From: Glycocaulis alkaliphilus
Lineage (GTDB): Bacteria; Pseudomonadota; Alphaproteobacteria; Caulobacterales; Maricaulaceae
DNA: 64,000 bases
Reading direction: 5' to 3'
NCBI RefSeq assembly: GCF_004000605.1
Contig: NZ_CP018911.1
Span: 1,860,001 to 1,924,000, forward strand
A program made the translations under genes and the position numbers. The notes under the pieces are model-generated. The model was not told where the DNA came from. It searched no databases and was given only the letters and a program-made list of their open reading frames with translations. How positions within the stretch are numbered: position 1 is the first letter of the stretch; every line of letters begins with the position of its first letter. Of the stretch, positions 1-64,000 are shown one piece after another.

Positions 1-124
1 CGGCCAGCACCAGCTCGCCGCGCGCCTGAAACTCGCGTGCGAGACCCAGATGCACCGAGCGGAACTCGCCCCGGCGCTCCATGTAGTCCGGCGCGGTCTC
101 GTAGAAGAGGATGAAGTGTTTCAT
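1..124 (-). CDS. YciI-like (YCII-related) protein, N-terminal part only
   Basis: Only the first 41 codons are in the window; the rest lies beyond the left edge. It reads MKHFILFYET at the start, followed by an acidic/aromatic segment and a HLGLAREF stretch. This resembles the beginning of YCII-related ferredoxin-like-fold proteins, small soluble proteins of mostly unknown function. The start ATG at 124 lies just after the DUF2283 stop, so it is probably the last visible member of the nuo-led minus-strand transcript. The family call rests on a short fragment and is tentative. Confidence 0.5.
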   Translation of the reverse strand, partial: MKHFILFYETAPDYMERRGEFRSVHLGLAREFQARGELVLA

Positions 125-130
125 CGTTCC

Positions 131-328
131 CTACTCCGCTGCCGCAGGGTGAAGGATGGAATCGGCCAGCCGCCGAGACGCATGCAGCACCTCGATACCG
201 ACAATCTTGTTGTCAGCATCCAGATCGATCACGATGTCATCGGCCACCTCGTCGCTTTCCACGACTTTGGCGTCCGTGAGGCGCAGATAGGCTGCATCTG
301 CCTCGTGGTCATACCGCCAGTTCATCAC
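131..328 (-). CDS. DUF2283 domain small protein, possible antitoxin-like partner
   Basis: A 65-residue protein made of essentially one DUF2283 domain. It has an N-terminal Y-D-x-E-A-D-A-A-Y-L-R-L motif (residues 6-17), a central V-I-D-L-D segment and the typical G-I-E-V-L-H-A-S-R end (about residues 44-52). Its start overlaps the stop of the upstream DUF4258 gene in an ATGA arrangement (325-328), so the two are translationally coupled. DUF4258 and DUF2283 genes are often adjacent. DUF4258 resembles RelE/HigB-like folds, which makes a toxin-antitoxin-like role possible but unproven. Both genes sit downstream of nuoF in the same direction. Confidence 0.8.
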   Translation of the reverse strand: MMNWRYDHEADAAYLRLTDAKVVESDEVADDIVIDLDADNKIVGIEVLHASRRLADSILHPAAAE

Positions 329-582
329 TCTCTCCTGCTCCGGCGCTCTCCGCGGTCGAAGAATGCCGTCACGATGGTGTAGCTGCCCGACTCCTGCCGG
401 GAAACCACTCTGAGGACCCTGCCTTCAAACTCAGGCAGTGCCTTGAAATACCTTACCAGATCCGGGTCTTTCGGGTCTGGCTCTGTCCGGTCTGGCTGAG
501 ACAGCGCTGCCTCAATCCATTCCGTTTTTACACCTCTCGCTTCGATCCGCTCACGCGCATGTGCCGTCAATCGAAGCCTCAC
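325..582 (-). CDS. DUF4258 domain small protein, possible RelE-like toxin
   Basis: An 85-residue protein with a GTG start at 582. It begins with the T-A-H-A-R-E-R-I-E-A-R-G segment typical of DUF4258, followed by a P-D-R/E-P-D-P turn and a C-terminal strand pair (V-L-R-V-V...Y-T-I-V-T-A-F-F). An in-frame ATG at 609 would overlap nuoF by 23 bases. The GTG is preferred because GGAG lies just upstream and it begins 4 bases after the nuoF stop. It overlaps the DUF2283 gene by 4 bases. The basic, compact fold resembles RelE-type RNases; no activity is established. Confidence 0.75.
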   Translation of the reverse strand: MRLRLTAHARERIEARGVKTEWIEAALSQPDRTEPDPKDPDLVRYFKALPEFEGRVLRVVSRQESGSYTIVTAFFDRGERRSRRE

Positions 583-586
583 GCTC

Positions 587-1887
<1,301 letters not shown>

Positions 1888-1888
<1 letters not shown>

Positions 1889-2802
1889 TATTCAGCATCC
1901 TTCTTCGTGGCGGGTTTCTTCGCCGCAGGTTTTTTGGCCGCAGGCTTTTTCGCGGCAGTCTTGGCGGCAGGCTTTTTGGCCGGAGCCGTTTTCGCCACGG
2001 CCTTCGCGGTCTTGCGCGGCGCGCTCTTCACCGCACCGCCCGATTCATCAGCGTCAGGCGCCTTTTGGGCCGGGCGGCCCTTCTTGACGGGATCAGGGTC
2101 TTCACCCTTTTCCGCCGCCGCTTTGGCTTCCGGTGTGTTGGGCAGGTAAGGCATGGGCTTTGCCCGGCTGCCATCATACAGCTCCGCGGCCGTCAGAACC
2201 GCAACATCAGCTTCGACAGGCTCGGAGCATTTGCGCCCCGTTACGGGCCCCATCTCGACGGGTTTACCAGCAGCCAGATCATCCAGAATCTGTTCCAGCG
2301 CGGCGCCTGTCAGATCCTCGTAGTAATAGTCACCATCCTTGTTGGCGATCTGGACCATGGGCGCGTTGGAGCACGCGCCGAGGCATTCCACCTCTTCCCA
2401 GGAGAATTTGCCATCGGCGCTGACATTGCCGCGGCCCTTCTTGCCGATGCGCTTCTCGCACACGGCTTTCAGGTCGTCCGCCCCGCGCAGCCAGCACGGC
2501 GTCGTGCCGCACACCTGGATCAGGTGCTCGCCCACAGGCTCCAGATTGAACATGGTGTAGAAGGTCGCGACCTCGTAGACGCGGATATAGGGCATCTCGC
2601 AGCGCGCCGCGATCTCGCGCAGGGCAGGCTCGGACACCCAGCCCTCCTGCTTCTGGGCAAGCCAGAGCAGCGGAATGACAGCAGAGGCTTTCCGGTCTTC
2701 CGGATACTTGTTCATCCAGAACGCAATTTTCTTCTCGCTTTCCTTTGAAAACGTGAAGCTTTCCGGTTGCACTTCGGCGGCTGCAAGACGGCGCACGCTC
2801 AT
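1888..2802 (-). CDS. nuoE: NADH-quinone oxidoreductase subunit E with long Lys/Ala/Pro tail
   Basis: The 24 kDa subunit of complex I, carrying the N1a [2Fe-2S] cluster. Thioredoxin-like ligands are Cys98, Cys103, Cys140 and Cys144. The core ends near residue 185. About 120 further residues follow: an acidic/Pro linker and then a strongly basic run of A-K-K-P repeats to residue 304. The family is usually about 160-240 aa, so this is a long extension with no recognisable domain. A similar tail occurs on trigger factor in this window. The gene lies 5 bases after the NTF2-like gene and is fused by TAATG to nuoF. Confidence 0.97.
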
Positions 2803-2807
2803 CCCGG

Positions 2808-3179
2808 CTACCCTTCCCTTATAAAGTCGACGCGCGCGATAAACCCATCACGCACGGTGTAAATCACAACAAGATCGATGGGCGCGGACTTCGCTTCGCC
2901 TTCCAGCCAGACGCGCTCATGATCGATCACGCGAGAGCCGATCACCGCGCGGTGGACAGCGATGGCGTGAAGGCCTTCGCTCTTGAACCGCTCGACATAG
3001 CGCGCGCGGAAGGCATCGCGGCCTTTCAGGCTCAGCACGCCGGGGAAATCATAGACTTCCACATCGTCTGCAAAGCAGGCCGCGAACGCGTCCAGATCGC
3101 GCGCATTATACGCGGCCAGCTGGGCCTCAGCGAGGCGCTCAGGACTGGCAGCGTCTGCTATGGCGTGCGCGGCGAGCAT
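2808..3179 (-). CDS. NTF2-like / SnoaL-like protein inside the nuo operon
   Basis: A 123-residue protein with an NTF2-like alpha+beta barrel pattern. It has an N-terminal helix (A-Q-L-A-A-Y-N-A-R-D-L-D-A-F), the F-A-D-D-V-E-V-Y-D-F-P strand, G-R-D-A-F-R-A-R-Y and a final V-R-D-G-F-I-A-R-V-D-F-I-R-E-G strand pair. Such proteins include ketosteroid isomerases and small-molecule-binding proteins; the substrate cannot be told. It overlaps the nuoD stop by one base (TAATG) and ends 5 bases before nuoE, so it is fully embedded in the complex I operon. A role in complex I assembly is only a guess from location. Confidence 0.8.
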   Translation of the reverse strand: MLAAHAIADAASPERLAEAQLAAYNARDLDAFAACFADDVEVYDFPGVLSLKGRDAFRARYVERFKSEGLHAIAVHRAVIGSRVIDHERVWLEGEAKSAPIDLVVIYTVRDGFIARVDFIREG

Positions 3180-4381
3180 TAGCGGTCCACCTCTCCGAAC
3201 ACGATGTCGAGAGAACCCAGAATCGCCGATACGTCAGCGAGCATGTGGCCCCGGTTCAGATGATCCATGGCCGCAAGGTGAGCAAAGCCCGGCGCGCGGA
3301 TTTTCACCCGGTAGGGCTTGTTGGAGCCATCAGCGACCAGATAGACGCCGAACTCGCCCTTGGGCGCTTCCACGGCGGCGTAGCAATGGCCCTCAGGCAC
3401 GTGGACGCCTTCGGTGTAAAGCTTGAAGTGGTGGATGAGCGCTTCCATGGAGCGCTTCATCTCGGCGCGGCGCGGCGGCGCAAACTTGGTGTCTGTCGGC
3501 AGCACTTCGCCCTGATTTTCAGGCTTCGACAGCCACTCACAGCATTGCTGCATGATCTTGCAAGACTCGCGCATCTCCTCCATGCGGACGAGATAGCGGT
3601 CATAGCAATCGCCGTTCTTGCCAATCGCGATCTTGAAGTCGAGCTCGTCATAGACCTCGTAGGGCTGCGCACGGCGCAAATCCCAGGCCATGCCGGAGCC
3701 GCGTACCATCACACCGGAGAAACCCCAGGCGAGCGCATCTTCCTTCGACACCACGCCAATATCGGCATTGCGCTGCTTGAAGATGCGGTTATCGGTCAGA
3801 AGCGCGTCAATGTCGTTGAGCGCCTTGGGGAATGCCTCGCACCATTTGGCGATGTCATCGACCAGTTCCTGCGGCAGGTCCTGATGGACGCCGCCGGGGC
3901 GGAAATAGTGCGCGTGCAGGCGCGCGCCCGACGCGCGCTCGTAGAAGATCATCAGCTTTTCGCGCTCTTCAAAGCCCCAGAGCGGCGGGGTCAGCGCGCC
4001 AACGTCCATCGCCTGCGTGGTGACGTTCAAGAGGTGATTGAGGATGCGGCCGATCTCGCAATAGAGCACACGTACATACTGGCCGCGCTTCGGGACAGGG
4101 ATGCCGGCAAGCCGCTCGACCGCCAGGCAGAAGGCATGCTCCTGGTTCATCGGCGCGACATAGTCGAGACGGTCGAAATAGCCGATGCCCTGCAGATAGG
4201 TCTTGTGCTCCAGCAGCTTCTCGGTGCCGCGATGCAACAGGCCAATATGCGGATCAACGCGCTCGACTACCTCGCCATCCAGCTCCAGCACCATGCGCAA
4301 CACGCCGTGGGCGGCCGGGTGAACGGGGCCGAAATTGATCGTGAAGTTGCGGATGTCTTCGGTGGCGGGCGTATCGGTCAC
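3179..4381 (-). CDS. nuoD: NADH-quinone oxidoreductase subunit D (49 kDa)
   Basis: 400-residue quinone-site subunit of complex I. Visible family hallmarks are the N-terminal [13 protein letters not shown] segment (residues 17-29), the [12 protein letters not shown] stretch and the C-terminal [19 protein letters not shown] end, which is almost invariant. With NuoB it forms the ubiquinone-reduction pocket. It is separate from NuoC, not fused as in E. coli. A 120-base spacer with heptamer repeats separates it from nuoC; its stop overlaps the start of the NTF2-like gene. Confidence 0.98.
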
Positions 4382-4403
4382 AGCGGCGCACCTCCGTGCA
4401 AAA

Positions 4404-4434
4404 GCGAGTAGCGAGTAGTGAGTAGCGAATAGCG
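4404..4434. repeat. Tandem heptamer repeat in the nuoC-nuoD spacer
   Basis: Four contiguous 7-base units occupy 4404-4431: GCGAGTA, GCGAGTA, GTGAGTA and GCGAATA, followed by a partial unit. They lie in the 120-base gap between nuoC and nuoD, so they are transcribed within the operon. Similar CGCTATTCGCTACTCGC-type heptamer tracts are scattered in intergenic regions of many alphaproteobacteria. The copy number may vary between strains. Confidence 0.8.
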
Positions 4435-4501
4435 GGCGCGCTCTGGCGTCCGGTCTTCAAAGTGGCGTGCGGCGGCGATGCTCATGTCTTTTCCCACCCA
4501 C

Positions 4502-5107
4502 TCACTGCGCTTTCTCATCACCGGGAATGACGAGCTTGGCGCCTTCCCATGGCGAGAGGAAATCGAAGTCGCGGTATTCCTGGATCAGGTTCACCGGCTC
4601 GTAGACTACGCGCTTTTGCGCGGCGTCGTAGCGCACTTCGACAAAGCCGGTCAGCGGGAAGTCCTTGCGTAGCGGGAAGCCCTCAAATCCATAATCGGTA
4701 AGGATGCGGCGCAAATCCGGGTGGCCATCAAAGACCACGCCATACATATCGAACGCCTCGCGCTCGAACCAGTTGGCGGCCGGGTAAATGTCCACCACGC
4801 TCTCAACGCTGGCGTCTTCTGCGACGGTCAGCAGCACGCGGATTCGCGTATTATGATGCATGGACAGCAAGTGATAGACGACGTCGAAACGGTCCGAGCG
4901 CGACGGCCAGTCTACCCCGCAAATATCAATCAGCGTCGTGAACCGGCAGGCCGGGTCATCACGCAGGAAGCGCAGCACCTTCTTCACCCGGTCACGATGA
5001 ATGGTCAGCGTCAGCTCACCATGGGCAATCGCGTGCTCGCGCACATCCTCATCAAGCGCATCGGCAAGATGCGCGGCCAGTTCTGAGAGGGTATCGGGCT
5101 TGCTCAA
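4502..5107 (-). CDS. nuoC: NADH-quinone oxidoreductase subunit C (30 kDa)
   Basis: 201-residue peripheral-arm subunit that packs against NuoD. It carries the family region [21 protein letters not shown] (from about residue 104), the [23 protein letters not shown] segment and a V-V-Y-E-P-V motif near the end. Length is typical for the unfused alphaproteobacterial form. It begins 31 bases after nuoB and is followed by the heptamer-repeat spacer before nuoD. Confidence 0.97.
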
Positions 5108-5138
5108 GGGAGGGGCTCGCTTGCTCTGATGGTTCTTA

Positions 5139-5717
5139 CTAGCGCTCTATCGTGCCTTCGCGGCGGATCTTCTTCTGCAGCTGGAGAATGCCATAGACCA
5201 GCGCTTCGGCTGTCGGCGGACAGCCCGGCACATAGATGTCCACCGGCACGATCCGGTCACAGCCACGCACCACGGAGTAGGAATAATGGTAATAGCCGCC
5301 GCCATTGGCGCAGCTGCCCATCGAGATGACGTAGCGCGGCTCCGGCATCTGGTCGTAGACCTTGCGCAGGGCCGGAGCCATCTTGTTGGTGAGTGTGCCG
5401 GCCACGATCATCACGTCGGACTGGCGGGGCGAACCACGCGGCGCCGCGCCAAAGCGCTCCAGATCATAGCGCGGCATGGCCGCCTGCATCATCTCGACTG
5501 CGCAGCATGCCAGACCGAACGTCATCCACATCAGCGAGCCGGTACGCGCCCAGGTGATGAGATCATCGGCGCGCGCCACCAGAAAGCCCTTGTCGGCCAG
5601 CTGGTCTGACAGGCCGTCAAAGAACGGGTCGTGCTTTTTCGGATCGTATGCGGGAACGCCGGTGCGCGCCGCAGACATTGCCGGAACAGTGGGGGCCGGA
5701 ACAGTGGGGTTCGCCAT
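5139..5717 (-). CDS. nuoB: NADH-quinone oxidoreductase subunit B (20 kDa)
   Basis: 192-residue subunit carrying the terminal N2 [4Fe-4S] cluster. Ligands are the adjacent Cys71-Cys72 in the [10 protein letters not shown] motif, Cys136 in [12 protein letters not shown] and Cys166 in V-P-G-C-P-P-T-A. It donates electrons to ubiquinone at the interface with NuoD. The first 30 residues are a Pro/Ala-rich extension ahead of the conserved core. It lies 6 bases after nuoA, in the usual nuoA-B-C-D order. Confidence 0.98.
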
Positions 5718-5723
5718 GATCGT

Positions 5724-6089
5724 CTACTCCCAGTCCAGGGCGCCCTTGCGCCACTCATAGAGGAACCCGACGGTCAGCACGCCGAGAAACACCATCATCG
5801 ACCAGAAGGCGAAGATATTCCCCTCGAAGATCGGGAAAATCCACGGGAACAGGAATGCCACTTCCAGATCGAAAATGATGAAAAGAATTGCCACCAGATA
5901 GAAGCGGACGTCGAACTTCATCCGCGCGTCCTCGAAGGCGTTGAAGCCGCATTCGTAGGTCGAAACCTTTTCCGGGTCAGGATCAGACGGCGCGAGCACG
6001 GCTGCCGCGACGATGAAGCCGATCCCCATTGCCAGTGCGATGGCAAAGAAGATCAGAACGGGAAGGTATTCCAGAAGTACCGCGTCCAT
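5724..6089 (-). CDS. nuoA: NADH-quinone oxidoreductase subunit A
   Basis: 121-residue membrane subunit with three predicted transmembrane helices (about residues 7-31, 62-84 and 91-112). The family sequence K-V-S-T-Y-E-C-G-F between helices 1 and 2 contains the loop cysteine, followed by [18 protein letters not shown]. It is the first gene of the nuo operon, so the operon promoter should lie in 6090-6422, which it shares head-to-head with the MacA-like gene. Confidence 0.97.
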
Positions 6090-6422
6090 TGTCCGCCCTG
6101 GCGTAGCTAATCAGCCCCGGATAGCCGGAACGCAGCCCTGCCGCGCCCAGCCGTTGCACAAGCCCCTGACAGAAGAACAGCCCTCCTGTCAATTTCGGCG
6201 GAAGCTAGTGCGCACCGCCCCCGCCCGCAAGCCGTATGAGACATCAATTGAAGCGCATATTGCCGCTGCAAGCATCTGTTTTTGCGAGCCATTCTCATCT
6301 AGAGAGCCCAAGCTCAGTCCCGGTTCATCTAAGCGACGGAAAATAGGCTGTCATTGCGTTGGACGTAATGAACCCGTTCCGGCTAAAGCGGAGCCCACAC
6401 CATTGGCGCGAGCAAAGCAGAT
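6090..6422. other. Divergent intergenic region, nuoA / MacA-like
   Basis: 333 bases between the nuoA start (minus) and the MacA-like start (plus). It must hold the promoters of both operons. I see no convincing palindrome, riboswitch or small gene; short reading frames here lack ribosome-binding sites and resemble no family. The nuoA-proximal part is GC-rich and the middle (about 6235-6350) is somewhat richer in A and T. Confidence 0.5.
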
Positions 6423-7907
6423 ATGAAAAAATTCCTCCTCCCCGGCGTTACCGCCATCATTGCCGCACTGGCGGCGTTCTGGGCATGGCAGTCATTTTCA
6501 TCACCCGGCGAAGGCAGCCTGCAGGTCGAGACGGACCGGATCGCCCCGCGCGACCTGTCACGTCAGGTTGCCTCTACAGGCTCCATCGCGCCGCTGATCA
6601 CGGTGGAGGTCGGCTCCCAGCTTTCCGGCCAGATACTCGAACTGATGGCGGACTTTAACGACGAGGTGGAGGCCGGGCAGATCATCGCCCGGCTGGACCC
6701 GCAAACATTCGAGACGCGCGTCCGCGAGGCACAGGCCAGTGTGGAGGTGGCGCAGTCCCAGGTTTCCGTCAGCCAGGCCAATCTGACCCGTTCGCGAGCC
6801 GAGGCGCGTGAAGCAGAGCGCGCCTTCGAGCGGGCGAGCGAGCTGGTTGAACGCGGAACCTTCTCGCGCGTCCAGTTCGATACTGCCGAGACCGCGCGCG
6901 ATTCTGCGGCAGCCAATGTTCAGGTAGCCGAAGCCAATCTCAGGAATGCCCGTGCCACGCTCGACCAGCGCGAGGCCAGCCTGGAAAGCGCGCAGGTTGA
7001 TCTCGACCGCGCCACCATCCGCTCGCCCATTGACGGCGTGGTTATCGACCGGCAGGTCGATGTCGGTCAGACAGTGGCCGCCAGCCTGAATGCGCCCGTT
7101 CTCTTCATCATCGCGCGCGATCTTTCACGCATCCAGATTGAGGCGCGGGTGGACGAATCCGATATCGGCCAGATCGCGGTAGGCCAGCCTGTCACTTTCG
7201 AGGTTGATGCTTTCCGGGAACGTGAATTCTCCGGTGAAGTGCGTCAGGTCCGGCTTGCCGCCATCGCCGAGCAGAACGTGGTCACCTACACGGTCGTCAT
7301 CGAAGCCGACAATCCCGGTCAGCGCCTGCTGCCGGGCATGACGGCCAATGTGAACATCATCACCGGCGATGTTGCGGGCGCGCTCACCGTTCCGGCGACA
7401 GCCCTGCGCTTCCAGCCGCGCGGCGCAGCCGAAAGCCTTGTTGCGCCGGACGCTGCAGCCAGCACTCCTGCCCAGAGAAGTGGCGGCAATGCCATGATGG
7501 CCCGCCTGCTGGATCCGCTGGAGCTGCCTGATGACCGGCGGGCGCGGGCCGAGCAGGCCCTGCAATCGGCTTTTGAAAACATGCGCCGCAGCGGCCCTCC
7601 GGGCATGGGCGGCGACGGTGGCGGCAACATGCAAACCATGTTGCAGCGCGCGCTCGGTGATGTGCTGACATCTGAAGAGTTGGCGCGTCTGAACGCAATT
7701 CTGGCCGATGGCGCCCGGCGCAGTGGCGGACGCCAGGGCGCGCGCGAGGAAGTTCAGCGCGGCACAATCTGGATACAGCGCAGCGATGGACGCCTGGAAC
7801 CACGCCCGGTGCGTGTCGGCCTGTCCGATGGGCAGTACACCCAGGTCATGGGCGAGAACATCAGCGAAGGTGAGCGTGTCGTGGTGCGCGTGCGTGAGGT
7901 CCGCTGA
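6423..7907 (+). CDS. HlyD/MacA-type periplasmic adaptor with an inserted region
   Basis: 494-residue membrane-fusion protein. An N-terminal anchor (about residues 5-23) is followed by a barrel-sandwich/lipoyl half, a long alpha hairpin rich in A, E and R (about 95-205), the second lipoyl half (T-I-R-S-P-I-D-G-V-V-I-D-R near 200) and a beta-barrel domain. Near residue 340 a roughly 100-residue insert with Met/Gly-rich low complexity (G-M-G-G-D-G-G-G-N-M) interrupts the C-terminal membrane-proximal domain, which resumes at G-T-I-W-I-Q. MacA homologues are usually about 370-400 aa, so the insert is unusual. It is one operon with the following ATPase and permease. Confidence 0.9.
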   Translation: MKKFLLPGVTAIIAALAAFWAWQSFSSPGEGSLQVETDRIAPRDLSRQVASTGSIAPLITVEVGSQLSGQILELMADFNDEVEAGQIIARLDPQTFETRVREAQASVEVAQSQVSVSQANLTRSRAEAREAERAFERASELVERGTFSRVQFDTAETARDSAAANVQVAEANLRNARATLDQREASLESAQVDLDRATIRSPIDGVVIDRQVDVGQTVAASLNAPVLFIIARDLSRIQIEARVDESDIGQIAVGQPVTFEVDAFREREFSGEVRQVRLAAIAEQNVVTYTVVIEADNPGQRLLPGMTANVNIITGDVAGALTVPATALRFQPRGAAESLVAPDAAASTPAQRSGGNAMMARLLDPLELPDDRRARAEQALQSAFENMRRSGPPGMGGDGGGNMQTMLQRALGDVLTSEELARLNAILADGARRSGGRQGAREEVQRGTIWIQRSDGRLEPRPVRVGLSDGQYTQVMGENISEGERVVVRVREVR

Positions 7908-8596
7908 TGACAGATAGCGCTACGCTGATCAGGGCGCGCCAGCTATCGCGCGTTTACCAGCTGGGCGGCGGCGACGTTCATGCCCTGCGCGGGGTGGATT
8001 GCGACATTGCCGAGGGCGGCTATGTCGCCGTGATGGGCGCGTCCGGCTCGGGCAAATCCACCTTCATGAACATGCTCGGCGCACTCGACACGCCTACCAG
8101 CGGCGAGCTGACCATTGCCGGACAGTCCCTCCTGAACCGCACAGCCGATGAACTGGCGGCGTTCCGCAACCAGACCGTCGGCTTCGTGTTCCAGCAGTTC
8201 AACCTGCTGCCGCGCACTACGGCGCTGGATAATGTCGCCCTGCCCCTGCTCTATCGCGGCATGCCAGCCTCAGAGCGGCGTCAACGCGCGGCGGCATGTC
8301 TGGAGATGGTGGGGCTGGGTGACCGCATGGATCACCACCCGTCCCAGCTGTCGGGCGGCCAGCAGCAGCGCGTAGCCATCGCCCGCGCCCTCTCCAATGA
8401 GCCGCGCATCCTGCTTGCCGACGAGCCTACGGGCGCCCTCGATTCAAAGACGTCCGACGATGTGATGGACATTTTCGACCAGCTGAATGCATCCGGCATC
8501 ACCCTCATCCTCGTAACGCACGAGCCTGATGTGGGCGCGCGCGCGCGCCGGCGTATCGTTTTCCGGGACGGCAAGATTGTGGAGGACACACAATGA
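7907..8596 (+). CDS. ABC transporter ATPase, MacB/LolD type
   Basis: 229-residue nucleotide-binding protein. Walker A G-A-S-G-S-G-K-S is at residues 44-51, followed by a Q-loop (V-F-Q-Q-F-N-L-L-P), the signature L-S-G-G-Q-Q-Q-R-V-A-I-A-R-A-L, Walker B I-L-L-A-D-E-P-T-G-A-L-D and the switch histidine in L-V-T-H-E-P. It powers the adjacent permease. In E. coli MacB the ATPase and permease are fused; here they are separate. Its start overlaps the adaptor stop by one base, and its stop overlaps the permease start by four. Confidence 0.95.
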   Translation: MTDSATLIRARQLSRVYQLGGGDVHALRGVDCDIAEGGYVAVMGASGSGKSTFMNMLGALDTPTSGELTIAGQSLLNRTADELAAFRNQTVGFVFQQFNLLPRTTALDNVALPLLYRGMPASERRQRAAACLEMVGLGDRMDHHPSQLSGGQQQRVAIARALSNEPRILLADEPTGALDSKTSDDVMDIFDQLNASGITLILVTHEPDVGARARRRIVFRDGKIVEDTQ

Positions 8597-9831
8597 ACTT
8601 CACCGCAGCGATAACCGTCGCGCTGACCGCACTGAGAGTAAACGCTCTGCGCAGCTTCCTGGCCATGCTCGGCGTTATCATCGGCGTCGGCTCGGTCATC
8701 GTGATGATCTCGATTTCCCAGGGCGCCAAAGCCGCCGTCGATGCGCAGATCAGCGCACTGGGCGCAAACTCGCTGCAGGTCCGCCCTGGCTCCTCCTTCC
8801 GGGGCGGGGTGCGCGGCGGTTCGGGGTCCGGCACACCATTGAGCGATGAAGACGTCGAAGCGCTGCGCGAGAACGTGCCCTATGTGATTGCAGCAGCCGG
8901 CATCATCCAGCAACGCGGTCTGACCGCCGTGGTCGACGGCGTGAACTGGTCCACCGAAGTGGCCGGCACGCACCCGGACTATTTCATCGTTCGTGAGTGG
9001 GCCGTCGTGGAAGGACGCGCCTTCACCGTGCCCGAGCTTGATGGCGCCGCCCGCGTTGCCGTGATCGGGCGCACCGTAGCCAACGAACTGTTTCCCGCCG
9101 GCGGCGCAACCGGCGCTGCCGTACGCATCAATGGCGTGCCGCTCGAAGTGGTCGGCATACTCGACGAGCGCGGCCAGTCCAGCTGGGGACAAGACCAGGA
9201 TGACGTGATTTTTGTTCCGGCAACGACCATGCGCGGCCGCCTGGGCGGGCTTTCAGCAGCCGGGGTGCGCAACCCCGTCCAGTCTATTTGGCTGGGTATT
9301 GACCGCGCGCGTAACATGGACGCGGCGACGGAAGAGATCACGGACCTGATGCGCGTGCGCCGCAATATCCGCGTCGGCGGCACGGACGATTTTGCGGTCG
9401 TGAACTTCGCGGAGTTTCTGCGCGCCCGCAACGAGACCGAAAGCCAGCTGGGCCTGCTGCTTGCAGCGACAGCGGTAATCTCGCTCGTCGTTGGCGGGAT
9501 TGGCATCATGAACATCATGCTGGTGTCAGTGACCGAGCGCACGCGCGAGATTGGCCTGCGCCTGGCCATCGGCGCCAAGCAGGCCGATATTCGCAACCAG
9601 TTCCTCATCGAGGCCGTCGTGCTGTGCCTGGCTGGCGGGCTGGTCGGCATGGCAGGCGGCGCTATCGGCGCGCTGGTGGTGGAATCGATGGGACAATTCC
9701 CCGTCTCGATTGAACCCACGATTGCCTTTGTCGCCATCGGCGCCGCTGCAGGTGTGGGCATATTGTTCGGCTTCTATCCGGCACACCGGGCCAGCCAGCT
9801 CAATCCGATCGACGCCTTGCGATACGAATAA
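8593..9831 (+). CDS. ABC transporter permease, MacB type (FtsX family)
   Basis: 412-residue type VII ABC permease. The first transmembrane helix is near residues 17-40 (L-R-S-F-L-A-M-L-G-V-I-I-G-V-G-S-V-I-V). A large periplasmic MacB_PCD domain spans about 45-285. Three C-terminal helices lie near 290-400, including G-G-I-G-I-M-N-I-M-L-V-S-V-T-E-R-T-R-E-I-G-L-R, the FtsX-family signature. With the MacA-like adaptor and ATPase it should form a mechanotransmission-type exporter. The substrate is unknown and no TolC-like gene is adjacent. Confidence 0.95.
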   Translation: MNFTAAITVALTALRVNALRSFLAMLGVIIGVGSVIVMISISQGAKAAVDAQISALGANSLQVRPGSSFRGGVRGGSGSGTPLSDEDVEALRENVPYVIAAAGIIQQRGLTAVVDGVNWSTEVAGTHPDYFIVREWAVVEGRAFTVPELDGAARVAVIGRTVANELFPAGGATGAAVRINGVPLEVVGILDERGQSSWGQDQDDVIFVPATTMRGRLGGLSAAGVRNPVQSIWLGIDRARNMDAATEEITDLMRVRRNIRVGGTDDFAVVNFAEFLRARNETESQLGLLLAATAVISLVVGGIGIMNIMLVSVTERTREIGLRLAIGAKQADIRNQFLIEAVVLCLAGGLVGMAGGAIGALVVESMGQFPVSIEPTIAFVAIGAAAGVGILFGFYPAHRASQLNPIDALRYE

Positions 9832-9851
9832 GGGAGACCCGGCACGGGGCC

Positions 9852-10526
9852 TCAGATGCCGGTCTCATCCCTTGCACCGGCCGGGCATCCCCTGGTCGGC
9901 ATGGCAAGCAGCTCGGGCAGTACGTCGTCGCGGAACACGTCATGCAGGCGGCGAAGCTCTCCGGCCGGATCCTCATGCTCGTCAACACGGATATCCCATA
10001 GCGGGTATTCCTCGGTGGACACGATCAGAAGATTGGCCGAGCGTTCGCCCTTGCGGTCGCCGCCCACTGCCTCGCCTGCCTCCACGGCGCGGATCAGCTT
10101 CTCATCAAAAGGCGCATCGCGGCTACCCTGATACGCCTCTGCCATGGCCTCCAGCACGTGCGGACCCGCCAGCCGATTGCCCTGCACCGAAAAGTCCGCC
10201 CGCTCCAGCGCCCCTGCGTAGGCAATGCAGTCTGCGCCAGTCCATGTCACTGCAGGTCCGGTGGCCCCAATTACCGCCAGCTGCCGCTCGTCCGCGCGCG
10301 GATCAGCGCAAATCAGACGCTGCAACGCATCAGCAGCATCAACACCCCTCCGCAGCAATTCCATGGCATCGATCCCCAGATACGGATTGACCTTGGCCTG
10401 GGTCGCAGCCGCGCCGGCACCCGGCCAGGCATGGCTGAGCAGCTTGCCGACGGCAGGCATCTCGGTCAGTGCCGCCACGCCGAACAGTTTGCCGCATGAA
10501 GAACGCGCAACGATGGAAAATGTCAT
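9852..10526 (-). CDS. DUF1028 family protein (Ntn-hydrolase-like fold)
   Basis: 224-residue protein. It opens with M-T-F-S-I-V-A-R and continues A-A-L-T-E-M-P-A-V-G-K-L then G-A-G-A-A-A-T-Q-A-K-V-N-P, the start and first core of DUF1028. A central G-N-R-L-A-G-P-H-V-L-E-A-M motif follows. The family is thought to share the Ntn-hydrolase fold; no substrate is established. The gene converges on the MacB-type permease with about 20 bases between them and reads away from the metallophosphoesterase gene. The 217-base gap upstream contains a widely spaced 8-base inverted repeat. Confidence 0.85.
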   Translation of the reverse strand: MTFSIVARSSCGKLFGVAALTEMPAVGKLLSHAWPGAGAAATQAKVNPYLGIDAMELLRRGVDAADALQRLICADPRADERQLAVIGATGPAVTWTGADCIAYAGALERADFSVQGNRLAGPHVLEAMAEAYQGSRDAPFDEKLIRAVEAGEAVGGDRKGERSANLLIVSTEEYPLWDIRVDEHEDPAGELRRLHDVFRDDVLPELLAMPTRGCPAGARDETGI

Positions 10527-10743
10527 GGCGGCTCCGGGCAGCGCAGATCAATGGTAATGGCGGATTCGTGGTTCCACCTCGCGTAGCTCCCACAACGTTA
10601 TGGCAGGCCGGACGTTCCGCTTCGAGGTGGGGATCATTCTGTCCGTAGACGCATGGGTCACAAAACAACGGGCGGTTTCATAAAACCATCAAGACCGGCT
10701 GCTACCACTCCTTGCACTCCAGTGACGAGAAAGGAGCGCCCAG

Positions 10744-12153
10744 ATGCGTTTTGTCGCCGCCACGGCCATGGCTCTCGGCCTTGCCATTTCAGCCAGCGCG
10801 GATGAACCGCGCGCGCTTCCCAACCCGCCAGCTCCCCATGCGCCGGGGGCCCCTTACGCTCCGGCGGGCGTTCCCGACCGCATTATTCTAACTGTGGGCG
10901 CCGATCCGGCCCGGTCCGTCGGCATTAGCTATCGCACCGATACACGCCAGAGCGTGGGCCGTCTTGAGCTGGTGCGCGCCGTCCCCGGCCCCGCACAGAA
11001 CCCGCAGCGCCAGATGTTCGAGGCTGAGACCCGGGCGCTGGAAACCGAGAACGGCATCGCCCATCATCATCGCTTCGCGCTCGACGGTCTGGAACCCGGC
11101 ACCGCCTACAGCTATCGCGTCGAAGGAGCCTATGGCTGGACCGGATGGATCGATTTTCGCACCGCTGCAGACAGCGACGAGCCCTTCCAGCTCGTCTATC
11201 TGGGCGATGTGCAGAACTATATCGGCGAAGTTGGCCATCGCGTGATTACGCAGGCTATCCGGCACGCCTCCAACCCGGCTGTCATCACCACGGCTGGCGA
11301 TTTCGTATCCCAGCGCGCCGACATGGTCCACGACGATGAGTGGGGCAAGTGGTGGGACACTGGCACGATGCACTACGCCTCGATCCCTCACATCCCCGCC
11401 GCCGGCAATCACGAATACATTCCCGGCGAGATGCCAGATGGCAGCTCTGTTCGTGTGCTGGGACCGCACTGGCCGCTCCAGTTCGTGCTGCCGGAAAACG
11501 GTGTGCCGGGCGCGCAAGTCACCTCCTTCTATTCGGACTATCAGGGCGTGCGCTTCATCGTGCCGGATGTCACCGCCGTGCTGAGCCTTGGCCAGATGGA
11601 AGCCACTACTGACTGGATCCGGGAGGTGGCCAGCGCGAGCGAAGCCAACTGGAATGTCGTGGTGATGCACCAGCCGCTCATCACCTGCGCGCGGCCCGAA
11701 AACACTGACCTGATCCACGAATCCTGGCTGCCCATGTTTGAGGAGGTGGGCATCCATCTCGTCCTGCAGGGCCACGATCACTGCTATGGCCGCTGGAGCA
11801 ATGCCGATAATCCGCGCCGTCCGGGCGCTGAGCCTGCCCCGCAGAGCGGCCCGGTCAGCATTGTGACGGTCGTAGGCGGCAAGATGTATGCGCTTAACGA
11901 CCGTGTCGCCAATGAGGCGGATCGCTGGGGCGAAGGCACCCAGCTCTATCACCTGATCGACTTCTCGCGTGATGAGCTGGCCTACACCGCCTACACCGCT
12001 CAAGGCACGCTCTATGACGCCTTCACGCTGACGCGCAGGGAAGACGGCGCGGTATGGATCGCCGACGATCTGGCCAGCCTGCCGCCCGTACGCGAATGCG
12101 CCGATGACGATACCGGCCCGGATGGTTTTGCCTGCACCTCGCGGGAGAAATAA
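10744..12153 (+). CDS. Secreted metallophosphoesterase, purple-acid-phosphatase type
   Basis: 469-residue protein with a Sec signal peptide (residues 1 to about 19, ending A-S-A). An N-terminal fibronectin-like domain (about 40-140) carries the G-I-S-Y-R-T and L-D-G-L-E-P-G-T-A-Y-S-Y-R-V-E segments found in purple acid phosphatases. The catalytic domain has G-D-V-Q-N near 154, A-G-D-F, G-N-H-E at about 221-224, V-V-M-H-Q-P near 306 and G-H-D-H near 342. These are the metal-ligand blocks of the calcineurin-like superfamily. AAGGAG lies just upstream of the ATG. It probably acts in the periplasm on phosphate esters; the substrate is unknown. A clear terminator follows. Confidence 0.93.
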   Translation: MRFVAATAMALGLAISASADEPRALPNPPAPHAPGAPYAPAGVPDRIILTVGADPARSVGISYRTDTRQSVGRLELVRAVPGPAQNPQRQMFEAETRALETENGIAHHHRFALDGLEPGTAYSYRVEGAYGWTGWIDFRTAADSDEPFQLVYLGDVQNYIGEVGHRVITQAIRHASNPAVITTAGDFVSQRADMVHDDEWGKWWDTGTMHYASIPHIPAAGNHEYIPGEMPDGSSVRVLGPHWPLQFVLPENGVPGAQVTSFYSDYQGVRFIVPDVTAVLSLGQMEATTDWIREVASASEANWNVVVMHQPLITCARPENTDLIHESWLPMFEEVGIHLVLQGHDHCYGRWSNADNPRRPGAEPAPQSGPVSIVTVVGGKMYALNDRVANEADRWGEGTQLYHLIDFSRDELAYTAYTAQGTLYDAFTLTRREDGAVWIADDLASLPPVRECADDDTGPDGFACTSREK

Positions 12154-12180
12154 CCCCGGCAGTTTGCAGCCATGAAAGCA

Positions 12181-12212
12181 AAAAGGCCGCTCCTGAAGGA
12201 GCGGCCTTTTTT
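12181..12212 (+). terminator. Rho-independent terminator after the metallophosphoesterase
   Basis: A perfect 9-bp stem (12185-12193 with 12198-12206) has a 4-base loop, a T6 run on the plus strand and an A5 run before it. It can therefore work in both directions, ending the phosphoesterase transcript and, on the minus strand, the tRNA-Asp transcript. Confidence 0.93.
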
Positions 12213-12233
12213 GGTATCTCTCTTGTGAAGAAG

Positions 12234-12310
12234 TGGCGCGAGTGACGGGGCTCGAACCCGCGACCTCCGGCGTGACAGGCCGGCACTCTAACCAACTGAG
12301 CTACACCCGC
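12234..12310 (-). tRNA. tRNA-Asp (GTC)
   Basis: 77-base cloverleaf including an encoded CCA. The acceptor GCGGGTG pairs with CACTCGC (one G-U), the discriminator is G, and the anticodon loop CTGTCAC sits between 5-bp stems giving anticodon GTC. The T-loop is TTCGAGC. It is transcribed toward the terminator at 12181-12212. Confidence 0.97.
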
Positions 12311-12426
12311 TTGGCACTTCTTCTCCGGGGCTGGCCCCGAACGAGATGGGTTACTTAATCGGCGTGTTCTGGCCGGTCAAGCCGGTTCGATCAGGCCGTA
12401 GTGAGGAAATACACAGCCATCCGCCC

Positions 12427-14667
12427 CTAGCCGGAATAATAGCTGCGATAGTTCTTGTAGTAGTAGGACGAGCCTTCATACCCGTAGCGGGCCTGCGCGT
12501 TCATATCGACCTGCGCAAGCGTCACGCCGAGCACATTCGCCTTCACATCGCGCAGCGTATCAAGAGCGCTGGCGGCCGCCTCGCGCGGCGTCGTCTTCCA
12601 TTTGACGTTCATCACAACGGCGTCCGCCTTGGCCGCGATGGCGCGCGTGTCGGTAACGGCCAATACCGGCGCCGTGTCTATCAGCACAAGATCATAACGT
12701 TCGCGCAGCACGCTCATGAGTGATTTGAAGGCGTCGGAGTTGAACACGTCACGCGGTGTGAATTGCGATTCGACCACGGGCAGGATCTGCAATCCCTGTT
12801 CGGCATCAGCGACCAGCACTTCATCAAGCGTGCAATCGCCGGACAATACTTCCAGCAGCCCCTTGCTGGCCTGGGGTGCAGCAGCCTTGGTCAGCAGGCG
12901 GCGGCGCAGATCGCAATCCATTATCAGCGTGCGTGAGCCCGACATCGCCGATATGCGCCCGAGGGAATAGGTCGTCGTCGTCTTGCCCTCACCCGGCAGG
13001 GCGGACGTTATCGCGACAATCTTGTGAACGTTATCGATGTTGGACAGCAGAATCGCTGAGCGGATGACGCGGAAGGATTCCGCGATTCCCGAGAGCGGAT
13101 TTTCGCGGACATAGTCGTAAGGCTGATCGCCTTTGCCCGATCGCTTCTGCCCGAACCGTCCTTGAGCGAGCATCGGCACAGACGCAATATGCGCCGCGCC
13201 CAGCTCGCGTTCGACATCGGCCTCGGTGCGCACGCCATTATCAAACACTTCCAGCAGCACAATCGCCCCGGCACCGGCCATACCCGCAAGCATCAGGCCC
13301 AGAGCCAGATTGAGCAGCCAGTTGGGAGCGCTCGGCTCCAGCGGAACCGGCGCACGCGCCACGATACGCGCATCTGCCGTGGCAAGATCATCCTGCTCGC
13401 TCGTCTGACGGAAGCGGTTCAGAAAGGATTCGAACAATGTGCGCGAGGCTTCCGCCTCCCGCTCAAGCTCGCGCAGCCTCACCAGGGCCCGGTTATTCGT
13501 CACCAGCTCGTCGCGGAAGCCCGACAGCGTGCTCTGAAGGGAGGCCACCCGTTGCCGGGCCACATTCACTTCTGTCTCCAGCCCGGCGACGATGCGTTGG
13601 ATTTCGCGGCTGATCTGCTCTTCCAGATCGGCAACCTCGCGCTCCACAGCCAGAAATTCCGGGTGACGCGGACCATAGCGCGAGGCCAGATCGCTGCGGC
13701 GGCGGCTGGTCTCGGTCTGCTGGGCACGCAAGGCGCGGATGGTTTCAGAGCGCAGCACCTCACCAATCGTATCAAGCGATGCACCACGCTGAAGCTGTGT
13801 CTGGACACTGCGCAGGGACGATTCAGCGGCCGAAAGCTCGGCGCGCTGAATGGCCAGCTGCGCATTAAGGTCCGAAATCTGCTGCTCGGTCAGATTACTG
13901 CCGCCAGCATCCAGCAAGCCGTGCTCTGCGCGGTAAAGCTCCACAGCCTGCTCGGCCGTACGAACCTCTTCGCGCAGAACATCCAGCCGGTCATTCAGCC
14001 AGGTATTGGCCCGCTCCGTCGCGTCGAACTTGGCTTCCAGCTGCGACAGGAGATAGAGATCAGCAAAAGCATTGGCGATACGCGCCGCCTTGGCCGGATT
14101 CTCCGAGCGAAATCCGATCGATATGACATAGGTCATGCCGGAGCGGCGCGCGGTGAGCCGCTCGAGCACCGCCGAGGTCACAGCCTCCAGCGTGCGCTGG
14201 TCGTCATCAATGCCGGCATGCGCCATCTGGGATGGCACCAGCGCAGACAGGAAGCCGCGAAGCCCCGCGGCAATGACTCCCAGCCCGGACGGCTCACGCA
14301 AGCTGTCATTGAATTCCGGGTCCGCCGTCAGATCGAGACTATTGATCACGGCAAGTGCCAGTGAGCGGCTCTGGATCAGCTGAACCTCGGTGTCGAGCGC
14401 CTGCGCATCCGACCCCACCCCGGTCAGCACGGCCTCGATATCGATCACCTGAGACTGGCGCGGATCAATGATCACGCTGGCCGTCGCGGTATATTGCGGC
14501 GTCATCTGCATCGTCACGATGACGGTCAGGGCGAACACTGCAAACGCGACAGCGGCGAAAACCGGGAGCCGCCGGCGGAATATCCGCCACAACTGGCGCA
14601 GATCGACGAGTTCGTCATCAGCGGGCTGTTCGGCATACACCTGCGGCTCGCCCCGATTATACGCCAT
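12427..14667 (-). CDS. Wzc/ExoP-type polysaccharide co-polymerase with tyrosine autokinase
   Basis: 746-residue inner-membrane protein controlling polysaccharide polymerisation and export. It has a Wzz domain with TM1 at about 34-54, a long coiled-coil periplasmic region (about 200-420) with a GNVR-type end, and TM2 at about 450-472. A cytoplasmic BY-kinase follows, with Walker A S-A-L-P-G-E-G-K-T-T (about 548-557), Walker A' L-I-M-D-C-D-L-R-R and Walker B V-L-I-D-T-A-P. The C-terminus carries eight tyrosines in the last 21 residues, the autophosphorylation cluster. No Wzb-type phosphatase was seen, and the Wza/Wzx/Wzy genes are about 26 kb away at 38-44 kb. The outer-membrane barrel gene lies upstream on the same strand. 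Confidence 0.96.
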   Translation of the reverse strand: MAYNRGEPQVYAEQPADDELVDLRQLWRIFRRRLPVFAAVAFAVFALTVIVTMQMTPQYTATASVIIDPRQSQVIDIEAVLTGVGSDAQALDTEVQLIQSRSLALAVINSLDLTADPEFNDSLREPSGLGVIAAGLRGFLSALVPSQMAHAGIDDDQRTLEAVTSAVLERLTARRSGMTYVISIGFRSENPAKAARIANAFADLYLLSQLEAKFDATERANTWLNDRLDVLREEVRTAEQAVELYRAEHGLLDAGGSNLTEQQISDLNAQLAIQRAELSAAESSLRSVQTQLQRGASLDTIGEVLRSETIRALRAQQTETSRRRSDLASRYGPRHPEFLAVEREVADLEEQISREIQRIVAGLETEVNVARQRVASLQSTLSGFRDELVTNNRALVRLRELEREAEASRTLFESFLNRFRQTSEQDDLATADARIVARAPVPLEPSAPNWLLNLALGLMLAGMAGAGAIVLLEVFDNGVRTEADVERELGAAHIASVPMLAQGRFGQKRSGKGDQPYDYVRENPLSGIAESFRVIRSAILLSNIDNVHKIVAITSALPGEGKTTTTYSLGRISAMSGSRTLIMDCDLRRRLLTKAAAPQASKGLLEVLSGDCTLDEVLVADAEQGLQILPVVESQFTPRDVFNSDAFKSLMSVLRERYDLVLIDTAPVLAVTDTRAIAAKADAVVMNVKWKTTPREAAASALDTLRDVKANVLGVTLAQVDMNAQARYGYEGSSYYYKNYRSYYSG

Positions 14668-14793
14668 GATTACCCCGGATTTTCATTATACGGCCACACG
14701 GATACGCCTTCACCAGCGAAGTGCCGTCAGCTGCCAGAACTGTCAACTGGAAAGCAAGTGCGGGGCCAGCGCTGTCCGCATCCGGTGTTCGCC

Positions 14794-16092
14794 TCAGTAC
14801 TGCAGCACAACACCCAGGATGAAGCGGTTGCTGCTGAAATCGCGTGGCCCGGCCGTGCCTGACGAACTCTGGTCGAGATGGCTGTAGCTGGCCGTCAGGC
14901 CCACATTGCGGTTCATCAGATAGGTGGCCTGAACGGTGGCACCCCAGCGCTCATCTTCGCGGTCAATGCCCTGATACTCATCGTTGGCGTAATCGAGGCG
15001 CGCCGTCAGGATGACATTGCGCAGCAGCTCGTGGTCGGCCTGAGCGGACACCGACGTACCGATAAAACCAGCAGACGCGGCAATACCGGAATCTTCAATG
15101 CCACGCCGGGCGGTGAAGGTGAACGTGGTCAGCTGGGTCGGGAACCACTCCAGCAGGCCGTCAATGCTGACACCGTCCACGGTGCCAAAGGCAGGGCTGT
15201 CATACTCCTGCTTCATATAGCCGACGCCGATCTCACCGCGCGCCAGACCACCCAGATCAAACTCCACGCCCACATCGAACGTGTAGCCGTCAGAATCGCG
15301 GTTGGTGGCGACAGCCGGCGGCGAGAGCCGGAAATCGCGCTGGTTATGCCGGTAGCGGGCAAAAACCGCCGTATCCGGGCTGATCGCCCAGTCACCACGA
15401 AGGGTGAAGCGATGCATGTCCTGATCGCGGAAATCCTGGCTCGCGACACCGCCACCGATCAGCCGCGCATCATCATAGTCCGACTTGGCAAAGTCATAAC
15501 CGCCACGGATGCGCAGCCGGTTGAAGGTGTGCTCCGCACCGATGGCGAAGGTCGTTGTATCAAAGCGGATAGGCTCGGCAGCGAAGCCGGCAGCACCGGC
15601 CGAGGTGCGCGGTTCGGTGCCCCGGCTGTGGGACGCAGACGCCCCCACCGACGTGCCGCGATGGATGTCGAGGCGGCCACCGGCGCCGAGCGAATAGTCG
15701 GTCGTGCTCTCGGAACCGAAATCCGCATACTCGTTGCGGCGTACATCGGCGAAGGCGTTGAAGGCGTGGCGCGACCAGGTGGTGTCGACCGTGACGGAAG
15801 GATTGATCACGAAGATCGTGTCGGACTCCTCATTCGTCGCCGTTGCGAAAATATTGTCGTTGAACTCGACGCCAAGGCTCAGTTCGGGGCGCCAGATGAA
15901 CGCGCCAGCCCTCACGCCGAGCGCATCATATTCCGGACGCGGCCGCTGCGTCACACTGACATTGCGGTCACGATCCCACAGCCATTGCGCGTCGGCGTCA
16001 CCGGCCGCCGCAAAATTCGCTGCGCCTCCAGCCGTCAACGTGAGTGCAACCGTTCCTACGCCCGAAAACAGCTTGTTCTTAAGGCCAACCAT
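14794..16092 (-). CDS. Outer-membrane beta-barrel protein, polysaccharide-associated
   Basis: 432 residues with an N-terminal signal peptide (about 1-36, ending A-D-A-Q). Alternating amphipathic strands with aromatic girdles continue to a C-terminus ending R-F-I-L-G-V-V-L-Q-Y, the aromatic end expected for BAM insertion. The pattern L-S-L-G-V-E-F-N-D-N-I-F-A-T resembles outer-membrane barrel proteins (BBP2-like) encoded beside exopolysaccharide genes in alphaproteobacteria. It lies upstream of the Wzc-type gene (126-base gap) and downstream of the small exported protein, all on the minus strand. A role in polymer secretion or attachment is inferred from position. Confidence 0.85.
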   Translation of the reverse strand: MVGLKNKLFSGVGTVALTLTAGGAANFAAAGDADAQWLWDRDRNVSVTQRPRPEYDALGVRAGAFIWRPELSLGVEFNDNIFATATNEESDTIFVINPSVTVDTTWSRHAFNAFADVRRNEYADFGSESTTDYSLGAGGRLDIHRGTSVGASASHSRGTEPRTSAGAAGFAAEPIRFDTTTFAIGAEHTFNRLRIRGGYDFAKSDYDDARLIGGGVASQDFRDQDMHRFTLRGDWAISPDTAVFARYRHNQRDFRLSPPAVATNRDSDGYTFDVGVEFDLGGLARGEIGVGYMKQEYDSPAFGTVDGVSIDGLLEWFPTQLTTFTFTARRGIEDSGIAASAGFIGTSVSAQADHELLRNVILTARLDYANDEYQGIDREDERWGATVQATYLMNRNVGLTASYSHLDQSSSGTAGPRDFSSNRFILGVVLQY

Positions 16093-16184
16093 CTCGTCCC
16101 CACCTTATGATACGTCACGCACACGAAGTCCGGCCTGGACGGCACAATGCCCTGTCTGACAATCCGCCGCCGGGTCCGCCAGCT

Positions 16185-16619
16185 TCAGTAGTCAGAGCCG
16201 CCACGGCCGCCCGGGGGCGGAGGCGGAGGCGGGGTCGGCGAGCTGCCTGCAGGGCCGCCAGGCACACCGGCAACACCGGAGCTGGACAGCTGGGCCGCCG
16301 CACTTTGCGTTGCAGCCTGCGCAGCCGGGGTTTGCATGACGGGGCTGGCCGAAGCGATGGCAAGAGCGGCCGCAGCCGTCTGGCTGTCAGCGCCGGACGC
16401 GACAATCGCACTGACGATTGCAGCCTCAACCTCCTCGGCAGTGGCATCCGGACCGAGAGCGGCAACGGCGGCAACGATGGCGTCGGCGACTTCCTGCGCG
16501 GTCGGTGCGACCTGCACGGCGGCCATGGCATAAGCCGGAACGCTCACGGCACCGGCCGGGACCAGACCAAATACCGCCGCGCCCAAAACAGCTTTAGAAA
16601 ACTTGATAACGGATTTCAT
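16185..16619 (-). CDS. Small exported Ala-rich protein with Pro/Gly C-terminus, unknown function
   Basis: 144 residues from the ATG at 16619, which has AGGGG upstream; in-frame codons further upstream lack a site. A signal peptide ends near residue 31 (A-Y-A). The mature part is Ala/Val-rich with two helical repeats of a V-A-D-A-I-V-A-A-V-A-A-L and V-E-A-A-I-V-S-A-I-V-A-S type. The last 25 residues are Pro/Gly-rich with a run of seven prolines. No family is recognised. It lies between polysaccharide genes and its translation start is enclosed in a hairpin (16619-16653). It may be a surface or periplasmic accessory factor; this is inference. Confidence 0.75.
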   Translation of the reverse strand: MKSVIKFSKAVLGAAVFGLVPAGAVSVPAYAMAAVQVAPTAQEVADAIVAAVAALGPDATAEEVEAAIVSAIVASGADSQTAAAALAIASASPVMQTPAAQAATQSAAAQLSSSGVAGVPGGPAGSSPTPPPPPPPGGRGGSDY

Positions 16620-16653
16620 AGTAAACCCCTGTAAATTTACCTTCGGTTTACTA
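16619..16653 (-). promoter_or_regulatory. Hairpin enclosing the ribosome-binding site of the small exported protein
   Basis: Perfect 9-base inverted repeat: tagtaaacc at 16619-16627 and ggtttacta at 16645-16653. It encloses a second palindrome, gtaaatttac (16631-16640). In the minus-strand mRNA the stem ends at the start codon and includes part of the AGGGG ribosome-binding site, so folding would block initiation. It could instead be a DNA operator. Confidence 0.6.
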
Positions 16654-16885
16654 CTACCAAAACCATGAGCGCGGAGCCAGCCAGATTCCGCGAGAATCTG
16701 CGAATTTGGCAATGGACGCAGCGATCCTGGCGACCAGATGCAAAAAAGACACGCCACGCCGCGAATCCGGCCCTGCCAGCCCGGATATTGGGCGCGCAGG
16801 AACGCGGCCCGCAGCCCGATTATACATTCTTTAAGTGCTGGAATCGTAGTATTTGCCAATCTGCAAAGTAAATGAGGCCAGTGCG

Positions 16886-17212
16886 ATGGCTGTCAATGCC
16901 CGGTCTGAAAATGCGGAAAGCACAGTTTCCGGCGCATTGCCCGATGACATAGCCATTCCTGCCATGAGCAATCCGGCAGCGTTTCTGCTGGACGCAGGTA
17001 CGCATCCACTGTCCCCTGCCCCATCACCGGCCCGCACTCTCCAGCAAGAACTGGATGCACAGCTGACCGGCTTCAGCGTCCAGATTGCGGATTCAGCCGT
17101 CCCGGGCGGAAAGCCTCAATGGTCAGCGCGCCGGACGCTCGCCCTCATACTGGTCAGCAACGGCGTGGCCTGGGCAGCGCTGGCTTGCGCAATATTCGCG
17201 CTGACGCGCTAG
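16886..17212 (+). CDS. Small protein with C-terminal membrane anchor, unknown function
   Basis: 108 residues from the ATG at 16886, which has GAGG nine bases upstream; an earlier in-frame ATG at 16853 lacks one. The first 80 residues are hydrophilic and low in recognisable motifs. The last 23 form one hydrophobic helix (L-A-L-I-L-V-S-N-G-V-A-W-A-A-L-A) ending in T-R, as in tail-anchored proteins. It is divergent from the small exported protein gene and faces the polysaccharide region. No family is recognised. Confidence 0.6.
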   Translation: MAVNARSENAESTVSGALPDDIAIPAMSNPAAFLLDAGTHPLSPAPSPARTLQQELDAQLTGFSVQIADSAVPGGKPQWSARRTLALILVSNGVAWAALACAIFALTR

Positions 17213-17309
17213 ACGGCCCGAAACACCCGGAAATTCACACCAAGGCGCCGGGCGCAGTTCGCCATCAGCGCGATCAGTGATGTTCATCTTTTGGGAATGA
17301 GTGTCGCGG

Positions 17310-17384
17310 TGGCAGGCCCTAGGGGAATCGAACCCCTCTTTCCAGGTTGAAAACCTGGCGTCCTAACCGATAGACGAAGGGCCC
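17310..17384 (-). tRNA. tRNA-Glu (TTC)
   Basis: 75 bases with an encoded CCA. The acceptor GGGCCCT pairs with AGGGCCT (G-U at the first pair). The anticodon stem CCAGG/CCTGG holds the loop TTTTCAA, giving anticodon TTC. The T-arm is AGGGG-TTCGATT-CCCCT. Confidence 0.96.
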
Positions 17385-17478
17385 GCATCAGCGCGAGAGC
17401 GGTTCTATATCCAAGCAGAATCCCTCACGCAAGCCCTGCGGGTAGCTTCTTGTGCAAGATTGCGCAGTGCAGCTGCGT

Positions 17479-19254
17479 TCAACCTGCTGCTGCCATGTCT
17501 TCCAGATGCAGCTCTGCCTTGCGCCCGAAGCGATTGTCTTCGGCCTTTATGCGCCCGGCTACATGCCATTTGCGGTCCCGTGCGCCTGTCAGCGCGTCGC
17601 CCAGCGGCTTTCCAAGCGCCCGGAAGGCTATCCCGGACACCTGCGCGCCGGTATCGGCCTCGAAGGTGAAGCGCAGATGGCCGGTCCCCACCTCCTTCAC
17701 GAAGCGGATATGCAGATCAGACAGCGCAAAGCGCGGCTCGGGATTACCCATGCCGAAGGGTGCCGCCTGCTTGAGCGACTCGCCAAAATCAAAATCCACC
17801 GCCGCCGGATGCACCACCCCATCGAGGCGCAAGGTGCGGGCCTCATCGGCTGCTGCCCATTCCGGCGCAAGCCTGTCGGCAAGGAAGTCGCGAAACGCGG
17901 CGATCCTGCCCTCTTCGACCGTCAGCCCCGCTGCCATGGCGTGCCCGCCGCCCTTTTCCAGCAGGCCGGCTTCGCGCGCCGCCAGTATCGCATTGCCCAG
18001 ATGCACGCCAGGGCAGGACCGCCCTGATCCCTTGCCGACACCGTTCTCGACGCCGATCACGATAGTGGGCCGGTTGAACTGGTCCTTGATGCGCCCCGCC
18101 GCGATGCCGATCACGCCGGGATGCCACCCTTCCCCGGCCAGTACGATCACCGGCCCGCCGGCATCGGTGCGCCCGGACTCAATCTCATCAAGTGCAGCCG
18201 TCAGCACGGCGTCCTCGATGGCCTTGCGTTCGGCATTGAGCCGGTCGAGCTCCAGCGCGATTTCGCGTACGCGGGCGGGATCCTCTGAGCCCAGCAGCTC
18301 CAGACCCAGCCCGGCCACGCCTACGCGGCCGCCCGCATTGATGCGGGGGCCCAGCAGGAAGCCGGCATGATAGGGGCTGGCCGGTCCTGTCAGCCCGGAC
18401 ACCTCCGCCAGCGCCGCCAGCCCGACTTTGTGCCAGCCGCTCATCACTTTGAGGCCTTGCGTGACGATGGCGCGGTTGGGCCCGGTCAGCGGCACGACAT
18501 CGCAAACCGTCCCCAGCGCCGCCAGATCGGTCATGGCGAGAATATCGGGCTCTGGCCCCTTGAAAGCGCCCCGCGCCCGCCCTTCGCGGTTGAGCGCTGC
18601 CAGAAAGACCAGCGTGACGCCAGCCGCTGCCATATGCCCGCAGCCCGAAGTGTCGCCAGGCTGGTTGGGATTGACGAGCGCCAGGGCGGGCGGCGGCGGT
18701 CCGTCCATCAGATGATGATCGATCACCACGACCGGCAGGCCCATGCCGGCAGCACTTTCCAGCGCGCCATGCGCCGCCGCGCCGCAATCGACCGTCACGA
18801 CCAGCCCAGCGCCTGCCGCCTTCAGGCTGGCGAAGGCTTCGGCGGAGGGGCCATACCCCTCCTCGATGCGGTCAGGCACATAGGTCAGCGCCTCCTGCCC
18901 CACCGCCCGCAACCAGCGCACCAGCTGCGCGCCGGAGCTGGCTCCATCGACATCATAGTCGGCAAAGACGGCGATGCGCGTGCCAGCCTCCACGGCGTCC
19001 CAGACGGCGCGGGCGGCGGCATCCATGCCCAGAAAGCTCGACGGATCGGGAAAGCTGTCACGCAGGCGCGGAGACAGGAAGGCGGGCGCGTCATCAACGC
19101 TGATGTCCCGCGATGCCATCAGGCGCGCCAGCGCATCATTGCAGCCGGTGGCGCGTACAATCGCTGCCACCGCTTCATCTGACGCCTCACTGAGCGCCCA
19201 TGCCCGGCCGGTCACCGATGCGGTGACGCCAAAGAGCGGTTCGCGGCCAGCCAT
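17479..19254 (-). CDS. recJ: Single-stranded-DNA-specific 5'-3' exonuclease RecJ
   Basis: 591-residue DHH-family nuclease acting in recombination and mismatch repair. Motifs seen are V-F-A-D-Y-D-V-D-G-A-S-S (motif I, near residue 98), V-D-C-G-A (near 158), the diagnostic V-V-I-D-H-H (near 175) and N-P-N-Q-P. The DHHA1 motif G-K-G-S-G-R-S and G-G-G-H-A-M-A-A-G are further on. Length is normal. It starts 6 bases after glpX on the same strand. A tRNA-Glu lies beyond its 3' end. Confidence 0.97.
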   Translation of the reverse strand: MAGREPLFGVTASVTGRAWALSEASDEAVAAIVRATGCNDALARLMASRDISVDDAPAFLSPRLRDSFPDPSSFLGMDAAARAVWDAVEAGTRIAVFADYDVDGASSGAQLVRWLRAVGQEALTYVPDRIEEGYGPSAEAFASLKAAGAGLVVTVDCGAAAHGALESAAGMGLPVVVIDHHLMDGPPPPALALVNPNQPGDTSGCGHMAAAGVTLVFLAALNREGRARGAFKGPEPDILAMTDLAALGTVCDVVPLTGPNRAIVTQGLKVMSGWHKVGLAALAEVSGLTGPASPYHAGFLLGPRINAGGRVGVAGLGLELLGSEDPARVREIALELDRLNAERKAIEDAVLTAALDEIESGRTDAGGPVIVLAGEGWHPGVIGIAAGRIKDQFNRPTIVIGVENGVGKGSGRSCPGVHLGNAILAAREAGLLEKGGGHAMAAGLTVEEGRIAAFRDFLADRLAPEWAAADEARTLRLDGVVHPAAVDFDFGESLKQAAPFGMGNPEPRFALSDLHIRFVKEVGTGHLRFTFEADTGAQVSGIAFRALGKPLGDALTGARDRKWHVAGRIKAEDNRFGRKAELHLEDMAAAG

Positions 19255-19260
19255 TGGCGG

Positions 19261-20220
19261 TCAGCTGCCCTCCACAAAGCGCTGGGTCGTGATGATGCGG
19301 CGCGAACGGGGCGCGGAAGACAGGAGCAGGGTCTGCGTCGTCACCGTGCCCGGACCGTTCGTCACCGCCTCCAGCAACTGCCCGCCCGTGACGCCGCTGG
19401 CGACAAACAGGCAGTCCTTGGACGCCAGTTCAGCGCCCGAATACTTCCGGTCGAGATCCTTGATTCCCGTCTTCGCGGCGCGCGCGCGCTCGTCATCATT
19501 GCGGAAGAAGAGGCGGCATTCGATCTGGCCGCCAAGACAGCGCAGGGCCGCCGCTGACAGCACGCCTTCTGGCGCGCCGCCCTGCCCGACATACATATCC
19601 ACCGGCCGCGCGGGATCGGCTGCAGCAATGACCGCGGCTACGTCACCATCCGGGATCAGCACCACGCGCGCGCCGGCGGCACGCACACCGTCAATGATCG
19701 ACTGGTGGCGCTCGCGCTCCAGCACACAAACGGTGATGTCAGAGACCGGCACACCTTTGGCCTTGGCTACAGCGGCCACGTTCTCGCCTACCGGCTTGTC
19801 GAGACTGATCACCCCTGCAGGCAGGCCAGGGCCCACCGCAATCTTGTCCATATAGGTGTCTGGCGCATGCAGAAGGCCGCCGCGCGGCGCCAGTGCCAGC
19901 AGGGTCAGGGCTTCGGGCTTGCCGCCAGCGGTCAGCGAAGTGCCTTCCAGCGGATCAAGCGCAATATCGATTTCCGGGCCTTCGCCCGTGCCGACCTCTT
20001 CGCCGATATACAGCATCGGCGCTTCGTCGCGCTCGCCTTCCCCGATCACGATACGTCCACGCATGGGCATGTCGTTGAACGCCTTGCGCATGGCATCAAC
20101 CGCCGCCTGATCGGCAGCAATCTTGTCGCCGTGACCGGCAAGGCGGGCGGCGGCAATGGCTGCGCGCTCGGCAGCCTCAACAGCACCAAGAGCGAGATTG
20201 GATAGAGACGACGAGGTCAT
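19261..20220 (-). CDS. glpX: Class II fructose-1,6-bisphosphatase GlpX
   Basis: 319 residues. It hydrolyses fructose-1,6-bisphosphate to fructose-6-phosphate in gluconeogenesis. Metal and substrate motifs are I-G-E-G-E-R-D-E-A-P-M-L-Y-I-G-E-E-V-G (about 59-77), D-P-L-E-G-T-S (about 88-94), Y-V-G-Q-G-G-A-P-E-G-V-L-S-A-A-A-L-R and a late A-S-G-V-T-G-G. In many alphaproteobacteria it sits between hom and recJ; here recJ follows and a small lipoprotein gene precedes it. Confidence 0.97.
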   Translation of the reverse strand: MTSSSLSNLALGAVEAAERAAIAAARLAGHGDKIAADQAAVDAMRKAFNDMPMRGRIVIGEGERDEAPMLYIGEEVGTGEGPEIDIALDPLEGTSLTAGGKPEALTLLALAPRGGLLHAPDTYMDKIAVGPGLPAGVISLDKPVGENVAAVAKAKGVPVSDITVCVLERERHQSIIDGVRAAGARVVLIPDGDVAAVIAAADPARPVDMYVGQGGAPEGVLSAAALRCLGGQIECRLFFRNDDERARAAKTGIKDLDRKYSGAELASKDCLFVASGVTGGQLLEAVTNGPGTVTTQTLLLSSAPRSRRIITTQRFVEGS

Positions 20221-20264
20221 TTAACAGACATTCCTTGTGTGAAAGGCAGAGTTGGCGAGCAGTC

Positions 20265-20603
20265 TCAGTCCCGGCGGGCCGGCGGAGGCGGCGGTGTCGC
20301 CCGCTCACGCGCCTGCTGTCCGAAAACCAGGGGATCAATGGGGGGAAGCTGGACCAGCTGGGACTGGGACACCACCAGGTCACGCGTATCGGCCAGCTCG
20401 CGCGCGGCGGTGGCCATGCGCCAGCTTTCCATCTGCGGGCGCGGTATTTCCGGCACGAAGGCAGGCGCCTCCCGGGCGGGATCTTGGGCCATGCGCGCCT
20501 GTGTCCAGGCCGCTTCCCCTTCGGGCACGGTCACCAGGACGCAACCTGAAAGGAGCGGCCCGGCTAGCGCCGCACTCATGAGCAAGGCAGTCAGGGTGCG
20601 CAA
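20265..20603 (-). CDS. Small predicted lipoprotein, unknown function
   Basis: 112 residues with a lipoprotein signal peptide: M-R-T-L-T-A-L-L-M-S then a lipobox L-L-S-G-C (Cys21). The mature part is hydrophilic, with P-E-I-P-R-P-Q-M-E-S-W-R and a Pro/Arg-rich C-terminus. It lies 44 bases upstream of glpX on the same strand and back to back with phaC. No family is recognised. The lipid anchor suggests an envelope location. Confidence 0.7.
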   Translation of the reverse strand: MRTLTALLMSAALAGPLLSGCVLVTVPEGEAAWTQARMAQDPAREAPAFVPEIPRPQMESWRMATAARELADTRDLVVSQSQLVQLPPIDPLVFGQQARERATPPPPPARRD

Positions 20604-20696
20604 GACAGTTATCCTCCCGAAGGGATTGGACGGATCACACGCTTTCTATACGCTTCGCTTCATCAGTGTCACGCCCTACCGGAAGTGCTGTCTGCC

Positions 20697-22646
20697 ATGG
20701 CCGAGAAGAAAACACCCTCCAAACGCAAGAAACCCGCATCATCCGGCAAGAAGCCGGCGCCAAAAGCAGCAGCAGCCAAGCGCGCGTCCACACCCGGCAA
20801 GGAAGCAGGAAAGCCCGTGACGGCCAGCCCGGGGTCCACGCCGGAGACGCCCTTCCCGGCCCTGCCCGCAGCCGATCTGGAAACGCTGGAGACCATCTCG
20901 CGCAATGTCATGCAGTCTGCCCTGAAGAGCCAGAAGCTGATGGCGGACATGATGCGCCGTTCACTGGACGGCGATCCGGCCCTGAAACCGCAGGCCGATC
21001 CGTTGCATGCCTCGCCGGAACTGGCACAGACGTGGGAGAATGTGCTCGGCGACCCTGAATTGCTGCTGCAGGCCCAGTCAGACCTCTACCGCGGCTATCT
21101 GGATTTGTGGGCCGGTGCCACGAAGAAGATGTTGGGGGAGGATGCACCGCCCGTCATCGAACCGGAGAAGGGCGACAAGCGCTGGCGAGCGGCCGAATGG
21201 ACCGAACATCCGATGTTCGACGCCATGCGCCAGTCCTACCTGCTAAACCAGCGCTTCCTTTTGAGCCTCGTCAACAATGCCAGGGGCATAGACGAGGAGA
21301 CGCGGCGCAAGGTGAATTTCGTCACCCGCCAGATGATCGACGCCATGTCGCCGACCAATTTCGCGCTGACCAATCCGGATGTGCTCAAAGCTACGTTCGA
21401 GACGAAGGGCGAAAACCTGTCACGCGGGCTGATAAATCTCGTCAACGACCTTGAACGCGGCAATGGCCGCCTCGCCCTCACCCAGACAGACATGGAAGGC
21501 TTCGAGGTGGGCGAGGACCTCGCGGCGACGCCGGGCGATGTTATCTACCGCAATGCGGTGATGGAGCTGATCCAGTATGCGCCCGCAACAGACACCGTGC
21601 GCCAGCGCCCGATCCTCATCGCGCCGCCCTGGATCAACAAATTCTACATCATGGACATGCGCCCGCAGGGCTCGATGATCCGCTGGCTGACTGAGCAGGG
21701 TTTCACCGTCTTCCTGATCTCATGGGTCAATCCGGATGCGTCCATGAAGGACGCAACCTTCGACGACTATATCCGCCAGGGACTGTTTCAGGCGCTGGAG
21801 TGCGTGGAGCAAGCCACCGGCGAGCGGCAGGTGGACGCTATCGGCTATTGTATTGGCGGCACCATGCTGGGCAGTGCGCTCGCCCTGATGGCGGCTGAAA
21901 ACGATGACCGCATCGCCTCGGCCACCTTCTTTGCCGCGCAGCTGGATTTCGAGCTGGCGGGCGAGCTTCTGGTCTTCATCGACGAGGAATGGTTCAAGGA
22001 AATCGGCCGCCTCATGGACGCGCAAGGCGGCGTGCTGGACGGGCGCACCATGGCCGACACGTTCAACATGCTGCGCGCGAACGATCTGGTCTGGTCCTTC
22101 GTCATCAATAATTATCTGCTCGGCAAGACGCCGCAGGCCTTTGACCTGCTCTACTGGAATGCCGACCAGACGCGCATGCCCAAGACCTTGCACCTCTACT
22201 ATCTGGAGAAATTCTACAAGAACAACGCATTGTCCAAAGGCGAGCTGGAGCTGGGCGGCCACAGGCTGGACCTCAAAAAGGTGAAAATCCCGGTCTTCAT
22301 GCAGGCCAGCAAGGAAGACCATATCGCCCCGGCGGACTCGGTTTACCGCTCCGCGCGCCTGTTCGGCGGCAAGACGCAATACATGATGGCCGGATCGGGC
22401 CATATCGCGGGCGTGGTCAATCACCCCGATGCGAACAAATACCAGCACTGGATCAATGAGACCCTGCCGGAGAGCCGCGAAGACTGGCTGAAAAGCGCCA
22501 AAGAGCATCCCGGCTCCTGGTGGCCGCACTGGAAGGCCTGGCTGCTCTCAATGAACGACGCGCAAGTGCCGGCGAGGAAGCCGGGCGGGGGCAAGCTCAA
22601 GCCTCTATGCCCGGCACCGGGCGAATATGTGAAGGTGCGGAGTTGA
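20697..22646 (+). CDS. phaC: Class I poly(3-hydroxyalkanoate) synthase
   Basis: 649 residues from the ATG at 20697, with GGAAG 11 bases upstream; a GTG at 20685 in frame overlaps that site and is less likely. It polymerises hydroxyacyl-CoA on PHA granules. The PhaC N-terminal domain precedes an alpha/beta-hydrolase core with the lipase-like box G-Y-C-I-G-G (nucleophile Cys385). The catalytic Asp is in K-E-D-H-I-A-P and the His in G-S-G-H-I-A-G-V. The first 45 residues are an unusual Lys/Pro/Ala-rich extension. The C-terminus P-G-E-Y-V-K-V-R-S is encoded again at 23080-23109 after the next gene. The stop overlaps a TTG start of that gene. Confidence 0.96.
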   Translation: MAEKKTPSKRKKPASSGKKPAPKAAAAKRASTPGKEAGKPVTASPGSTPETPFPALPAADLETLETISRNVMQSALKSQKLMADMMRRSLDGDPALKPQADPLHASPELAQTWENVLGDPELLLQAQSDLYRGYLDLWAGATKKMLGEDAPPVIEPEKGDKRWRAAEWTEHPMFDAMRQSYLLNQRFLLSLVNNARGIDEETRRKVNFVTRQMIDAMSPTNFALTNPDVLKATFETKGENLSRGLINLVNDLERGNGRLALTQTDMEGFEVGEDLAATPGDVIYRNAVMELIQYAPATDTVRQRPILIAPPWINKFYIMDMRPQGSMIRWLTEQGFTVFLISWVNPDASMKDATFDDYIRQGLFQALECVEQATGERQVDAIGYCIGGTMLGSALALMAAENDDRIASATFFAAQLDFELAGELLVFIDEEWFKEIGRLMDAQGGVLDGRTMADTFNMLRANDLVWSFVINNYLLGKTPQAFDLLYWNADQTRMPKTLHLYYLEKFYKNNALSKGELELGGHRLDLKKVKIPVFMQASKEDHIAPADSVYRSARLFGGKTQYMMAGSGHIAGVVNHPDANKYQHWINETLPESREDWLKSAKEHPGSWWPHWKAWLLSMNDAQVPARKPGGGKLKPLCPAPGEYVKVRS

Positions 22647-23065
22647 TAGCAGACTTACTCGATCCAGACGTGTTGATCCCGATTATCCTGCTGACGGGGA
22701 TTGCCGTGATTGCAGTTGGCGCCGGGATGCTAAGGCGTCGCAGCCGGGGTTACGTCGTCGTCACTGCGAAACACTTATTTTATCGAGACAAGCGAAAGAT
22801 CACCGTTCCGCTCGGATCCATTGTCGCCATCGAAGCGGTATCGGTCGATCTGACAACGCATGAGAGTTGGGGATTACAGCTCCAAACCAGCTCGGCGACA
22901 CATTATCTGGATGAGGACCTGAAAGGGTTTGAAAAGGCGGCATACCAGCTTGGCGCGCATTTTGGATTCGACGCCAAGGAGGCCATCGGTTCCGCGAACG
23001 CTTCACTGATCAAGCGGCCCTTCAACAGCTTTCGACACACTGTGTGGACGGCTAGCGCCAACTGA
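22643..23065 (+). CDS. Small membrane protein with PH-like domain, foreign-looking, unknown function
   Basis: 140 residues if started at the TTG overlapping the phaC stop (TTGA); the start is uncertain. One transmembrane helix (I-P-I-I-L-L-T-G-I-A-V-I-A-V-G-A-G-M) is followed by a basic R-R-R-S-R stop-transfer. The cytoplasmic beta-rich part (V-V-V-T-A-K-H-L-F-Y-R-D-K-R-K-I-T-V-P-L-G-S-I) resembles bacterial PH-like domains, weakly. Base composition is visibly lower in GC than phaC. It is bracketed by two copies of the phaC 3' tail, suggesting acquisition by recombination at the phaC end. Confidence 0.6.
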   Translation: MIADLLDPDVLIPIILLTGIAVIAVGAGMLRRRSRGYVVVTAKHLFYRDKRKITVPLGSIVAIEAVSVDLTTHESWGLQLQTSSATHYLDEDLKGFEKAAYQLGAHFGFDAKEAIGSANASLIKRPFNSFRHTVWTASAN

Positions 23066-23070
23066 ATGTT

Positions 23071-23109
23071 CAGTCGGGCCCCGGTGAGTATGTGAAGGTA
23101 CGAAGTTAG
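23071..23109 (+). pseudogene. Second copy of the phaC 3' end (gene-tail remnant)
   Basis: Bases 23080-23109 encode P-G-E-Y-V-K-V-R-S then TAG. This is identical in protein to the last nine residues of the phaC gene ending at 22646. Five of the nine codons differ, all at the third position (ccg/ccc, ggc/ggt, gaa/gag, gtg/gta, cgg/cga), and the stop differs too. It is not joined to an upstream phaC frame. It looks like the stranded tail of a diverged phaC allele. Confidence 0.75.
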
Positions 23110-23237
23110 AGGCTTCCGCCCAAGTGCGTTTCACCGGGATGAGCCGGTATCCGGCCCCCGAGCCGGAATCCAGTCTCCAGTTCCACAAAGCATTCCTCGT
23201 TGTCCTGGGAATGACGCTTGAGCGCCGATCCCAAACG
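23110..23237. repeat. Degenerate REP-like palindromic sequence
   Basis: This stretch includes gagccggtatccggc, gagccggaatccag and tgggaatgacgcttgagcgc. These resemble the parts of the palindromic element at 31145-31230 (ccggaatgacg, ggaacccag) but are more decayed. No coding capacity was recognised. Confidence 0.45.
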
Positions 23238-23267
23238 AAAACGGGCGGCGCCATCTGGCACCGCCCG
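23238..23267 (-). terminator. Rho-independent terminator after rpsI
   Basis: On the minus strand a 10-bp stem (23266-23257 with 23252-23243, one mismatch) and a 4-base loop are followed by a GTTTTCG tract. It lies about 45 bases after the rpsI stop. Confidence 0.8.
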
Positions 23268-23312
23268 CTCCGTGTGATCGGCATGGCTCCGCGCAAGCGC
23301 GGAGAATAAGCC

Positions 23313-23813
23313 TTAGCGCTTCGAGAACTGGAAGCTGCGGCGGGCTTTCTTCTTGCCGTATTTCTTACGCTCGACCACGCGGCTGTCACGGGTCAGGAAG
23401 CCACCGGCTTTCAGGACGCCGCGCAGGGCCGGCTCGTAGTAGGTCAGAGCCTTGGAGATGCCGTGACGCACCGCACCGGCCTGGCCGGAGAGGCCGCCGC
23501 CAGTGACCGTGGCGTACACGTCGTACTGGTCGACGCGCTCAGCCGTCTCGAACGGCTGGGCGAGCATCATGCGCAGCACCGGGCGGGCGAAATAGACTTC
23601 CTGCTCGCGGCCGTTGACGACGATCTTGCCGGCACCCGGCTTGATCCAGACGCGGGCGATGGCGTTCTTGCGCTTGCCGGTGGCATAGGCGCGGCCATGC
23701 TCGTCGATCTTCGGTTCAGCAATAACCTTGTCTTCGGTTGCGGATACAACCGGAGCATCGGCCTGCTTCATCGCCGATTTCAGGTCTTCAAGAGAGCGTG
23801 CTTGTTCGGCCAT
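23313..23813 (-). CDS. rpsI: 30S ribosomal protein S9
   Basis: 166 residues. The conserved C-terminal domain shows [14 protein letters not shown], the [19 protein letters not shown] block and the final [12 protein letters not shown] tail that reaches the P-site tRNA. It carries an N-terminal extension of about 35 residues, as is common in alphaproteobacteria. The start overlaps the rplM stop (TAATG). Confidence 0.98.
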
Positions 23814-24280
23814 TATGCGCTCCGCACGTTTTTGGTGTTGAGGGACTTGAAGTCGACGACTTCCGGCTGCTGGGCCTCATGCTTGTGCTCGGAGCCAGCA
23901 TAGACGCGCAGTTTTCCAAACTGGGTGCGCGCCAGCGGGCTTTCTTTCGGCAGCATGCGCTTGACGGCGTTCTCCAGAACGCGCTCGGGGAACTTGCCCT
24001 CGATCAGCTTGCGCGGGCTGGTTTCCTTGATACCGCCCGGGTGGCCGGTGTGGCGGTAGTAGCGCTTGTCTTCGTACTTCTTGCCCGTGAAGATCACCTT
24101 GTCGGCATTGATAACCACAACGTGGTCGCCACAATCGGTGTGCGGGGTAAAGTCGGGACGGTGCTTGCCGCGCAGACGGGTCGCGATATAGGCCGCAAGA
24201 CGGCCGACAACGGCCCCTTCGGCATCAATCACAACCCATTTGTGTTCAACGTCTGCGGGCTTGGCGGAGAAGGTCTTCAT
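23813..24280 (-). CDS. rplM: 50S ribosomal protein L13
   Basis: 155 residues from the ATG at 24280, giving the standard M-K-T-F-S-A-K-P start; upstream in-frame codons are not part of the family. Core motifs are [37 protein letters not shown] and [11 protein letters not shown]. It is cotranscribed with rpsI. A palindrome at 24410-24431 lies 130 bases upstream. Confidence 0.98.
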
Positions 24281-24409
24281 CGCGTGGGCCTTGAAACTGG
24301 ACAGCGAAGCCGGAACCGCCCGGCCTCTCATGGGATGCGGGCTGTTACGCCTGCCAACGGTTGGTGTCAACACCGTCTGTGAAAAACGCTGTAATTCAGC
24401 ATGATAACA

Positions 24410-24431
24410 ATGCGGTATATAGTTACCGCAT
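24410..24431. promoter_or_regulatory. Perfect 8-base inverted repeat between rplM and the PhoX gene
   Basis: The half-sites atgcggta and taccgcat flank the 6-base spacer tatagt. The size, symmetry and AT-rich centre suit a dimeric repressor or activator. It lies 130 bases before rplM and 113 bases before the PhoX start, so either gene could be controlled. The regulator is unknown. Confidence 0.5.
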
Positions 24432-24465
24432 ATTTTGAGCGGATGCAGCACACGCTCCGCACGCA

Positions 24466-24495
24466 CTGTCATGCGCCTGCCAAATCACCTATAGA
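24466..24495 (+). promoter_or_regulatory. Pho-box-like site and -10 element of the PhoX gene
   Basis: ctgtcat at 24466-24472, four bases, then ctgccaa at 24477-24483 match the direct-repeat layout of a PhoB box (CTGTCAT-N4-CTGTCAT; second copy 5 of 7). A -10-like tataga follows at 24490-24495, where PhoB-activated promoters place it. The downstream gene encodes a PhoX-type phosphatase, which fits phosphate-starvation control. Confidence 0.55.
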
Positions 24496-24543
24496 TTATG
24501 GACACTCCGGTCTCACCCCGGCCCATTTTTCTGGAGATATGAG

Positions 24544-25968
24544 ATGCCACTTTCCCGCCGCCGGTTTCTGGGCACCGCCGCTGCCACGGCAACGGCCTTT
24601 GCCGGGCTTGCCGCGCTGACGGGCTGCAACGGGGCTGCGCCGCGCAATTATCTCAATCAGGTGCGCGGCTACGGTCCGCTCCGCCGCGACGGGCGCGGAC
24701 TGTTCGATCTGCCTGCCGGCTTCTCCTACACAAGCTTTTCCGAAACCGGACAGGAGATGAGCGACGGCCTTCTGGTGCCCGGTGACCATGATGGCATGGC
24801 CTGCTTTCCCGGCGCCTCCGCCGATCATGTCATTCTGGTCCGCAATCACGAACTCAATCCCGGCGAAACGGAGAAATCCCCGTTCGGGCAGGATCATGGC
24901 CTGCTGGACCGTATCGATCCCTCCTACCTTTATGACACCCTGCCCGGCGGCGAGCCGCATCTGGGTGGGACCACGACAATCCATTACAATCTTCGCACAC
25001 GGCGCGTGGAGCGCGAGTTCCTGTCGCTCGCCGGGACGGTCAACAACTGCGCAGGCGGGCCAACGCCGTGGGGCAGCTGGATCAGCTGCGAGGAAACCCT
25101 GATGCAGCAGGGCAGCGTGGCGCGGCTGGACCATGGCTGGAACTTTGAAGTTCCGGCGTCAGCTACCGGCCTTGTCGAGCCTATTGCGCTGCGCGGGATG
25201 GGCCGCTTCCGCCATGAAGCCGTCGCCGTCGATCCGGACACCGGCATTGCCTACCAGACTGAAGATGCCGAGCCGGGCCTCTTCACCCGCTTCATTCCCG
25301 ACCGGCGGGGCGAATTCTGGCGCGGCGGAAAGCTGCAGGCTCTGGCCCTTCGCGGCCGGCCCGGCGCCGATACCCGCAACTGGGAGGACAGCGCCGATCC
25401 CATTCCCGTCGGCGAGACGCTGGATGTGGTCTGGGTGGATCTGGAAGCCATCCACAACCCGGAGAATGACCTTGCACCGCGCTCCATAGCAGCGGGAGCG
25501 GCCAACTTCACGCGCGGCGAAGGCGCCTGGTTCGGCGAAGGCGAACTCTATTTCTGCTGTACCGATGGCGGTCCGGCCCAGATCGGCCAGATCTGGCGCT
25601 ACCGCCCCAGCCCCTATGAGGGGACGCCGCGCGAACGCGAGGCACCGGGCCAGCTGACCCTCTTTGTGGAATCCACCGATGCGCGCCTGCTCGAGAAGTG
25701 CGACAACATCACAATTGCGCCTTGGGGCGACCTTATAGTTGTCGAGGATGGCGACGGCGAACAATTCATCCGGGGGGTCACACCCGCCGGACAACTCTAC
25801 ACGATCGGCCGCAACGCGGCTCCTGATGCAGATGGCGAATACAGCGAGATAACAGGCCCATGTTTTTCACCGGACGGAACGACGCTTTTCTTCAACGTGC
25901 AGAAGGGGCCGGGGCGCACCTTCGCCGTACGCGGCCCCTGGGAGCGGCGCTCGCTAGCCTCTGTCTAG
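24544..25968 (+). CDS. PhoX-family (DUF839) alkaline phosphatase, Tat-exported
   Basis: 474 residues with a twin-arginine signal S-R-R-R-F-L-G-T at residues 4-11 and a hydrophobic stretch ending T-G-C. The PhoX/DUF839 pattern is seen in H-D-G-M-A-C-F-P-G, R-N-H-E-L-N-P-G-E, N-N-C-A-G-G-P-T-P-W-G-S-W-I-S-C-E-E-T, H-E-A-V-A-V-D-P-D-T-G-I-A-Y-Q-T-E-D and C-D-N-I-T-I-A-P-W-G-D-L-I-V-V-E-D-G. These supply the Ca/Fe ligands of PhoX. It probably releases phosphate from phosphomonoesters in the periplasm. A Pho-box-like site lies 60 bases upstream, and the phytase-like gene overlaps its 3' end. Confidence 0.88.
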   Translation: MPLSRRRFLGTAAATATAFAGLAALTGCNGAAPRNYLNQVRGYGPLRRDGRGLFDLPAGFSYTSFSETGQEMSDGLLVPGDHDGMACFPGASADHVILVRNHELNPGETEKSPFGQDHGLLDRIDPSYLYDTLPGGEPHLGGTTTIHYNLRTRRVEREFLSLAGTVNNCAGGPTPWGSWISCEETLMQQGSVARLDHGWNFEVPASATGLVEPIALRGMGRFRHEAVAVDPDTGIAYQTEDAEPGLFTRFIPDRRGEFWRGGKLQALALRGRPGADTRNWEDSADPIPVGETLDVVWVDLEAIHNPENDLAPRSIAAGAANFTRGEGAWFGEGELYFCCTDGGPAQIGQIWRYRPSPYEGTPREREAPGQLTLFVESTDARLLEKCDNITIAPWGDLIVVEDGDGEQFIRGVTPAGQLYTIGRNAAPDADGEYSEITGPCFSPDGTTLFFNVQKGPGRTFAVRGPWERRSLASV

Positions 25969-26942
25969 CGGCTACCCTAAGCGCTTGCGAAGAGCCACCG
26001 GCCACCGAAGACCGCGAGCGCGCCGGGACGACAGCCAATATCCGCGCGGTTCCGGTCACGGGGATGACGCAGGAGGCCAGCGCCGCCGATCACATCGCGC
26101 TGCTGCCCAATGGAGAGGCGCGCGATGCGGGCCTTATCATCGCGGCCGTGCGCGGTGGCGGGTTCGACGCCTTCAACGATTTTGGCGAGCGCGTCTTCCA
26201 GACGGCTGGCCCGGCCCTGACCAGCCTGGCCGCCGTACCGGCGTTTGACATGCGCGGAACCACGCTCTCACTGCTGTTTGGCAGCGATGCCGACCGGCTG
26301 GTGCGCGGCTTCATCGTTCTGCCGGGCATGCAGGCCGTCGAGCCCCTGCCTCTGGACGTTGCCAGTGTCAGCGATCCGGTCGAGGGGGTCTGCCTCTACC
26401 GGCGCGGGACCGGGTTTGTCGAACTTGCCCTTTTGCACGCCAACCGGCGCGCCACCGTATGGCGGATGATGGATACGGGCGGAGAACGCCTGACGCTCAA
26501 CCGCACCGCCGAAATCGCCCTGCCCTTCACCGCAGAGCGCTGCGCAGGCGTAGATGGCGACATCATCATCGGCAGCTCAACCGGTGGTCTGGCCCGCATT
26601 GACTCCGCAGGTTCGGTACGCGCCGATGCCGATGGCCTATCGGTACTGCACTTTGCCTATACCGAGCTTTATGGCCGCCCTGTCGTACTGGTTCCGCTGG
26701 CCGCAGAAGGCGTGGTCGGCGTGTTTGACGCGCGCACGCTGGAAGAGATTTCCGCCATTGAAGTGCGCAGCGAAATGTCGATTGCCGGGCTGCAGCGCCC
26801 CGGGGCCATCACGGTCACCGACCTGCCCTTCAGCGGCATGGGCTTCTCCACCGGCCTTGCCGCCATTCACGATGGCGAAGATGGCCGGATCAAGCTGGTG
26901 ACGCGCGACGTGCTGGGCCGGGCTGTTACCGCGCCGGAATAG
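25860..26942 (+). CDS. Beta-propeller phytase-like lipoprotein
   Basis: 360 residues if started at the ATG at 25860. No ATG or GTG occurs between there and the lipobox (T-L-S-A-C, Cys43), so the gene overlaps the PhoX gene by 109 bases in another frame. The mature part has repeated four-strand blades. It carries the phytase-type segments A-D-H-I-A-L, G-G-F-D-A-F-N-D-F-G-E, S-D-P-V-E-G-V-C-L-Y-R-R and the late D-G-E-D-G-R-I-K-L-V. Beta-propeller phytases release phosphate from phytate using calcium. With PhoX it forms a phosphate-scavenging pair. Confidence 0.75.
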   Translation: MFFTGRNDAFLQRAEGAGAHLRRTRPLGAALASLCLAATLSACEEPPATEDRERAGTTANIRAVPVTGMTQEASAADHIALLPNGEARDAGLIIAAVRGGGFDAFNDFGERVFQTAGPALTSLAAVPAFDMRGTTLSLLFGSDADRLVRGFIVLPGMQAVEPLPLDVASVSDPVEGVCLYRRGTGFVELALLHANRRATVWRMMDTGGERLTLNRTAEIALPFTAERCAGVDGDIIIGSSTGGLARIDSAGSVRADADGLSVLHFAYTELYGRPVVLVPLAAEGVVGVFDARTLEEISAIEVRSEMSIAGLQRPGAITVTDLPFSGMGFSTGLAAIHDGEDGRIKLVTRDVLGRAVTAPE

Positions 26943-27047
26943 TTCGCGCCAAAGCGGCGACTTCATTCTGCTTGCGGAAGACGCGCGCCCGCGCCATCGT
27001 TCCCGTCAGGGTCCGGCTAATCGCTGGCATCTGTTCAGGGGGCGGCG

Positions 27048-27542
27048 ATGTATGTTCCAAAATGGCTTATTGGCGTAGTAGCCGTGATCTTTATCGGGTT
27101 TGCCGTCTGGACGAGCTTGCTGCTCACCGGACGCAATCCCCTGCCCTTTCCTGATTTCGGCTCGCGCATCTATTCGGCCTCATCACCGGAGGCCAAGGAA
27201 GTGGTGGTGGAGATTCTGCGCCGCCACGGCGTCTATGAGCGGTTTCAGGTCAATACAGATGGCGTGCTCCGTTCCATCATGATGGACGGCACCATCATCA
27301 ACCACCCGACCCCGGAAGTTTTCGAACGCGTCGGGTCAGCGGCTGCCTGCATCGGGCTTGTCAGCAATGATCCTGAAACCAGCGCGGCTGAAGCTGCCGC
27401 CCTGCTGCGCGATGCGGGCTTTTCCGGCGAGGTTCTGCTGGATGCCGAGCCCGGCCTGCCAATCGCCTTCGTGCTTACGGATGCGTTGAACGGCTCCTGC
27501 CTGAACTTCAGGCCTCACATCACACAGATGCCGTCGCCTTAG
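27048..27542 (+). CDS. Membrane-anchored protein of unknown function
   Basis: 164 residues. One N-terminal transmembrane helix (about residues 7-27, I-G-V-V-A-V-I-F-I-G-F-A-V-W) is followed by a soluble alpha/beta part. This has E-I-L-R-R-H-G-V-Y-E-R-F-Q-V-N-T-D-G-V-L-R-S-I-M-M-D-G-T-I-I-N-H-P-T-P-E. I recognise no family. Its 3' end overlaps ctaA on the other strand by 23 bases, so the two genes converge. Confidence 0.65.
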   Translation: MYVPKWLIGVVAVIFIGFAVWTSLLLTGRNPLPFPDFGSRIYSASSPEAKEVVVEILRRHGVYERFQVNTDGVLRSIMMDGTIINHPTPEVFERVGSAAACIGLVSNDPETSAAEAAALLRDAGFSGEVLLDAEPGLPIAFVLTDALNGSCLNFRPHITQMPSP

Positions 27543-28665
27543 CAGGCGTTACGCCCTGCGTTCGCGCCGTCAGCCAGGCCGTGAAGCCCGCCATCAGGAA
27601 GAGCGCAATCGCGCCGCCCTGATGGGCAAGCGACAAATTCAGCGGCGAGGCCGAAACCAGCGTCCAGATGCCCAACGCCACCTGCCCGGCGATCAGGACC
27701 GGCAGGACGGTTCCTGCCCGGCGTAGATCCTCCGCGCCTGTACGCCACAGCCGGAAGGCCAGCACGCCCCCCAGAATGGCCAGCGCATATCCCACCCAGC
27801 GATGCTGGAACTGCACCGCTGGCAGGCTTTCAAACACGGCGCGCCAGACGGGCAGGCCTGAGAGATACCCCTCCGGCACCAGCTGCCCCTCAAAGCCCGG
27901 CCAGGTGGTGAAGATGCGCCCTGCCCCGGTACCCGCCACCAGCGCGCCGAGCGCAATCTGGAACAGCACCGCGCCCCAGAACACGCTGGCGAGCGTGAAC
28001 AGCTTCCCGCGCTGAAGGATGGGCGTCTTGCCGTAGCGCAGCTCCAGCGCCGTCCACAGCGTCAGGCCCAGAATGGCGAACGCCATGATGAGGTGGGTGG
28101 CAAGCCGGTACTGGCTGACCGAGACGCGCTCTGTCAGCCCGGAGGCGACCATCCACCAGCCAATCGCGCCCTGCAGCCCGCCCAGCGCAAACAGCACCCA
28201 TAGCCGCGTCTGCAGACGCTGCGGCACACGCCGGGTGAACAGGAAGAAGGCGAAGGGCAGCGCAAACGCAAAACCGAGGAAGCGGCCAAGCTGGCGGTGG
28301 CCCCACTCCCACCAGTAGATGAACTGGAATTCCTCCATGCTCATCCCGCGGTTCTGCAGCTGGTATTGGGGGATCTGGCGGTATTTCTCCAGCTCTTCCT
28401 GCCAGCCTGCATCCGTCATCGGCGGAATGGCCCCGGTCACGGGCCGCCATTCCGTGATGGAGAGGCCGGAACCCGTCAGCCGCGTCGCCCCGCCCACGAC
28501 GATCATCGCGATGACCAGCACGGCGATGACCACCAGCCACCAGAACATGGCGCGGCTGGTACCTTCCTGGGAAAACGGACGCGGCAGAGCTGTATGGGCG
28601 GACATGGGCGGCCTCTGGTCAACAAGTGCTGGCCCGCTACTTATCGCGTTGGCGGCATCCTGCAA
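27520..28665 (-). CDS. ctaA: Heme A synthase (Cox15/CtaA type 2)
   Basis: 381 residues with eight predicted transmembrane helices. It oxidises heme O to heme A for aa3-type cytochrome oxidase. Motifs are G-G-A-T-R-L-T-G-S-G-L-S-I-T-E-W (about 58-73), W-W-E-W-G-H-R-Q-L-G-R-F-L-G with a heme-ligand histidine, R-L-A-T-H-L-I-M-A-F, and in the second half Q-H-R-W-V-G-Y-A-L-A and A-H-Q-G-G-A. The start may be the ATG at 28665 or a later one near residue 21. No other oxidase gene is adjacent. Confidence 0.95.
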   Translation of the reverse strand: MQDAANAISSGPALVDQRPPMSAHTALPRPFSQEGTSRAMFWWLVVIAVLVIAMIVVGGATRLTGSGLSITEWRPVTGAIPPMTDAGWQEELEKYRQIPQYQLQNRGMSMEEFQFIYWWEWGHRQLGRFLGFAFALPFAFFLFTRRVPQRLQTRLWVLFALGGLQGAIGWWMVASGLTERVSVSQYRLATHLIMAFAILGLTLWTALELRYGKTPILQRGKLFTLASVFWGAVLFQIALGALVAGTGAGRIFTTWPGFEGQLVPEGYLSGLPVWRAVFESLPAVQFQHRWVGYALAILGGVLAFRLWRTGAEDLRRAGTVLPVLIAGQVALGIWTLVSASPLNLSLAHQGGAIALFLMAGFTAWLTARTQGVTPAKATASV

Positions 28666-28748
28666 GCGATGCGCGCGCTTTCGCCGCGCTGCCTGCTCAC
28701 AACCAAGCGCAAATCGGGGCTGGCGTCACGCGCAGCCTCAGCCTAACC

Positions 28749-28764
28749 TTGACGTAAACGTAAA
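28749..28764 (+). promoter_or_regulatory. LiuR-like inverted repeat before the acyl-CoA dehydrogenase pair
   Basis: ttgacgt-aa-acgtaaa is a near-perfect inverted repeat of TTkACGT half-sites, ending 16 bases before the start codon at 28781. It resembles the ACGT-N2-ACGT operators described for MerR-type LiuR regulators of branched-chain and fatty-acid degradation in proteobacteria. A shift in exact consensus cannot be excluded without a motif scan. Confidence 0.5.
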
Positions 28765-28780
28765 CGGGAGGAGACCTCGA

Positions 28781-29959
28781 ATGTCCCTTGAAACATTCCG
28801 CAAAGAGACCCGCGACTGGCTGGAGGCAAACTGCCCGCCGGGCATGCGCGTGCCCGCCAAGGGCGAAGCCGATATATGCTGGGGCGGGCGCAACTGGACC
28901 TTTGCCAGCGATGACCAGCGAATCTGGCTGGAGCGCATGGCGGAGCGCGGCTGGACCGTGCCGACATGGCCCAAGGAATATGGCGGCGGCGGCCTCACGA
29001 AAGAAGAAGGCTTCGTCCTGAAGGAAGAGATGAAGGCCATGAAGGCCCGCTCTCCGCTGGACAGCTTCGGCATCTGGATGCTTGGCCCGGCTTTGCTCAA
29101 ATACGGCAGCGAGGAGCAGAAGCGCGAGCACCTGCCCAAGATCGCCCGCGGCGAAATCCGCTGGTGTCAGGGCTATTCAGAGCCGGGCGCAGGCTCCGAC
29201 CTGGCCAGCCTTCGCACCAAGGGCGTGCTGGACGGCGATGAATACGTCATCAACGGCCAGAAGGTGTGGACCTCCTACGCCGACAAGTCCGACTGGATTT
29301 TCGCGCTGGTACGCACCGAGGCCGATGCGCCCAAGCATTTAGGCATCTCCTTCATCCTGATCGACATGGATACGCCCGGCGTCTCCACCAAGCCGATCAA
29401 GCTGATCTCCGGCAAATCGCCCTTCTGCGAGACCTTCTTTGACGATGCGCGTGCGCCGGTGTCGAACGTCGTCGGCAAGCCGGGTCAAGGCTGGGACATC
29501 GCCAAATACCTGTTGAGCCACGAGCGCGCGGGTATCGTGTCTGACGCCGTCTCCGGCGGTCTCAATCCGGTGGGCGCGGCCCATCTGGCGGGCGAAGTCG
29601 ATGAAAAGGGTAGAATCGCCGATCCGATCCTGCGCGGCGATGTCGCGCGCCTGACCATCGATGCGCTGGCGTTTGAAGCCACGCTGCGCCGCGTGAAGGA
29701 TGAGGCCGACAAGGGCGAAGGCGTGGGCGCCAAGGCCTCGATCCTGAAATATGTCGGTACCGAGCTGAACAAGCGCCGCCATGAGCTGAACATGTCCGCG
29801 CTCGGCTCTGATGGCCTCTTGTGGGAAGGCGAGAAGGAAGAGGATGGCGAGGCCGCCCGTTCCTGGCTGCGCAGCCGCGCCAACTCCATCGAGGGCGGCA
29901 CCAGCGAGATCCAGCTCAATATCGTCGCCAAGCGCGTGCTTGAGCTCCCCGGCACCTGA
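28781..29959 (+). CDS. Acyl-CoA dehydrogenase, first of a pair
   Basis: 392 residues from the ATG at 28781 with GGGAGGAGA upstream. FAD-dependent desaturation of acyl-CoA. Family motifs are W-P-K-E-Y-G-G-G-G near residue 65, C-Q-G-Y-S-E-P-G-A-G-S-D-L-A-S-L (substrate/FAD loop), K-V-W-T-S-Y-A and the C-terminal S-I-E-G-G-T-S-E-I-Q-L-N-I-V-A-K-R-V-L block. The next gene is a second, shorter acyl-CoA dehydrogenase 21 bases downstream. Such tandem pairs often form heteromeric enzymes acting on bulky or side-chain acyl-CoAs. Confidence 0.93.
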   Translation: MSLETFRKETRDWLEANCPPGMRVPAKGEADICWGGRNWTFASDDQRIWLERMAERGWTVPTWPKEYGGGGLTKEEGFVLKEEMKAMKARSPLDSFGIWMLGPALLKYGSEEQKREHLPKIARGEIRWCQGYSEPGAGSDLASLRTKGVLDGDEYVINGQKVWTSYADKSDWIFALVRTEADAPKHLGISFILIDMDTPGVSTKPIKLISGKSPFCETFFDDARAPVSNVVGKPGQGWDIAKYLLSHERAGIVSDAVSGGLNPVGAAHLAGEVDEKGRIADPILRGDVARLTIDALAFEATLRRVKDEADKGEGVGAKASILKYVGTELNKRRHELNMSALGSDGLLWEGEKEEDGEAARSWLRSRANSIEGGTSEIQLNIVAKRVLELPGT

Positions 29960-29980
29960 TTTTCATAAGGCATTGAACCC

Positions 29981-31105
29981 ATGAGCTTTGTACTGAACGA
30001 CGAAGAGCAGATGCTGCGTGACAGCGCGCGCAGCTTCCTCAGCGAAACCGCGCCCGTCACCGCCTTCCGCAAGCTGCGCGACGAGAACAACCCGGACGGC
30101 TTCTCGCGCGATCTGTGGTCATCCATGGCGGAGATGGGCTGGACCGGCATTCTGGTCGAGGAAGACCATGGCGGGGCCGATTTCGGCGTGTTCGCCGCCG
30201 GCCTCCTCCTGCAGGAGATGGGCCGCACGCTCACCCCCTCCCCGTTCCTCTCCACCGCCGTGCTGGCCGCGACGGCCTTGCGGGTAGCAGGTAGCGACGC
30301 ACAGAAAGCCAAATGGCTCCCGAAAATCGTCTCCGGTGAAACCGTGATCGGCTTCGCCGTGGACGAGCGCGCCCGTCACAATCCCGATTCCATCAACACG
30401 ACCGCGAAAAAGCAGGGCAATGGGCTGGTGCTGAACGGCACCAAGCGCTTTGTCGCCAATGGCGCGGCGGCTGATGCCGTCATCGTCGTGGCCCGCAATG
30501 AGGATGGCGCGCCCTGCCTCGTGCTCGTCGACTGCAATCAGAAGGGCGTGACCCGTAAGGCCCGCCGCACGGTCGACAGCCATCTGCCCGCCGACTTCAC
30601 CTTCGAGGACGTCGCGCTCGACGGTGATGCCCTTCTGGACGGCGCGGACAACACCGAAGGCGCGCTGAAACATATTCTCGATGTGGGCCGGGCCTGCGTC
30701 GCGGCGGAAAGCCTTGGCGTTGCCGAGCAGGCCTTCGATGTGACCATTGATTACATCAAGGAACGCGAGCAGTTCGGCGTGCCGATCGCCAGCTTCCAGG
30801 GCTTGCAGCACCGCGCCGCGCACTTGCTGTCTGAAATCGAGATGGCCCGCTCCATCGTCATGAAGGCGCTGCGCACGCTCGATGAAACGCCCTCGCAGGC
30901 ACCGATCTGGGCGGCAGCGGCCAAGGCCAAGGCGACCGCCGTATCGCGGCTTGCCACGTCTGAAGGCATCCAGATGTTCGGCGGTGTCGGCATGACCGAC
31001 GAGTACGATATCGGCCTCTACTACAAGCGCGCGCAGGCCGCCGGCGAGTTCCTTGGCGATGATGCCTGGGGCGCAGGCCAGGTGGCGAAACTTTCCGGGT
31101 ATTAG
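29981..31105 (+). CDS. Acyl-CoA dehydrogenase, second of a pair
   Basis: 374 residues. It has the acyl-CoA dehydrogenase N-terminal helices (E-E-Q-M-L-R-D-S-A-R-S-F-L), W-T-G-I-L-V-E-E-D-H-G-G-A, a middle beta domain with N-G-T-K-R-F-V-A-N-G-A-A-A-D and a C-terminal Y-I-K-E-R-E-Q-F-G-V-P-I-A-S-F-Q. It ends with E-G-I-Q-M-F-G-G-V-G-M-T-D-E-Y-D-I-G-L-Y-Y-K-R-A. The usual Y/T-E-P-x-A-G-S-D substrate loop is absent, consistent with a partner subunit. It is probably one operon with the preceding gene. Confidence 0.92.
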   Translation: MSFVLNDEEQMLRDSARSFLSETAPVTAFRKLRDENNPDGFSRDLWSSMAEMGWTGILVEEDHGGADFGVFAAGLLLQEMGRTLTPSPFLSTAVLAATALRVAGSDAQKAKWLPKIVSGETVIGFAVDERARHNPDSINTTAKKQGNGLVLNGTKRFVANGAAADAVIVVARNEDGAPCLVLVDCNQKGVTRKARRTVDSHLPADFTFEDVALDGDALLDGADNTEGALKHILDVGRACVAAESLGVAEQAFDVTIDYIKEREQFGVPIASFQGLQHRAAHLLSEIEMARSIVMKALRTLDETPSQAPIWAAAAKAKATAVSRLATSEGIQMFGGVGMTDEYDIGLYYKRAQAAGEFLGDDAWGAGQVAKLSGY

Positions 31106-31144
31106 ATAGTCAGGGGTATTAGATAGACGGCCCCTCCTCCTCTT

Positions 31145-31230
31145 CGTCATTCCAGAAAGCGCGTCAGCGCTTATCTGGAACCCAGTTCTTCTTAAAAAAA
31201 GGCTGGGTTCCGGCTTTCGCCGGAATGACG
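31145..31230. repeat. REP-like palindromic element
   Basis: cgtcattcc at 31145-31153 pairs with ggaatgacg at 31222-31230; inside it acccag and ctgggt pair across an A7 tract. Smaller stems (agcgc/gcgct and ccggctttcgccgg) occur within the arms. The parts resemble the common alphaproteobacterial intergenic palindromes built on gtcattccgg and ggaacccag. It may also end the acyl-CoA dehydrogenase transcript. Confidence 0.75.
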
Positions 31231-31418
31231 AGGGATGGGATCAGCGCGCGCGATCCCAGCGCCTGAAGACGCGCCACCCCGGCGCGTAGCGCCGCAAGGG
31301 CGATCCCCGGTCAAGCCAGGGACAGGCCGCCCGTCCGAGACACCCTCACCCTGAGGAGCCGCCGCAGGCGGCGTCTCGAAGGGGCGAGGCACGACGCGCG
31401 GATGCGCGGAGCATCAAG
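31231..31418 (+). repeat. Modular intergenic repeat, copy 1
   Basis: It contains the module caccccggcgcg..gcgccgcaag..gcgatcccc and then ggacaggccgc, as in copy 4 on the opposite strand. It ends with acgcgcggatgcgcggagcatcaa, the common terminal module. An extra segment (about 31340-31390, accctgaggagcc...gtctcgaagg) is inserted between the modules. It fills the gap between the acyl-CoA dehydrogenase and PqiA-like genes together with the palindrome before it. Confidence 0.75.
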
Positions 31419-31464
31419 CAAAATTGCCCCTGTTCCGCCACAATCGCCCCGGACGGTGTTAACC

Positions 31465-31998
31465 ATGGACGGGCGGGAGCAAGCTGACACCAGGGACAAC
31501 CCGCATGGCACGGGCGGGGCGATGGCTCGCGCGCTGCTGATCCTGGGCATTATCCTGTTTCCGCCGGGCATCATGCTGCCCCTCTTTGAGGCGCAGAGCC
31601 TCATCGTCTTCAAGGTCAGCTATTCGATCCTCGACACGATTGCCGCCCTCATCGGCGCGCGAGAGCCGGTGCTGGCCCTGCTGATCGCCACCTTCTCGCT
31701 CGGCACGCCGCTTTTGAAGGTGTCCATGCTGATCGCCATCCACCGCTTATCCCCCTCGCGCGTCAGCCCTGTCGCCATGCGCTGGATAGAGCTGCTCGGC
31801 AAATGGTCCTTCACCGATGTGGTGGTTGTGGCGCTGGCTATCGTGATCTGGTCGAACGAGGCGCTCTCCACCGCCGCCAGCCAGCCGGGCCTGTGGTTCT
31901 TCGCCGCCAGCGCGCTCAGCCTGATGCTGGCGTCGGGCGTGATGGCGCGCGACTTACGGGAGCGGGGCGTCGGGCAAGCGGCGGGCGGCTACGAATAG
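31465..31998 (+). CDS. PqiA-like (paraquat-inducible protein A) membrane protein
   Basis: About 177 residues from the ATG at 31465; an ATG at 31522 is also possible, and no strong ribosome-binding site decides between them. Four hydrophobic helices are visible. The PqiA pattern is seen in L-F-P-P-G-I-M-L-P-L-F, G-T-P-L-L-K-V-S-M-L and W-S-F-T-D-V-V-V-V-A-L. It is a single PqiA domain, half the size of E. coli PqiA, without the zinc ribbons. PqiA proteins work with MCE-type envelope lipid transport; no MCE gene is nearby. Confidence 0.8.
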   Translation: MDGREQADTRDNPHGTGGAMARALLILGIILFPPGIMLPLFEAQSLIVFKVSYSILDTIAALIGAREPVLALLIATFSLGTPLLKVSMLIAIHRLSPSRVSPVAMRWIELLGKWSFTDVVVVALAIVIWSNEALSTAASQPGLWFFAASALSLMLASGVMARDLRERGVGQAAGGYE

Positions 31999-32016
31999 TG
32001 TCTACGGGAGACTTTT

Positions 32017-32589
32017 ATGGATGAGACGACCGACCGCGCCAGAACAATTGCCTGGTTCCACCAACAATGCATAGAGTTATGGCCTTGGGCGATCGAGAAT
32101 GACGGCCTCGTCCTGCTCAATGCCAATGCCAAGCTGGAACAAAGCCTAACTGCCAAAATGGAACGTTGGCGTGACCCACAAGCCGAGGCCGACTATGAGG
32201 AAGCGAGGCTTTCATTTGAGATCGAACGTTTTCACTTCATCAGCACGATTGGTGAGGCAGCCGTTCGCCTGAAGTGGGCGTGCTCGACCTATCCGGAACT
32301 GGAGCCCCATCTCCAGAAGGCGGCGCACCTGTTCACTGAGGGCCGCGAGCTACGCAATATGACCGTCCACGTGGATGAGTACTTTGAAGGCCGTGGCCAC
32401 CAACAAAGCCGGTTCGAGCGGTCAGACGTTATTCAGGGCGTAACCGCAGACGCGAGCTCAACGGTCATAAATGAACATGGGCTGTGGCTCGGCGGTCGGT
32501 TCAATGTCCAGATCGCCATCAGCGAGGCTCGCGCGCTGCAGGTAATCTGCCAGGACCTCATCGCGGCCGGACCTCGAATTCCAAGCTAA
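32017..32589 (+). CDS. Candidate HEPN-type protein with RNxxxH motif
   Basis: 190 residues, mostly helical by composition. R-N-M-T-V-H at residues 113-118 matches the HEPN RNase motif R-[N/D/H]-x-x-x-H, preceded by L-F-T-E-G-R-E-L as in the helix that carries it. GC content is lower than in neighbouring genes, suggesting transfer. It lies with its 3' end facing the 3' end of tRNA-Arg, a common integration position, though no att repeat was seen. HEPN proteins are often toxins, defence RNases or nucleotide-sensing domains. No MNT antitoxin partner is present. The overall family is not recognised. Confidence 0.5.
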   Translation: MDETTDRARTIAWFHQQCIELWPWAIENDGLVLLNANAKLEQSLTAKMERWRDPQAEADYEEARLSFEIERFHFISTIGEAAVRLKWACSTYPELEPHLQKAAHLFTEGRELRNMTVHVDEYFEGRGHQQSRFERSDVIQGVTADASSTVINEHGLWLGGRFNVQIAISEARALQVICQDLIAAGPRIPS

Positions 32590-32693
32590 GCCTGTGCGTC
32601 GCCACGACCAGAAGTGCAACGCTGTAAACGCTACGGCCCATGGCAGTAAACGGGCCGAATAAATAAATTAAATCAACTTTATAAAAAGCAGTA

Positions 32694-32770
32694 TGGCGAC
32701 CCCGGCAGGATTCGAACCTGCGACCATTCGCTTAGAAGGCGAGCGCTCTATCCAGCTGAGCTACGGGGTC
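32694..32770 (-). tRNA. tRNA-Arg (TCT)
   Basis: 77 bases with an encoded CCA. The acceptor GACCCCG pairs perfectly with CGGGGTC. The anticodon loop CTTCTAA gives anticodon TCT. T-arm GCAGG-TTCGAAT-CCTGC. Confidence 0.97.
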
Positions 32771-32803
32771 AATCACGCCTGCCGGGCCGCCAGCAAAGCC
32801 AGG

Positions 32804-33109
32804 TCAGTGCGACCAGGGCTCTTTACGGTCGGCAGCAAAGTTGGACGCGTAGGATTTGATGCGCCGCGTGGTCTCGCGCGCCTCACGGATCTGGAAGGCA
32901 ATGCCATAGCGCTTGGCATAGGCCACCGCCTCGTCGCGCGTATCAAAGGAGAGATGCACCTGACGGCGGGTATCGCCCGAGCCGGCCCAGCCCATCAGCG
33001 GATCGGGGCGCTTGGCCTGCGCAGGTTCAAACTCCAGCACCCAGGCCTTGGTCCGGGCGCGGCCGGACTGCATGGCATTTCGCGAAGGCTGATAGATACG
33101 TGCGAACAT
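32804..33109 (-). CDS. NDUFS4-type (ETC complex I) accessory subunit
   Basis: 101 residues with the ETC_C1_NDUFS4 pattern. It opens [18 protein letters not shown], followed by W-V-L-E-F-E-P and a [12 protein letters not shown] segment. It ends [15 protein letters not shown]. In mitochondria NDUFS4 is a late-assembly accessory subunit of complex I; alphaproteobacteria have the ancestral form. It is encoded about 27 kb from the nuo operon in this window, between two tRNA genes on the same strand. Confidence 0.93.
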
Positions 33110-33161
33110 CCCTGCCTCTTTCCTCGCTCGTCCGGGGTGGGACCCCGGCCGTCAACAATGC

Positions 33162-33238
33162 TGGTCGGGGCGGCAAGATTCGAACTTGCGACCCTCTGCT
33201 CCCAAAGCAGATGCGCTACCAGGCTGCGCTACGCCCCG
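33162..33238 (-). tRNA. tRNA-Pro (TGG)
   Basis: 77 bases with an encoded CCA. The acceptor CGGGGCG pairs with CGCCCCG and the discriminator is A. The anticodon loop TTTGGGA gives anticodon TGG. It lies about 50 bases upstream of the NDUFS4-type gene on the same strand. Confidence 0.96.
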
Positions 33239-33295
33239 AATTTCGTGTGCATCGTTTAGGCAAAGCCGTGCGCACGCGCAAGGCCGGGACGCGTC

Positions 33296-33910
33296 CTACT
33301 CCTCAGCGGCCTCATCGTCGCCGGCATCAGAGCCTTCTGCGTCCGGCTCAATAGCGTCCTCTGCGGCGTCTTCGCCAGCATCCAATTCTTCGGCGTCCAC
33401 CATCGGCTCATCGGCCACATCGGTGCCAAACAGGGCATGACGCACCAGATCGCCCGGCGCAATGCCGGTCTCGGCAGAGCGCCCGCCCGCGATCTCCAGC
33501 ACGGCCAGAACCGGGAAGTCCGACGGTAAGGAGCGGCGCGAAAGCGGCTGCGCATTGGCGATGATCTTGGCAATCGTGCCGTCCTCGCGGATGAAGATAA
33601 TGTCCAGCGGGATCAGCGTGTTGGCCATCCAGATGGCCACCGGCTGCACGACTTCAAAGTCAAACAGCATCGCCTCGTTCGGCTCCATGGATTCGCGGTA
33701 CATCATGCCGCGCGCCCGTGAGGCCTCGGTGGCCGCGATCTCCGCGATAAACTCGACCGGGCCTTCAGCCGTCTCGATGATAACCGGGTCAGGCCCGCCA
33801 TACTCCACAACCGCGTCCGGCGCGGTGGGATCGAACTGGGCATGAGCCGCAGCGAACAGGACAAGCGCCAGGAACGGCGCGGCGGAGAGGATGAAGCGTT
33901 GTATTGTCAT
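33296..33910 (-). CDS. DUF192 family exported protein with acidic tail
   Basis: 204 residues from the ATG at 33910, chosen because it begins a normal signal peptide (M-T-I-Q-R-F-I-L-S...A-A-H-A); an earlier in-frame start adds only a basic stretch. The DUF192 core shows [36 protein letters not shown] and the late [11 protein letters not shown]. The last 40 residues are almost all D, E and A. The function of DUF192 proteins is not established. Confidence 0.85.
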
Positions 33911-34077
33911 GGTCCGCACGCTAGCCAAGCGGCGCGCGGCGCGCAATCGCTCATGCAGGCTGGCCTGAGCTTATTGTGCAGTGCAAAATGCGTCTTGCCT
34001 CACGCGCTCAAGCCGCTATCACACCGGCAAAACCAGCCCGCCCCGCATGGGCAACACGAAACCGGAAGGCCCTCATC

Positions 34078-34605
34078 ATGCGTATCGACAAGATTTCCCC
34101 CGGCGCCAACCCTCCTGAGGACATCAATGTCATCATCGAGGTGCCGGTAGGCGGCGAGCCGGTGAAGTACGAGATGGACAAGGCCTCCGGCACCGTCTTC
34201 GTCGACCGCTTCCTGCACACGCCCATGCGCTATCCGTGCAATTACGGCTTCATGCCGCACACCCTGTCCGAAGATGGCGACCCGATCGACGTCATGGTGC
34301 TGGGCCAGACGACGCTGGTGCCGGGCTGTGTGGTACGCGCGCGCCCCATCGGCGTGCTGATGATGGAAGACGAGAGCGGCATGGACGAGAAAATCCTCGC
34401 CTGCCCGCACCCCAAGCTGACCCCGCTCTATGACGACATTGTGGAATACACCGATGTCACCAAGGCGCAGATCATGCGCATCACCCACTTCTTCGAGCAC
34501 TACAAGGATCTCGAACCCAATAAATGGGTCAAAATCCAGGGCTGGGCCGGCAAGGCGCGCGCGCAGGAACTCATCATGGACTCGCTTGAGCGGGTAAAGG
34601 GCTGA
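34078..34605 (+). CDS. ppa: Inorganic pyrophosphatase
   Basis: 175 residues from the ATG at 34078 (M-R-I-D-K-I-S-P-G). Family I soluble enzyme that hydrolyses pyrophosphate. Active-site residues are visible in V-E-V/E-I-E-like [18 protein letters not shown] and the signature [10 protein letters not shown], then the K-W-V-K-I-Q-G-W C-terminal segment. It is essential for biosynthesis by removing pyrophosphate. It starts divergently from the DUF192 gene. Confidence 0.97.
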
Positions 34606-34668
34606 CAAAGCGGTTTGCGGGCCTTGCGGCCTGTGCTGGTATCTCACTCCATAAGAAGTGAGACAGCG

Positions 34669-35508
34669 ATGAAAAAGACCGAATTTGTCAGTGAAACTCA
34701 GCCCGGCGACCCGGTAGAGGCGTATGTGAACCCCGATTTCATGGGGTCACCCGATGCGCGCCCCTTGCGCATTCTGGCGGAATATCTCTATCCGAAGAAG
34801 CAGTTCGAGACCCACAAGGTCGACGACACGATCCTCTTCTTCGGCTCTGCACGCATCCCCAGCAGGCAGGACGCGCAGGCCGCCCTTGAAACCGCGCGCA
34901 AGACCAGCGCAAACCTCAAGGCCGCCGAGCGCGCCGTCTTCATGTCGCAATATTATGAGGCCACGCGGGAGCTGGCGCGACGGCTGACGGAGTGGTCACT
35001 TAATCTGGATGATTGCCAGCAACGCCGCTTCGTCATCTGCACGGGCGCTGGCCCCGGCATCATGGAAGCGGCCAATCGCGGCGCGAGCGAAGCGGGCGGT
35101 GAAACCATCGGGCTCGGCATAACCCTGCCCAAGGAAGAAACCAATAACCCTTACGTGACGCCGGACCTCAATTTCGAGTTCCACTACTTCTTCACGCGCA
35201 AATTCTGGTTCCTCTACCCGGCCAAGGCGCTGGTGCTGATGCCCGGCGGGTTCGGCACGCTGGACGAGCTGTTCGAGACGCTGACCCTGCTGCAGACGCG
35301 CAAGATGAAGAAACGCCTGCCCGTGGTGCTGTTCGGCTCTGAATACTGGGACAAGGTGCTCAATCTGCAGGCTCTGGCCGATTTCGGCTCGATCAACCAG
35401 GAAGACCTCGATCTCGTCTACCGCACCGACAGCGTGGACGATGCTTTCACCTATATCGTCGATGAACTTTGCAAATACGCCCTGCCCAATCCCGGCAAGG
35501 GAATGTAG
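34669..35508 (+). CDS. LOG family protein (Lonely-guy type, TIGR00730-like)
   Basis: 279 residues from the ATG at 34669. It carries F-F-G-S-A-R near residue 63, G-A-G-P-G-I-M-E-A-A-N-R-G-A and the hallmark M-P-G-G-F-G-T-L-D-E-L-F-E (P-G-G-x-G-T-x-x-E). These form the nucleotide-monophosphate-binding and phosphoribohydrolase site. LOG enzymes cleave nucleoside 5'-monophosphates; many are misnamed lysine decarboxylases. The N-terminal 60 residues are an extra region seen in the larger bacterial LOG proteins. Confidence 0.88.
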   Translation: MKKTEFVSETQPGDPVEAYVNPDFMGSPDARPLRILAEYLYPKKQFETHKVDDTILFFGSARIPSRQDAQAALETARKTSANLKAAERAVFMSQYYEATRELARRLTEWSLNLDDCQQRRFVICTGAGPGIMEAANRGASEAGGETIGLGITLPKEETNNPYVTPDLNFEFHYFFTRKFWFLYPAKALVLMPGGFGTLDELFETLTLLQTRKMKKRLPVVLFGSEYWDKVLNLQALADFGSINQEDLDLVYRTDSVDDAFTYIVDELCKYALPNPGKGM

Positions 35509-35521
35509 GGCTGCGGACGCA

Positions 35522-36490
35522 ATGGCTGACAACGAGGTCCAGACCGCATCTGCACCGGGGGAGGCCTGCCGGAATTGCGGCGCGCCTCTCTCGGCGCGGT
35601 ACTGCGGTGTGTGCGGGCAACGCGCGCTGGACCCTGATGAACGGCGCTTCGGACATCTCCTGCGTGATGCATTTGGAGTTCTGACCAATCTGGACGGAAG
35701 GGCGTGGCGGACCTTCATCGCGCTTCTCTTCCGTCCCGGTCAGCTGAGCCGGGATTATATCGCAGGGCGCCGGATATTCTGGCTTTCCCCGATTGCTGTC
35801 TTCCTGCTGGCAAACCTGCTGTTCTTCCTCTCCCCGCCGATTAGCGACTTCACGCTTCAGTTCGAGGATCAGGTCACAGGCGAAGTCATACTGATGGCGA
35901 ACGAGGGCCAGACGGTGTCACCGCAGCTGGAGGCCCTGCTGAGAGACTGGCGCGGACCGGTTTACAGTCCTCTTACCTCCGGCCTCGTCAAAGGCAGGGT
36001 GGAAGCGCGTGACGCTGCCGCGCGGGCAGAAAACCCGCCCACCGGCAGCTATTCCGTCTCCAGCTACCGTGATGCCTACAACGCCGTCAGCAGCGAGACC
36101 GGCAAACTGCTGATCGGCCTGCATATACCGTTCATGGCACTGGCTCTTGCAGCTCTGTTCCCTGCCCGCCGCCTGCTCTTTACAGACCATTTCGTCGCCG
36201 CCCTGCACATGTTCAGCTTCTTTATCATCGCGCAGCAGCTATTGATGCTGCCGTTGCGGATCGCAAGCGGGCTGACCGATGCAAGCTGGGTGTCAGCAGG
36301 CTTCAGCTATCTGGTCCTGACCGGATTGCTGGTGTTCGCCGCATACATGGTCATTGCCATACGGGCGATTTACGCGGCGGCGTGGTGGCGAACCGCGCTG
36401 TCGTCGGTAGCACTGCTCGCGGCGCTGCTGGCAACTCACCTGCTCATCTACCGGCCTGTCCAGTTCCTCGTCATTCATGCGCTGATCTGA
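35522..36490 (+). CDS. DUF3667 membrane protein with zinc ribbon
   Basis: 322 residues from the ATG at 35522, just 13 bases after the LOG gene. An N-terminal zinc ribbon C-R-N-C...C-G-V-C (residues 16-33) is followed by R-R-F-G-H-L-L-R-D-A-F-G-V-L-T-N-L-D-G-R-A-W-R-T-F-I-A-L-L-F-R-P-G-Q-L-S, the DUF3667 signature. About five transmembrane helices follow. The function of the family is unknown. A strong terminator lies directly after it. Confidence 0.85.
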   Translation: MADNEVQTASAPGEACRNCGAPLSARYCGVCGQRALDPDERRFGHLLRDAFGVLTNLDGRAWRTFIALLFRPGQLSRDYIAGRRIFWLSPIAVFLLANLLFFLSPPISDFTLQFEDQVTGEVILMANEGQTVSPQLEALLRDWRGPVYSPLTSGLVKGRVEARDAAARAENPPTGSYSVSSYRDAYNAVSSETGKLLIGLHIPFMALALAALFPARRLLFTDHFVAALHMFSFFIIAQQLLMLPLRIASGLTDASWVSAGFSYLVLTGLLVFAAYMVIAIRAIYAAAWWRTALSSVALLAALLATHLLIYRPVQFLVIHALI

Positions 36491-36500
36491 TCAACGAAAA

Positions 36501-36526
36501 AGCCCGGCGGTTTCCCGCCGGGCTTT
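36501..36526. terminator. Bidirectional terminator between convergent genes
   Basis: Perfect 10-bp stem agcccggcgg (36501-36510) with its complement (36515-36524) and loop tttc. An A4 run precedes it, giving a T run on the minus strand, and TTT ends the plus side. It separates the DUF3667 gene from the converging secreted-protein gene. Confidence 0.9.
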
Positions 36527-36549
36527 CCATAGTCCGCGATGTCTGCCGC

Positions 36550-37017
36550 CTACTGGCTGTAGAGTTCGGAAATGTGGAGCTGGGCGTTGGCATTGCTGTT
36601 AGAGCCCCAGGTGCCCACCCAGATGTCATACTGGCCGGACATCGGGCTGTTCCAGCGCAGTGACGGGTTCAGCCCCTGACCACCATCATCATTGCAGTAC
36701 CACCGGCCATCCGGACCGTTGATGACCAGCGTGGTGTCCGAACCTGAATTGACCGAGATGATCAGGGGCAGGCTGCCGGCCTGAAAGTGCAGCCGGACGT
36801 CGGGCGCGTTGGCGACATACCCTACGCAGCTGCCACCCAGCGTCTGGGCCGCATTGATGTTACCGCCAGACTGCAGGTTGATGACATAAGGATCCGGCGC
36901 GAATCCCCCGCTAAGCGAGACGGTGCCATAGATCGGGTTCAGGCGAAAATCCTGCGCCATCCCGGCAGCGGCCAGCATGGCAACGCCGATGGCGGCGGTT
37001 GCGGCAGTACGAAGCAT
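36550..37017 (-). CDS. Small secreted protein with PPC-like beta domain
   Basis: 155 residues from the ATG at 37017, which begins a clean signal peptide (about 1-21, ending G-M-A). The mature part has beta-rich segments I-Y-G-T-V-S-L-S-G-G-F-A-P-D-P-Y, C-V-G-Y-V-A-N-A-P-D-V-R-L-H-F, T-L-V-I-N-G-P-D-G-R-W-Y-C-N-D-D and G-Q-Y-D-I-W-V-G-T-W. This resembles pre-peptidase C-terminal (PPC) type domains. Two cysteines may form a disulfide. No catalytic domain accompanies it. The role is unknown. Confidence 0.7.
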   Translation of the reverse strand: MLRTAATAAIGVAMLAAAGMAQDFRLNPIYGTVSLSGGFAPDPYVINLQSGGNINAAQTLGGSCVGYVANAPDVRLHFQAGSLPLIISVNSGSDTTLVINGPDGRWYCNDDGGQGLNPSLRWNSPMSGQYDIWVGTWGSNSNANAQLHISELYSQ

Positions 37018-37187
37018 GGTCGTGATCTCCAGATGCGACCGGCTCGGCTCCCCGCCCCGGTCATTAAGCGTCCCTCTTGCAAAAAAGACGCTATAACGCA
37101 GCCTTGACGGGGTAAAGGACAAACACGCCGATACTTCGGTTTTCCACAAAACTGACAGCAAAGATCAGGCAGATACTGCCCGCATGG

Positions 37188-38087
37188 TCACGATGTCAGT
37201 TCAGCCATGTGCCGCCAGGAAAGCAGATCACCCGGCATTTGCCGTGCAGTCCATTGATAGGGCGTTTGCGTCCAAGGCAGGATGTAGGGCGTCATATTGT
37301 CCAGCACGTAATCGCCCTGATCAGTGCTCACGACCAGTACCGCGTGGCGCCCTGTAGCCAGCGAATAGCCGACCGCCAGGAACAGAGCACGTTCTGGTAT
37401 GCCTGCCGCAATGAGGGCCTGGCGCTTCTCCAGAGCATAGTCTTCGCAATCACCTTCAGCAGTGCCCTCGAGCGTCAGCGGCAGGGTCCAGTATTCACTC
37501 ACACCATAGACATCCTGATCGTCGCGGGGGCGTATCTGCATGTTGATGGACTGGTTGACCCGGTTCAGCAGCGCAAACAATTCCGGCGCCGCGACAAGAC
37601 GGTCATCGCCATTCAGAACGGCGCCCTCTCCTTCAGCAGGCTCAGCCAACTGCTCTGCCTGCTTCTGGGTCACAGTGCCAGCATCAGGCTGGTCTGCGGG
37701 CGCATCACCGCGTTCCCCGGCACGGGTATCGCTGGCGCTCTCCAGCAAGTCCGCATCAGGGGCCAGGCGGTATGCCTTCGCCCCGTCTGCGCTCTCACGC
37801 AAAGCTGGCAATGTGGCGCCGGTAGCTTCCGCCAGAGGAATGTCTGCACTGGCCAGCACAATCGCCGCTCCGGCATCGGCTTGTGCGCCCGCAGCAGAAC
37901 CGCAGATCTCCGGCGCACGCCGGCACATGTCAATCAGACCCGCCGGCGGCATGGCCACACCGGCAACCGGCATGTGTGACGAGGCGGGGGGCGTTGTTGC
38001 ACATGCCGTTACCGCCAGCCCCGCAAGGCATGAAAGAGCGAGGCCGCGCATCATGCGCGCCAGCGCCTCGGGACCGAACCCATTCAT
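37188..38087 (-). CDS. Bacterial transglutaminase-like cysteine proteinase (BTLCP) lipoprotein
   Basis: 299 residues from the ATG at 38087 with GGAGGGG upstream; a GTG two codons earlier overlaps that site. A lipoprotein signal ends L-A-V-T-A-C. After a long variable region the BTLCP domain shows the catalytic Cys in E-G-D-C-E-D-Y-A (about residue 215), the His in R-H-A-V-L-V-V and the Asp in Y-V-L-D-N-M. This family includes LapG-like periplasmic proteases that trim surface adhesins. It is separated from the polysaccharide locus by an AT-rich spacer. Confidence 0.88.
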   Translation of the reverse strand: MNGFGPEALARMMRGLALSCLAGLAVTACATTPPASSHMPVAGVAMPPAGLIDMCRRAPEICGSAAGAQADAGAAIVLASADIPLAEATGATLPALRESADGAKAYRLAPDADLLESASDTRAGERGDAPADQPDAGTVTQKQAEQLAEPAEGEGAVLNGDDRLVAAPELFALLNRVNQSINMQIRPRDDQDVYGVSEYWTLPLTLEGTAEGDCEDYALEKRQALIAAGIPERALFLAVGYSLATGRHAVLVVSTDQGDYVLDNMTPYILPWTQTPYQWTARQMPGDLLSWRHMAELTS

Positions 38088-38093
38088 GACCAC

Positions 38094-38276
38094 CCCTCCG
38101 TCTTGTTATCGGAGAGCGATCTTGAATAATGGGATTTAAGGCTACGCTATTTATTATAGTTAAGATTACATTTATTGTATTGATTTTTATAGTTAAGTGA
38201 AATTAACCATAACAATTTGCTTATAAATATAATGCCATTTAAGTTCTGTTTACTGTGACTACAGCGCCGTTCCGCC
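38094..38276. promoter_or_regulatory. AT-rich spacer upstream of the BTLCP gene
   Basis: About 180 bases, strikingly rich in A and T from 38140 to 38240 in a GC-rich window. It includes two direct copies of tatagttaag and a ttaagtgaaattaacc stretch. It should contain the BTLCP promoter (minus strand) and may bind xenogeneic-silencer or CtrA-type proteins; TTAA half-sites occur but the spacing does not match the CtrA consensus exactly. No gene is seen in it. Confidence 0.5.
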
Positions 38277-40154
38277 CTAGCCCGTTCGCGCCAGCACAGC
38301 CTCGATCTCCTCACGGACATTGTCCGGCACTTCGTTCGCAAACTGCTGCAGCCAGCGCCGGTCCATGACGGCCTGGCCACCCAGCTGCAAGCGGACACTG
38401 GTGCGGTTGAGATCATCAAGCTGCTCCCACGCCGCAGCCGCAATCTGCAAGCGCCAGCGGAGAATTTCACGGTCACCGTACAGGTTCAGATAGAAGCTCC
38501 GGGCGAGCGCCGCCTGCCCTGCCGCCGTCAATCGGCCATTGCGCGCCAGATCGATATAGACAAGGCGGTTCCACGCGGTGACCAGCCGGGGCTCGCGTTC
38601 AATGGCCGCCAGTGTCGCGCGGTGGGCAAAGTCCAGATTGCCAGTGTCCGCCTCGATCGCCCGCGCTGCGTAGGCGTCGGCCAGGTAGGCTGAAGGCGGC
38701 AGGCCGGGCCCCTGGGCGATGGCGTCCAGCGCGCCGGGCGTCAACTGATGAGCCAGATTGGCACCGACGCGCATCTGGCCTTGCCAGCCAGCCAACAAGC
38801 CCGCCGCCAGCGCCAACACGACGAAGCCGGAGCGCGATGCAAGCGCCAGCCGGCGGCCGAGTGCGCTGTCCTGCTGGCGCTGGCGTTTCTGCCCGTTGCG
38901 CCCTGCGGCCGCGATCCCCGCGCCCAGCCCCAGTATCCAGGCCCACCACCACATCACACCAGGCACTTCAAGCGCGAAATCCGTCAGCCCGTGCAGGACG
39001 ACGAACGCACTGATGCACAGCACGGCCCGTAAATAGCCCCGGTGGCGCCGGCGCACCTTCAGCCCCTGCATCACCTGCCAGATCAGAAGCCCGGTAACAC
39101 TCCACATGGCCAGTGCGCCCGTCCATCCGGCCTGCAGCAGCCATTGCAGGAAGACGTTATGGGCAGCATTTGTGTTGCCCAGAGAGCGGACGGTCTGGCT
39201 GGTGATAATGAGATCATTGGTGAAGACAAAGCTGCCCAGCCCGTGGCCCGTCACGGGTGCGAGTGCCACCGCGTTCCAGTAAGCGGCGAACATTTCCGCA
39301 CGCAGAGCGTCGTGCAGCCCCCTCTCGTAACGCGTTGCCGCCAGCTCACCTGACACCGTCCAGACAAGCCCGCCTATGACGAGAACGCCGACAAAACCGG
39401 CAATGCCAAGACCAAGGCTGCGCTGGCTGACGCCGCCATCACGCGTCCACGCCAGCACCTGCCAGCCCGAGAGCGCTGTGGCAGCCAGCCCCGCAAAGGC
39501 AATACCTGCCCGTGACGCCGTCAGCACCAGACAGGTTGCTAAGATCAGCACGCAGATCAGGGCTAGCGCCAGCGGCAGCGCCCTGTCTGCAAACGCCCGT
39601 CCGCCGCGCAGCCCCTTGCGGATCTGTCCCAGCAACTCGGCAAGCCCCATCAGGGCGATGATGCCAAAAAACGTGGCGGCCGTGTTTGCCGACAGAAAGC
39701 CTGCGCTCAACCGCGCAACCGGCGGTGTGCGTGGCGCCATGGTGAACTCGACAAAGGCCCACACGGCGATAAGCGTGCCGGCCGCCAGCGTGGCGCGCCA
39801 AAGCACGCTTGCAGTATCGCGCTGGCGCGCACTGCCATAGCCCATCAGCCAGACCGCGCCGCCCGCCGCCAACGCCGCGAACTCTGGCGCGGCGGTGTCC
39901 ATCCACCCCATCATCACATGCTGGACGCCAAACGCGGCCAGCAGGAGGGCAACGCCCCACACCGCAGGCATGGGCCGGAAAGACGCGCCAAAGCCCACCG
40001 ATACCGCAGCGGTCAGGATGAGGACGCAGGAAAAAATCGCTTTCGCCGCCGGGATGTCAGCCCCGAAATAGACCGAGGCCGCGCCAAGTATCAGCAGGCA
40101 GAATCCGGCAGGAAACGCCAACCGCGCGTATTGGCTCAGCTGGTCCGGCATCAT
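38277..40154 (-). CDS. O-antigen ligase / polymerase family membrane protein (WaaL/Wzy-like)
   Basis: 625 residues with about 10-12 transmembrane helices in the first 420. The Wzy_C/O-antigen-ligase region carries R-Y-E-R-G-L-H-D-A-L-R-A-E-M-F...G-H-G-L-G-S-F then N-A-A-H-N-V-F-L-Q-W-L-L-Q-A-G, with the periplasmic-loop His. The last 170 residues are soluble, resembling a TPR-like helical region. It joins or polymerises polysaccharide at the inner-membrane outer face. It is immediately downstream of the Wza-like gene (27-base gap). A second polymerase-like gene lies at 43198. Confidence 0.88.
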   Translation of the reverse strand: MMPDQLSQYARLAFPAGFCLLILGAASVYFGADIPAAKAIFSCVLILTAAVSVGFGASFRPMPAVWGVALLLAAFGVQHVMMGWMDTAAPEFAALAAGGAVWLMGYGSARQRDTASVLWRATLAAGTLIAVWAFVEFTMAPRTPPVARLSAGFLSANTAATFFGIIALMGLAELLGQIRKGLRGGRAFADRALPLALALICVLILATCLVLTASRAGIAFAGLAATALSGWQVLAWTRDGGVSQRSLGLGIAGFVGVLVIGGLVWTVSGELAATRYERGLHDALRAEMFAAYWNAVALAPVTGHGLGSFVFTNDLIITSQTVRSLGNTNAAHNVFLQWLLQAGWTGALAMWSVTGLLIWQVMQGLKVRRRHRGYLRAVLCISAFVVLHGLTDFALEVPGVMWWWAWILGLGAGIAAAGRNGQKRQRQQDSALGRRLALASRSGFVVLALAAGLLAGWQGQMRVGANLAHQLTPGALDAIAQGPGLPPSAYLADAYAARAIEADTGNLDFAHRATLAAIEREPRLVTAWNRLVYIDLARNGRLTAAGQAALARSFYLNLYGDREILRWRLQIAAAAWEQLDDLNRTSVRLQLGGQAVMDRRWLQQFANEVPDNVREEIEAVLARTG

Positions 40155-40181
40155 GGCTTCCCGGCCCGGCGCGGACCGGCC

Positions 40182-40778
40182 TTAGAAGAACCGCTCGCCG
40201 ATGCGTATCGTGTCGCCCGGCTGGACCGGCGTGTTCACCGTCAGCGGGTACTGGACTTCGCGGTCAGACCCTGCGCGCTTGATGAACACCACGCGGGTAT
40301 TGGCCCTGTAGGAAAAGCCACCCGCCGTGGCAACCGCATTGACGACCGTCAGGCCGGACGTGAAGGGATATTCGCCCGGCTCGCGGACTTCGCCCATGAT
40401 GTAGAACGGGCGGAAATTCATGACCTCGGCGCTGACGCGCGGATCGTTCAGATAGCCCTCGCGCAAGGCGGCTTCCACCGCGCGCTGGAACTCGCGCAAG
40501 GACAGGCCGCCCGCGCGCACCTCCCCGATCAGGGGCAGCGAGACAGCGCCGCTGCCATCCACCGTATATTCGCCCGACAGGGTGTCCTCGCCAAAGACGA
40601 TCACGCGGAGCCGGTCGCCCGAACCGAGCCGGTACTCGACCAGTTCGCGCTGCTCCTGGGAGGGGTCAGCCAGCATGACATCCGAACCGGCCACGCCAGC
40701 CGAGCCGGTGGACACGCCCGACGTCGCGCACGCCACATTGGAAAACGCAAGAACGAGCACAAGCAACAGGCGGTACAT
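40182..40778 (-). CDS. Wza-type polysaccharide export lipoprotein (short form)
   Basis: 198 residues. Lipoprotein signal with lipobox S-N-V-A-C (Cys17). The Poly_export domain begins Y-R-L-G-S-G-D-R-L-R-V-I-V-F-G-E and runs to V-S-A-E-V-M-N-F-R-P-F-Y-I-M-G-E-V-R-E-P-G-E-Y-P-F, where one SLBB domain follows (G-L-T-V-V-N-A-V-A-T-A-G-G-F). It is shorter than E. coli Wza and lacks the C-terminal outer-membrane helix, as in BexD/KpsD-like short forms. It forms the periplasmic export channel together with a co-polymerase, probably the Wzc-type protein at 12427. Confidence 0.93.
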   Translation of the reverse strand: MYRLLLVLVLAFSNVACATSGVSTGSAGVAGSDVMLADPSQEQRELVEYRLGSGDRLRVIVFGEDTLSGEYTVDGSGAVSLPLIGEVRAGGLSLREFQRAVEAALREGYLNDPRVSAEVMNFRPFYIMGEVREPGEYPFTSGLTVVNAVATAGGFSYRANTRVVFIKRAGSDREVQYPLTVNTPVQPGDTIRIGERFF

Positions 40779-40852
40779 CAGGCATCCCCTCGATATGCCG
40801 GCGCTTGCAGCACGGGCGTCTCGCGCACCATGCCAACGTCCGGCCTGCTGAT

Positions 40853-41638
40853 TTAGCGTTCCCCGCGGCGTGATTGCAAGAAAGTTACGTCATCGCCTTC
40901 CAGCCGGACGGCGGTCAGCACCCCTGTCAGATAGGCGCCGGTATCGATGCCGATGCGCCGCTCATCCTGATGATGGCCCTGTTCAGGCGTGTGCCCGTGT
41001 ACAACGACATACTCGAACCGGCGCGTCGAATGCAAGAATTTCTCCCGGATCCAGTAGAAGTCGTGCTCGTTCTGCTCTGCCAGCGGCTTGGCAGGGTCCA
41101 CCCCGGCATGGACGAACATGTAGGGGCCCTCGACCACGAACGGCTCAAGCCCCTCCAGAAAGGCGCGGTGATGGGCAGGCAACGCCCCGGTCAGCGCCGC
41201 GTGCGCATCCTGCCAGGCCTGCGGGCCAGCCTGCGCGGCAGGCGGCTTCACGCCATAGCCCGCCAGCGTCTCCCCGCCGCCATACTGCACCCAGAGCGCC
41301 CCCGCCGCCGGATCGGCCAGAAAGTCCAGCATGGCCTCCTCGTGATTGCCCTTCAGGAAGCGCACGTCAAACGGCAAGTCTGACAGGGTCGACAGCCGTT
41401 CGATCACCCGCGCAGAGCCGAGCCCCCGGTCTATATAATCGCCCAGCATGATGAGGGTGCAGCGCGTACCCGCCGGCGCCGCCAGCGCGTCATCGCGCAG
41501 ACGCGCCAGCATCAGGCCCAGAAGATCGTCCTGCCCATGCACATCACCGACGGCATAGAGCCGTACACCCGGCGCGAGACCGGATCTGGCCGTAGCGCGC
41601 GCACGCGGCGCGAAGAGGGATTTCAGCCGTTCAAACAT
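40853..41638 (-). CDS. PPP-type metallophosphatase (PrpA/lambda phosphatase-like)
   Basis: 261 residues from the ATG at 41638 (M-F-E-R-L-K). It has the full phosphoprotein-phosphatase motif set: G-D-V-H-G (near residue 32), G-D-Y-I-D-R-G (near 69), K-G-N-H-E (near 98), V-H-A-G-V and V-H-G-H-T-P. Such enzymes dephosphorylate Ser/Thr and sometimes Tyr. Its place between Wza and Wzx, with no Wzb-type tyrosine phosphatase nearby, makes the tyrosine kinase Wzc a possible target (inference). It lies back to back with the flippase gene. Confidence 0.88.
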   Translation of the reverse strand: MFERLKSLFAPRARATARSGLAPGVRLYAVGDVHGQDDLLGLMLARLRDDALAAPAGTRCTLIMLGDYIDRGLGSARVIERLSTLSDLPFDVRFLKGNHEEAMLDFLADPAAGALWVQYGGGETLAGYGVKPPAAQAGPQAWQDAHAALTGALPAHHRAFLEGLEPFVVEGPYMFVHAGVDPAKPLAEQNEHDFYWIREKFLHSTRRFEYVVVHGHTPEQGHHQDERRIGIDTGAYLTGVLTAVRLEGDDVTFLQSRRGER

Positions 41639-41854
41639 GGTATGATGTATAGGCTGCACACCCTGCCGCCGCAACGCACCGGCCCGGACCGGAGGGGCGC
41701 GCATCAAAATCGCCGCACCGGGGCCGGAAAATCGCGATGATCTGACCGCCAATGCCTTGACATGGCGCGTTTTCAGGCAAACGGTCCGCCCCGGTGGCGG
41801 CTGGCACGGCGCATGCGTTCCGGCCAGCTGGCGGACCTGACGGCCGCGCGGGGA

Positions 41855-43201
41855 ATGATGGACGATACTGGCAACATACCCGGCCCCCACGCCCCGCCCC
41901 GGCGCAGCCTGCGCGCGCGTGTGCTGGACTGGGTCCGCGGCCCCGGCGCGGTCAGGGTCGCCGGCCTGACGGCCCTGCGCATCCTCGCCGCCATCGGCAC
42001 GCTGCTCTCGGTGACGGTTATTGTGCGCGTCTTCCCGGTGGAGGCCGCAGGGCAGTTCTTCGTTTTCCTGGCCGCAGCCCAGTTCGTGGCGGGCGCGGCG
42101 CTGGCCCCCCTTCTCACGCTGGCGATACGCTTTGGCTCGGTTCACAAGGCCGATGGCGACCGCGACGCGCTGGGCCGGCTGATCGTGTTTGGCGGCGGCG
42201 CGATTGTGTCCGTGGCCGGGCTGGTATTCCTGGCCCACCCGCTGGTCACGCAAGGCGGCTCGCTCGTTCCCGGTGAAGCATGGGCCTTTGCCGCTGTGGC
42301 GGCCCTGAGCGGCGCGATGTTCTTCCTTGGCGGACTGGCGCGCGTGAATGGCAAGGTTATAGCCGCCATCGTACCGGAGAACGTGCTGCGCCCCGCCGGC
42401 CTCGCCCTCGCCGCGATCACGCTATGGCTGGCAGGCGCGGCGGCCTTTCCCGCGCTCAGCGCCGCTTACGCCGTTGTCCTCGTTGCGGTCTGCGCAGTTC
42501 TGGTCCTTATGGCGCCGTGGCGGGCGGCGCGCTTCGCTCCGGCGCCAATCCCTGCCTGGCGGCCCTATTTCAAGGCTTACGGGCCGCTTCTTGTTTACAG
42601 TTTTGGAAACACAGCTCTTGCAACCGTTCATATCCTGATAGTTGCCTACGTGGTTTCAGTTGAGGCAGTGCCCGCTTTTAAGGCTGCTGTGCAATACGCA
42701 CTCTTGTTAGCGACGGGCGTGCAGTTTGCCGAACTAATCTATGGGCCACAGATCGCGATCGCGCACCAAAGGGGTGACCTGCCCGCCCTGCAGCGTCTTG
42801 CCCAATCCTCCTCGCGCCTTGCGTTAGGGTTTTACGCATTGGCTTTTGCGCCGCTACTGACCGGCCCGTTCATGTTCGAGCTTGCCTTCGGGGAGATCGG
42901 CAGGGAAGCTTGGGGCTTGGCACTGATCCTATGCACCGGGCGGTTTGTCAGTGCGTGGTTTGGCACCGTCGCAAATATTGCCAACCTGTCCGGCCGCACC
43001 ACACAGTTCGCGCTCACGCAAGGCGCCGGCGTCTGTGTGTTGATTGTCGCAGGGCCGATATTAGGCAACCATTTCGGCAACATGGGAGTGGCGTTGGCGT
43101 CCGCGCTCGCAATGACAAGCTGGGTGCTGGTGAGCGTATTTCTCCTGCAACGGAGCCTGAATATAAAAATGGGCCCAATAGGAGCGCGGCGATCTACATG
43201 A
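41855..43201 (+). CDS. Wzx-type polysaccharide flippase (MATE/MVF-like)
   Basis: About 448 residues from the ATG at 41855; an ATG at 41762 is in frame but neither has a strong site. About 12-14 transmembrane helices with short loops are visible. Typical segments are L-R-I-L-A-A-I-G-T-L-L-S-V-T-V-I-V-R-V-F-P and A-V-Q-Y-A-L-L-L-A-T-G-V-Q-F-A-E-L-I-Y-G-P-Q-I-A. It flips lipid-linked repeat units. Base composition changes inside the gene: the first half is GC-rich, and from about 42590 it becomes clearly more AT-rich into the next gene. Its stop overlaps the Wzy start (ATGA). Confidence 0.85.
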   Translation: MMDDTGNIPGPHAPPRRSLRARVLDWVRGPGAVRVAGLTALRILAAIGTLLSVTVIVRVFPVEAAGQFFVFLAAAQFVAGAALAPLLTLAIRFGSVHKADGDRDALGRLIVFGGGAIVSVAGLVFLAHPLVTQGGSLVPGEAWAFAAVAALSGAMFFLGGLARVNGKVIAAIVPENVLRPAGLALAAITLWLAGAAAFPALSAAYAVVLVAVCAVLVLMAPWRAARFAPAPIPAWRPYFKAYGPLLVYSFGNTALATVHILIVAYVVSVEAVPAFKAAVQYALLLATGVQFAELIYGPQIAIAHQRGDLPALQRLAQSSSRLALGFYALAFAPLLTGPFMFELAFGEIGREAWGLALILCTGRFVSAWFGTVANIANLSGRTTQFALTQGAGVCVLIVAGPILGNHFGNMGVALASALAMTSWVLVSVFLLQRSLNIKMGPIGARRST

Positions 43202-44481
43202 CTTCGACAAAGAAGTATCAATTAGCTCCGCGAAAAATTGCAACGACAGCATTATTTCTGGCTGTCATGTTCCCGTATATCGGGCCTATACCGGGAATAG
43301 ACACTCAACCTTTTGCCGCGATGATAGCGGCACTTATTGGCATTTATGCCTTACGTATAAATGACCCAATCGTGCAGTCGGCAGCCTTTTCAGCGATCAT
43401 TGTAACTGCTCACAGCATATTATTCAGCAACGATGCCACAATAACATATATCGCTCGCAGTTTTTTTCCTATTTTTACTGCACTATTTATATACATTTGC
43501 TGCAAAGAAAACTGGTTTAAATTCAATGTAACCAACATAATGTTGGTCGCCGGCGTATACATAGCGGTAGGCCTAATTCAAAAATTTATAGATCCCAGCT
43601 TTCTGACCGGGCTGGTATCGCGGCCCACGGAACACATTAACCTTCTGATTCAAAGTGGACGAGGCCTCCGCTCATTAGCCCCTGAACCAGCTCAACTCGG
43701 GCACACGCTCACCATTTTTAATGTGTTAGTATTTCTGCTTTTCTCAAGCCGGATATCCAATATAAGCACAACTACATTTATTTTTATTTCGTTGATATTG
43801 CTTTCTGCAAACATATATATATCATCATCACTATATTCTTTTGCTGTTCACGGAATAATAGTTTTTGTAATTTTTCTTCTTTACCGCCCTACTGTGCTGG
43901 CTGCCAGTTTGGCGGCGCTAATTTTGTATGGCGCATTCGAGTTGTTTGGCTCGATTACAGGGCAGGACAGTCGGTTTTTTGTCCTACTCAATGATGCTCG
44001 CTCAAATCCAGAAAGTCTTTTTCGTTACGGCGCCATATATAGAGTTTTCAACATTCCAATTTCAATAATCTCGTCGATTCAGTACGGCATCTTTGGATTT
44101 GGGCCTAGCGACGAGAAGGTCGTCGTTTATCTAAATATGTTTGGAATTGAATTTTCGTTTTTGGCCGGAGGACGAAACTTAGGCGGACTCATCGAATTTT
44201 TTCTACAGTTTGGAATACTGTCGGCAGCGCATTATATTTTAGTGTTTATTATATTTATTGGAAGCATGAAACGATTGGCGCAAGGGCTAAAAAAGTCCGC
44301 TAGGGTTAAACTGTATACAGTTTATATTCTATCATTGGTTCTACTTGGGTTTCAATATGGATCTACGTCGAATCCGCTTCTTTGGCTCCTGTTGGTAGTA
44401 GGATGGTGTGCGACGGCAGTTAATTCGCGGCAGCACTTCCTCCCCTACCGCCAAGCCTCAAGGCCGGGAATGATGCCGTAA
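43198..44481 (+). CDS. Wzy-like polysaccharide polymerase, low GC
   Basis: 427 residues from the ATG at 43198 overlapping the flippase stop. About 11 transmembrane helices are seen and long hydrophobic I/F/Y-rich runs. It resembles O-antigen polymerases only in topology and context, as is usual for Wzy. It uses AT-rich codons (ata, aat, ttt, tta), in strong contrast with the flanking genes, a mark of transfer. The final dozen codons (from about 44445) are the antisense of the DUF2793 gene end, so the C-terminus was probably acquired at the junction. Confidence 0.75.
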   Translation: MTSTKKYQLAPRKIATTALFLAVMFPYIGPIPGIDTQPFAAMIAALIGIYALRINDPIVQSAAFSAIIVTAHSILFSNDATITYIARSFFPIFTALFIYICCKENWFKFNVTNIMLVAGVYIAVGLIQKFIDPSFLTGLVSRPTEHINLLIQSGRGLRSLAPEPAQLGHTLTIFNVLVFLLFSSRISNISTTTFIFISLILLSANIYISSSLYSFAVHGIIVFVIFLLYRPTVLAASLAALILYGAFELFGSITGQDSRFFVLLNDARSNPESLFRYGAIYRVFNIPISIISSIQYGIFGFGPSDEKVVVYLNMFGIEFSFLAGGRNLGGLIEFFLQFGILSAAHYILVFIIFIGSMKRLAQGLKKSARVKLYTVYILSLVLLGFQYGSTSNPLLWLLLVVGWCATAVNSRQHFLPYRQASRPGMMP

Positions 44482-45794
44482 TAGCGCTCAGGCGCCATGG
44501 GCAGGAGGCCGGGCGTAACGGTCAGGGCGGCGATCCAGACAACTGTGCCAGGGGTGGCGAACACGCGCATGGCGATATTGTCATAGCCTGGATGCTGGCG
44601 CGGATTACTGACGAGCTGGCGCGTGACCTGCCGCCAGCCATCATCCGGCGTAAGGCGTTGCGTGGTAGCTTGCGGCACACCGTCAAGAAACAGCCGGTTG
44701 GCACTGCTGACATCGGTGCATGCCAGGCTGCCCGACTTTACCAGAACATGCATGTTGATGGTCAGCTCTGGCGGCTGCGGCAGTTGGGGCGTCTGCAATG
44801 GCAGGTAATGGGTTGTGCCGTTGACTGTGCGCACGGTGGAGGTGCCGCTGCCTGCCGTTACCTGCAGGACAAAGAACTCCACCCCGTAACGGCGGAAGGC
44901 CGGGTCTTTGAGGCGGGTGACGAGGGCATCAATGTCCGGATCTAGCGCTCCGCCCGGCCCGCCATAAGTGCTGTTATTATAAATATATTTCGGACCGCCC
45001 ACGAACACTGCGCCGTTCACTGGCTGCAGATAGGCGGGCGCCTCGAATGAACTAACGAGGGCGCTTTGCGGCTCGGGGCTGCCACCGAACCGGCCGGCAT
45101 CTTTCAGCAGGTTGAAGCTGTTGGCCACCGGCGGGGTGTGCGGGCAGGAGACGGCGCCGCTCGCCGCATCAATGACTAGCGCGTCCCGCCAGTCAGCCCC
45201 GTTGGCGCTGACCTTGATATGGAAATCGTCATCGCCCGTGGTGCCAAACTCCGCCCGGCCCGACCAGCCCGTCTGGTAGAGCAGGCTCGCAGTGCCGCCG
45301 GGCGCCGCCTTGTTCAGCTTCAACTGGATGCCGCCATTGCCCGGCGTCACATCATCATGGCTGAACAATACCGCATCGGACTTTACCGCCAGCCGGTTGG
45401 TTTCATCCGCCTCCGTATTTACCCCCGCCATCGCCGCCGGGTTGAGGCCCGCGCCGGCAAACGCGCTCCAGGCCTCGCCGTCAAAGACCAGCGCCCCGCC
45501 CTCATCGGCGATCCACGCCGTCCACCCCGTCTGCGGCGCGAAGAACCGCCATGCCCCGTCCTGAAACGCGGCGAGATGGCCCTCAGGCACGCCGGTCCAC
45601 GGCCCGCTTGCCGCGTCTGCCACGATATGGCGCTCCCCGGCCTCCGGCTCTTCGGGCGGCGCGGATAGCTGGCGGCTGGCGACACTCAGCTGCACCAGCG
45701 CATCCAGCATGAGGAGCGCGTCATTGTGCGTGACGTGCTTTTGCGCCTGGGCGGGCATGATGAAGGGCAGGTTCAGATTGGAAGTGGCGTTCAC
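44445..45794 (-). CDS. DUF2793 domain protein
   Basis: 449 residues from the GTG at 45794 with AGGA upstream, giving the family start N-L-P-F-I-M-P-A-Q-A-Q-K-H-V-T-H-N-D-A-L-L-M-L-D. The DUF2793 part covers about residues 8-100 (G-W-T-A-W-I-A-D-E...L-V-F-D-G-E-A-W). The rest is beta-rich without a recognised domain. DUF2793 is common in alphaproteobacteria near phage-tail-like or surface genes; the function is not known. It converges on the Wzy-like gene with a 37-base overlap. Confidence 0.8.
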   Translation of the reverse strand: MNATSNLNLPFIMPAQAQKHVTHNDALLMLDALVQLSVASRQLSAPPEEPEAGERHIVADAASGPWTGVPEGHLAAFQDGAWRFFAPQTGWTAWIADEGGALVFDGEAWSAFAGAGLNPAAMAGVNTEADETNRLAVKSDAVLFSHDDVTPGNGGIQLKLNKAAPGGTASLLYQTGWSGRAEFGTTGDDDFHIKVSANGADWRDALVIDAASGAVSCPHTPPVANSFNLLKDAGRFGGSPEPQSALVSSFEAPAYLQPVNGAVFVGGPKYIYNNSTYGGPGGALDPDIDALVTRLKDPAFRRYGVEFFVLQVTAGSGTSTVRTVNGTTHYLPLQTPQLPQPPELTINMHVLVKSGSLACTDVSSANRLFLDGVPQATTQRLTPDDGWRQVTRQLVSNPRQHPGYDNIAMRVFATPGTVVWIAALTVTPGLLPMAPERYYGIIPGLEAWR

Positions 45795-46059
45795 GGGCTG
45801 GCGGTTCCTGTCTGTGGTTCGACAAGCGGTCAATTTGGCCCGGAACGCGCCCCAGCCGGATTGATTTGGCGGATTTTTTGCCTCTGCAGGCGATTTTCGC
45901 CCTCCGGGCACTGGACAGGCGCCTCATCTGTCCGCAAGAAGCGGCGAAGGGACGGCGGCTCCGCCGCGCGGGGGGATATGAATTGGCGCAAAAAGCATCC
46001 CAAACGGGCATCGGCGTGGCCAGTCGCATGACGATTTGTTGCGCGAAACGGGTGCTCCC
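45795..46059. other. Intergenic region, DUF2793 / methyltransferase
   Basis: 265 bases upstream of both divergent genes. It holds their promoters. Two GC-rich inverted segments (ggcgg..ccgcc near 45950) are seen but no convincing operator, terminator or small gene. Confidence 0.4.
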
Positions 46060-46773
46060 ATGACCGCTGTCGAATGGATGGACCGGACCTTCTATCCTGG
46101 TGTGGAGGGCCGCTGGGATGACCGCCTGTTCCGCGACCGCATCCTTTCCGCGTTGGGCCACGATGCAGAGATACTGGATGTTGGCGCGGGGGCCGGAATC
46201 ATCGAGCTAATGAACTTCCGTGGTATTGCGCGGCGAGTGTGCGGGGTTGATCTGGACCCCCGCGTTAAAGCCAACCCCAACCTCGATGAAGGGCGCGTAG
46301 CCGATGCCGGTGCCATCCCGTTCGAGGACAACCGGTTCGACCTTGCCTTCTCCGACAATGTGGTCGAGCATCTCGACGATCCAGCAACTGTCTTTGCCGA
46401 GGTCTTTCGGGTGCTAAAGCCCGGCGGACGCTTCCTATTCAAGACCCCGAACCGCTTCCACTACATGCCATTGATCGCGCAGGCGACGCCGCACGGGTTT
46501 CACCGATGGATCAACCGCAAGCGCGGACGCGCAGAGGTCGATACCTTTCCGACACGTTACCGGGCAAATTCTGCGCTAAAAGTACGCCAGCTCGCCGCCT
46601 CGATCGGCTTCGAGGAGGAACGCCTTGAACTGGTGGAGGGGCGGCCCGAATACATGCGTCTATCGCCGATCACTTATGCCGCCGGTATCGCCTATGAGCG
46701 TACCGTCAATGCAAGCGGCTTTTTGCAGAACCTTCGTGTCCTGATGATGGCTACCCTGCGCAAGCCGGAGTAG
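46060..46773 (+). CDS. SAM-dependent class I methyltransferase
   Basis: 237 residues from the ATG at 46060. Methyltransferase_11-type domain: motif I I-L-D-V-G-A-G-A-G (about 38-46), the acidic V-D-L-D loop, D-A-G-A-I-P-F-E-D-N-R-F-D-L-A-F-S-D-N-V-V-E-H-L and V-L-K-P-G-G-R-F-L-F-K-T-P-N-R. It probably modifies a sugar or lipid-linked intermediate of the polysaccharide. It heads a plus-strand run of cell-surface genes to 51652. Confidence 0.85.
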   Translation: MTAVEWMDRTFYPGVEGRWDDRLFRDRILSALGHDAEILDVGAGAGIIELMNFRGIARRVCGVDLDPRVKANPNLDEGRVADAGAIPFEDNRFDLAFSDNVVEHLDDPATVFAEVFRVLKPGGRFLFKTPNRFHYMPLIAQATPHGFHRWINRKRGRAEVDTFPTRYRANSALKVRQLAASIGFEEERLELVEGRPEYMRLSPITYAAGIAYERTVNASGFLQNLRVLMMATLRKPE

Positions 46774-46817
46774 TCGAACGAAATGACCTCCATCCATCGG
46801 GTGGAAGACGCCTAAAA

Positions 46818-48584
46818 GTGACCGCCATACAAGCATTGCTCCGCCGCCAGTCTCGAGTTTTCAAAGGCGCTTTCGGAAAGCGATCCACCACCGACATGGC
46901 CTCTTCATCACAGCACACCCTGATGCGCTATTTCGAGACGCTCCGTCACCTCAAGCCCGGGCAGGTTTATCACCGCATCTGGTTCCGGCTGGCGCGTCCC
47001 AAACCGGACCTGCGCGCAGCACCGTCCCGCCGTCCCGCCGCAGCCCAGTGGAGCGCGCCTGCCCGGCGCCATCCTTCGATGACCGGCGCTACCAGTTTCC
47101 GCTTCCTCTCAGAGCCTGCATCACTGGATGAAGCAGGCTGGGACGATCCCGCGCGCGACAAGCTGTGGCGCTACAATCTCCACTATTTCGACGATCTGAA
47201 CGCGGCAGATGCCAGCGCCCGCGCCCACTGGCACGGTGCGCTCATCCATCGCTGGATAGCGGAAAACCCGCCGGGCAAGGGCACAGGCTGGGAACCCTAC
47301 CCCGTTTCCCTTCGCATCGTGAACTGGATCAAATGGCTGCTGGCCGGCAACGTGCCGCCGCCCGGCATGGTGGACAGCCTTGCCGTTCAGACGCGCTGGC
47401 TGATGGGGCGGCTGGAATACCATCTGCTCGGCAATCATCTGTTTGCCAATGCCAAGGCGCTGGTCTTTGCCGGATTATGGTTTGACGGACGCCAAGCAGA
47501 TAGCTGGCGCCAGACGGGCTTTTCCATTCTGGCGCGGGAATTCGACGAGCAGATTCTGCCCGATGGCGGGCAGTTCGAGCTGAGCCCCATGTATCACGCT
47601 CTGGCGGTCGAGGACGTGCTAGACCTTGTGAACATCACGGCCGTCTTCGCTGACGCGCTGGAACCAAGGCTAGCCCCCTCTGCAGATCACTGGCGTCATT
47701 GCGCGCCGCTTATGCTGCGCTGGCTTGCGGCACTGTCCCATCCCGACGGAAAGATCAGCTTTTTCAACGATGCGGCCTTTGGCATAGCGCCCAATAATCA
47801 CGAGCTTGCGGCCTACGCCGGGCGCCTGGGCCTCGTCCCCTCGCCTGCCTCTCCTGGCCCGGTCTTTCTGGAAGACAGCGGCTATGCCCGGCTGGAGCTT
47901 GGCGAGGCCGTCCTCATCGCTGACCTCGCCGCCATCGGCCCAGACTATCTGCCCGGCCATGCTCATGCCGATACGCTCAGTTTCGAGCTATCCCTGTTCG
48001 GCCAGCGCGTGATCGTGAATTCAGGCACTTCTGTTTACGGCACCGGGGCTGAGCGCCAGCGCCAGCGCGGCACACCGGCCCATTCCACGGTGAATATTGC
48101 CGGCGAGAACTCCTCCGATGTCTGGAGCGGGTTCCGGGTGGGGCGGCGCGCCAAGATCTCCCGCCGCCATGTGGAGTTCTTGCCGGAACGTCAGACCGCC
48201 ACGGCCAGCCATGACGGCTATCGCCATCGCCCCGGCAGGCCGGTCCATACGCGCACCATCGCCCTGGACGGGCAACGCCTCACCATCGAGGACACGATTT
48301 CAGCGCCCGGCGGCAACCCGGCAGAGGCGGTCTTCCACCTCCACCCTGATGTGAGCGTGCAGCAGGACAGCGAAGCGCACGGCACGCTGACCCTGCCCGG
48401 TGGCAAACGCGTGAACTGGCAGGCGGAGGGCGGGCGTGCGCGCATCGCGCCATCCAGCTGGCATCCGGAGTTCAAGGCGCGCCATACATCAAACTGTCTC
48501 GTCCTGCCGCTAAGAGGCGGGAAGTCTCGGCTATGGCTGAATTGGGGCGGTGATACCGCCAAGGGATCAAAGTTTCGCCCATGA
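46818..48584 (+). CDS. Heparinase II/III-family protein in polysaccharide locus
   Basis: 588 residues from a GTG start. The helical toroid (W-R-Y-N-L-H-Y-F-D-D-L-N...W-E-P-Y-P-V-S-L-R-I-V-N-W-I-K-W-L) precedes the heparinase II/III beta-sheet domain. That domain includes H-A-H-A-D-T-L-S-F-E-L (near residue 380) and N-S-G-T-S-V-Y-G-T-G. No signal peptide is seen. Members in such loci are encoded beside WbuB-like glycosyltransferases and may trim or edit the polymer during export; the substrate is unknown. It overlaps the glycosyltransferase gene by four bases. Confidence 0.88.
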   Translation: MTAIQALLRRQSRVFKGAFGKRSTTDMASSSQHTLMRYFETLRHLKPGQVYHRIWFRLARPKPDLRAAPSRRPAAAQWSAPARRHPSMTGATSFRFLSEPASLDEAGWDDPARDKLWRYNLHYFDDLNAADASARAHWHGALIHRWIAENPPGKGTGWEPYPVSLRIVNWIKWLLAGNVPPPGMVDSLAVQTRWLMGRLEYHLLGNHLFANAKALVFAGLWFDGRQADSWRQTGFSILAREFDEQILPDGGQFELSPMYHALAVEDVLDLVNITAVFADALEPRLAPSADHWRHCAPLMLRWLAALSHPDGKISFFNDAAFGIAPNNHELAAYAGRLGLVPSPASPGPVFLEDSGYARLELGEAVLIADLAAIGPDYLPGHAHADTLSFELSLFGQRVIVNSGTSVYGTGAERQRQRGTPAHSTVNIAGENSSDVWSGFRVGRRAKISRRHVEFLPERQTATASHDGYRHRPGRPVHTRTIALDGQRLTIEDTISAPGGNPAEAVFHLHPDVSVQQDSEAHGTLTLPGGKRVNWQAEGGRARIAPSSWHPEFKARHTSNCLVLPLRGGKSRLWLNWGGDTAKGSKFRP

Positions 48585-49786
48585 GAATTCTGATCATTTC
48601 CCAGTACTTTTTGCCGGACATAACTGCCGCGGCGTTCCGGATCGCAGAAACCGCCGACATACTGGCGGAAAACGGGCATTCGGTATCGGTGATCTGCGCC
48701 AAGCCTCACCGCTCAAAAGGCGAGGAAGGTGATACTGACAGCAACTACCCCGTGAAGCGGATAGGAATCCTGCCCTTAAACAAGGGCGGTATGGCCGCTT
48801 ACATTCTTCATTATTTCTCGTTTGTGATCGGCGCGATCTTTTCCGGTATCGGGATCGTGCGGCGCTTCAAACCTGATATTGTCTGGACAACCTCACCGCC
48901 ACTATTCGTCGGGATGGCCGGGGTTTTTCTTTCCCGGCTCGCCGGAGCACCCCTTGTTCTGGACATACGGGACATCTGGCCGGATTCGGCCGTAGCCGTT
49001 GGCCAGATCGGCAAGGGCGGCACGGCCTTCCGCATGGGCCGCATTCTTGAAACATGGCTATATCGCCGCGCTGCGGCAATAACCTGCGTGGCAGAGCCCA
49101 TGGCGCAGTATCTCATGGAGACCGCGCAGCGCCAGGACGTAACGGTGATCTACAACGGGCCGCGCCGGTCCGCGCTGCCTCAGCCCGGGACCTCCCTTGA
49201 AACACGGACAACAAAGACCTTGCTTTACGCGGGAAATCTCGGCCACGCCCAAGGTCTTGACGTCCTGATTTCCGCTTTTGACCAGGTTGCGCAGACCGAA
49301 GCTGGAGAAGGCTGGCATCTGGAGATCATCGGCTCTGGCGCGGTGGAGGCCGAGTTGAAAAGCCAGGCCGCCAGCGGCAAGAGCTCGAACCGCATACGTT
49401 TCACGGGCGCCCTGAACAAGGCCGCCGCCTTGAAAAAAATGGCGTCGGCAAACCTGCTGTTTCTCAACATCAGGTCAGACGAAGCCTTTGAGCTGACCAT
49501 ACCGTCAAAGGTTTTTGACTACATGCTGACGGGGGTTCCAGTCCTTGCGGGCATAGCCGGGGAAGGCGCACAAGTGCTGGGTCAGTCGGGTGGCAATGTC
49601 CTCTTCAAGCCCTCTGATCATGACGAGCTTTGCCGGCAGATGGAGCACGCATTTCGGGACGTGGAGCAGCTGGAAACGAACGCCAGAGAGAACAAAAAGA
49701 TTGTGCTGGAAAATTATTCCCGCGAGGCCTCTACCGGCAAGCTGGAGCAGCTCTTTTACGCATTATCGGGGCAGACAAAGCCATGA
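48581..49786 (+). CDS. Glycosyltransferase family 4, WbuB-like
   Basis: 401 residues, GT-B fold. N-terminal domain: I-L-I-I-S-Q-Y-F-L-P-D. C-terminal domain: L-L-Y-A-G-N-L-G-H-A-Q-G-L-D and the E-x7-E-like segment D-E-A-F-E-L-T-I-P-S-K-V-F-D-Y-M-L-T-G-V-P-V-L-A. It should add a sugar to the lipid-linked repeat unit. It is tightly coupled: its ATG overlaps the heparinase-family stop and its stop overlaps the epimerase start. Confidence 0.9.
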   Translation: MRILIISQYFLPDITAAAFRIAETADILAENGHSVSVICAKPHRSKGEEGDTDSNYPVKRIGILPLNKGGMAAYILHYFSFVIGAIFSGIGIVRRFKPDIVWTTSPPLFVGMAGVFLSRLAGAPLVLDIRDIWPDSAVAVGQIGKGGTAFRMGRILETWLYRRAAAITCVAEPMAQYLMETAQRQDVTVIYNGPRRSALPQPGTSLETRTTKTLLYAGNLGHAQGLDVLISAFDQVAQTEAGEGWHLEIIGSGAVEAELKSQAASGKSSNRIRFTGALNKAAALKKMASANLLFLNIRSDEAFELTIPSKVFDYMLTGVPVLAGIAGEGAQVLGQSGGNVLFKPSDHDELCRQMEHAFRDVEQLETNARENKKIVLENYSREASTGKLEQLFYALSGQTKP

Positions 49787-50772
49787 ACATACTGATTACT
49801 GGCGGAAGCGGCTTTATCGGCACGGTTCTGGCAACCCGGCTCCTGGAACAGGGGCACAGGGTTCGGATTTTTGATAAAAACCCGTCCGCAACGCATCAGC
49901 ATGTCACGCGCATCGGAGACATCCGCGACTACGACGCCGTGCAGTCGGCTTGTTCGGGCATGGACGCCGTCATCCACCTCGCAGCAGAGCATGCAGACGA
50001 TGTGGATCCCGTATCGCTCTATTATGACGTGAATGTCGATGGCGCGCGAAATATCGCACGCGCATGCACCGCGTCTGGCATCGCAACATTGATCTTCACC
50101 AGCACGGTCGCTGTTTATGGCCTGAATGCAGGCGTCGCCGATGAGGACGCGCCCCCGGCTCCCTTTAACCATTACGGTAAAAGCAAGTACGCCGCAGAGG
50201 CGGTTCTTGCCGAGTGGGCTGAAAGCAATGCTGGCAGCAGGCTCGTTATTATTCGGCCCTCGGTGGTTTTTGGTGAAAACAACAGGGGCAATGTCTATAA
50301 TCTTATTGAGTCCATTCAAAAAGGACGCTTCATAATGGTTGGCGGCGGCGCGAACCATAAGTCCATGAGCTATGTTGAAAACCTCGTTCTTTTCATTGTC
50401 CGTGCAATGTCGCAGACCCGGCCGGGCGTCGCGATATACAATTATGCGGATCAGCCAGACCTGTCGTCCGGAGAGATTGTAAGCATAATTCACGAAGCGC
50501 TGGGCAAGCGCCAGCCGCGAATTCGGATCCCCTACTGGATCGGCATTGCCGGTGGTCACGCCCTCGACCTCATTGCCAAGCTTTCCGGCAGACGCTTCCC
50601 GATCAGCGCCATCCGCATAAAGAAGTTCAACGCCAGCACGGAGGTCAGCTCTGCCAAAGCCCGCGCGACCGGCTTCGAGGCGCCATTCAGCCTTCGGGAC
50701 GGGCTCACCAGAATGATCGAAGCGGAGTTCCACCCTTCAGCCGAGGATGGCAGCAAGGCGCCGCATGGATAG
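49783..50772 (+). CDS. NAD-dependent epimerase/dehydratase (extended SDR)
   Basis: 329 residues from the ATG at 49783. Rossmann motif T-G-G-S-G-F-I-G (residues 6-13) and catalytic Y131-x-x-x-K135 (H-Y-G-K-S-K), with the Ser/Thr in T-S-T-V-A-V-Y-G. It resembles UDP-sugar epimerases and 4-ketoreductases that supply or finish nucleotide sugars. The product cannot be specified. It overlaps the glycosyltransferase gene by four bases. Confidence 0.9.
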   Translation: MNILITGGSGFIGTVLATRLLEQGHRVRIFDKNPSATHQHVTRIGDIRDYDAVQSACSGMDAVIHLAAEHADDVDPVSLYYDVNVDGARNIARACTASGIATLIFTSTVAVYGLNAGVADEDAPPAPFNHYGKSKYAAEAVLAEWAESNAGSRLVIIRPSVVFGENNRGNVYNLIESIQKGRFIMVGGGANHKSMSYVENLVLFIVRAMSQTRPGVAIYNYADQPDLSSGEIVSIIHEALGKRQPRIRIPYWIGIAGGHALDLIAKLSGRRFPISAIRIKKFNASTEVSSAKARATGFEAPFSLRDGLTRMIEAEFHPSAEDGSKAPHG

Positions 50773-50944
50773 CGGCACGCCAGCGCCCGCCGCTTGCTTA
50801 ACAACCCGTTACGCAAATGCAACATCCGTGCGGTAAAGTGCCGGAATTGGGGGCGCTGTCCTGTAGCCGGAGTGATTCACATTGCGGAGCAGGGTGCGCA
50901 AGTGTCACGGTCCGCGCGGGACGCTGGCAGGAATGATGGCAGCA

Positions 50945-51652
50945 ATGGACAATCGCGGCACTCTTCTGGGGAGGGATGCAGACGGCCTGCTGGCACTCCG
51001 GCAGAGCGTCCAGATGCGCACGTCCGGTCAGCCCGGCCCCTCACCGCGCGATGACGCTGGCCGCGCCTCGCCGGGGCGCGAAACCGGCGGAATGGGAAAG
51101 CGCCTTTTTGACATTGTAATTGCCGGAGCTGCCCTGACCTTCATGCTGCCACTGCTGCTGGCAACGGCTCTGCTTGTCAGGCTGACCAGCAAAGGGCCAG
51201 TTCTCTTCTGGTCGGCGCGTGATAACGGCAATGGCGGCACATTCCCCATGCCGAAATTCCGTACAATGCAGGCCGGGTCGCCGCTGCAACCGCGCGAGCA
51301 GTTCACCACTGCACCTCCCAGCCTGACCCCGCCGGGCCAGTTCCTCCGCCGCACCAGCGTGGACGAGTTGCCCCAGCTTATCCCGGTGCTCACAGGCAAG
51401 ATGAGCCTGATCGGCCCGCGCCCCTTATTGCCCAGCGATCCGGGGGTTTACGAGCGCAGGCGGCTTGCCAACGGCAAGCGGTCGCGGCCAGGCCTGACCG
51501 GGCTGGCGCAGATCAGCGGGCGCAACGACCTGAGCGCGCGCAAGAAGGCACGCTATGACCAGTTCTATACCGATCACTGGTCCTGGCGCCTCGATATGTG
51601 GATCCTCTGGCAGACCGTAAAGGTCGTCATCTCGCGCGCGGGCGTGCTTTAG
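50945..51652 (+). CDS. Polyprenyl-phosphate sugar-1-phosphate transferase (WcaJ/PglC-like)
   Basis: About 235 residues; the start is uncertain among ATGs at 50933, 50936 and 50945, with AGGA at 50929. Conserved core: K-R-L-F-D-I-V-I-A-G, a membrane hairpin (about 60-80), P-M-P-K-F-R-T-M, F-L-R-R-T-S-V-D-E-L-P-Q-L, G-K-M-S-L-I-G-P-R-P-L-L-P and R-P-G-L-T-G-L-A-Q-I-S-G-R-N-D-L-S. It starts the repeat unit by linking sugar-phosphate to undecaprenyl phosphate. It is a short form lacking the N-terminal membrane domain. Confidence 0.93.
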   Translation: MDNRGTLLGRDADGLLALRQSVQMRTSGQPGPSPRDDAGRASPGRETGGMGKRLFDIVIAGAALTFMLPLLLATALLVRLTSKGPVLFWSARDNGNGGTFPMPKFRTMQAGSPLQPREQFTTAPPSLTPPGQFLRRTSVDELPQLIPVLTGKMSLIGPRPLLPSDPGVYERRRLANGKRSRPGLTGLAQISGRNDLSARKKARYDQFYTDHWSWRLDMWILWQTVKVVISRAGVL

Positions 51653-51669
51653 CGGGTAATGCCCGCCCC

Positions 51670-54213
51670 TTACTGTGCATGGAGCGCCGCTGGAACACGA
51701 GCGACGTCAAGGCTGTACACTGTCACCACGCCTGTCGCCTCCCGCGAGTTTCCACCCCCTGCCCGCCGTGTGGCTGCGGGGAAAATTCTCATTTCAATGC
51801 TGCCGGCCGCTTGCACGGGAGGGATCAGCGCCTCGAGGGATATTCTGCCGTCATCGGCCATATTGGACCGAAGCACCGCGAATGCCTCGCCGCGAGCCCG
51901 GACAGCTCCTGTCATCGGGTCAACATAGATATTGTACTGCTTCAGGTCTGCCGCCTCGCCAATCTCGATACGGATGAGTATCTCGGCGCGTTGCCCGTGC
52001 GAGCTGGCAATCTCGCTACGCAATGCCAGCCCTTCATTCTCCGCCAGAAAAAGTCCGGCACGATTGGGCGTTGTGGTAATACGCCGAGAAACATAGTCGC
52101 CACTTGAATCGTCCCTGAGGAGCCGGGCTTGCGAACCAGCCGCACCGAGGACCGCCGCAAGGTCAAAGGGGTGAAGCTCGCCCCACGCAATAGTGGAGCT
52201 GCGCGGGGCGAATTGTGCCAAAGGCGCGAAGACCGCCTCAGCCAGCGGATCATCGCGGAGGGCCTCGCCCAAAAGGATCGATCCATGAGCGCTCACATGC
52301 CCATCATCGTAATAAACGAGTTGCCTGTCGAGAAAGGCCGAACACTGCCCCTCGCGGCAAATCACATCGTTAAAATCAAAATAGGTTGCGCCCGCTCGGC
52401 GGGCTGATTGCGCGATTTGCTCATTGATCGCATCAATCACCCCACGCGGCGCCTCCCAGCGGGCCCCGCAATCGAGAAACGGCAGGCGCAGCCTCTTCCA
52501 AAGGCAATTCCGGTCGAAATTGCCAATGCGTGAGACCTGGCCGAGAACTATCACATACGTACCGGCCCCGGTCAGGCCACGGACCGTGGCCTCCAGCTCG
52601 TCCAGCATCAACGGCGTATCCCGCAGGGCGTAGGTGTCCCAGCTGGCGGAGATAATGACTGCGCTATACTGGCGGGCAGCCTCAGTCATCATGCGCGCAG
52701 AATTCACACATTCATCCAGCCTTGCTTGCCGCGCAAATACCCTCGCTTCGTTCGCAAAGGGCGGGCACGCGCTGTGAGCGGCATTGCGAAACGCAAAGCC
52801 ATAGCGCTCGGCAAGCACACCAAGAGCGGGCACATAGTGGCCGGCGTGGCTGTCACCCCATACGAGCACGAGCGGTTCGTCATCGGTGTTGACGGTGCAT
52901 GCCGGATTCAAAAGGTCATTTGGCGTAAGATTGGGCCGCTGACACACATAAGCCAGCCGCGAGGCAGGTTCCGCCGCCCCCTCATAACTCGCAACGCTTG
53001 CCCGATACCCGGCATCAAAATAGCGCCACGCATACCCGCCCGTCATTACGACCACGCCCACCACCAGTGCGATCATCAGGGCGGGCGCCGCAAAGTGAAC
53101 GGTAAACAGCCGGGAAAAACTGGCCCGGCTGTGCCGGACCGGCGTCTCGATAAAATAGTAGGACGCGGCCGAAAGACCGAAGGTCAGCGCGATCGCAACA
53201 AGCTGATGAGCCAGCAACAAATCGCCGAACATGTAGCGGGAGTACGCCAGAATCGGCCAGTGCCACAGATAGAGCGAGTAGGAGAGCAACCCGATCCAGA
53301 CGACCGGGCGCCAGGCCAGCAGCCTTCCCAGCGTAGTGGGCCGCGAGGCACCAGCGACGATGATGGCCGCTGTACCGGCAGTTGCCGGCAGGGCGGCAAA
53401 TCCCGGAAACAGGCTTTCGGCATTGAGCGCTATCAGGCTCCAGCCGATGGCGAGAACGCCGGTCCATGACAATATCTCGCGCCCTGCCCGACCGAGCTTG
53501 TCCGCTACGCCTCGCTCGGTCAGCGCATACGCAAGTGCGCCGAGCAATAGCTCACCGGCCCGCGCAGGCAGCATGTAGTAGGCAAACATTGGATGCTCAC
53601 CCAGGAGCGTCTGGGCCAGCGCGAACGACGCCATCGCCGCGATGATGATTGCTACAATGCCAACACGGCGAGTCAGCCAGACGGCGCCGGCAATCCCCAG
53701 AATGGCGGGCCAGACGATATAGAACTGCTCCTCCACGCCGAGAGACCAGAGGTGAAGCAGCGGTTCCAGAGCAGCACTGTCGGCAAAATAGTCCGTATCC
53801 AGCCCGAAGGTGAAGAACACATTGGCGGCAAAGAAAATGCTCGCCAGCGCCGATAGCGCCATGCGCTGATTGTCAGGCTCGTTGAGGATGAACTGACCGG
53901 CGAGAAGCGTTGCCCCTATCACCGTAAAAAGGACAGGGAATAACCGCTTTATGCGCCGGCGATAGAACTCGGCATAGCTGAAACTGCCGGTTTGATGGGC
54001 CTTGGCGATAACGCCGGTGATCAGAAATCCGGATATGACGAAGAAAATGTCGACGCCAATAAAGCCACCGGGCATCCAGCTGGCATTGGCATGAAACAGA
54101 ATGACTGACAGCACAGCAACAGCGCGCAACCCGTCAATGTCGGCCCGATAGGCCATCTCTGACGCATGTCCACTGAACGACACGGTTTTTTCAACTCCCC
54201 CGGAGAAGCTCAT
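51670..54213 (-). CDS. Acyltransferase-3 / SGNH fusion with extra C-terminal domain
   Basis: 847 residues (start uncertain: ATG at 54213 or a later GTG/ATG near residue 11-20). Acyltransferase-3 membrane domain (about 20-370): Y-R-A-D-I-D-G-L-R-A-V-A-V, G-V-D-I-F-F-V-I-S-G-F-L-I-T and R-R-x-K-R-L-F-P. A periplasmic SGNH domain begins near 445 with V-L-V-W-G-D-S-H-A-G-H. It carries a late D-x-x-H-like D-D-G-H-V-S-A-H-G. The last 150 residues form an additional beta-rich region not normal in OafA-type proteins. It is predicted to O-acylate the surface polysaccharide. It converges on the sugar transferase gene. Confidence 0.9.
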   Translation of the reverse strand: MSFSGGVEKTVSFSGHASEMAYRADIDGLRAVAVLSVILFHANASWMPGGFIGVDIFFVISGFLITGVIAKAHQTGSFSYAEFYRRRIKRLFPVLFTVIGATLLAGQFILNEPDNQRMALSALASIFFAANVFFTFGLDTDYFADSAALEPLLHLWSLGVEEQFYIVWPAILGIAGAVWLTRRVGIVAIIIAAMASFALAQTLLGEHPMFAYYMLPARAGELLLGALAYALTERGVADKLGRAGREILSWTGVLAIGWSLIALNAESLFPGFAALPATAGTAAIIVAGASRPTTLGRLLAWRPVVWIGLLSYSLYLWHWPILAYSRYMFGDLLLAHQLVAIALTFGLSAASYYFIETPVRHSRASFSRLFTVHFAAPALMIALVVGVVVMTGGYAWRYFDAGYRASVASYEGAAEPASRLAYVCQRPNLTPNDLLNPACTVNTDDEPLVLVWGDSHAGHYVPALGVLAERYGFAFRNAAHSACPPFANEARVFARQARLDECVNSARMMTEAARQYSAVIISASWDTYALRDTPLMLDELEATVRGLTGAGTYVIVLGQVSRIGNFDRNCLWKRLRLPFLDCGARWEAPRGVIDAINEQIAQSARRAGATYFDFNDVICREGQCSAFLDRQLVYYDDGHVSAHGSILLGEALRDDPLAEAVFAPLAQFAPRSSTIAWGELHPFDLAAVLGAAGSQARLLRDDSSGDYVSRRITTTPNRAGLFLAENEGLALRSEIASSHGQRAEILIRIEIGEAADLKQYNIYVDPMTGAVRARGEAFAVLRSNMADDGRISLEALIPPVQAAGSIEMRIFPAATRRAGGGNSREATGVVTVYSLDVARVPAALHAQ

Positions 54214-54344
54214 TTAGAGCCATGAGGGGTCTAGCCGGTAGCGGCACGATGAGCAACGAACAACCCTGACCTGAGCTGGCATGCGGCGGACAGGCGAGGC
54301 CCGTCAATCAAACGAACAGACAGGGCAGCCATCGCAGGAGAATC

Positions 54345-54420
54345 TGGTGGGTGGTGACGGGGTCGAACCGCCGACCTACTCGGTGTAAACGAGTTGCTCT
54401 ACCAGCTGAGCTAACCACCC
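54345..54420 (-). tRNA. tRNA-Val (TAC)
   Basis: 76 bases with an encoded CCA. The acceptor GGGTGGT pairs with ACCACCC. The anticodon stem ACTCG/CGAGT holds the loop TTTACAC, giving anticodon TAC. T-arm GGCGG-TTCGACC-CCGTC. Confidence 0.95.
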
Positions 54421-54498
54421 TTCCAGAGGCCGCTGTTTAGCGCCGCGCGCGCGCGCGGGCAATCGCCGCGCTGCCATCAGTTGCACCGAAGCTGCGGC

Positions 54499-55674
54499 CT
54501 ATGCTCCGCCCCGCCTGGCCGGCTCCAGCCGGTCCGATCCGTAAGACCCGAACGAATGGACTGACACCGCATGGCTGTGCAGCGTCTCGAGCGCACGCGC
54601 CACGTTCGGGTGCTCCTCATGACCATCAAGGTCGAGGAAGAACATTTGCTGCCACGGCTTGCCCGCAATCGGCCGGCTTTCCAGCTTGGTCAGGCTCACC
54701 CCTTCCTTGCGGAAGCCGTCCAGCGCGCTGACCAGCGAGCCGGCAGCGTCCGACGTCACAATGACGAGCGATGTCTTGCAGGGCAGCAGCGGCGAAGCCG
54801 GTTCGGGGTCAATCGCCAGCGCGACGAAGCGCGTGTAATTCTCCGGGTGATCGGAGGCTTGTGAATCGATCACATTCAGGCCGAACAGGCGCGCTGCGTC
54901 GCGCCCTGCCACGGCGGCAATATCCGGCTTGCCCGTCAGCGCCTCGTTCAGCGCCTCGGTGGAGGAACTGACCGCGCGGGTTTTCAGCTCGGGATGACGG
55001 GCGAAGAAGCGCTGGGACTGACGCAGCGCCTGGGGGTGGCCCAGCACGGTGCGCACCGTGCCCAGATCGTGCGCCTTGCCGACTATGCAGTGCTCCACCT
55101 TGTAATGATGCTCGCCGGCAATCTTCAGCTTCGTATCGCGCAACAGGTCGTAAACTTCGACAATGCCGCCGGTCGTGGTGTTCTCGATGGGGGCAAACCC
55201 GTAATCGGCCTCGCCCTTTTCGACCGCTTCAAAAATGCCGGCAAACTCGCGCTGGATCACGGGCATGACGGCGGAGTAGCGCCCCGCGAAATGCGCGTCG
55301 GCTGCAAACTGGCTGTAGCTGCCCGGCCCGCCAAGATAGGCCACTTTGGCCTCGTTAAGCGTGGCGGTGCGCACGCGGGCATCCAGCCCGGCGCGCTGAC
55401 GGCGCAAGGAGTCGTCGATAACCAGCTGGAAGAGCTTTTCAACGAAGGCCTCGTCCAGCCCCTCCTCCCGGCCCAGCGCAATGGCCCGGTCCAGCACCGC
55501 CCGTTCCCGCTCCATATCGCGCACCAGCGCGCCGTCACCGGCTTTCAGCGCACCCAGCGCCTCGGCCAGCCGCCGCCGCTCCACCAGCGTGCGCACAAGA
55601 TTGGCATCTGTCTGGTCAATCGCATTGCGAAGGCTTGCACGCTCTTCGGTCCGGCTGTCGCTGTGTGTGGTCAT
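54499..55674 (-). CDS. pheA: Bifunctional chorismate mutase / prephenate dehydratase (P-protein)
   Basis: 391 residues from the ATG at 55674. An AroQ chorismate mutase domain (about 10-100; R-N-A-I-D-Q-T-D-A-N-L-V-R-T-L-V-E-R-R-R-L-A) comes first. The prephenate dehydratase domain (about 110-290) follows, with Y-L-G-G-P-G-S-Y-S-Q-F-A-A and N-T-T-T-G-G-I-V-E-V-Y-D-L-L. The ACT regulatory domain (about 300-375) has K-L-E-S-R-P-I-A-G-K-P-W-Q-Q-M-F-F-L-D. It makes phenylpyruvate for phenylalanine synthesis. The 160-base leader encodes an aromatic-rich peptide and an attenuator, so expression should respond to charged tRNA-Phe. Confidence 0.96.
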   Translation of the reverse strand: MTTHSDSRTEERASLRNAIDQTDANLVRTLVERRRLAEALGALKAGDGALVRDMERERAVLDRAIALGREEGLDEAFVEKLFQLVIDDSLRRQRAGLDARVRTATLNEAKVAYLGGPGSYSQFAADAHFAGRYSAVMPVIQREFAGIFEAVEKGEADYGFAPIENTTTGGIVEVYDLLRDTKLKIAGEHHYKVEHCIVGKAHDLGTVRTVLGHPQALRQSQRFFARHPELKTRAVSSSTEALNEALTGKPDIAAVAGRDAARLFGLNVIDSQASDHPENYTRFVALAIDPEPASPLLPCKTSLVIVTSDAAGSLVSALDGFRKEGVSLTKLESRPIAGKPWQQMFFLDLDGHEEHPNVARALETLHSHAVSVHSFGSYGSDRLEPARRGGA

Positions 55675-55702
55675 GGCACCCTGCCCTCTTGTCCCTGAAA
55701 TG

Positions 55703-55738
55703 AAAAACGGCCCCGTCCGGTTTGATGGAGGGGGCCGT
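55703..55738 (-). terminator. pheA attenuator terminator hairpin
   Basis: On the minus strand an 8-bp perfect stem (acggcccc / ggggccgt, plus positions 55738-55731 and 55714-55707) is followed by a T5 tract. It lies 29 bases before the pheA start codon, so if formed it would stop transcription ahead of the gene. Confidence 0.88.
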
Positions 55739-55784
55739 GAAATCCGTCTGGCTGCTAGTATGCGCGCAGATTTCACCCGCCCCC
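55730..55784 (-). promoter_or_regulatory. pheA antiterminator pairing
   Basis: The end of the leader-peptide frame (plus 55769-55784) can pair with plus 55730-55744: gggggc and gtgaaatc match with one bulged base. The second segment contains the 5' arm of the terminator stem, so the two structures exclude each other. A ribosome stalled at the Phe/Tyr codons would leave the first segment free and favour antitermination. Confidence 0.75.
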
Positions 55785-55835
55785 GGTAAAGAGGCCGAAA
55801 TAATAGCGGGTGGCAAAAATGCTGCGAGTGCTCAT
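55773..55835 (-). CDS. pheA leader peptide (20 aa, Phe/Tyr-rich)
   Basis: 20 codons plus TGA. Phe is at positions 7, 13 and 16 and Tyr at 11 and 12, i.e. five aromatic residues among ten positions (7-16). The stop overlaps the antiterminator segment, as in classical amino-acid attenuators. No ribosome-binding site precedes the ATG and a good promoter places the transcription start at or next to the ATG, so it is probably leaderless, as reported for the trp leader of Sinorhizobium meliloti. The product is a control element rather than an enzyme. Confidence 0.82.
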   Translation of the reverse strand: MSTRSIFATRYYFGLFTGGG

Positions 55836-55841
55836 GCGCGC

Positions 55842-55870
55842 ACTGTGAGCGCGAAATCGGGCGCGGTCAA
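55842..55870 (-). promoter_or_regulatory. Candidate sigma-70-type promoter of pheL-pheA
   Basis: Minus-strand TTGACC (55870-55865), a 17-base spacer and CACAGT (55847-55842). The -10 ends six bases before the leader ATG at 55835. The -35 is strong and the -10 is weak. The distance predicts transcription starting at the ATG. Confidence 0.55.
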
Positions 55871-55948
55871 CGCCCTATGGCAACGGGCTTGGCAATGCCT
55901 CACCCGCGTGGAACGCTATGGCCAGCGCACATGAAGGACATAACAGCC

Positions 55949-56590
55949 ATGAAACACTTCGCCCTCGGGCTAGCCGCACTCGCTCTTGCCGCCTGCACGC
56001 CGCCAGAGGGCCAGGAGGGCTATGGCACCCCGCAATCGGAGGTGATTGCCGCCCGGATCGTCACCTCGCTTGGTGTGATTGAGCTGGAGCTTTATCCCGA
56101 TGCTGCGCCGGCATCAGTCGCCAATTTCATCGAACATGCGCAAGCCGGGCATTACGATGGCGGCTCTTTCTACCGGGCAGTGCGCCCCGACAATGACCGC
56201 CCCGGCATCGAGCCCATGCATCTCATTCAGGGCGGCTACGGATTTGACGGCTTGCCAGACGCGCAAGGCATTACCCATGAGCCGACAGAAGAGACCGGCC
56301 TGTCGCATGTTTATGGGGCCATATCGATGGCGCGCAATGAACCCGGCACCGCCACGACCGAGTTCTTCATCATGGCCGAAGACTATCCGGGGCTGGATTC
56401 CGGCCCCGGCCGGCGCAATCCCGATGAGGCGGGCTATGCGGTCTTTGGCCGGGTCGTTTCGGGCATGGACGTCGTTGCGGCCATCGCGGCGCAGGAAACC
56501 GGTCTTGATCGCGCGCCAGAGGACTTCCAGTACCCGCAATTCATCGTGGAGCCGGTGCGGATAGAGAGCGTGCGGGTTACGGAGGAGTAG
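55949..56590 (+). CDS. Cyclophilin-type peptidyl-prolyl isomerase, lipoprotein
   Basis: 213 residues from the ATG at 55949 (AAGGA upstream), which gives a lipoprotein signal with lipobox A-L-A-A-C (Cys14). An earlier ATG at 55931 is possible. The cyclophilin core shows L-G-V-I-E-L-E-L-Y-P-D-A-A-P-A-S-V-A-N-F, F-Y-R-A-V, I-Q-G-G and A-T-T-E-F-F-I-M. It catalyses Xaa-Pro isomerisation in the periplasm. It is divergent from the pheA leader with about 110 bases between starts. Confidence 0.92.
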   Translation: MKHFALGLAALALAACTPPEGQEGYGTPQSEVIAARIVTSLGVIELELYPDAAPASVANFIEHAQAGHYDGGSFYRAVRPDNDRPGIEPMHLIQGGYGFDGLPDAQGITHEPTEETGLSHVYGAISMARNEPGTATTEFFIMAEDYPGLDSGPGRRNPDEAGYAVFGRVVSGMDVVAAIAAQETGLDRAPEDFQYPQFIVEPVRIESVRVTEE

Positions 56591-56856
56591 ATTTTGGCCT
56601 TGGACTGTCATCCCCCGGCCGCGTTGCGGTCCGGGGGAGCCATTCCTCTCTCATCTTGGTTTCGCAGCCCATCCGGGCTGCGATGTTCCGCGCACTGGCG
56701 CGGGCGCGCAGTCGCGCTTGCGGCGCTGCGCGCCGGGGAGCCCATCCGGCCCCGTCAGGGGCCACTAGGCCGAACGGCCGCCCGCAGCGAAGGGTGAGCT
56801 TGCGAGCCCGTAAGCGAGGAGCGAAGCCCGGATGGGCTGAGCATCACTAAAGACCC
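56591..56856 (+). repeat. Modular intergenic repeat, copy 2
   Basis: Contains gcagcccatccgggctgcgatgttccgcg (56668-56696; the first part is a palindrome) shared with copy 3. The cgcgcttgcggcgctgcgcgccgggg and ggccccgtcaggggcc modules are shared with copy 4 in the same orientation. It ends with gcgaggagcgaag...gagcatca. It fills the whole gap between the cyclophilin gene and lon. No gene is recognised within it. Confidence 0.75.
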
Positions 56857-59259
56857 CTAATGCGCTCTTGCCTCGCCCGCCTCGCCAGATGACGGCATGG
56901 CAGCCAGAGCTGCCTCGTCGGCCTCGGTCCACTCCACCGGCTCGACCGGATTGACCAAAGCGATGGAGAGCACTTCATCGACGGCTTCCACCGGGATGAT
57001 GGTGAGGCCAGCCTTCACATTATCCGGCACCTCGGTGAGGTCCTTTTCGTTCTCCTTGGGAATGAGAACGGTCTTGACCCCGCCGCGCAGCGCCGCAAGC
57101 AGCTTCTCTTTCAGACCACCGATGGGCAGGACGCGGCCACGCAGCGTGACCTCGCCGGTCATGGCGACATCCTTGCGCACCGGGTTGCCGGTCAGTGCCG
57201 AGACGATGGCCGTGACCATGGCGATACCGGCAGACGGGCCATCCTTCGGGGTCGCGCCTTCCGGCACGTGAACGTGAATGTCGGTGCGCCGGAAAATGGT
57301 CGGCTTGATACCCACTGACGGCGCGCGCGACTGCACGAAGGAGTTCGCCGCCGAGATGGATTCCTTCATCACATCGCGCAAATTGCCGGTGACCTTCATC
57401 TGGCCGCGGCCGGGCATGGTGACAGCCTCGATGGTCAGCAGGTCACCGCCAACTTCCGTCCAGGCAAGCCCGGTGACGAGGCCGACGCGGTCGGCCTCCT
57501 CGGTTTCGCCAAAGCGGTATTTCTTCACGCCGAGGAAGCCTTCCAGGCTCTCCGGCGTAATGACCACCTTGTCGGTCTCGCCCTTCTCCAGCTTCACCAC
57601 GCTCTTGCGGGCGAGGCGCGCCATTTCGCGCTCCAGATTACGCACACCGGACTCGCGGGTATAGTAACGGATCACCTCGCGCAGCGCGTCATCGGTCACC
57701 GACCACTCGCCATCTTTCAGCGCGTGGTTCTTCAGCTGGCGAGGAATGAGGTGGCGCCGGGCAATCTCCAGCTTTTCATCCTCGGTATAGCCCGCGATAC
57801 GGATGATCTCCATCCGGTCGAGAAGCGGCTGAGGCATGTTCAGCGTGTTCGCCGTGGTGATGAACATCACGTCGGAGAGATCGTAATCCACTTCCAGATA
57901 GTGGTCGTTGAACGTCGCGTTCTGTTCCGGGTCGAGCACCTCCAGCAGGGCCGAGGCCGGATCGCCGCGATAATCGGCGCCCAGCTTGTCGATCTCGTCC
58001 AGCAGGAAGAGCGGGTTGGAATGCTTGGCCTTTTTCATCGACTGGATGACCCGGCCCGGCATCGAGCCGATATAGGTGCGCCGGTGACCACGGATCTCTG
58101 CCTCATCGCGCACACCGCCCAGCGACACGCGCACGAAGTCACGTCCCGTGGCTTCCGCAATCGAGCGGCCAAGCGAAGTCTTGCCGACGCCCGGAGGGCC
58201 GACAAGGCACAATATGGGCCCGCGGATCTTCTTCGTGCGTGATTGCACGGCCAGATGCTCGACAATGCGCTCCTTGACCTTCTCAAGGCCGTAATGGTCG
58301 TTATCGAGCGTGGTCTGCGCCTTGGTCAGGTCGATTTTCGAGCGCTTGCGCTTGTTCCACGGAATGGACAGGAGCCAGTCGAGATAATTGCGCACGACGG
58401 TCGATTCCGCCGACATCGGGCTCATCTGGCGCAGCTTCTTGAACTCGGCATCGGCCTTGGTGCGCGCTTCCTTGGTGAGTTTGGTCTTGGCGATGCGCTC
58501 TTCAAGCTCGGCCAGCTCCTCGCGGCCATCATCGCCCTCGCCCAGCTCGCGCTGGATCGCCTTCATCTGCTCGTTAAGGTAATATTCGCGCTGGGTTTTT
58601 TCCATTTGCCGCTTGACGCGGGAGCGGATTTTCTTCTCCACCTGAAGGACGGAAATCTCGCCCTCCATCAGGCCCAGAACCGTCTCCAGACGGGCCACGA
58701 CATTCGGGTTGGACAACAGGCCCTGCTTCTCGGTCAGCTTCACCGCCAGGTGCGCAGAAATGGTGTCAGCCATCTTGGCCGCGTCAGAGATTTCGCTGAC
58801 GACCGAGAGGGCTTCGGGCGGCACCTTCTTGTTCAGCTTGGCATATTCATCGAACTTGTCGGCGGCCGCGCGCATCAGCGCTTCAACCTCGGACTGCGGC
58901 CCGGTGTCTTCGTCAACCAGCTCGGCCTCAGCCTCAAAATAGGCCTGATTGTCGCTGAACGCCTTGATGGTGATACGCTGCGAACCTTCCACCAGCACTT
59001 TCACCGTGCCGTCGGGCAGCTTCAGAAGCTGCAGTACCGACGCCAGCACACCGGATTCGTAAATGGCATCCGGCTTGGGGTCGTCATCGCCTGCGCTCTT
59101 TTGCGTGGCGAGCAATATCTGCTTGCCGCCGCGCATCACTTCTTCCAGCGCGCGCACGGATTTGTCGCGGCCGACAAACAGCGGGACGATCATGTGGGGA
59201 AACACCACAATGTCGCGCAAGGGCAGCAGCGGAAGTGTCTTGGTCTCGCTCATACTCAT
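56857..59259 (-). CDS. lon: ATP-dependent protease Lon (La)
   Basis: 800 residues. Substrate-binding LON domain from [16 protein letters not shown]+ module with Walker [10 protein letters not shown] (near residue 357) and Walker B F-L-L-D-E-I-D-K; protease domain with the catalytic Ser in P-K-D-G-P-S-A-G (near 680) and the partner Lys in [10 protein letters not shown]. It degrades misfolded and regulatory proteins. The order tig-clpP-clpX-lon on this strand is the common alphaproteobacterial arrangement, here with repeat elements between the genes. Confidence 0.98.
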
Positions 59260-59485
59260 GTCTCCGTTGGCCGCAGCTGGCCCGATAACCGGCTGTGACG
59301 GACTGAACCCGTATCGCAGGGTCCGCCAAGGGGTTTAACGGCGCGCTATGCATCTAGCCTCGCGCGCTTCGCTTCGCACAACAAGTGGAAGCTGAAGCGG
59401 GCCGGTTCAAGGCGCGCCGCTGTCAGAGCGCCAACAGACAATCTGAGCGCTCCCCTTCCCGCCCCTGAAGGGAGGGGCTGATACG

Positions 59486-59513
59486 AAAAACGCCCCGGCG
59501 AACAGCCGGGGCG
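59486..59513 (-). terminator. Rho-independent terminator after clpX
   Basis: Perfect 9-bp stem (59491-59499 with 59505-59513) with loop gaaca, followed on the minus strand by a T5 tract (59490-59486). It lies 29 bases after the clpX stop and separates clpX from lon. Confidence 0.9.
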
Positions 59514-59541
59514 TCGATCTTTCCACCATTGTCAGAAGGCG

Positions 59542-60819
59542 TTAGGCGCCCTGACGCGGTGCCTCTTCCAGCTTGGAGCGGGCTTTGGAATAGATGTAGA
59601 GCGGCTTGGCATCGCCATTGACCACTTCGGCGTTCACCACGACCTCTTCCACGCCTTCAAGGCTGGGCAGATCGAACATGGTGTCGAGCAGAATGCCCTC
59701 CATGATCGAGCGCAGGCCGCGCGCGCCGGTCTTGCGCAGAATGGCCTTCTGGGCGATGGCGATCAGCGCATCCTCGGTGAAGGACAGGCCCACGCCTTCC
59801 ATCTCGAACAGGCGCTGATACTGCTTCACCAGCGCGTTTTTCGGCTCGGTCAGGATCTGCATGAGCGCAGCTTCGTCGAGATCTTCCAGCGTCGCGATGA
59901 CGGGCAGACGGCCCACGAATTCCGGGATCAGGCCGAAGCGCTGCAGATCGTCCGGCTCCACCTCGCGCAGAACATCGCCCTGACGGCGCGCATCCGGGTC
60001 ACGCACATCGGCGCCAAAGCCGACAGCAGAACCCTTGCCGCGCAGCGAGATGATCTTCTCAAGACCAGCGAACGCGCCGCCGACGATGAAGAGGATATTG
60101 GTCGTGTCGACCTGCAGGAATTCCTGCTGGGGATGCTTGCGCCCGCCCTGCGGCGGCACGGAGGCAACCGTGCCTTCCATGATCTTCAGCAGGGCCTGCT
60201 GCACCCCCTCACCCGACACGTCGCGCGTGATGGACGGATTGTCAGACTTGCGGCTGATCTTGTCGATTTCATCGATATAGACGATGCCGCGCTGGGCGCG
60301 CTCGACATTATAGTCGGCCGCCTGCAGCAGCTTCAGCACGATATTTTCCACGTCCTCGCCCACATAGCCGGCCTCGGTCAGCGTGGTGGCGTCGGCCATG
60401 GTGAAGGGCACATCCAGGATGCGTGCCAGCGTCTGGGCCAGCAGCGTCTTGCCGCAGCCTGTGGGGCCGATCAGCAATATGTTGGATTTGGACAGCTCCA
60501 CATCGGCGTTCTGGGCCGCGTGGTTCAGGCGCTTGTAGTGGTTATGGACAGCCACCGACAGCACGCGCTTGGCGTGCGACTGACCGATCACATAGTCCTG
60601 CAGCACCTGGTAGATTTCCTGCGGGCTGGGCACGCCCTCACGGGACTTCACCAGCGAGGTCTTGTTCTCCTCGCGGATAATGTCCATGCACAGCTCCACG
60701 CATTCATCGCAGATGAATACGGTCGGCCCTGCGATGAGCTTGCGCACCTCATGCTGGCTCTTGCCGCAGAAGGAGCAGTACAGGGTGCTCTTCCCGTCGC
60801 CTGTGGTCGCCTTGGTCAT
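59542..60819 (-). CDS. clpX: ATP-dependent Clp protease ATP-binding subunit ClpX
   Basis: 425 residues. N-terminal zinc-binding domain with Cys15, Cys18, Cys37 and Cys40. AAA+ Walker A G-P-T-G-C-G-K-T at 118-125, a pore loop G-Y-V-G and Walker [10 protein letters not shown]. It unfolds substrates and feeds them to ClpP. In the related Caulobacter ClpXP controls the cell cycle. It lies 239 bases after clpP on the same strand, with its own terminator. Confidence 0.98.
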
Positions 60820-61058
60820 ACTCGCTCCAATCGGCAGCGCCCGTGTGTCTTAACATAGGGACCCGATCCGCCATCTTCACCCGTCTGCCGCCGGAATCAG
60901 TCCGGTAGGCTACCCTGCAAGATCAGGGCCGGAGCTTGACGAAACGTTTCCCTTCAAACGCCATTCGATCACCAGCGCGCATGTCAATCAAGCGCGAGGT
61001 GCTGCCCGCAGCGTAAACTGCGGTTTCAAAACAACAGATGAACAGCGGCAGAACTTTG

Positions 61059-61679
61059 TCAGGCGCCAGCTTCAGCCCGGCGCTCATAGACGGTGTCGAT
61101 GATGCCAAAATCGGCCGCTTCGTTCGCGCTCATATAGGAATCGCGGTCCAGCGTTTTCTCCACCGTCGCCAGATCCTGGCCGGTGTGGCGCACATAAATG
61201 TCGTACATGCGCCGCTTCATTTTCACCAGATCCTCGCCATGGCGCTCAATGTCGGCTGTCGTCCCGCGAAAGCCGCCATAGGGCTGGTGCATCATGATAC
61301 GCGCATTGGGCGTAGCGAAACGCATGCCCTTTTCACCGCCCGCCAGAAGCAGCGATCCCATGGACGCCGCCATGCCGATACAGGCCGTCGCCACCGGCGA
61401 GGAGATGTATTGCATCGTGTCATAGATCGCGAGACCGGCCGTCACCACGCCGCCGGGCGAGTTGATGTACATGGCGATCTCTTTTTTCGGGTTTTCCGAC
61501 TCAAGGAAGAGCAGCTGGGCCACCATAAGGCTCGCCATATGGTCCTCGATCGGCCCGGTGACGAAGATGATGCGCTCTTTGAGCAGGCGCGAATAGATGT
61601 CGAACGCGCGCTCGCCCCGGCTGGTCTGCTCCACGACCATGGGAACGAGGTTCATCATCACGTCCTGGGGATCTCTCAT
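61059..61679 (-). CDS. clpP: ATP-dependent Clp protease proteolytic subunit ClpP
   Basis: 206 residues from the ATG at 61679 (M-R-D-P-Q-D). Upstream in-frame codons are not conserved. Catalytic triad: Ser106 in G-M-A-A-S-M-G, His131 in M-M-H-Q-P and an Asp near 180. It forms the tetradecameric peptidase chamber for ClpX. A repeat-filled gap separates it from tig. Confidence 0.97.
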
Positions 61680-62013
61680 CACCGGCTCCGTTCGGAATGT
61701 GCATTGATACTGGCGCGGACACCCGGACGGGCAACGCCTCAAGGTGCAAGCTGGTAGGCTTCGCTCAATTTGGCAAGCCAACACCGGACCCGCAAGCGGA
61801 CCCGGTGTTCATCAGGCTGTCAAAGGCAGTTAAGCGGTCTTTCAGTTCCGCAGCCCATCCGGGCTGCGATGTTCCGCGAAAAGTCGCGGGCGGGCGGTCG
61901 CCCTTTTCGGCGGCCTCTGGCCGCCGCAAGCCCGAACGGGCGTCCGAGCCTATGCGAGGAGCGACGGGGCGGAGCCCCCGGAGCACAAAAGAAAAGCAGC
62001 CTGCAGGTACACA
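61680..62013 (+). repeat. tig-clpP intergenic region with modular repeat, copy 3
   Basis: About 61848-61992 is a repeat copy. It starts with gcagcccatccgggctgcgatgttccgcg (as copy 2), continues aaaagtcgcgggcgg, then a palindromic ttcggcggcctctggccgccgcaag, and ends cgagcctatgcgaggagcgacg...ggagca (as copy 4, inverted). The clpP-side 170 bases should hold the clpP promoter. Any protein frame here is a by-product of the repeat. Confidence 0.75.
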
Positions 62014-63513
62014 CTACTCTTTTTTGGCTGCTGCTTTCTTGGCAGGTGCCTTCTTCGCAGCGGGCTTGTCGCCATCAGCCTTCTTGGCCGGAGCCTTTTT
62101 GGCTGCAGGCTTGTCGTCCGCCTTGGCCGCAGACTTCTTCGCCGCAGGCTTTTTGGCAGGTTTTTTGGCCGGGGCCTCGTCCTCATCAGCAAAGAGCGTG
62201 TCGCGATCGACGCTGACTTCCTTCACCTCTGCCAGCTCGATAATATAATCGACGACCTTCTCTTCATAGATCGGGGCGCGCAGTGCCTGGACGGCGCCCG
62301 GATTGTTCTGGAAGTACTCGACGACCTGACGCTCCTGGCCAGGATACTTCATCGCTTCCTGGTTGACGGCGCGGGCCAGCTCTTCCTGCGTCACGTCGAC
62401 CTTGGCGTTGCGGCCGATCTCGGCCAGCACCAGACCCAGGCGCACACGGCGCTCTGCAATGGCCCGGTAATCGGACTTGAGCTCGTCGTCGGACTTGTCC
62501 TTGTCCTCGTCTTCCAGCTCGCCAGCTTCCTTGGCCGCCAGAACTTCACGCCAGATATTCTCGAACTCGGCTTCGACCATGCGGCCCGGCAGATCAATAT
62601 CGCCGTGCGCTTCGTCCAGCTGGTCGAGAAGCTGACGCTTCATTTTCATGCGCGAAGCCTGATTGTGCTCCTGCTCGAAGCGCTTGGTCAGCGCATCTTT
62701 CAGGGCCTCAAGATCAGACAGGCCGAGGCGCTCGGCCAGGCTGTCATCGATCTTGCTGTCCTGAGGCGCCTGAACCGACTTAACCTTGGTCTCGAACACG
62801 GCATCCTTGCCCGCGAGATGTTCCGCGCCGTAATCCTTCGGGAAAGTGACCTTGATTTCCACATCATCACCGGCCTTGGCACCGACGAGCTGGTCTTCAA
62901 AGCCGGGGATGAACGCGCCATCACCCAGCGCCACGCGCGAATCGGTTGCCGAGCCGCCCGGGAAAACCTCGCCGTCAATCTTGCCGACGAAATCGATCAC
63001 CACGACATCGCCGGTCGCTGCCTTGGCGGTTTTCGGCTTGTCTTCGTATGACCGGCTATCCTTGGCGAGGCGCTCCAGCGCTTCATTGACCTGGTCGTCG
63101 CCGACCTTGGCCACCGGACGCTCCAGCTTGAGCTTTTTCGGATCGGTGGTCTCGAACTCCGGCATCACTTCGACATTGATCTCGAAGGTGAAGTCCTTGC
63201 CGTTCTTCAGAACGTCATCCGCGTCCGATTTCACTTCCACGTTCGGCTGGCTAGCCGGGCGCAGCTTGCGCTCGTCCAGCGTGGACTGGGTAGCCTCAGG
63301 CACGATCTCCTGAAGAATATCGCTCATGATCGAAGCGCCAAACATCTTGCGGATGTGGGCAGCAGGCACCTTGCCGGGGCGGAAGCCCTTCAGGCGCACT
63401 TGCGGGCGGATTTCCTCGATCTTGGCAGAGAGGCGCGATTGCAGGTCAGACGCAGGCACAACCACTTCAAACGTGCGCGAGAGACCTTCGGCGGATTTTT
63501 CCAGGACGTTCAT
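62014..63513 (-). CDS. tig: Trigger factor with long basic C-terminal tail
   Basis: 499 residues. Ribosome-binding signature G-F-R-P-G-K-V-P at residues 43-50; FKBP-like peptidyl-prolyl isomerase domain at about 160-245 (V-V-I-D-F-V-G-K-I-D-G-E); C-terminal chaperone arms to about 445. The last 50 residues are a low-complexity K/A/P tail with repeated A-K-K-x-A, not part of E. coli trigger factor (432 aa). It binds nascent chains at the ribosome exit. The tail resembles that of NuoE in this window. Confidence 0.97.
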   Translation of the reverse strand: MNVLEKSAEGLSRTFEVVVPASDLQSRLSAKIEEIRPQVRLKGFRPGKVPAAHIRKMFGASIMSDILQEIVPEATQSTLDERKLRPASQPNVEVKSDADDVLKNGKDFTFEINVEVMPEFETTDPKKLKLERPVAKVGDDQVNEALERLAKDSRSYEDKPKTAKAATGDVVVIDFVGKIDGEVFPGGSATDSRVALGDGAFIPGFEDQLVGAKAGDDVEIKVTFPKDYGAEHLAGKDAVFETKVKSVQAPQDSKIDDSLAERLGLSDLEALKDALTKRFEQEHNQASRMKMKRQLLDQLDEAHGDIDLPGRMVEAEFENIWREVLAAKEAGELEDEDKDKSDDELKSDYRAIAERRVRLGLVLAEIGRNAKVDVTQEELARAVNQEAMKYPGQERQVVEYFQNNPGAVQALRAPIYEEKVVDYIIELAEVKEVSVDRDTLFADEDEAPAKKPAKKPAAKKSAAKADDKPAAKKAPAKKADGDKPAAKKAPAKKAAAKKE

Positions 63514-63952
63514 GCGTATTCAGGCCTTGTCTTGACGGGGCCGATAGGGGCCATGCCGGGGATAGTACGGCGCGGCCAGCGCGCGCGACGACGCCCTCGG
63601 CCCCATACCGAAACGAGCGCGGGTTATGTCACGCGCCGCAAGAGCGCGCAACGGTCCCTGCATGCGAATTTCCACATGGGGGTTGTGGCACCTTTGTACA
63701 GCGCCGGACCGCTCCATGCTGTCATCACCCGCTTCATGCGGGTCAGCCATCTTTGCTGATGCTCCGCACATCCGTGCGTCGCTCCTCGCATAGGCTCGGG
63801 CGCGCGGCCTGTCCTCGACTTGATCGGGGATCGCGCTTGCGGCGCTGCGCGCCGGGGTGACAGTCCGGCCCCGTCAGGGGCCGCAAGGCCGACCGGCCGC
63901 CCGCGACTTTTCGCGGAACCGACCCCGCGGATGCGGGGGAGGACAGGAGAAG
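63514..63952 (-). repeat. Upstream region of tig with modular repeat, copy 4
   Basis: The tig-proximal part (63514 to about 63750) holds the promoter; no other feature was seen. About 63757-63945 is a repeat copy, best read on the minus strand. It runs from gttccgcgaaaagtcgcgggcgg through ggcccctgacggggcc, caccccggcgcgcagcgccgc and gcgatcccc. It ends cgagcctatgcgaggagcgacgcacgg...ggagcatca. It is the most complete copy and shares modules with copies 1, 2 and 3. Confidence 0.75.
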
Positions 63953-64000
63953 TGGTGCGGGTGAGAGGACTCGAACCTCCACGGATTGCTCCACTGGAAC
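63953..64000 (-). tRNA. tRNA-Leu, 3' part (cut by the window end)
   Basis: 48 bases: CCA (63953-63955), discriminator A, acceptor arm CACCCGC, T-arm with TTCGAGT and a long variable arm (tgg-agcaa-tccg) of class II type. The discriminator A and acceptor sequence suit Leu rather than Ser. The anticodon lies outside the window. Confidence 0.75.

Follow-up and report, generated by a model that had tools for sequence, protein, structure and literature searches.

The phaC locus and its repeated tail

The window analysed here is a stretch of 64,000 nucleotides (G000:C1:1860001-1924000) from a 3.02-Mb single-contig genome, designated G000. We infer that this genome and the five same-genus genomes with which it is compared (G001 to G005) belong to Glycocaulis. 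The window contains a PHA synthase gene, phaC, whose product has a PhaC_N domain (Pfam, E 1.6e-71) and is 94, 83, 94, 77 and 89% identical in amino acid sequence to PhaC of G001, G002, G003, G004 and G005 respectively. The end of this gene is found a second time, beyond a small gene:

20685..22646, + strand: phaC (PHA synthase), resident gene; the ORF starts with GTG at 20685 and has an in-frame ATG at 20697
22617..22646, + strand: copy A, the final nine phaC codons and stop, in frame and resident-like (sequence, likelihood test)
22643..23065, + strand: small, foreign-looking gene of 140 aa; ORF with a putative TTG start overlapping the phaC stop
23066..23079, + strand: 14-nt spacer between the small-gene stop and copy B (sequence)
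23080..23109, + strand: copy B, a second phaC tail with five synonymous differences and a TAG stop, outside any long ORF
23110..23125, no strand assigned: resident flank, aligning by eye to the G001 DNA directly after its single phaC tail

Copy A (22617-22646) reads CCG GGC GAA TAT GTG AAG GTG CGG AGT TGA and copy B (23080-23109) reads CCC GGT GAG TAT GTG AAG GTA CGA AGT TAG. Both translate as PGEYVKVRS* and they are offset by 463 bp. As the first-pass annotation of the window had described, the residues are the same while five of the nine sense codons differ, each at the third base, and the stops are unlike (TGA versus TAG). Treated as a 30-bp direct repeat, the copies are identical at 23 of 30 positions with a longest identical run of 11 nt. 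This is the best match in the next 1500 nt and was equalled by none of 2000 dinucleotide shuffles (maximum 21), and the degenerate nine-codon pattern is expected only ∼ 6e-10 times in 500 nt of one strand. A chance match, which the annotation had doubted and for which it had proposed a shuffled-sequence test, is ruled out by these two results.

The probability that five random changes over 27 bases all hit third positions is 0.0016, a value that serves only as a guide because the left edge of copy B is fuzzy. The spacer at 23066..23079 may be a degenerate left edge of copy B, and the two codons immediately 5' of copy B look, on inspection by eye, like the PA codons that some relatives have, apart from two non-synonymous changes; such a two-codon extension would weaken the argument from synonymous differences. 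We also considered whether copy B is the coding end of another gene and rejected this, as its frame is open for 17 codons including the tail and holds no ATG, GTG or TTG.

The codon pattern for GEYVKVRS is present in 24 of the 137 family genomes, once in each of 22 and twice in G000 and in G116, where the two copies each end a phaC on separate contigs; the reversed pattern, used as a control, gave zero matches in all 137. We read 119 phaC loci (73 + 46, with some records entered twice and with < 493 bp downstream in L045, L133 and L144), and among these a second PhaC tail lies downstream in G000 only. The one further regular-expression match (L044, G118) is unlike a tail.

The small gene

The 140-aa ORF is the sole plausible gene between copies A and B. 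There is no integrase between the copies, and the ORF has no Pfam match. Its composition supports a foreign origin, as the lower GC had suggested at first pass: GC is 0.548 and GC3 0.636, whereas the final 1500 nt of phaC have 0.607 and 0.820. The putative TTG start does overlap the phaC stop, and the gene is probably translated by coupling to phaC. In the initial description of the product as a membrane/PH-like protein, the membrane part corresponds to a hydrophobic N-terminal stretch recognized by eye, and the PH-like part found no family match; single-sequence AlphaFold gave a pLDDT of 33 and the best PDB sequence match has an E value of 0.44. No family in Pfam, NCBIfam, PADLOC or PHROGs scored above cut-off (weak hits at E 0.068 and 0.089), nor did any for the relatives of the protein that were scanned.

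The protein had no match in genome_contigs (a pattern-based search reaching close relatives only), viral contigs, plasmids or phages. The related protein of G028 had none in plasmids or phages, the small protein encoded after phaC in G071 none in plasmids, and the viral scans were empty; other relatives in the plasmid and phage searches matched only a 1-Mb Niveispirillum replicon. A stand-alone immunity-like role is our guess for the product.

Empty sites in the genus

The small gene has no match in any of G001 to G005, each of which has a single phaC tail. The empty sites expected from the first-pass annotation therefore exist in all five same-genus genomes, and this supports the view that the G000 lineage acquired the small gene, along with one of the two tails, by insertion. 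The annotation had also predicted that strains without the small gene would end phaC in the codons at 23080-23109, and none of the five does; G002 and G128 match copy A over a 25-nt pattern.

The DNA following the single tail of G001 (AGTTGAGAGCGCTTCCGCCTGAGTGCGTTTCACCGG) aligns by eye with that following copy B (AGTTAGAGGCTTCCGCCCAAGTGCGTTTCACCGG), and no other copy of the first 28 bases of this flank was reported in the G000 genome. In G003 and G002, phaC leads directly to the rpsI side, as in the window. The TAG stop of copy B is the stop used in four of the five same-genus genomes; that of copy A is TGA. Positions 23126-23148 of the window, in the phaC-rpsI interval, hold a short dispersed repeat with two further copies in the genome.

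Which tail is resident

The first-pass annotation had interpreted the locus as the in-frame import of a diverged phaC 3' end with its linked small gene, leaving the old tail stranded. Our data support this in part: the insertion stands, and the polarity looks wrong. Sliding identity between G000 phaC and nine relatives does not fall towards the 3' end, with values of ∼ 0.9 up to the stop for G001 and G003; a donor of the same genus would escape this test. We then used a tree of 26 phaC genes from genomes found in the survey (63 of the 137 in the family), with third positions under GTR+G, and scored the third positions of the tail with either copy A or copy B at the G000 tip. Resident status is favoured for copy A with a margin of 14.9 log units, the first four codons giving 6.8 and the remaining ones 8.2. 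Conditional log probabilities are -0.9 (copy A) and -15.8 (copy B), which makes copy B less probable than all 467 nine-codon windows of phaC (minimum -11.4).

From these scores it follows that copy B is not predicted by descent in coding form. Copy B is thus either foreign, or resident and decayed. We prefer a foreign origin because pure decay needs all five changes to fall on third positions (the P of 0.0016 given above) and at least five changes in all (P 0.11), 2.5 changes being expected in 27 nt on the terminal branch. Part of the oddness of copy B could nevertheless be decay after stranding, and it is possible that copy A came from a donor within the genus and that copy B decayed later.

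Relatives of the small gene behind phaC

A search of 61 near genomes with the small gene gave matches in G000 and G028 only. The G028 homolog lies directly after phaC, overlaps its stop by one base and is 30% identical over 89 aa (E 3.7e-7, genome search). A three-sequence profile added G072, where the relative is again behind phaC and is 89% identical to the small gene of G012. An eight-sequence profile, to which G000, G012 and G028 contribute and G056 does not, added G056, where ∼ 280 nt with a small ORF separate phaC from the relative; on the 119-locus set, which lacks G072, this profile scored G000, G012, G028 and G056. Relatives of the small gene are accordingly found behind phaC in four other genomes (G028, G012, G072 and G056). 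The small ORF after phaC in G071 (L047) looked related and was left uncounted because its profile score is insignificant (E 0.59).

More widely, the first profile gave hits in 12 of 398 order genomes at E 0.01, a count that still contains false ones; the family was further detected in 10 of 328 genomes at E 5e-4 and in three of 318 class genomes at E 1e-5. Several weak matches were discarded: those in G121 and G124 fall in the region encoding the C terminus of glucose-6-phosphate isomerase (Pfam PGI, G124) and that in contig 2 of G107 lies inside a large unrelated ORF. Other weak matches came from G125, G120, G106, G104, G099, G262, G116 and contig 27 of G107 (E 3.5e-5).

PhaC proteins of G028, G012 and G070 are 92-95% identical (last 499 residues; G028 versus G012, 94%), yet the small genes of G028 and G012 are only ∼ 20% alike and G070 has none. 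The small gene of G028 is closer to that of G000 (30%), though G000 PhaC is just 67% identical. This suggests that small genes are exchanged behind phaC, at its 3' end; the alternative to swapping is that the small gene evolves very fast.

Other host genes and a second repeated tail

Relatives of the small gene also follow genes for ilvD-like dehydratases (G437, G433, G320), for a serine acetyltransferase, cysE (G617, whose coordinates are those of Niveispirillum NZ_CP025613), and for an Lrp/AsnC regulator (G107, G106); Pfam matches for the host gene were obtained in G437, G320, G617 and G107. In G042 the relative is ∼ 80 nt after a sensor-kinase gene, and those of G358 and G346 are not tight behind any gene. 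The product of the small gene is a member of an unnamed, scattered family of small proteins that are often encoded directly behind metabolic or regulatory genes. Family members at L170, L171, L175, L179 and L207-L210 are free-standing or follow ilvD-like, cysE or sensor-kinase genes; no Pfam model matched the ones scanned, from L170, L175, L179 and L209.

In G107 and G106 the regulator ends in VAEGTEV* and the small gene in DEGTEV*, with 17 of 24 nt matching. The two tails of G107 are GAG GGA ACG GAA GTC TAG TTG TGG and GAG GGA ACC GAG GTC TGA CTG CGG. In G108, which is without the small gene, the bases after the regulator stop are those found beyond the second tail (TCAGTTTTTCC). At this site (L172, L173, L182-L200) the small gene is present in three of the 19 genomes of the genus (G107, G106 and G111) and absent from the close relatives G108 and G110. 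The small gene of G111 is 35% identical to that of G107 and is accompanied by no tail repeat. The regulators of the nearest relatives end differently, in VAEG* or VAAG*, and therefore both lrp-like repeats may be insert-borne, unlike the phaC case; the mechanism may differ as well. As a separate observation, the 3' end of the Lrp/AsnC regulator is a second hotspot for the same small-gene family.

To judge how general the repeated tail is, we looked for ungapped matches to the final 24 nt of each host gene in the 600 nt that follow it, with 400 shuffles, at 13 small-gene loci (the doubtful G071 included) and 11 chosen controls without a small gene. The repeat stands out in G000 (0/400 shuffles), G107 (2/400) and G106 (0/400), which amounts to two cases in all. 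Nothing comparable is seen elsewhere: the best result is 105/400 among the other ten small-gene loci and 17/400 among the controls. Since 10 of 13 loci are without a second tail, the duplication is not regular. A looser test, which used gapped local alignment between the final 90 nt of the host gene and the 400 nt beyond the small gene, gave p values of 0.0066 for G000, 0.013 for G028 and 0.033 for G072. The G028 and G072 repeats lie away from the tail end and neither is flagged by the stricter ungapped test, and we rejected both. The duplicated tail is real but rare among small-gene loci, or quickly lost.

Origin of the arrangement

The tail of phaC is duplicated around a low-GC insert, the corresponding sites of relatives are empty, copy A fits the lineage while copy B does not, and a similar repeat is present at a second host gene. 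We give about even chances to a model where a foreign small gene and a foreign phaC tail were inserted by crossover in the last bases of phaC. The incoming DNA would have carried the small gene and the phaC tail of a more distant, lower-GC lineage, the presumed donor. The molecule would have been a tandem, or a presumptive circle, of foreign tail plus small gene. A single crossover with the resident tail, which we would place in the AGTT shared before the stop, would then create both joins. On the left, resident phaC would keep its own codons and receive its stop and the small-gene start from the donor (AGT TGA TAG); on the right, the small gene would be followed by the foreign tail and then by the resident stop and flank (AGT TAG AGG). 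Several points argue against this crossover model. Neither a circular intermediate nor a recombinase or donor came to light, and genome_contigs, viral contigs, plasmids and phages gave no match to the small protein; the tail homology is only ∼ 30 bp, with no identical run beyond the 11 nt noted above; the second tail is missing from 10 of the 13 small-gene loci; and the relatives in G042, G358 and G346 are not tight behind a metabolic gene.

A donor within the genus may instead have given G000 a phaC 3' end with its linked small gene, by a crossover in phaC and an illegitimate join on the right, the old tail then drifting to become copy B. This is possible, if rather unlikely. It needs no circle, it agrees with the resident outer flank of copy B and with the pairing of phaC and small gene without a second tail in other genomes, and it relies on a mechanism that has been proposed for type VI secretion (T6SS) immunity arrays with displaced 3' ends (PMC5361080). 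In that account, the immunity-gene arrays of Vibrio cholerae are built by successive insertion, for which homology-facilitated illegitimate recombination is proposed (PMC5361080). The phaC locus resembles these arrays in having small genes downstream of a conserved anchor region and older 3' ends moved downstream. It departs from them in that its anchor, phaC, is a housekeeping gene that is kept intact and has no visible effector beside it, in that the small protein falls in no known family, and in that the odd tail is the stranded one and not the one in frame. Homology-facilitated illegitimate recombination can use one-sided homology to add non-homologous DNA beside a conserved gene (PMC3240628; PMC5361080). 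By itself it would not place a foreign phaC tail beyond the added DNA. The empty site that such a process should leave in relatives was found in all five same-genus genomes; a donor-derived block on the phaC side was not. Against a within-genus donor we further note that copy A, not copy B, fits the lineage, that phaC is without mosaic structure, and that the small gene occurs in none of the five genomes of the genus from which the donor would have to come. Copy B would also have to have drifted at third positions, with a probability of 0.029 for three changes and 0.0016 for five.

Local duplication of the tail when the small gene was inserted, by a staggered cut or a tandem duplication, followed by simple decay of copy B, seems improbable to us. 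Copy B is outside long ORFs and atypical, like decayed DNA. However, the third-position bias of all five sense differences (P 0.0016) and the number of changes, five or more on the branch (P 0.11), speak against decay, 30 bp is long for a target duplication, and the only plausible gene between the copies is the 140-aa ORF.

Prophages and islands can integrate in the 3' ends of protein-coding genes and supply a recoded tail, icd/e14 being an example. The phaC locus is like icd/e14 in that two versions of the host gene's end flank the insert, distinguished by synonymous changes and by their stop codons, and unlike it in that the insert is 463 bp without a recombinase and the in-frame tail looks resident. 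The phaC case shares its anatomy with known systems and is set apart by the one-gene insert, the missing recombinase and the resident-looking in-frame tail. The insert might also be what is left, after deletion down to one cargo gene, of a larger integrative element whose attachment site was the 3' end of phaC. There are known elements that restore the end of a host gene in synonymous codons, and this origin would account for the synonymous differences and the changed stop. We consider such a remnant quite improbable: the tail that an element should supply in frame is the one that scores as resident by 14.9 log units, the second tail occurs in G000 only of 119 phaC loci, no integrase was noticed among the ORFs listed at these loci, and single small genes lie near phaC in four other genomes. 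With the few terms tried, we found no account of this arrangement in the open-access literature.

A broader reading, which we consider quite unlikely, would be an unnamed class of one-gene cassettes. These would encode fast-diverging small orphan proteins and pass from one bacterium to another through recombination at the last codons of housekeeping genes (phaC, lrp-like and perhaps ilvD-like and cysE), with a recoded host tail as the recombination site; the host gene would remain intact, and the direct repeats would allow precise gain and loss. The phaC locus looks like a snapshot of a single gene being added at the end of a housekeeping gene without harm. The phaC and lrp-like sites, with their empty neighbours, offer a direct test of gain, loss and swapping of one-gene insertions, and they lead to a protein family that is as yet unnamed.

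Other small ORFs at the phaC 3' end

In G123 (L037, L163), a low-GC small ORF (GC 0.51) occupies +1 to +385 after phaC; it has no significant BLAST similarity to the small genes. Brevundimonas and related genomes (L028, L029, L032, L136, L141, L142, L146, L147, L149-L151, L153 and L154) have a conserved, membrane-like ORF of ∼ 125 aa that starts inside the phaC stop codon, and that belongs, as judged by eye, to a different family from the small gene of G000.
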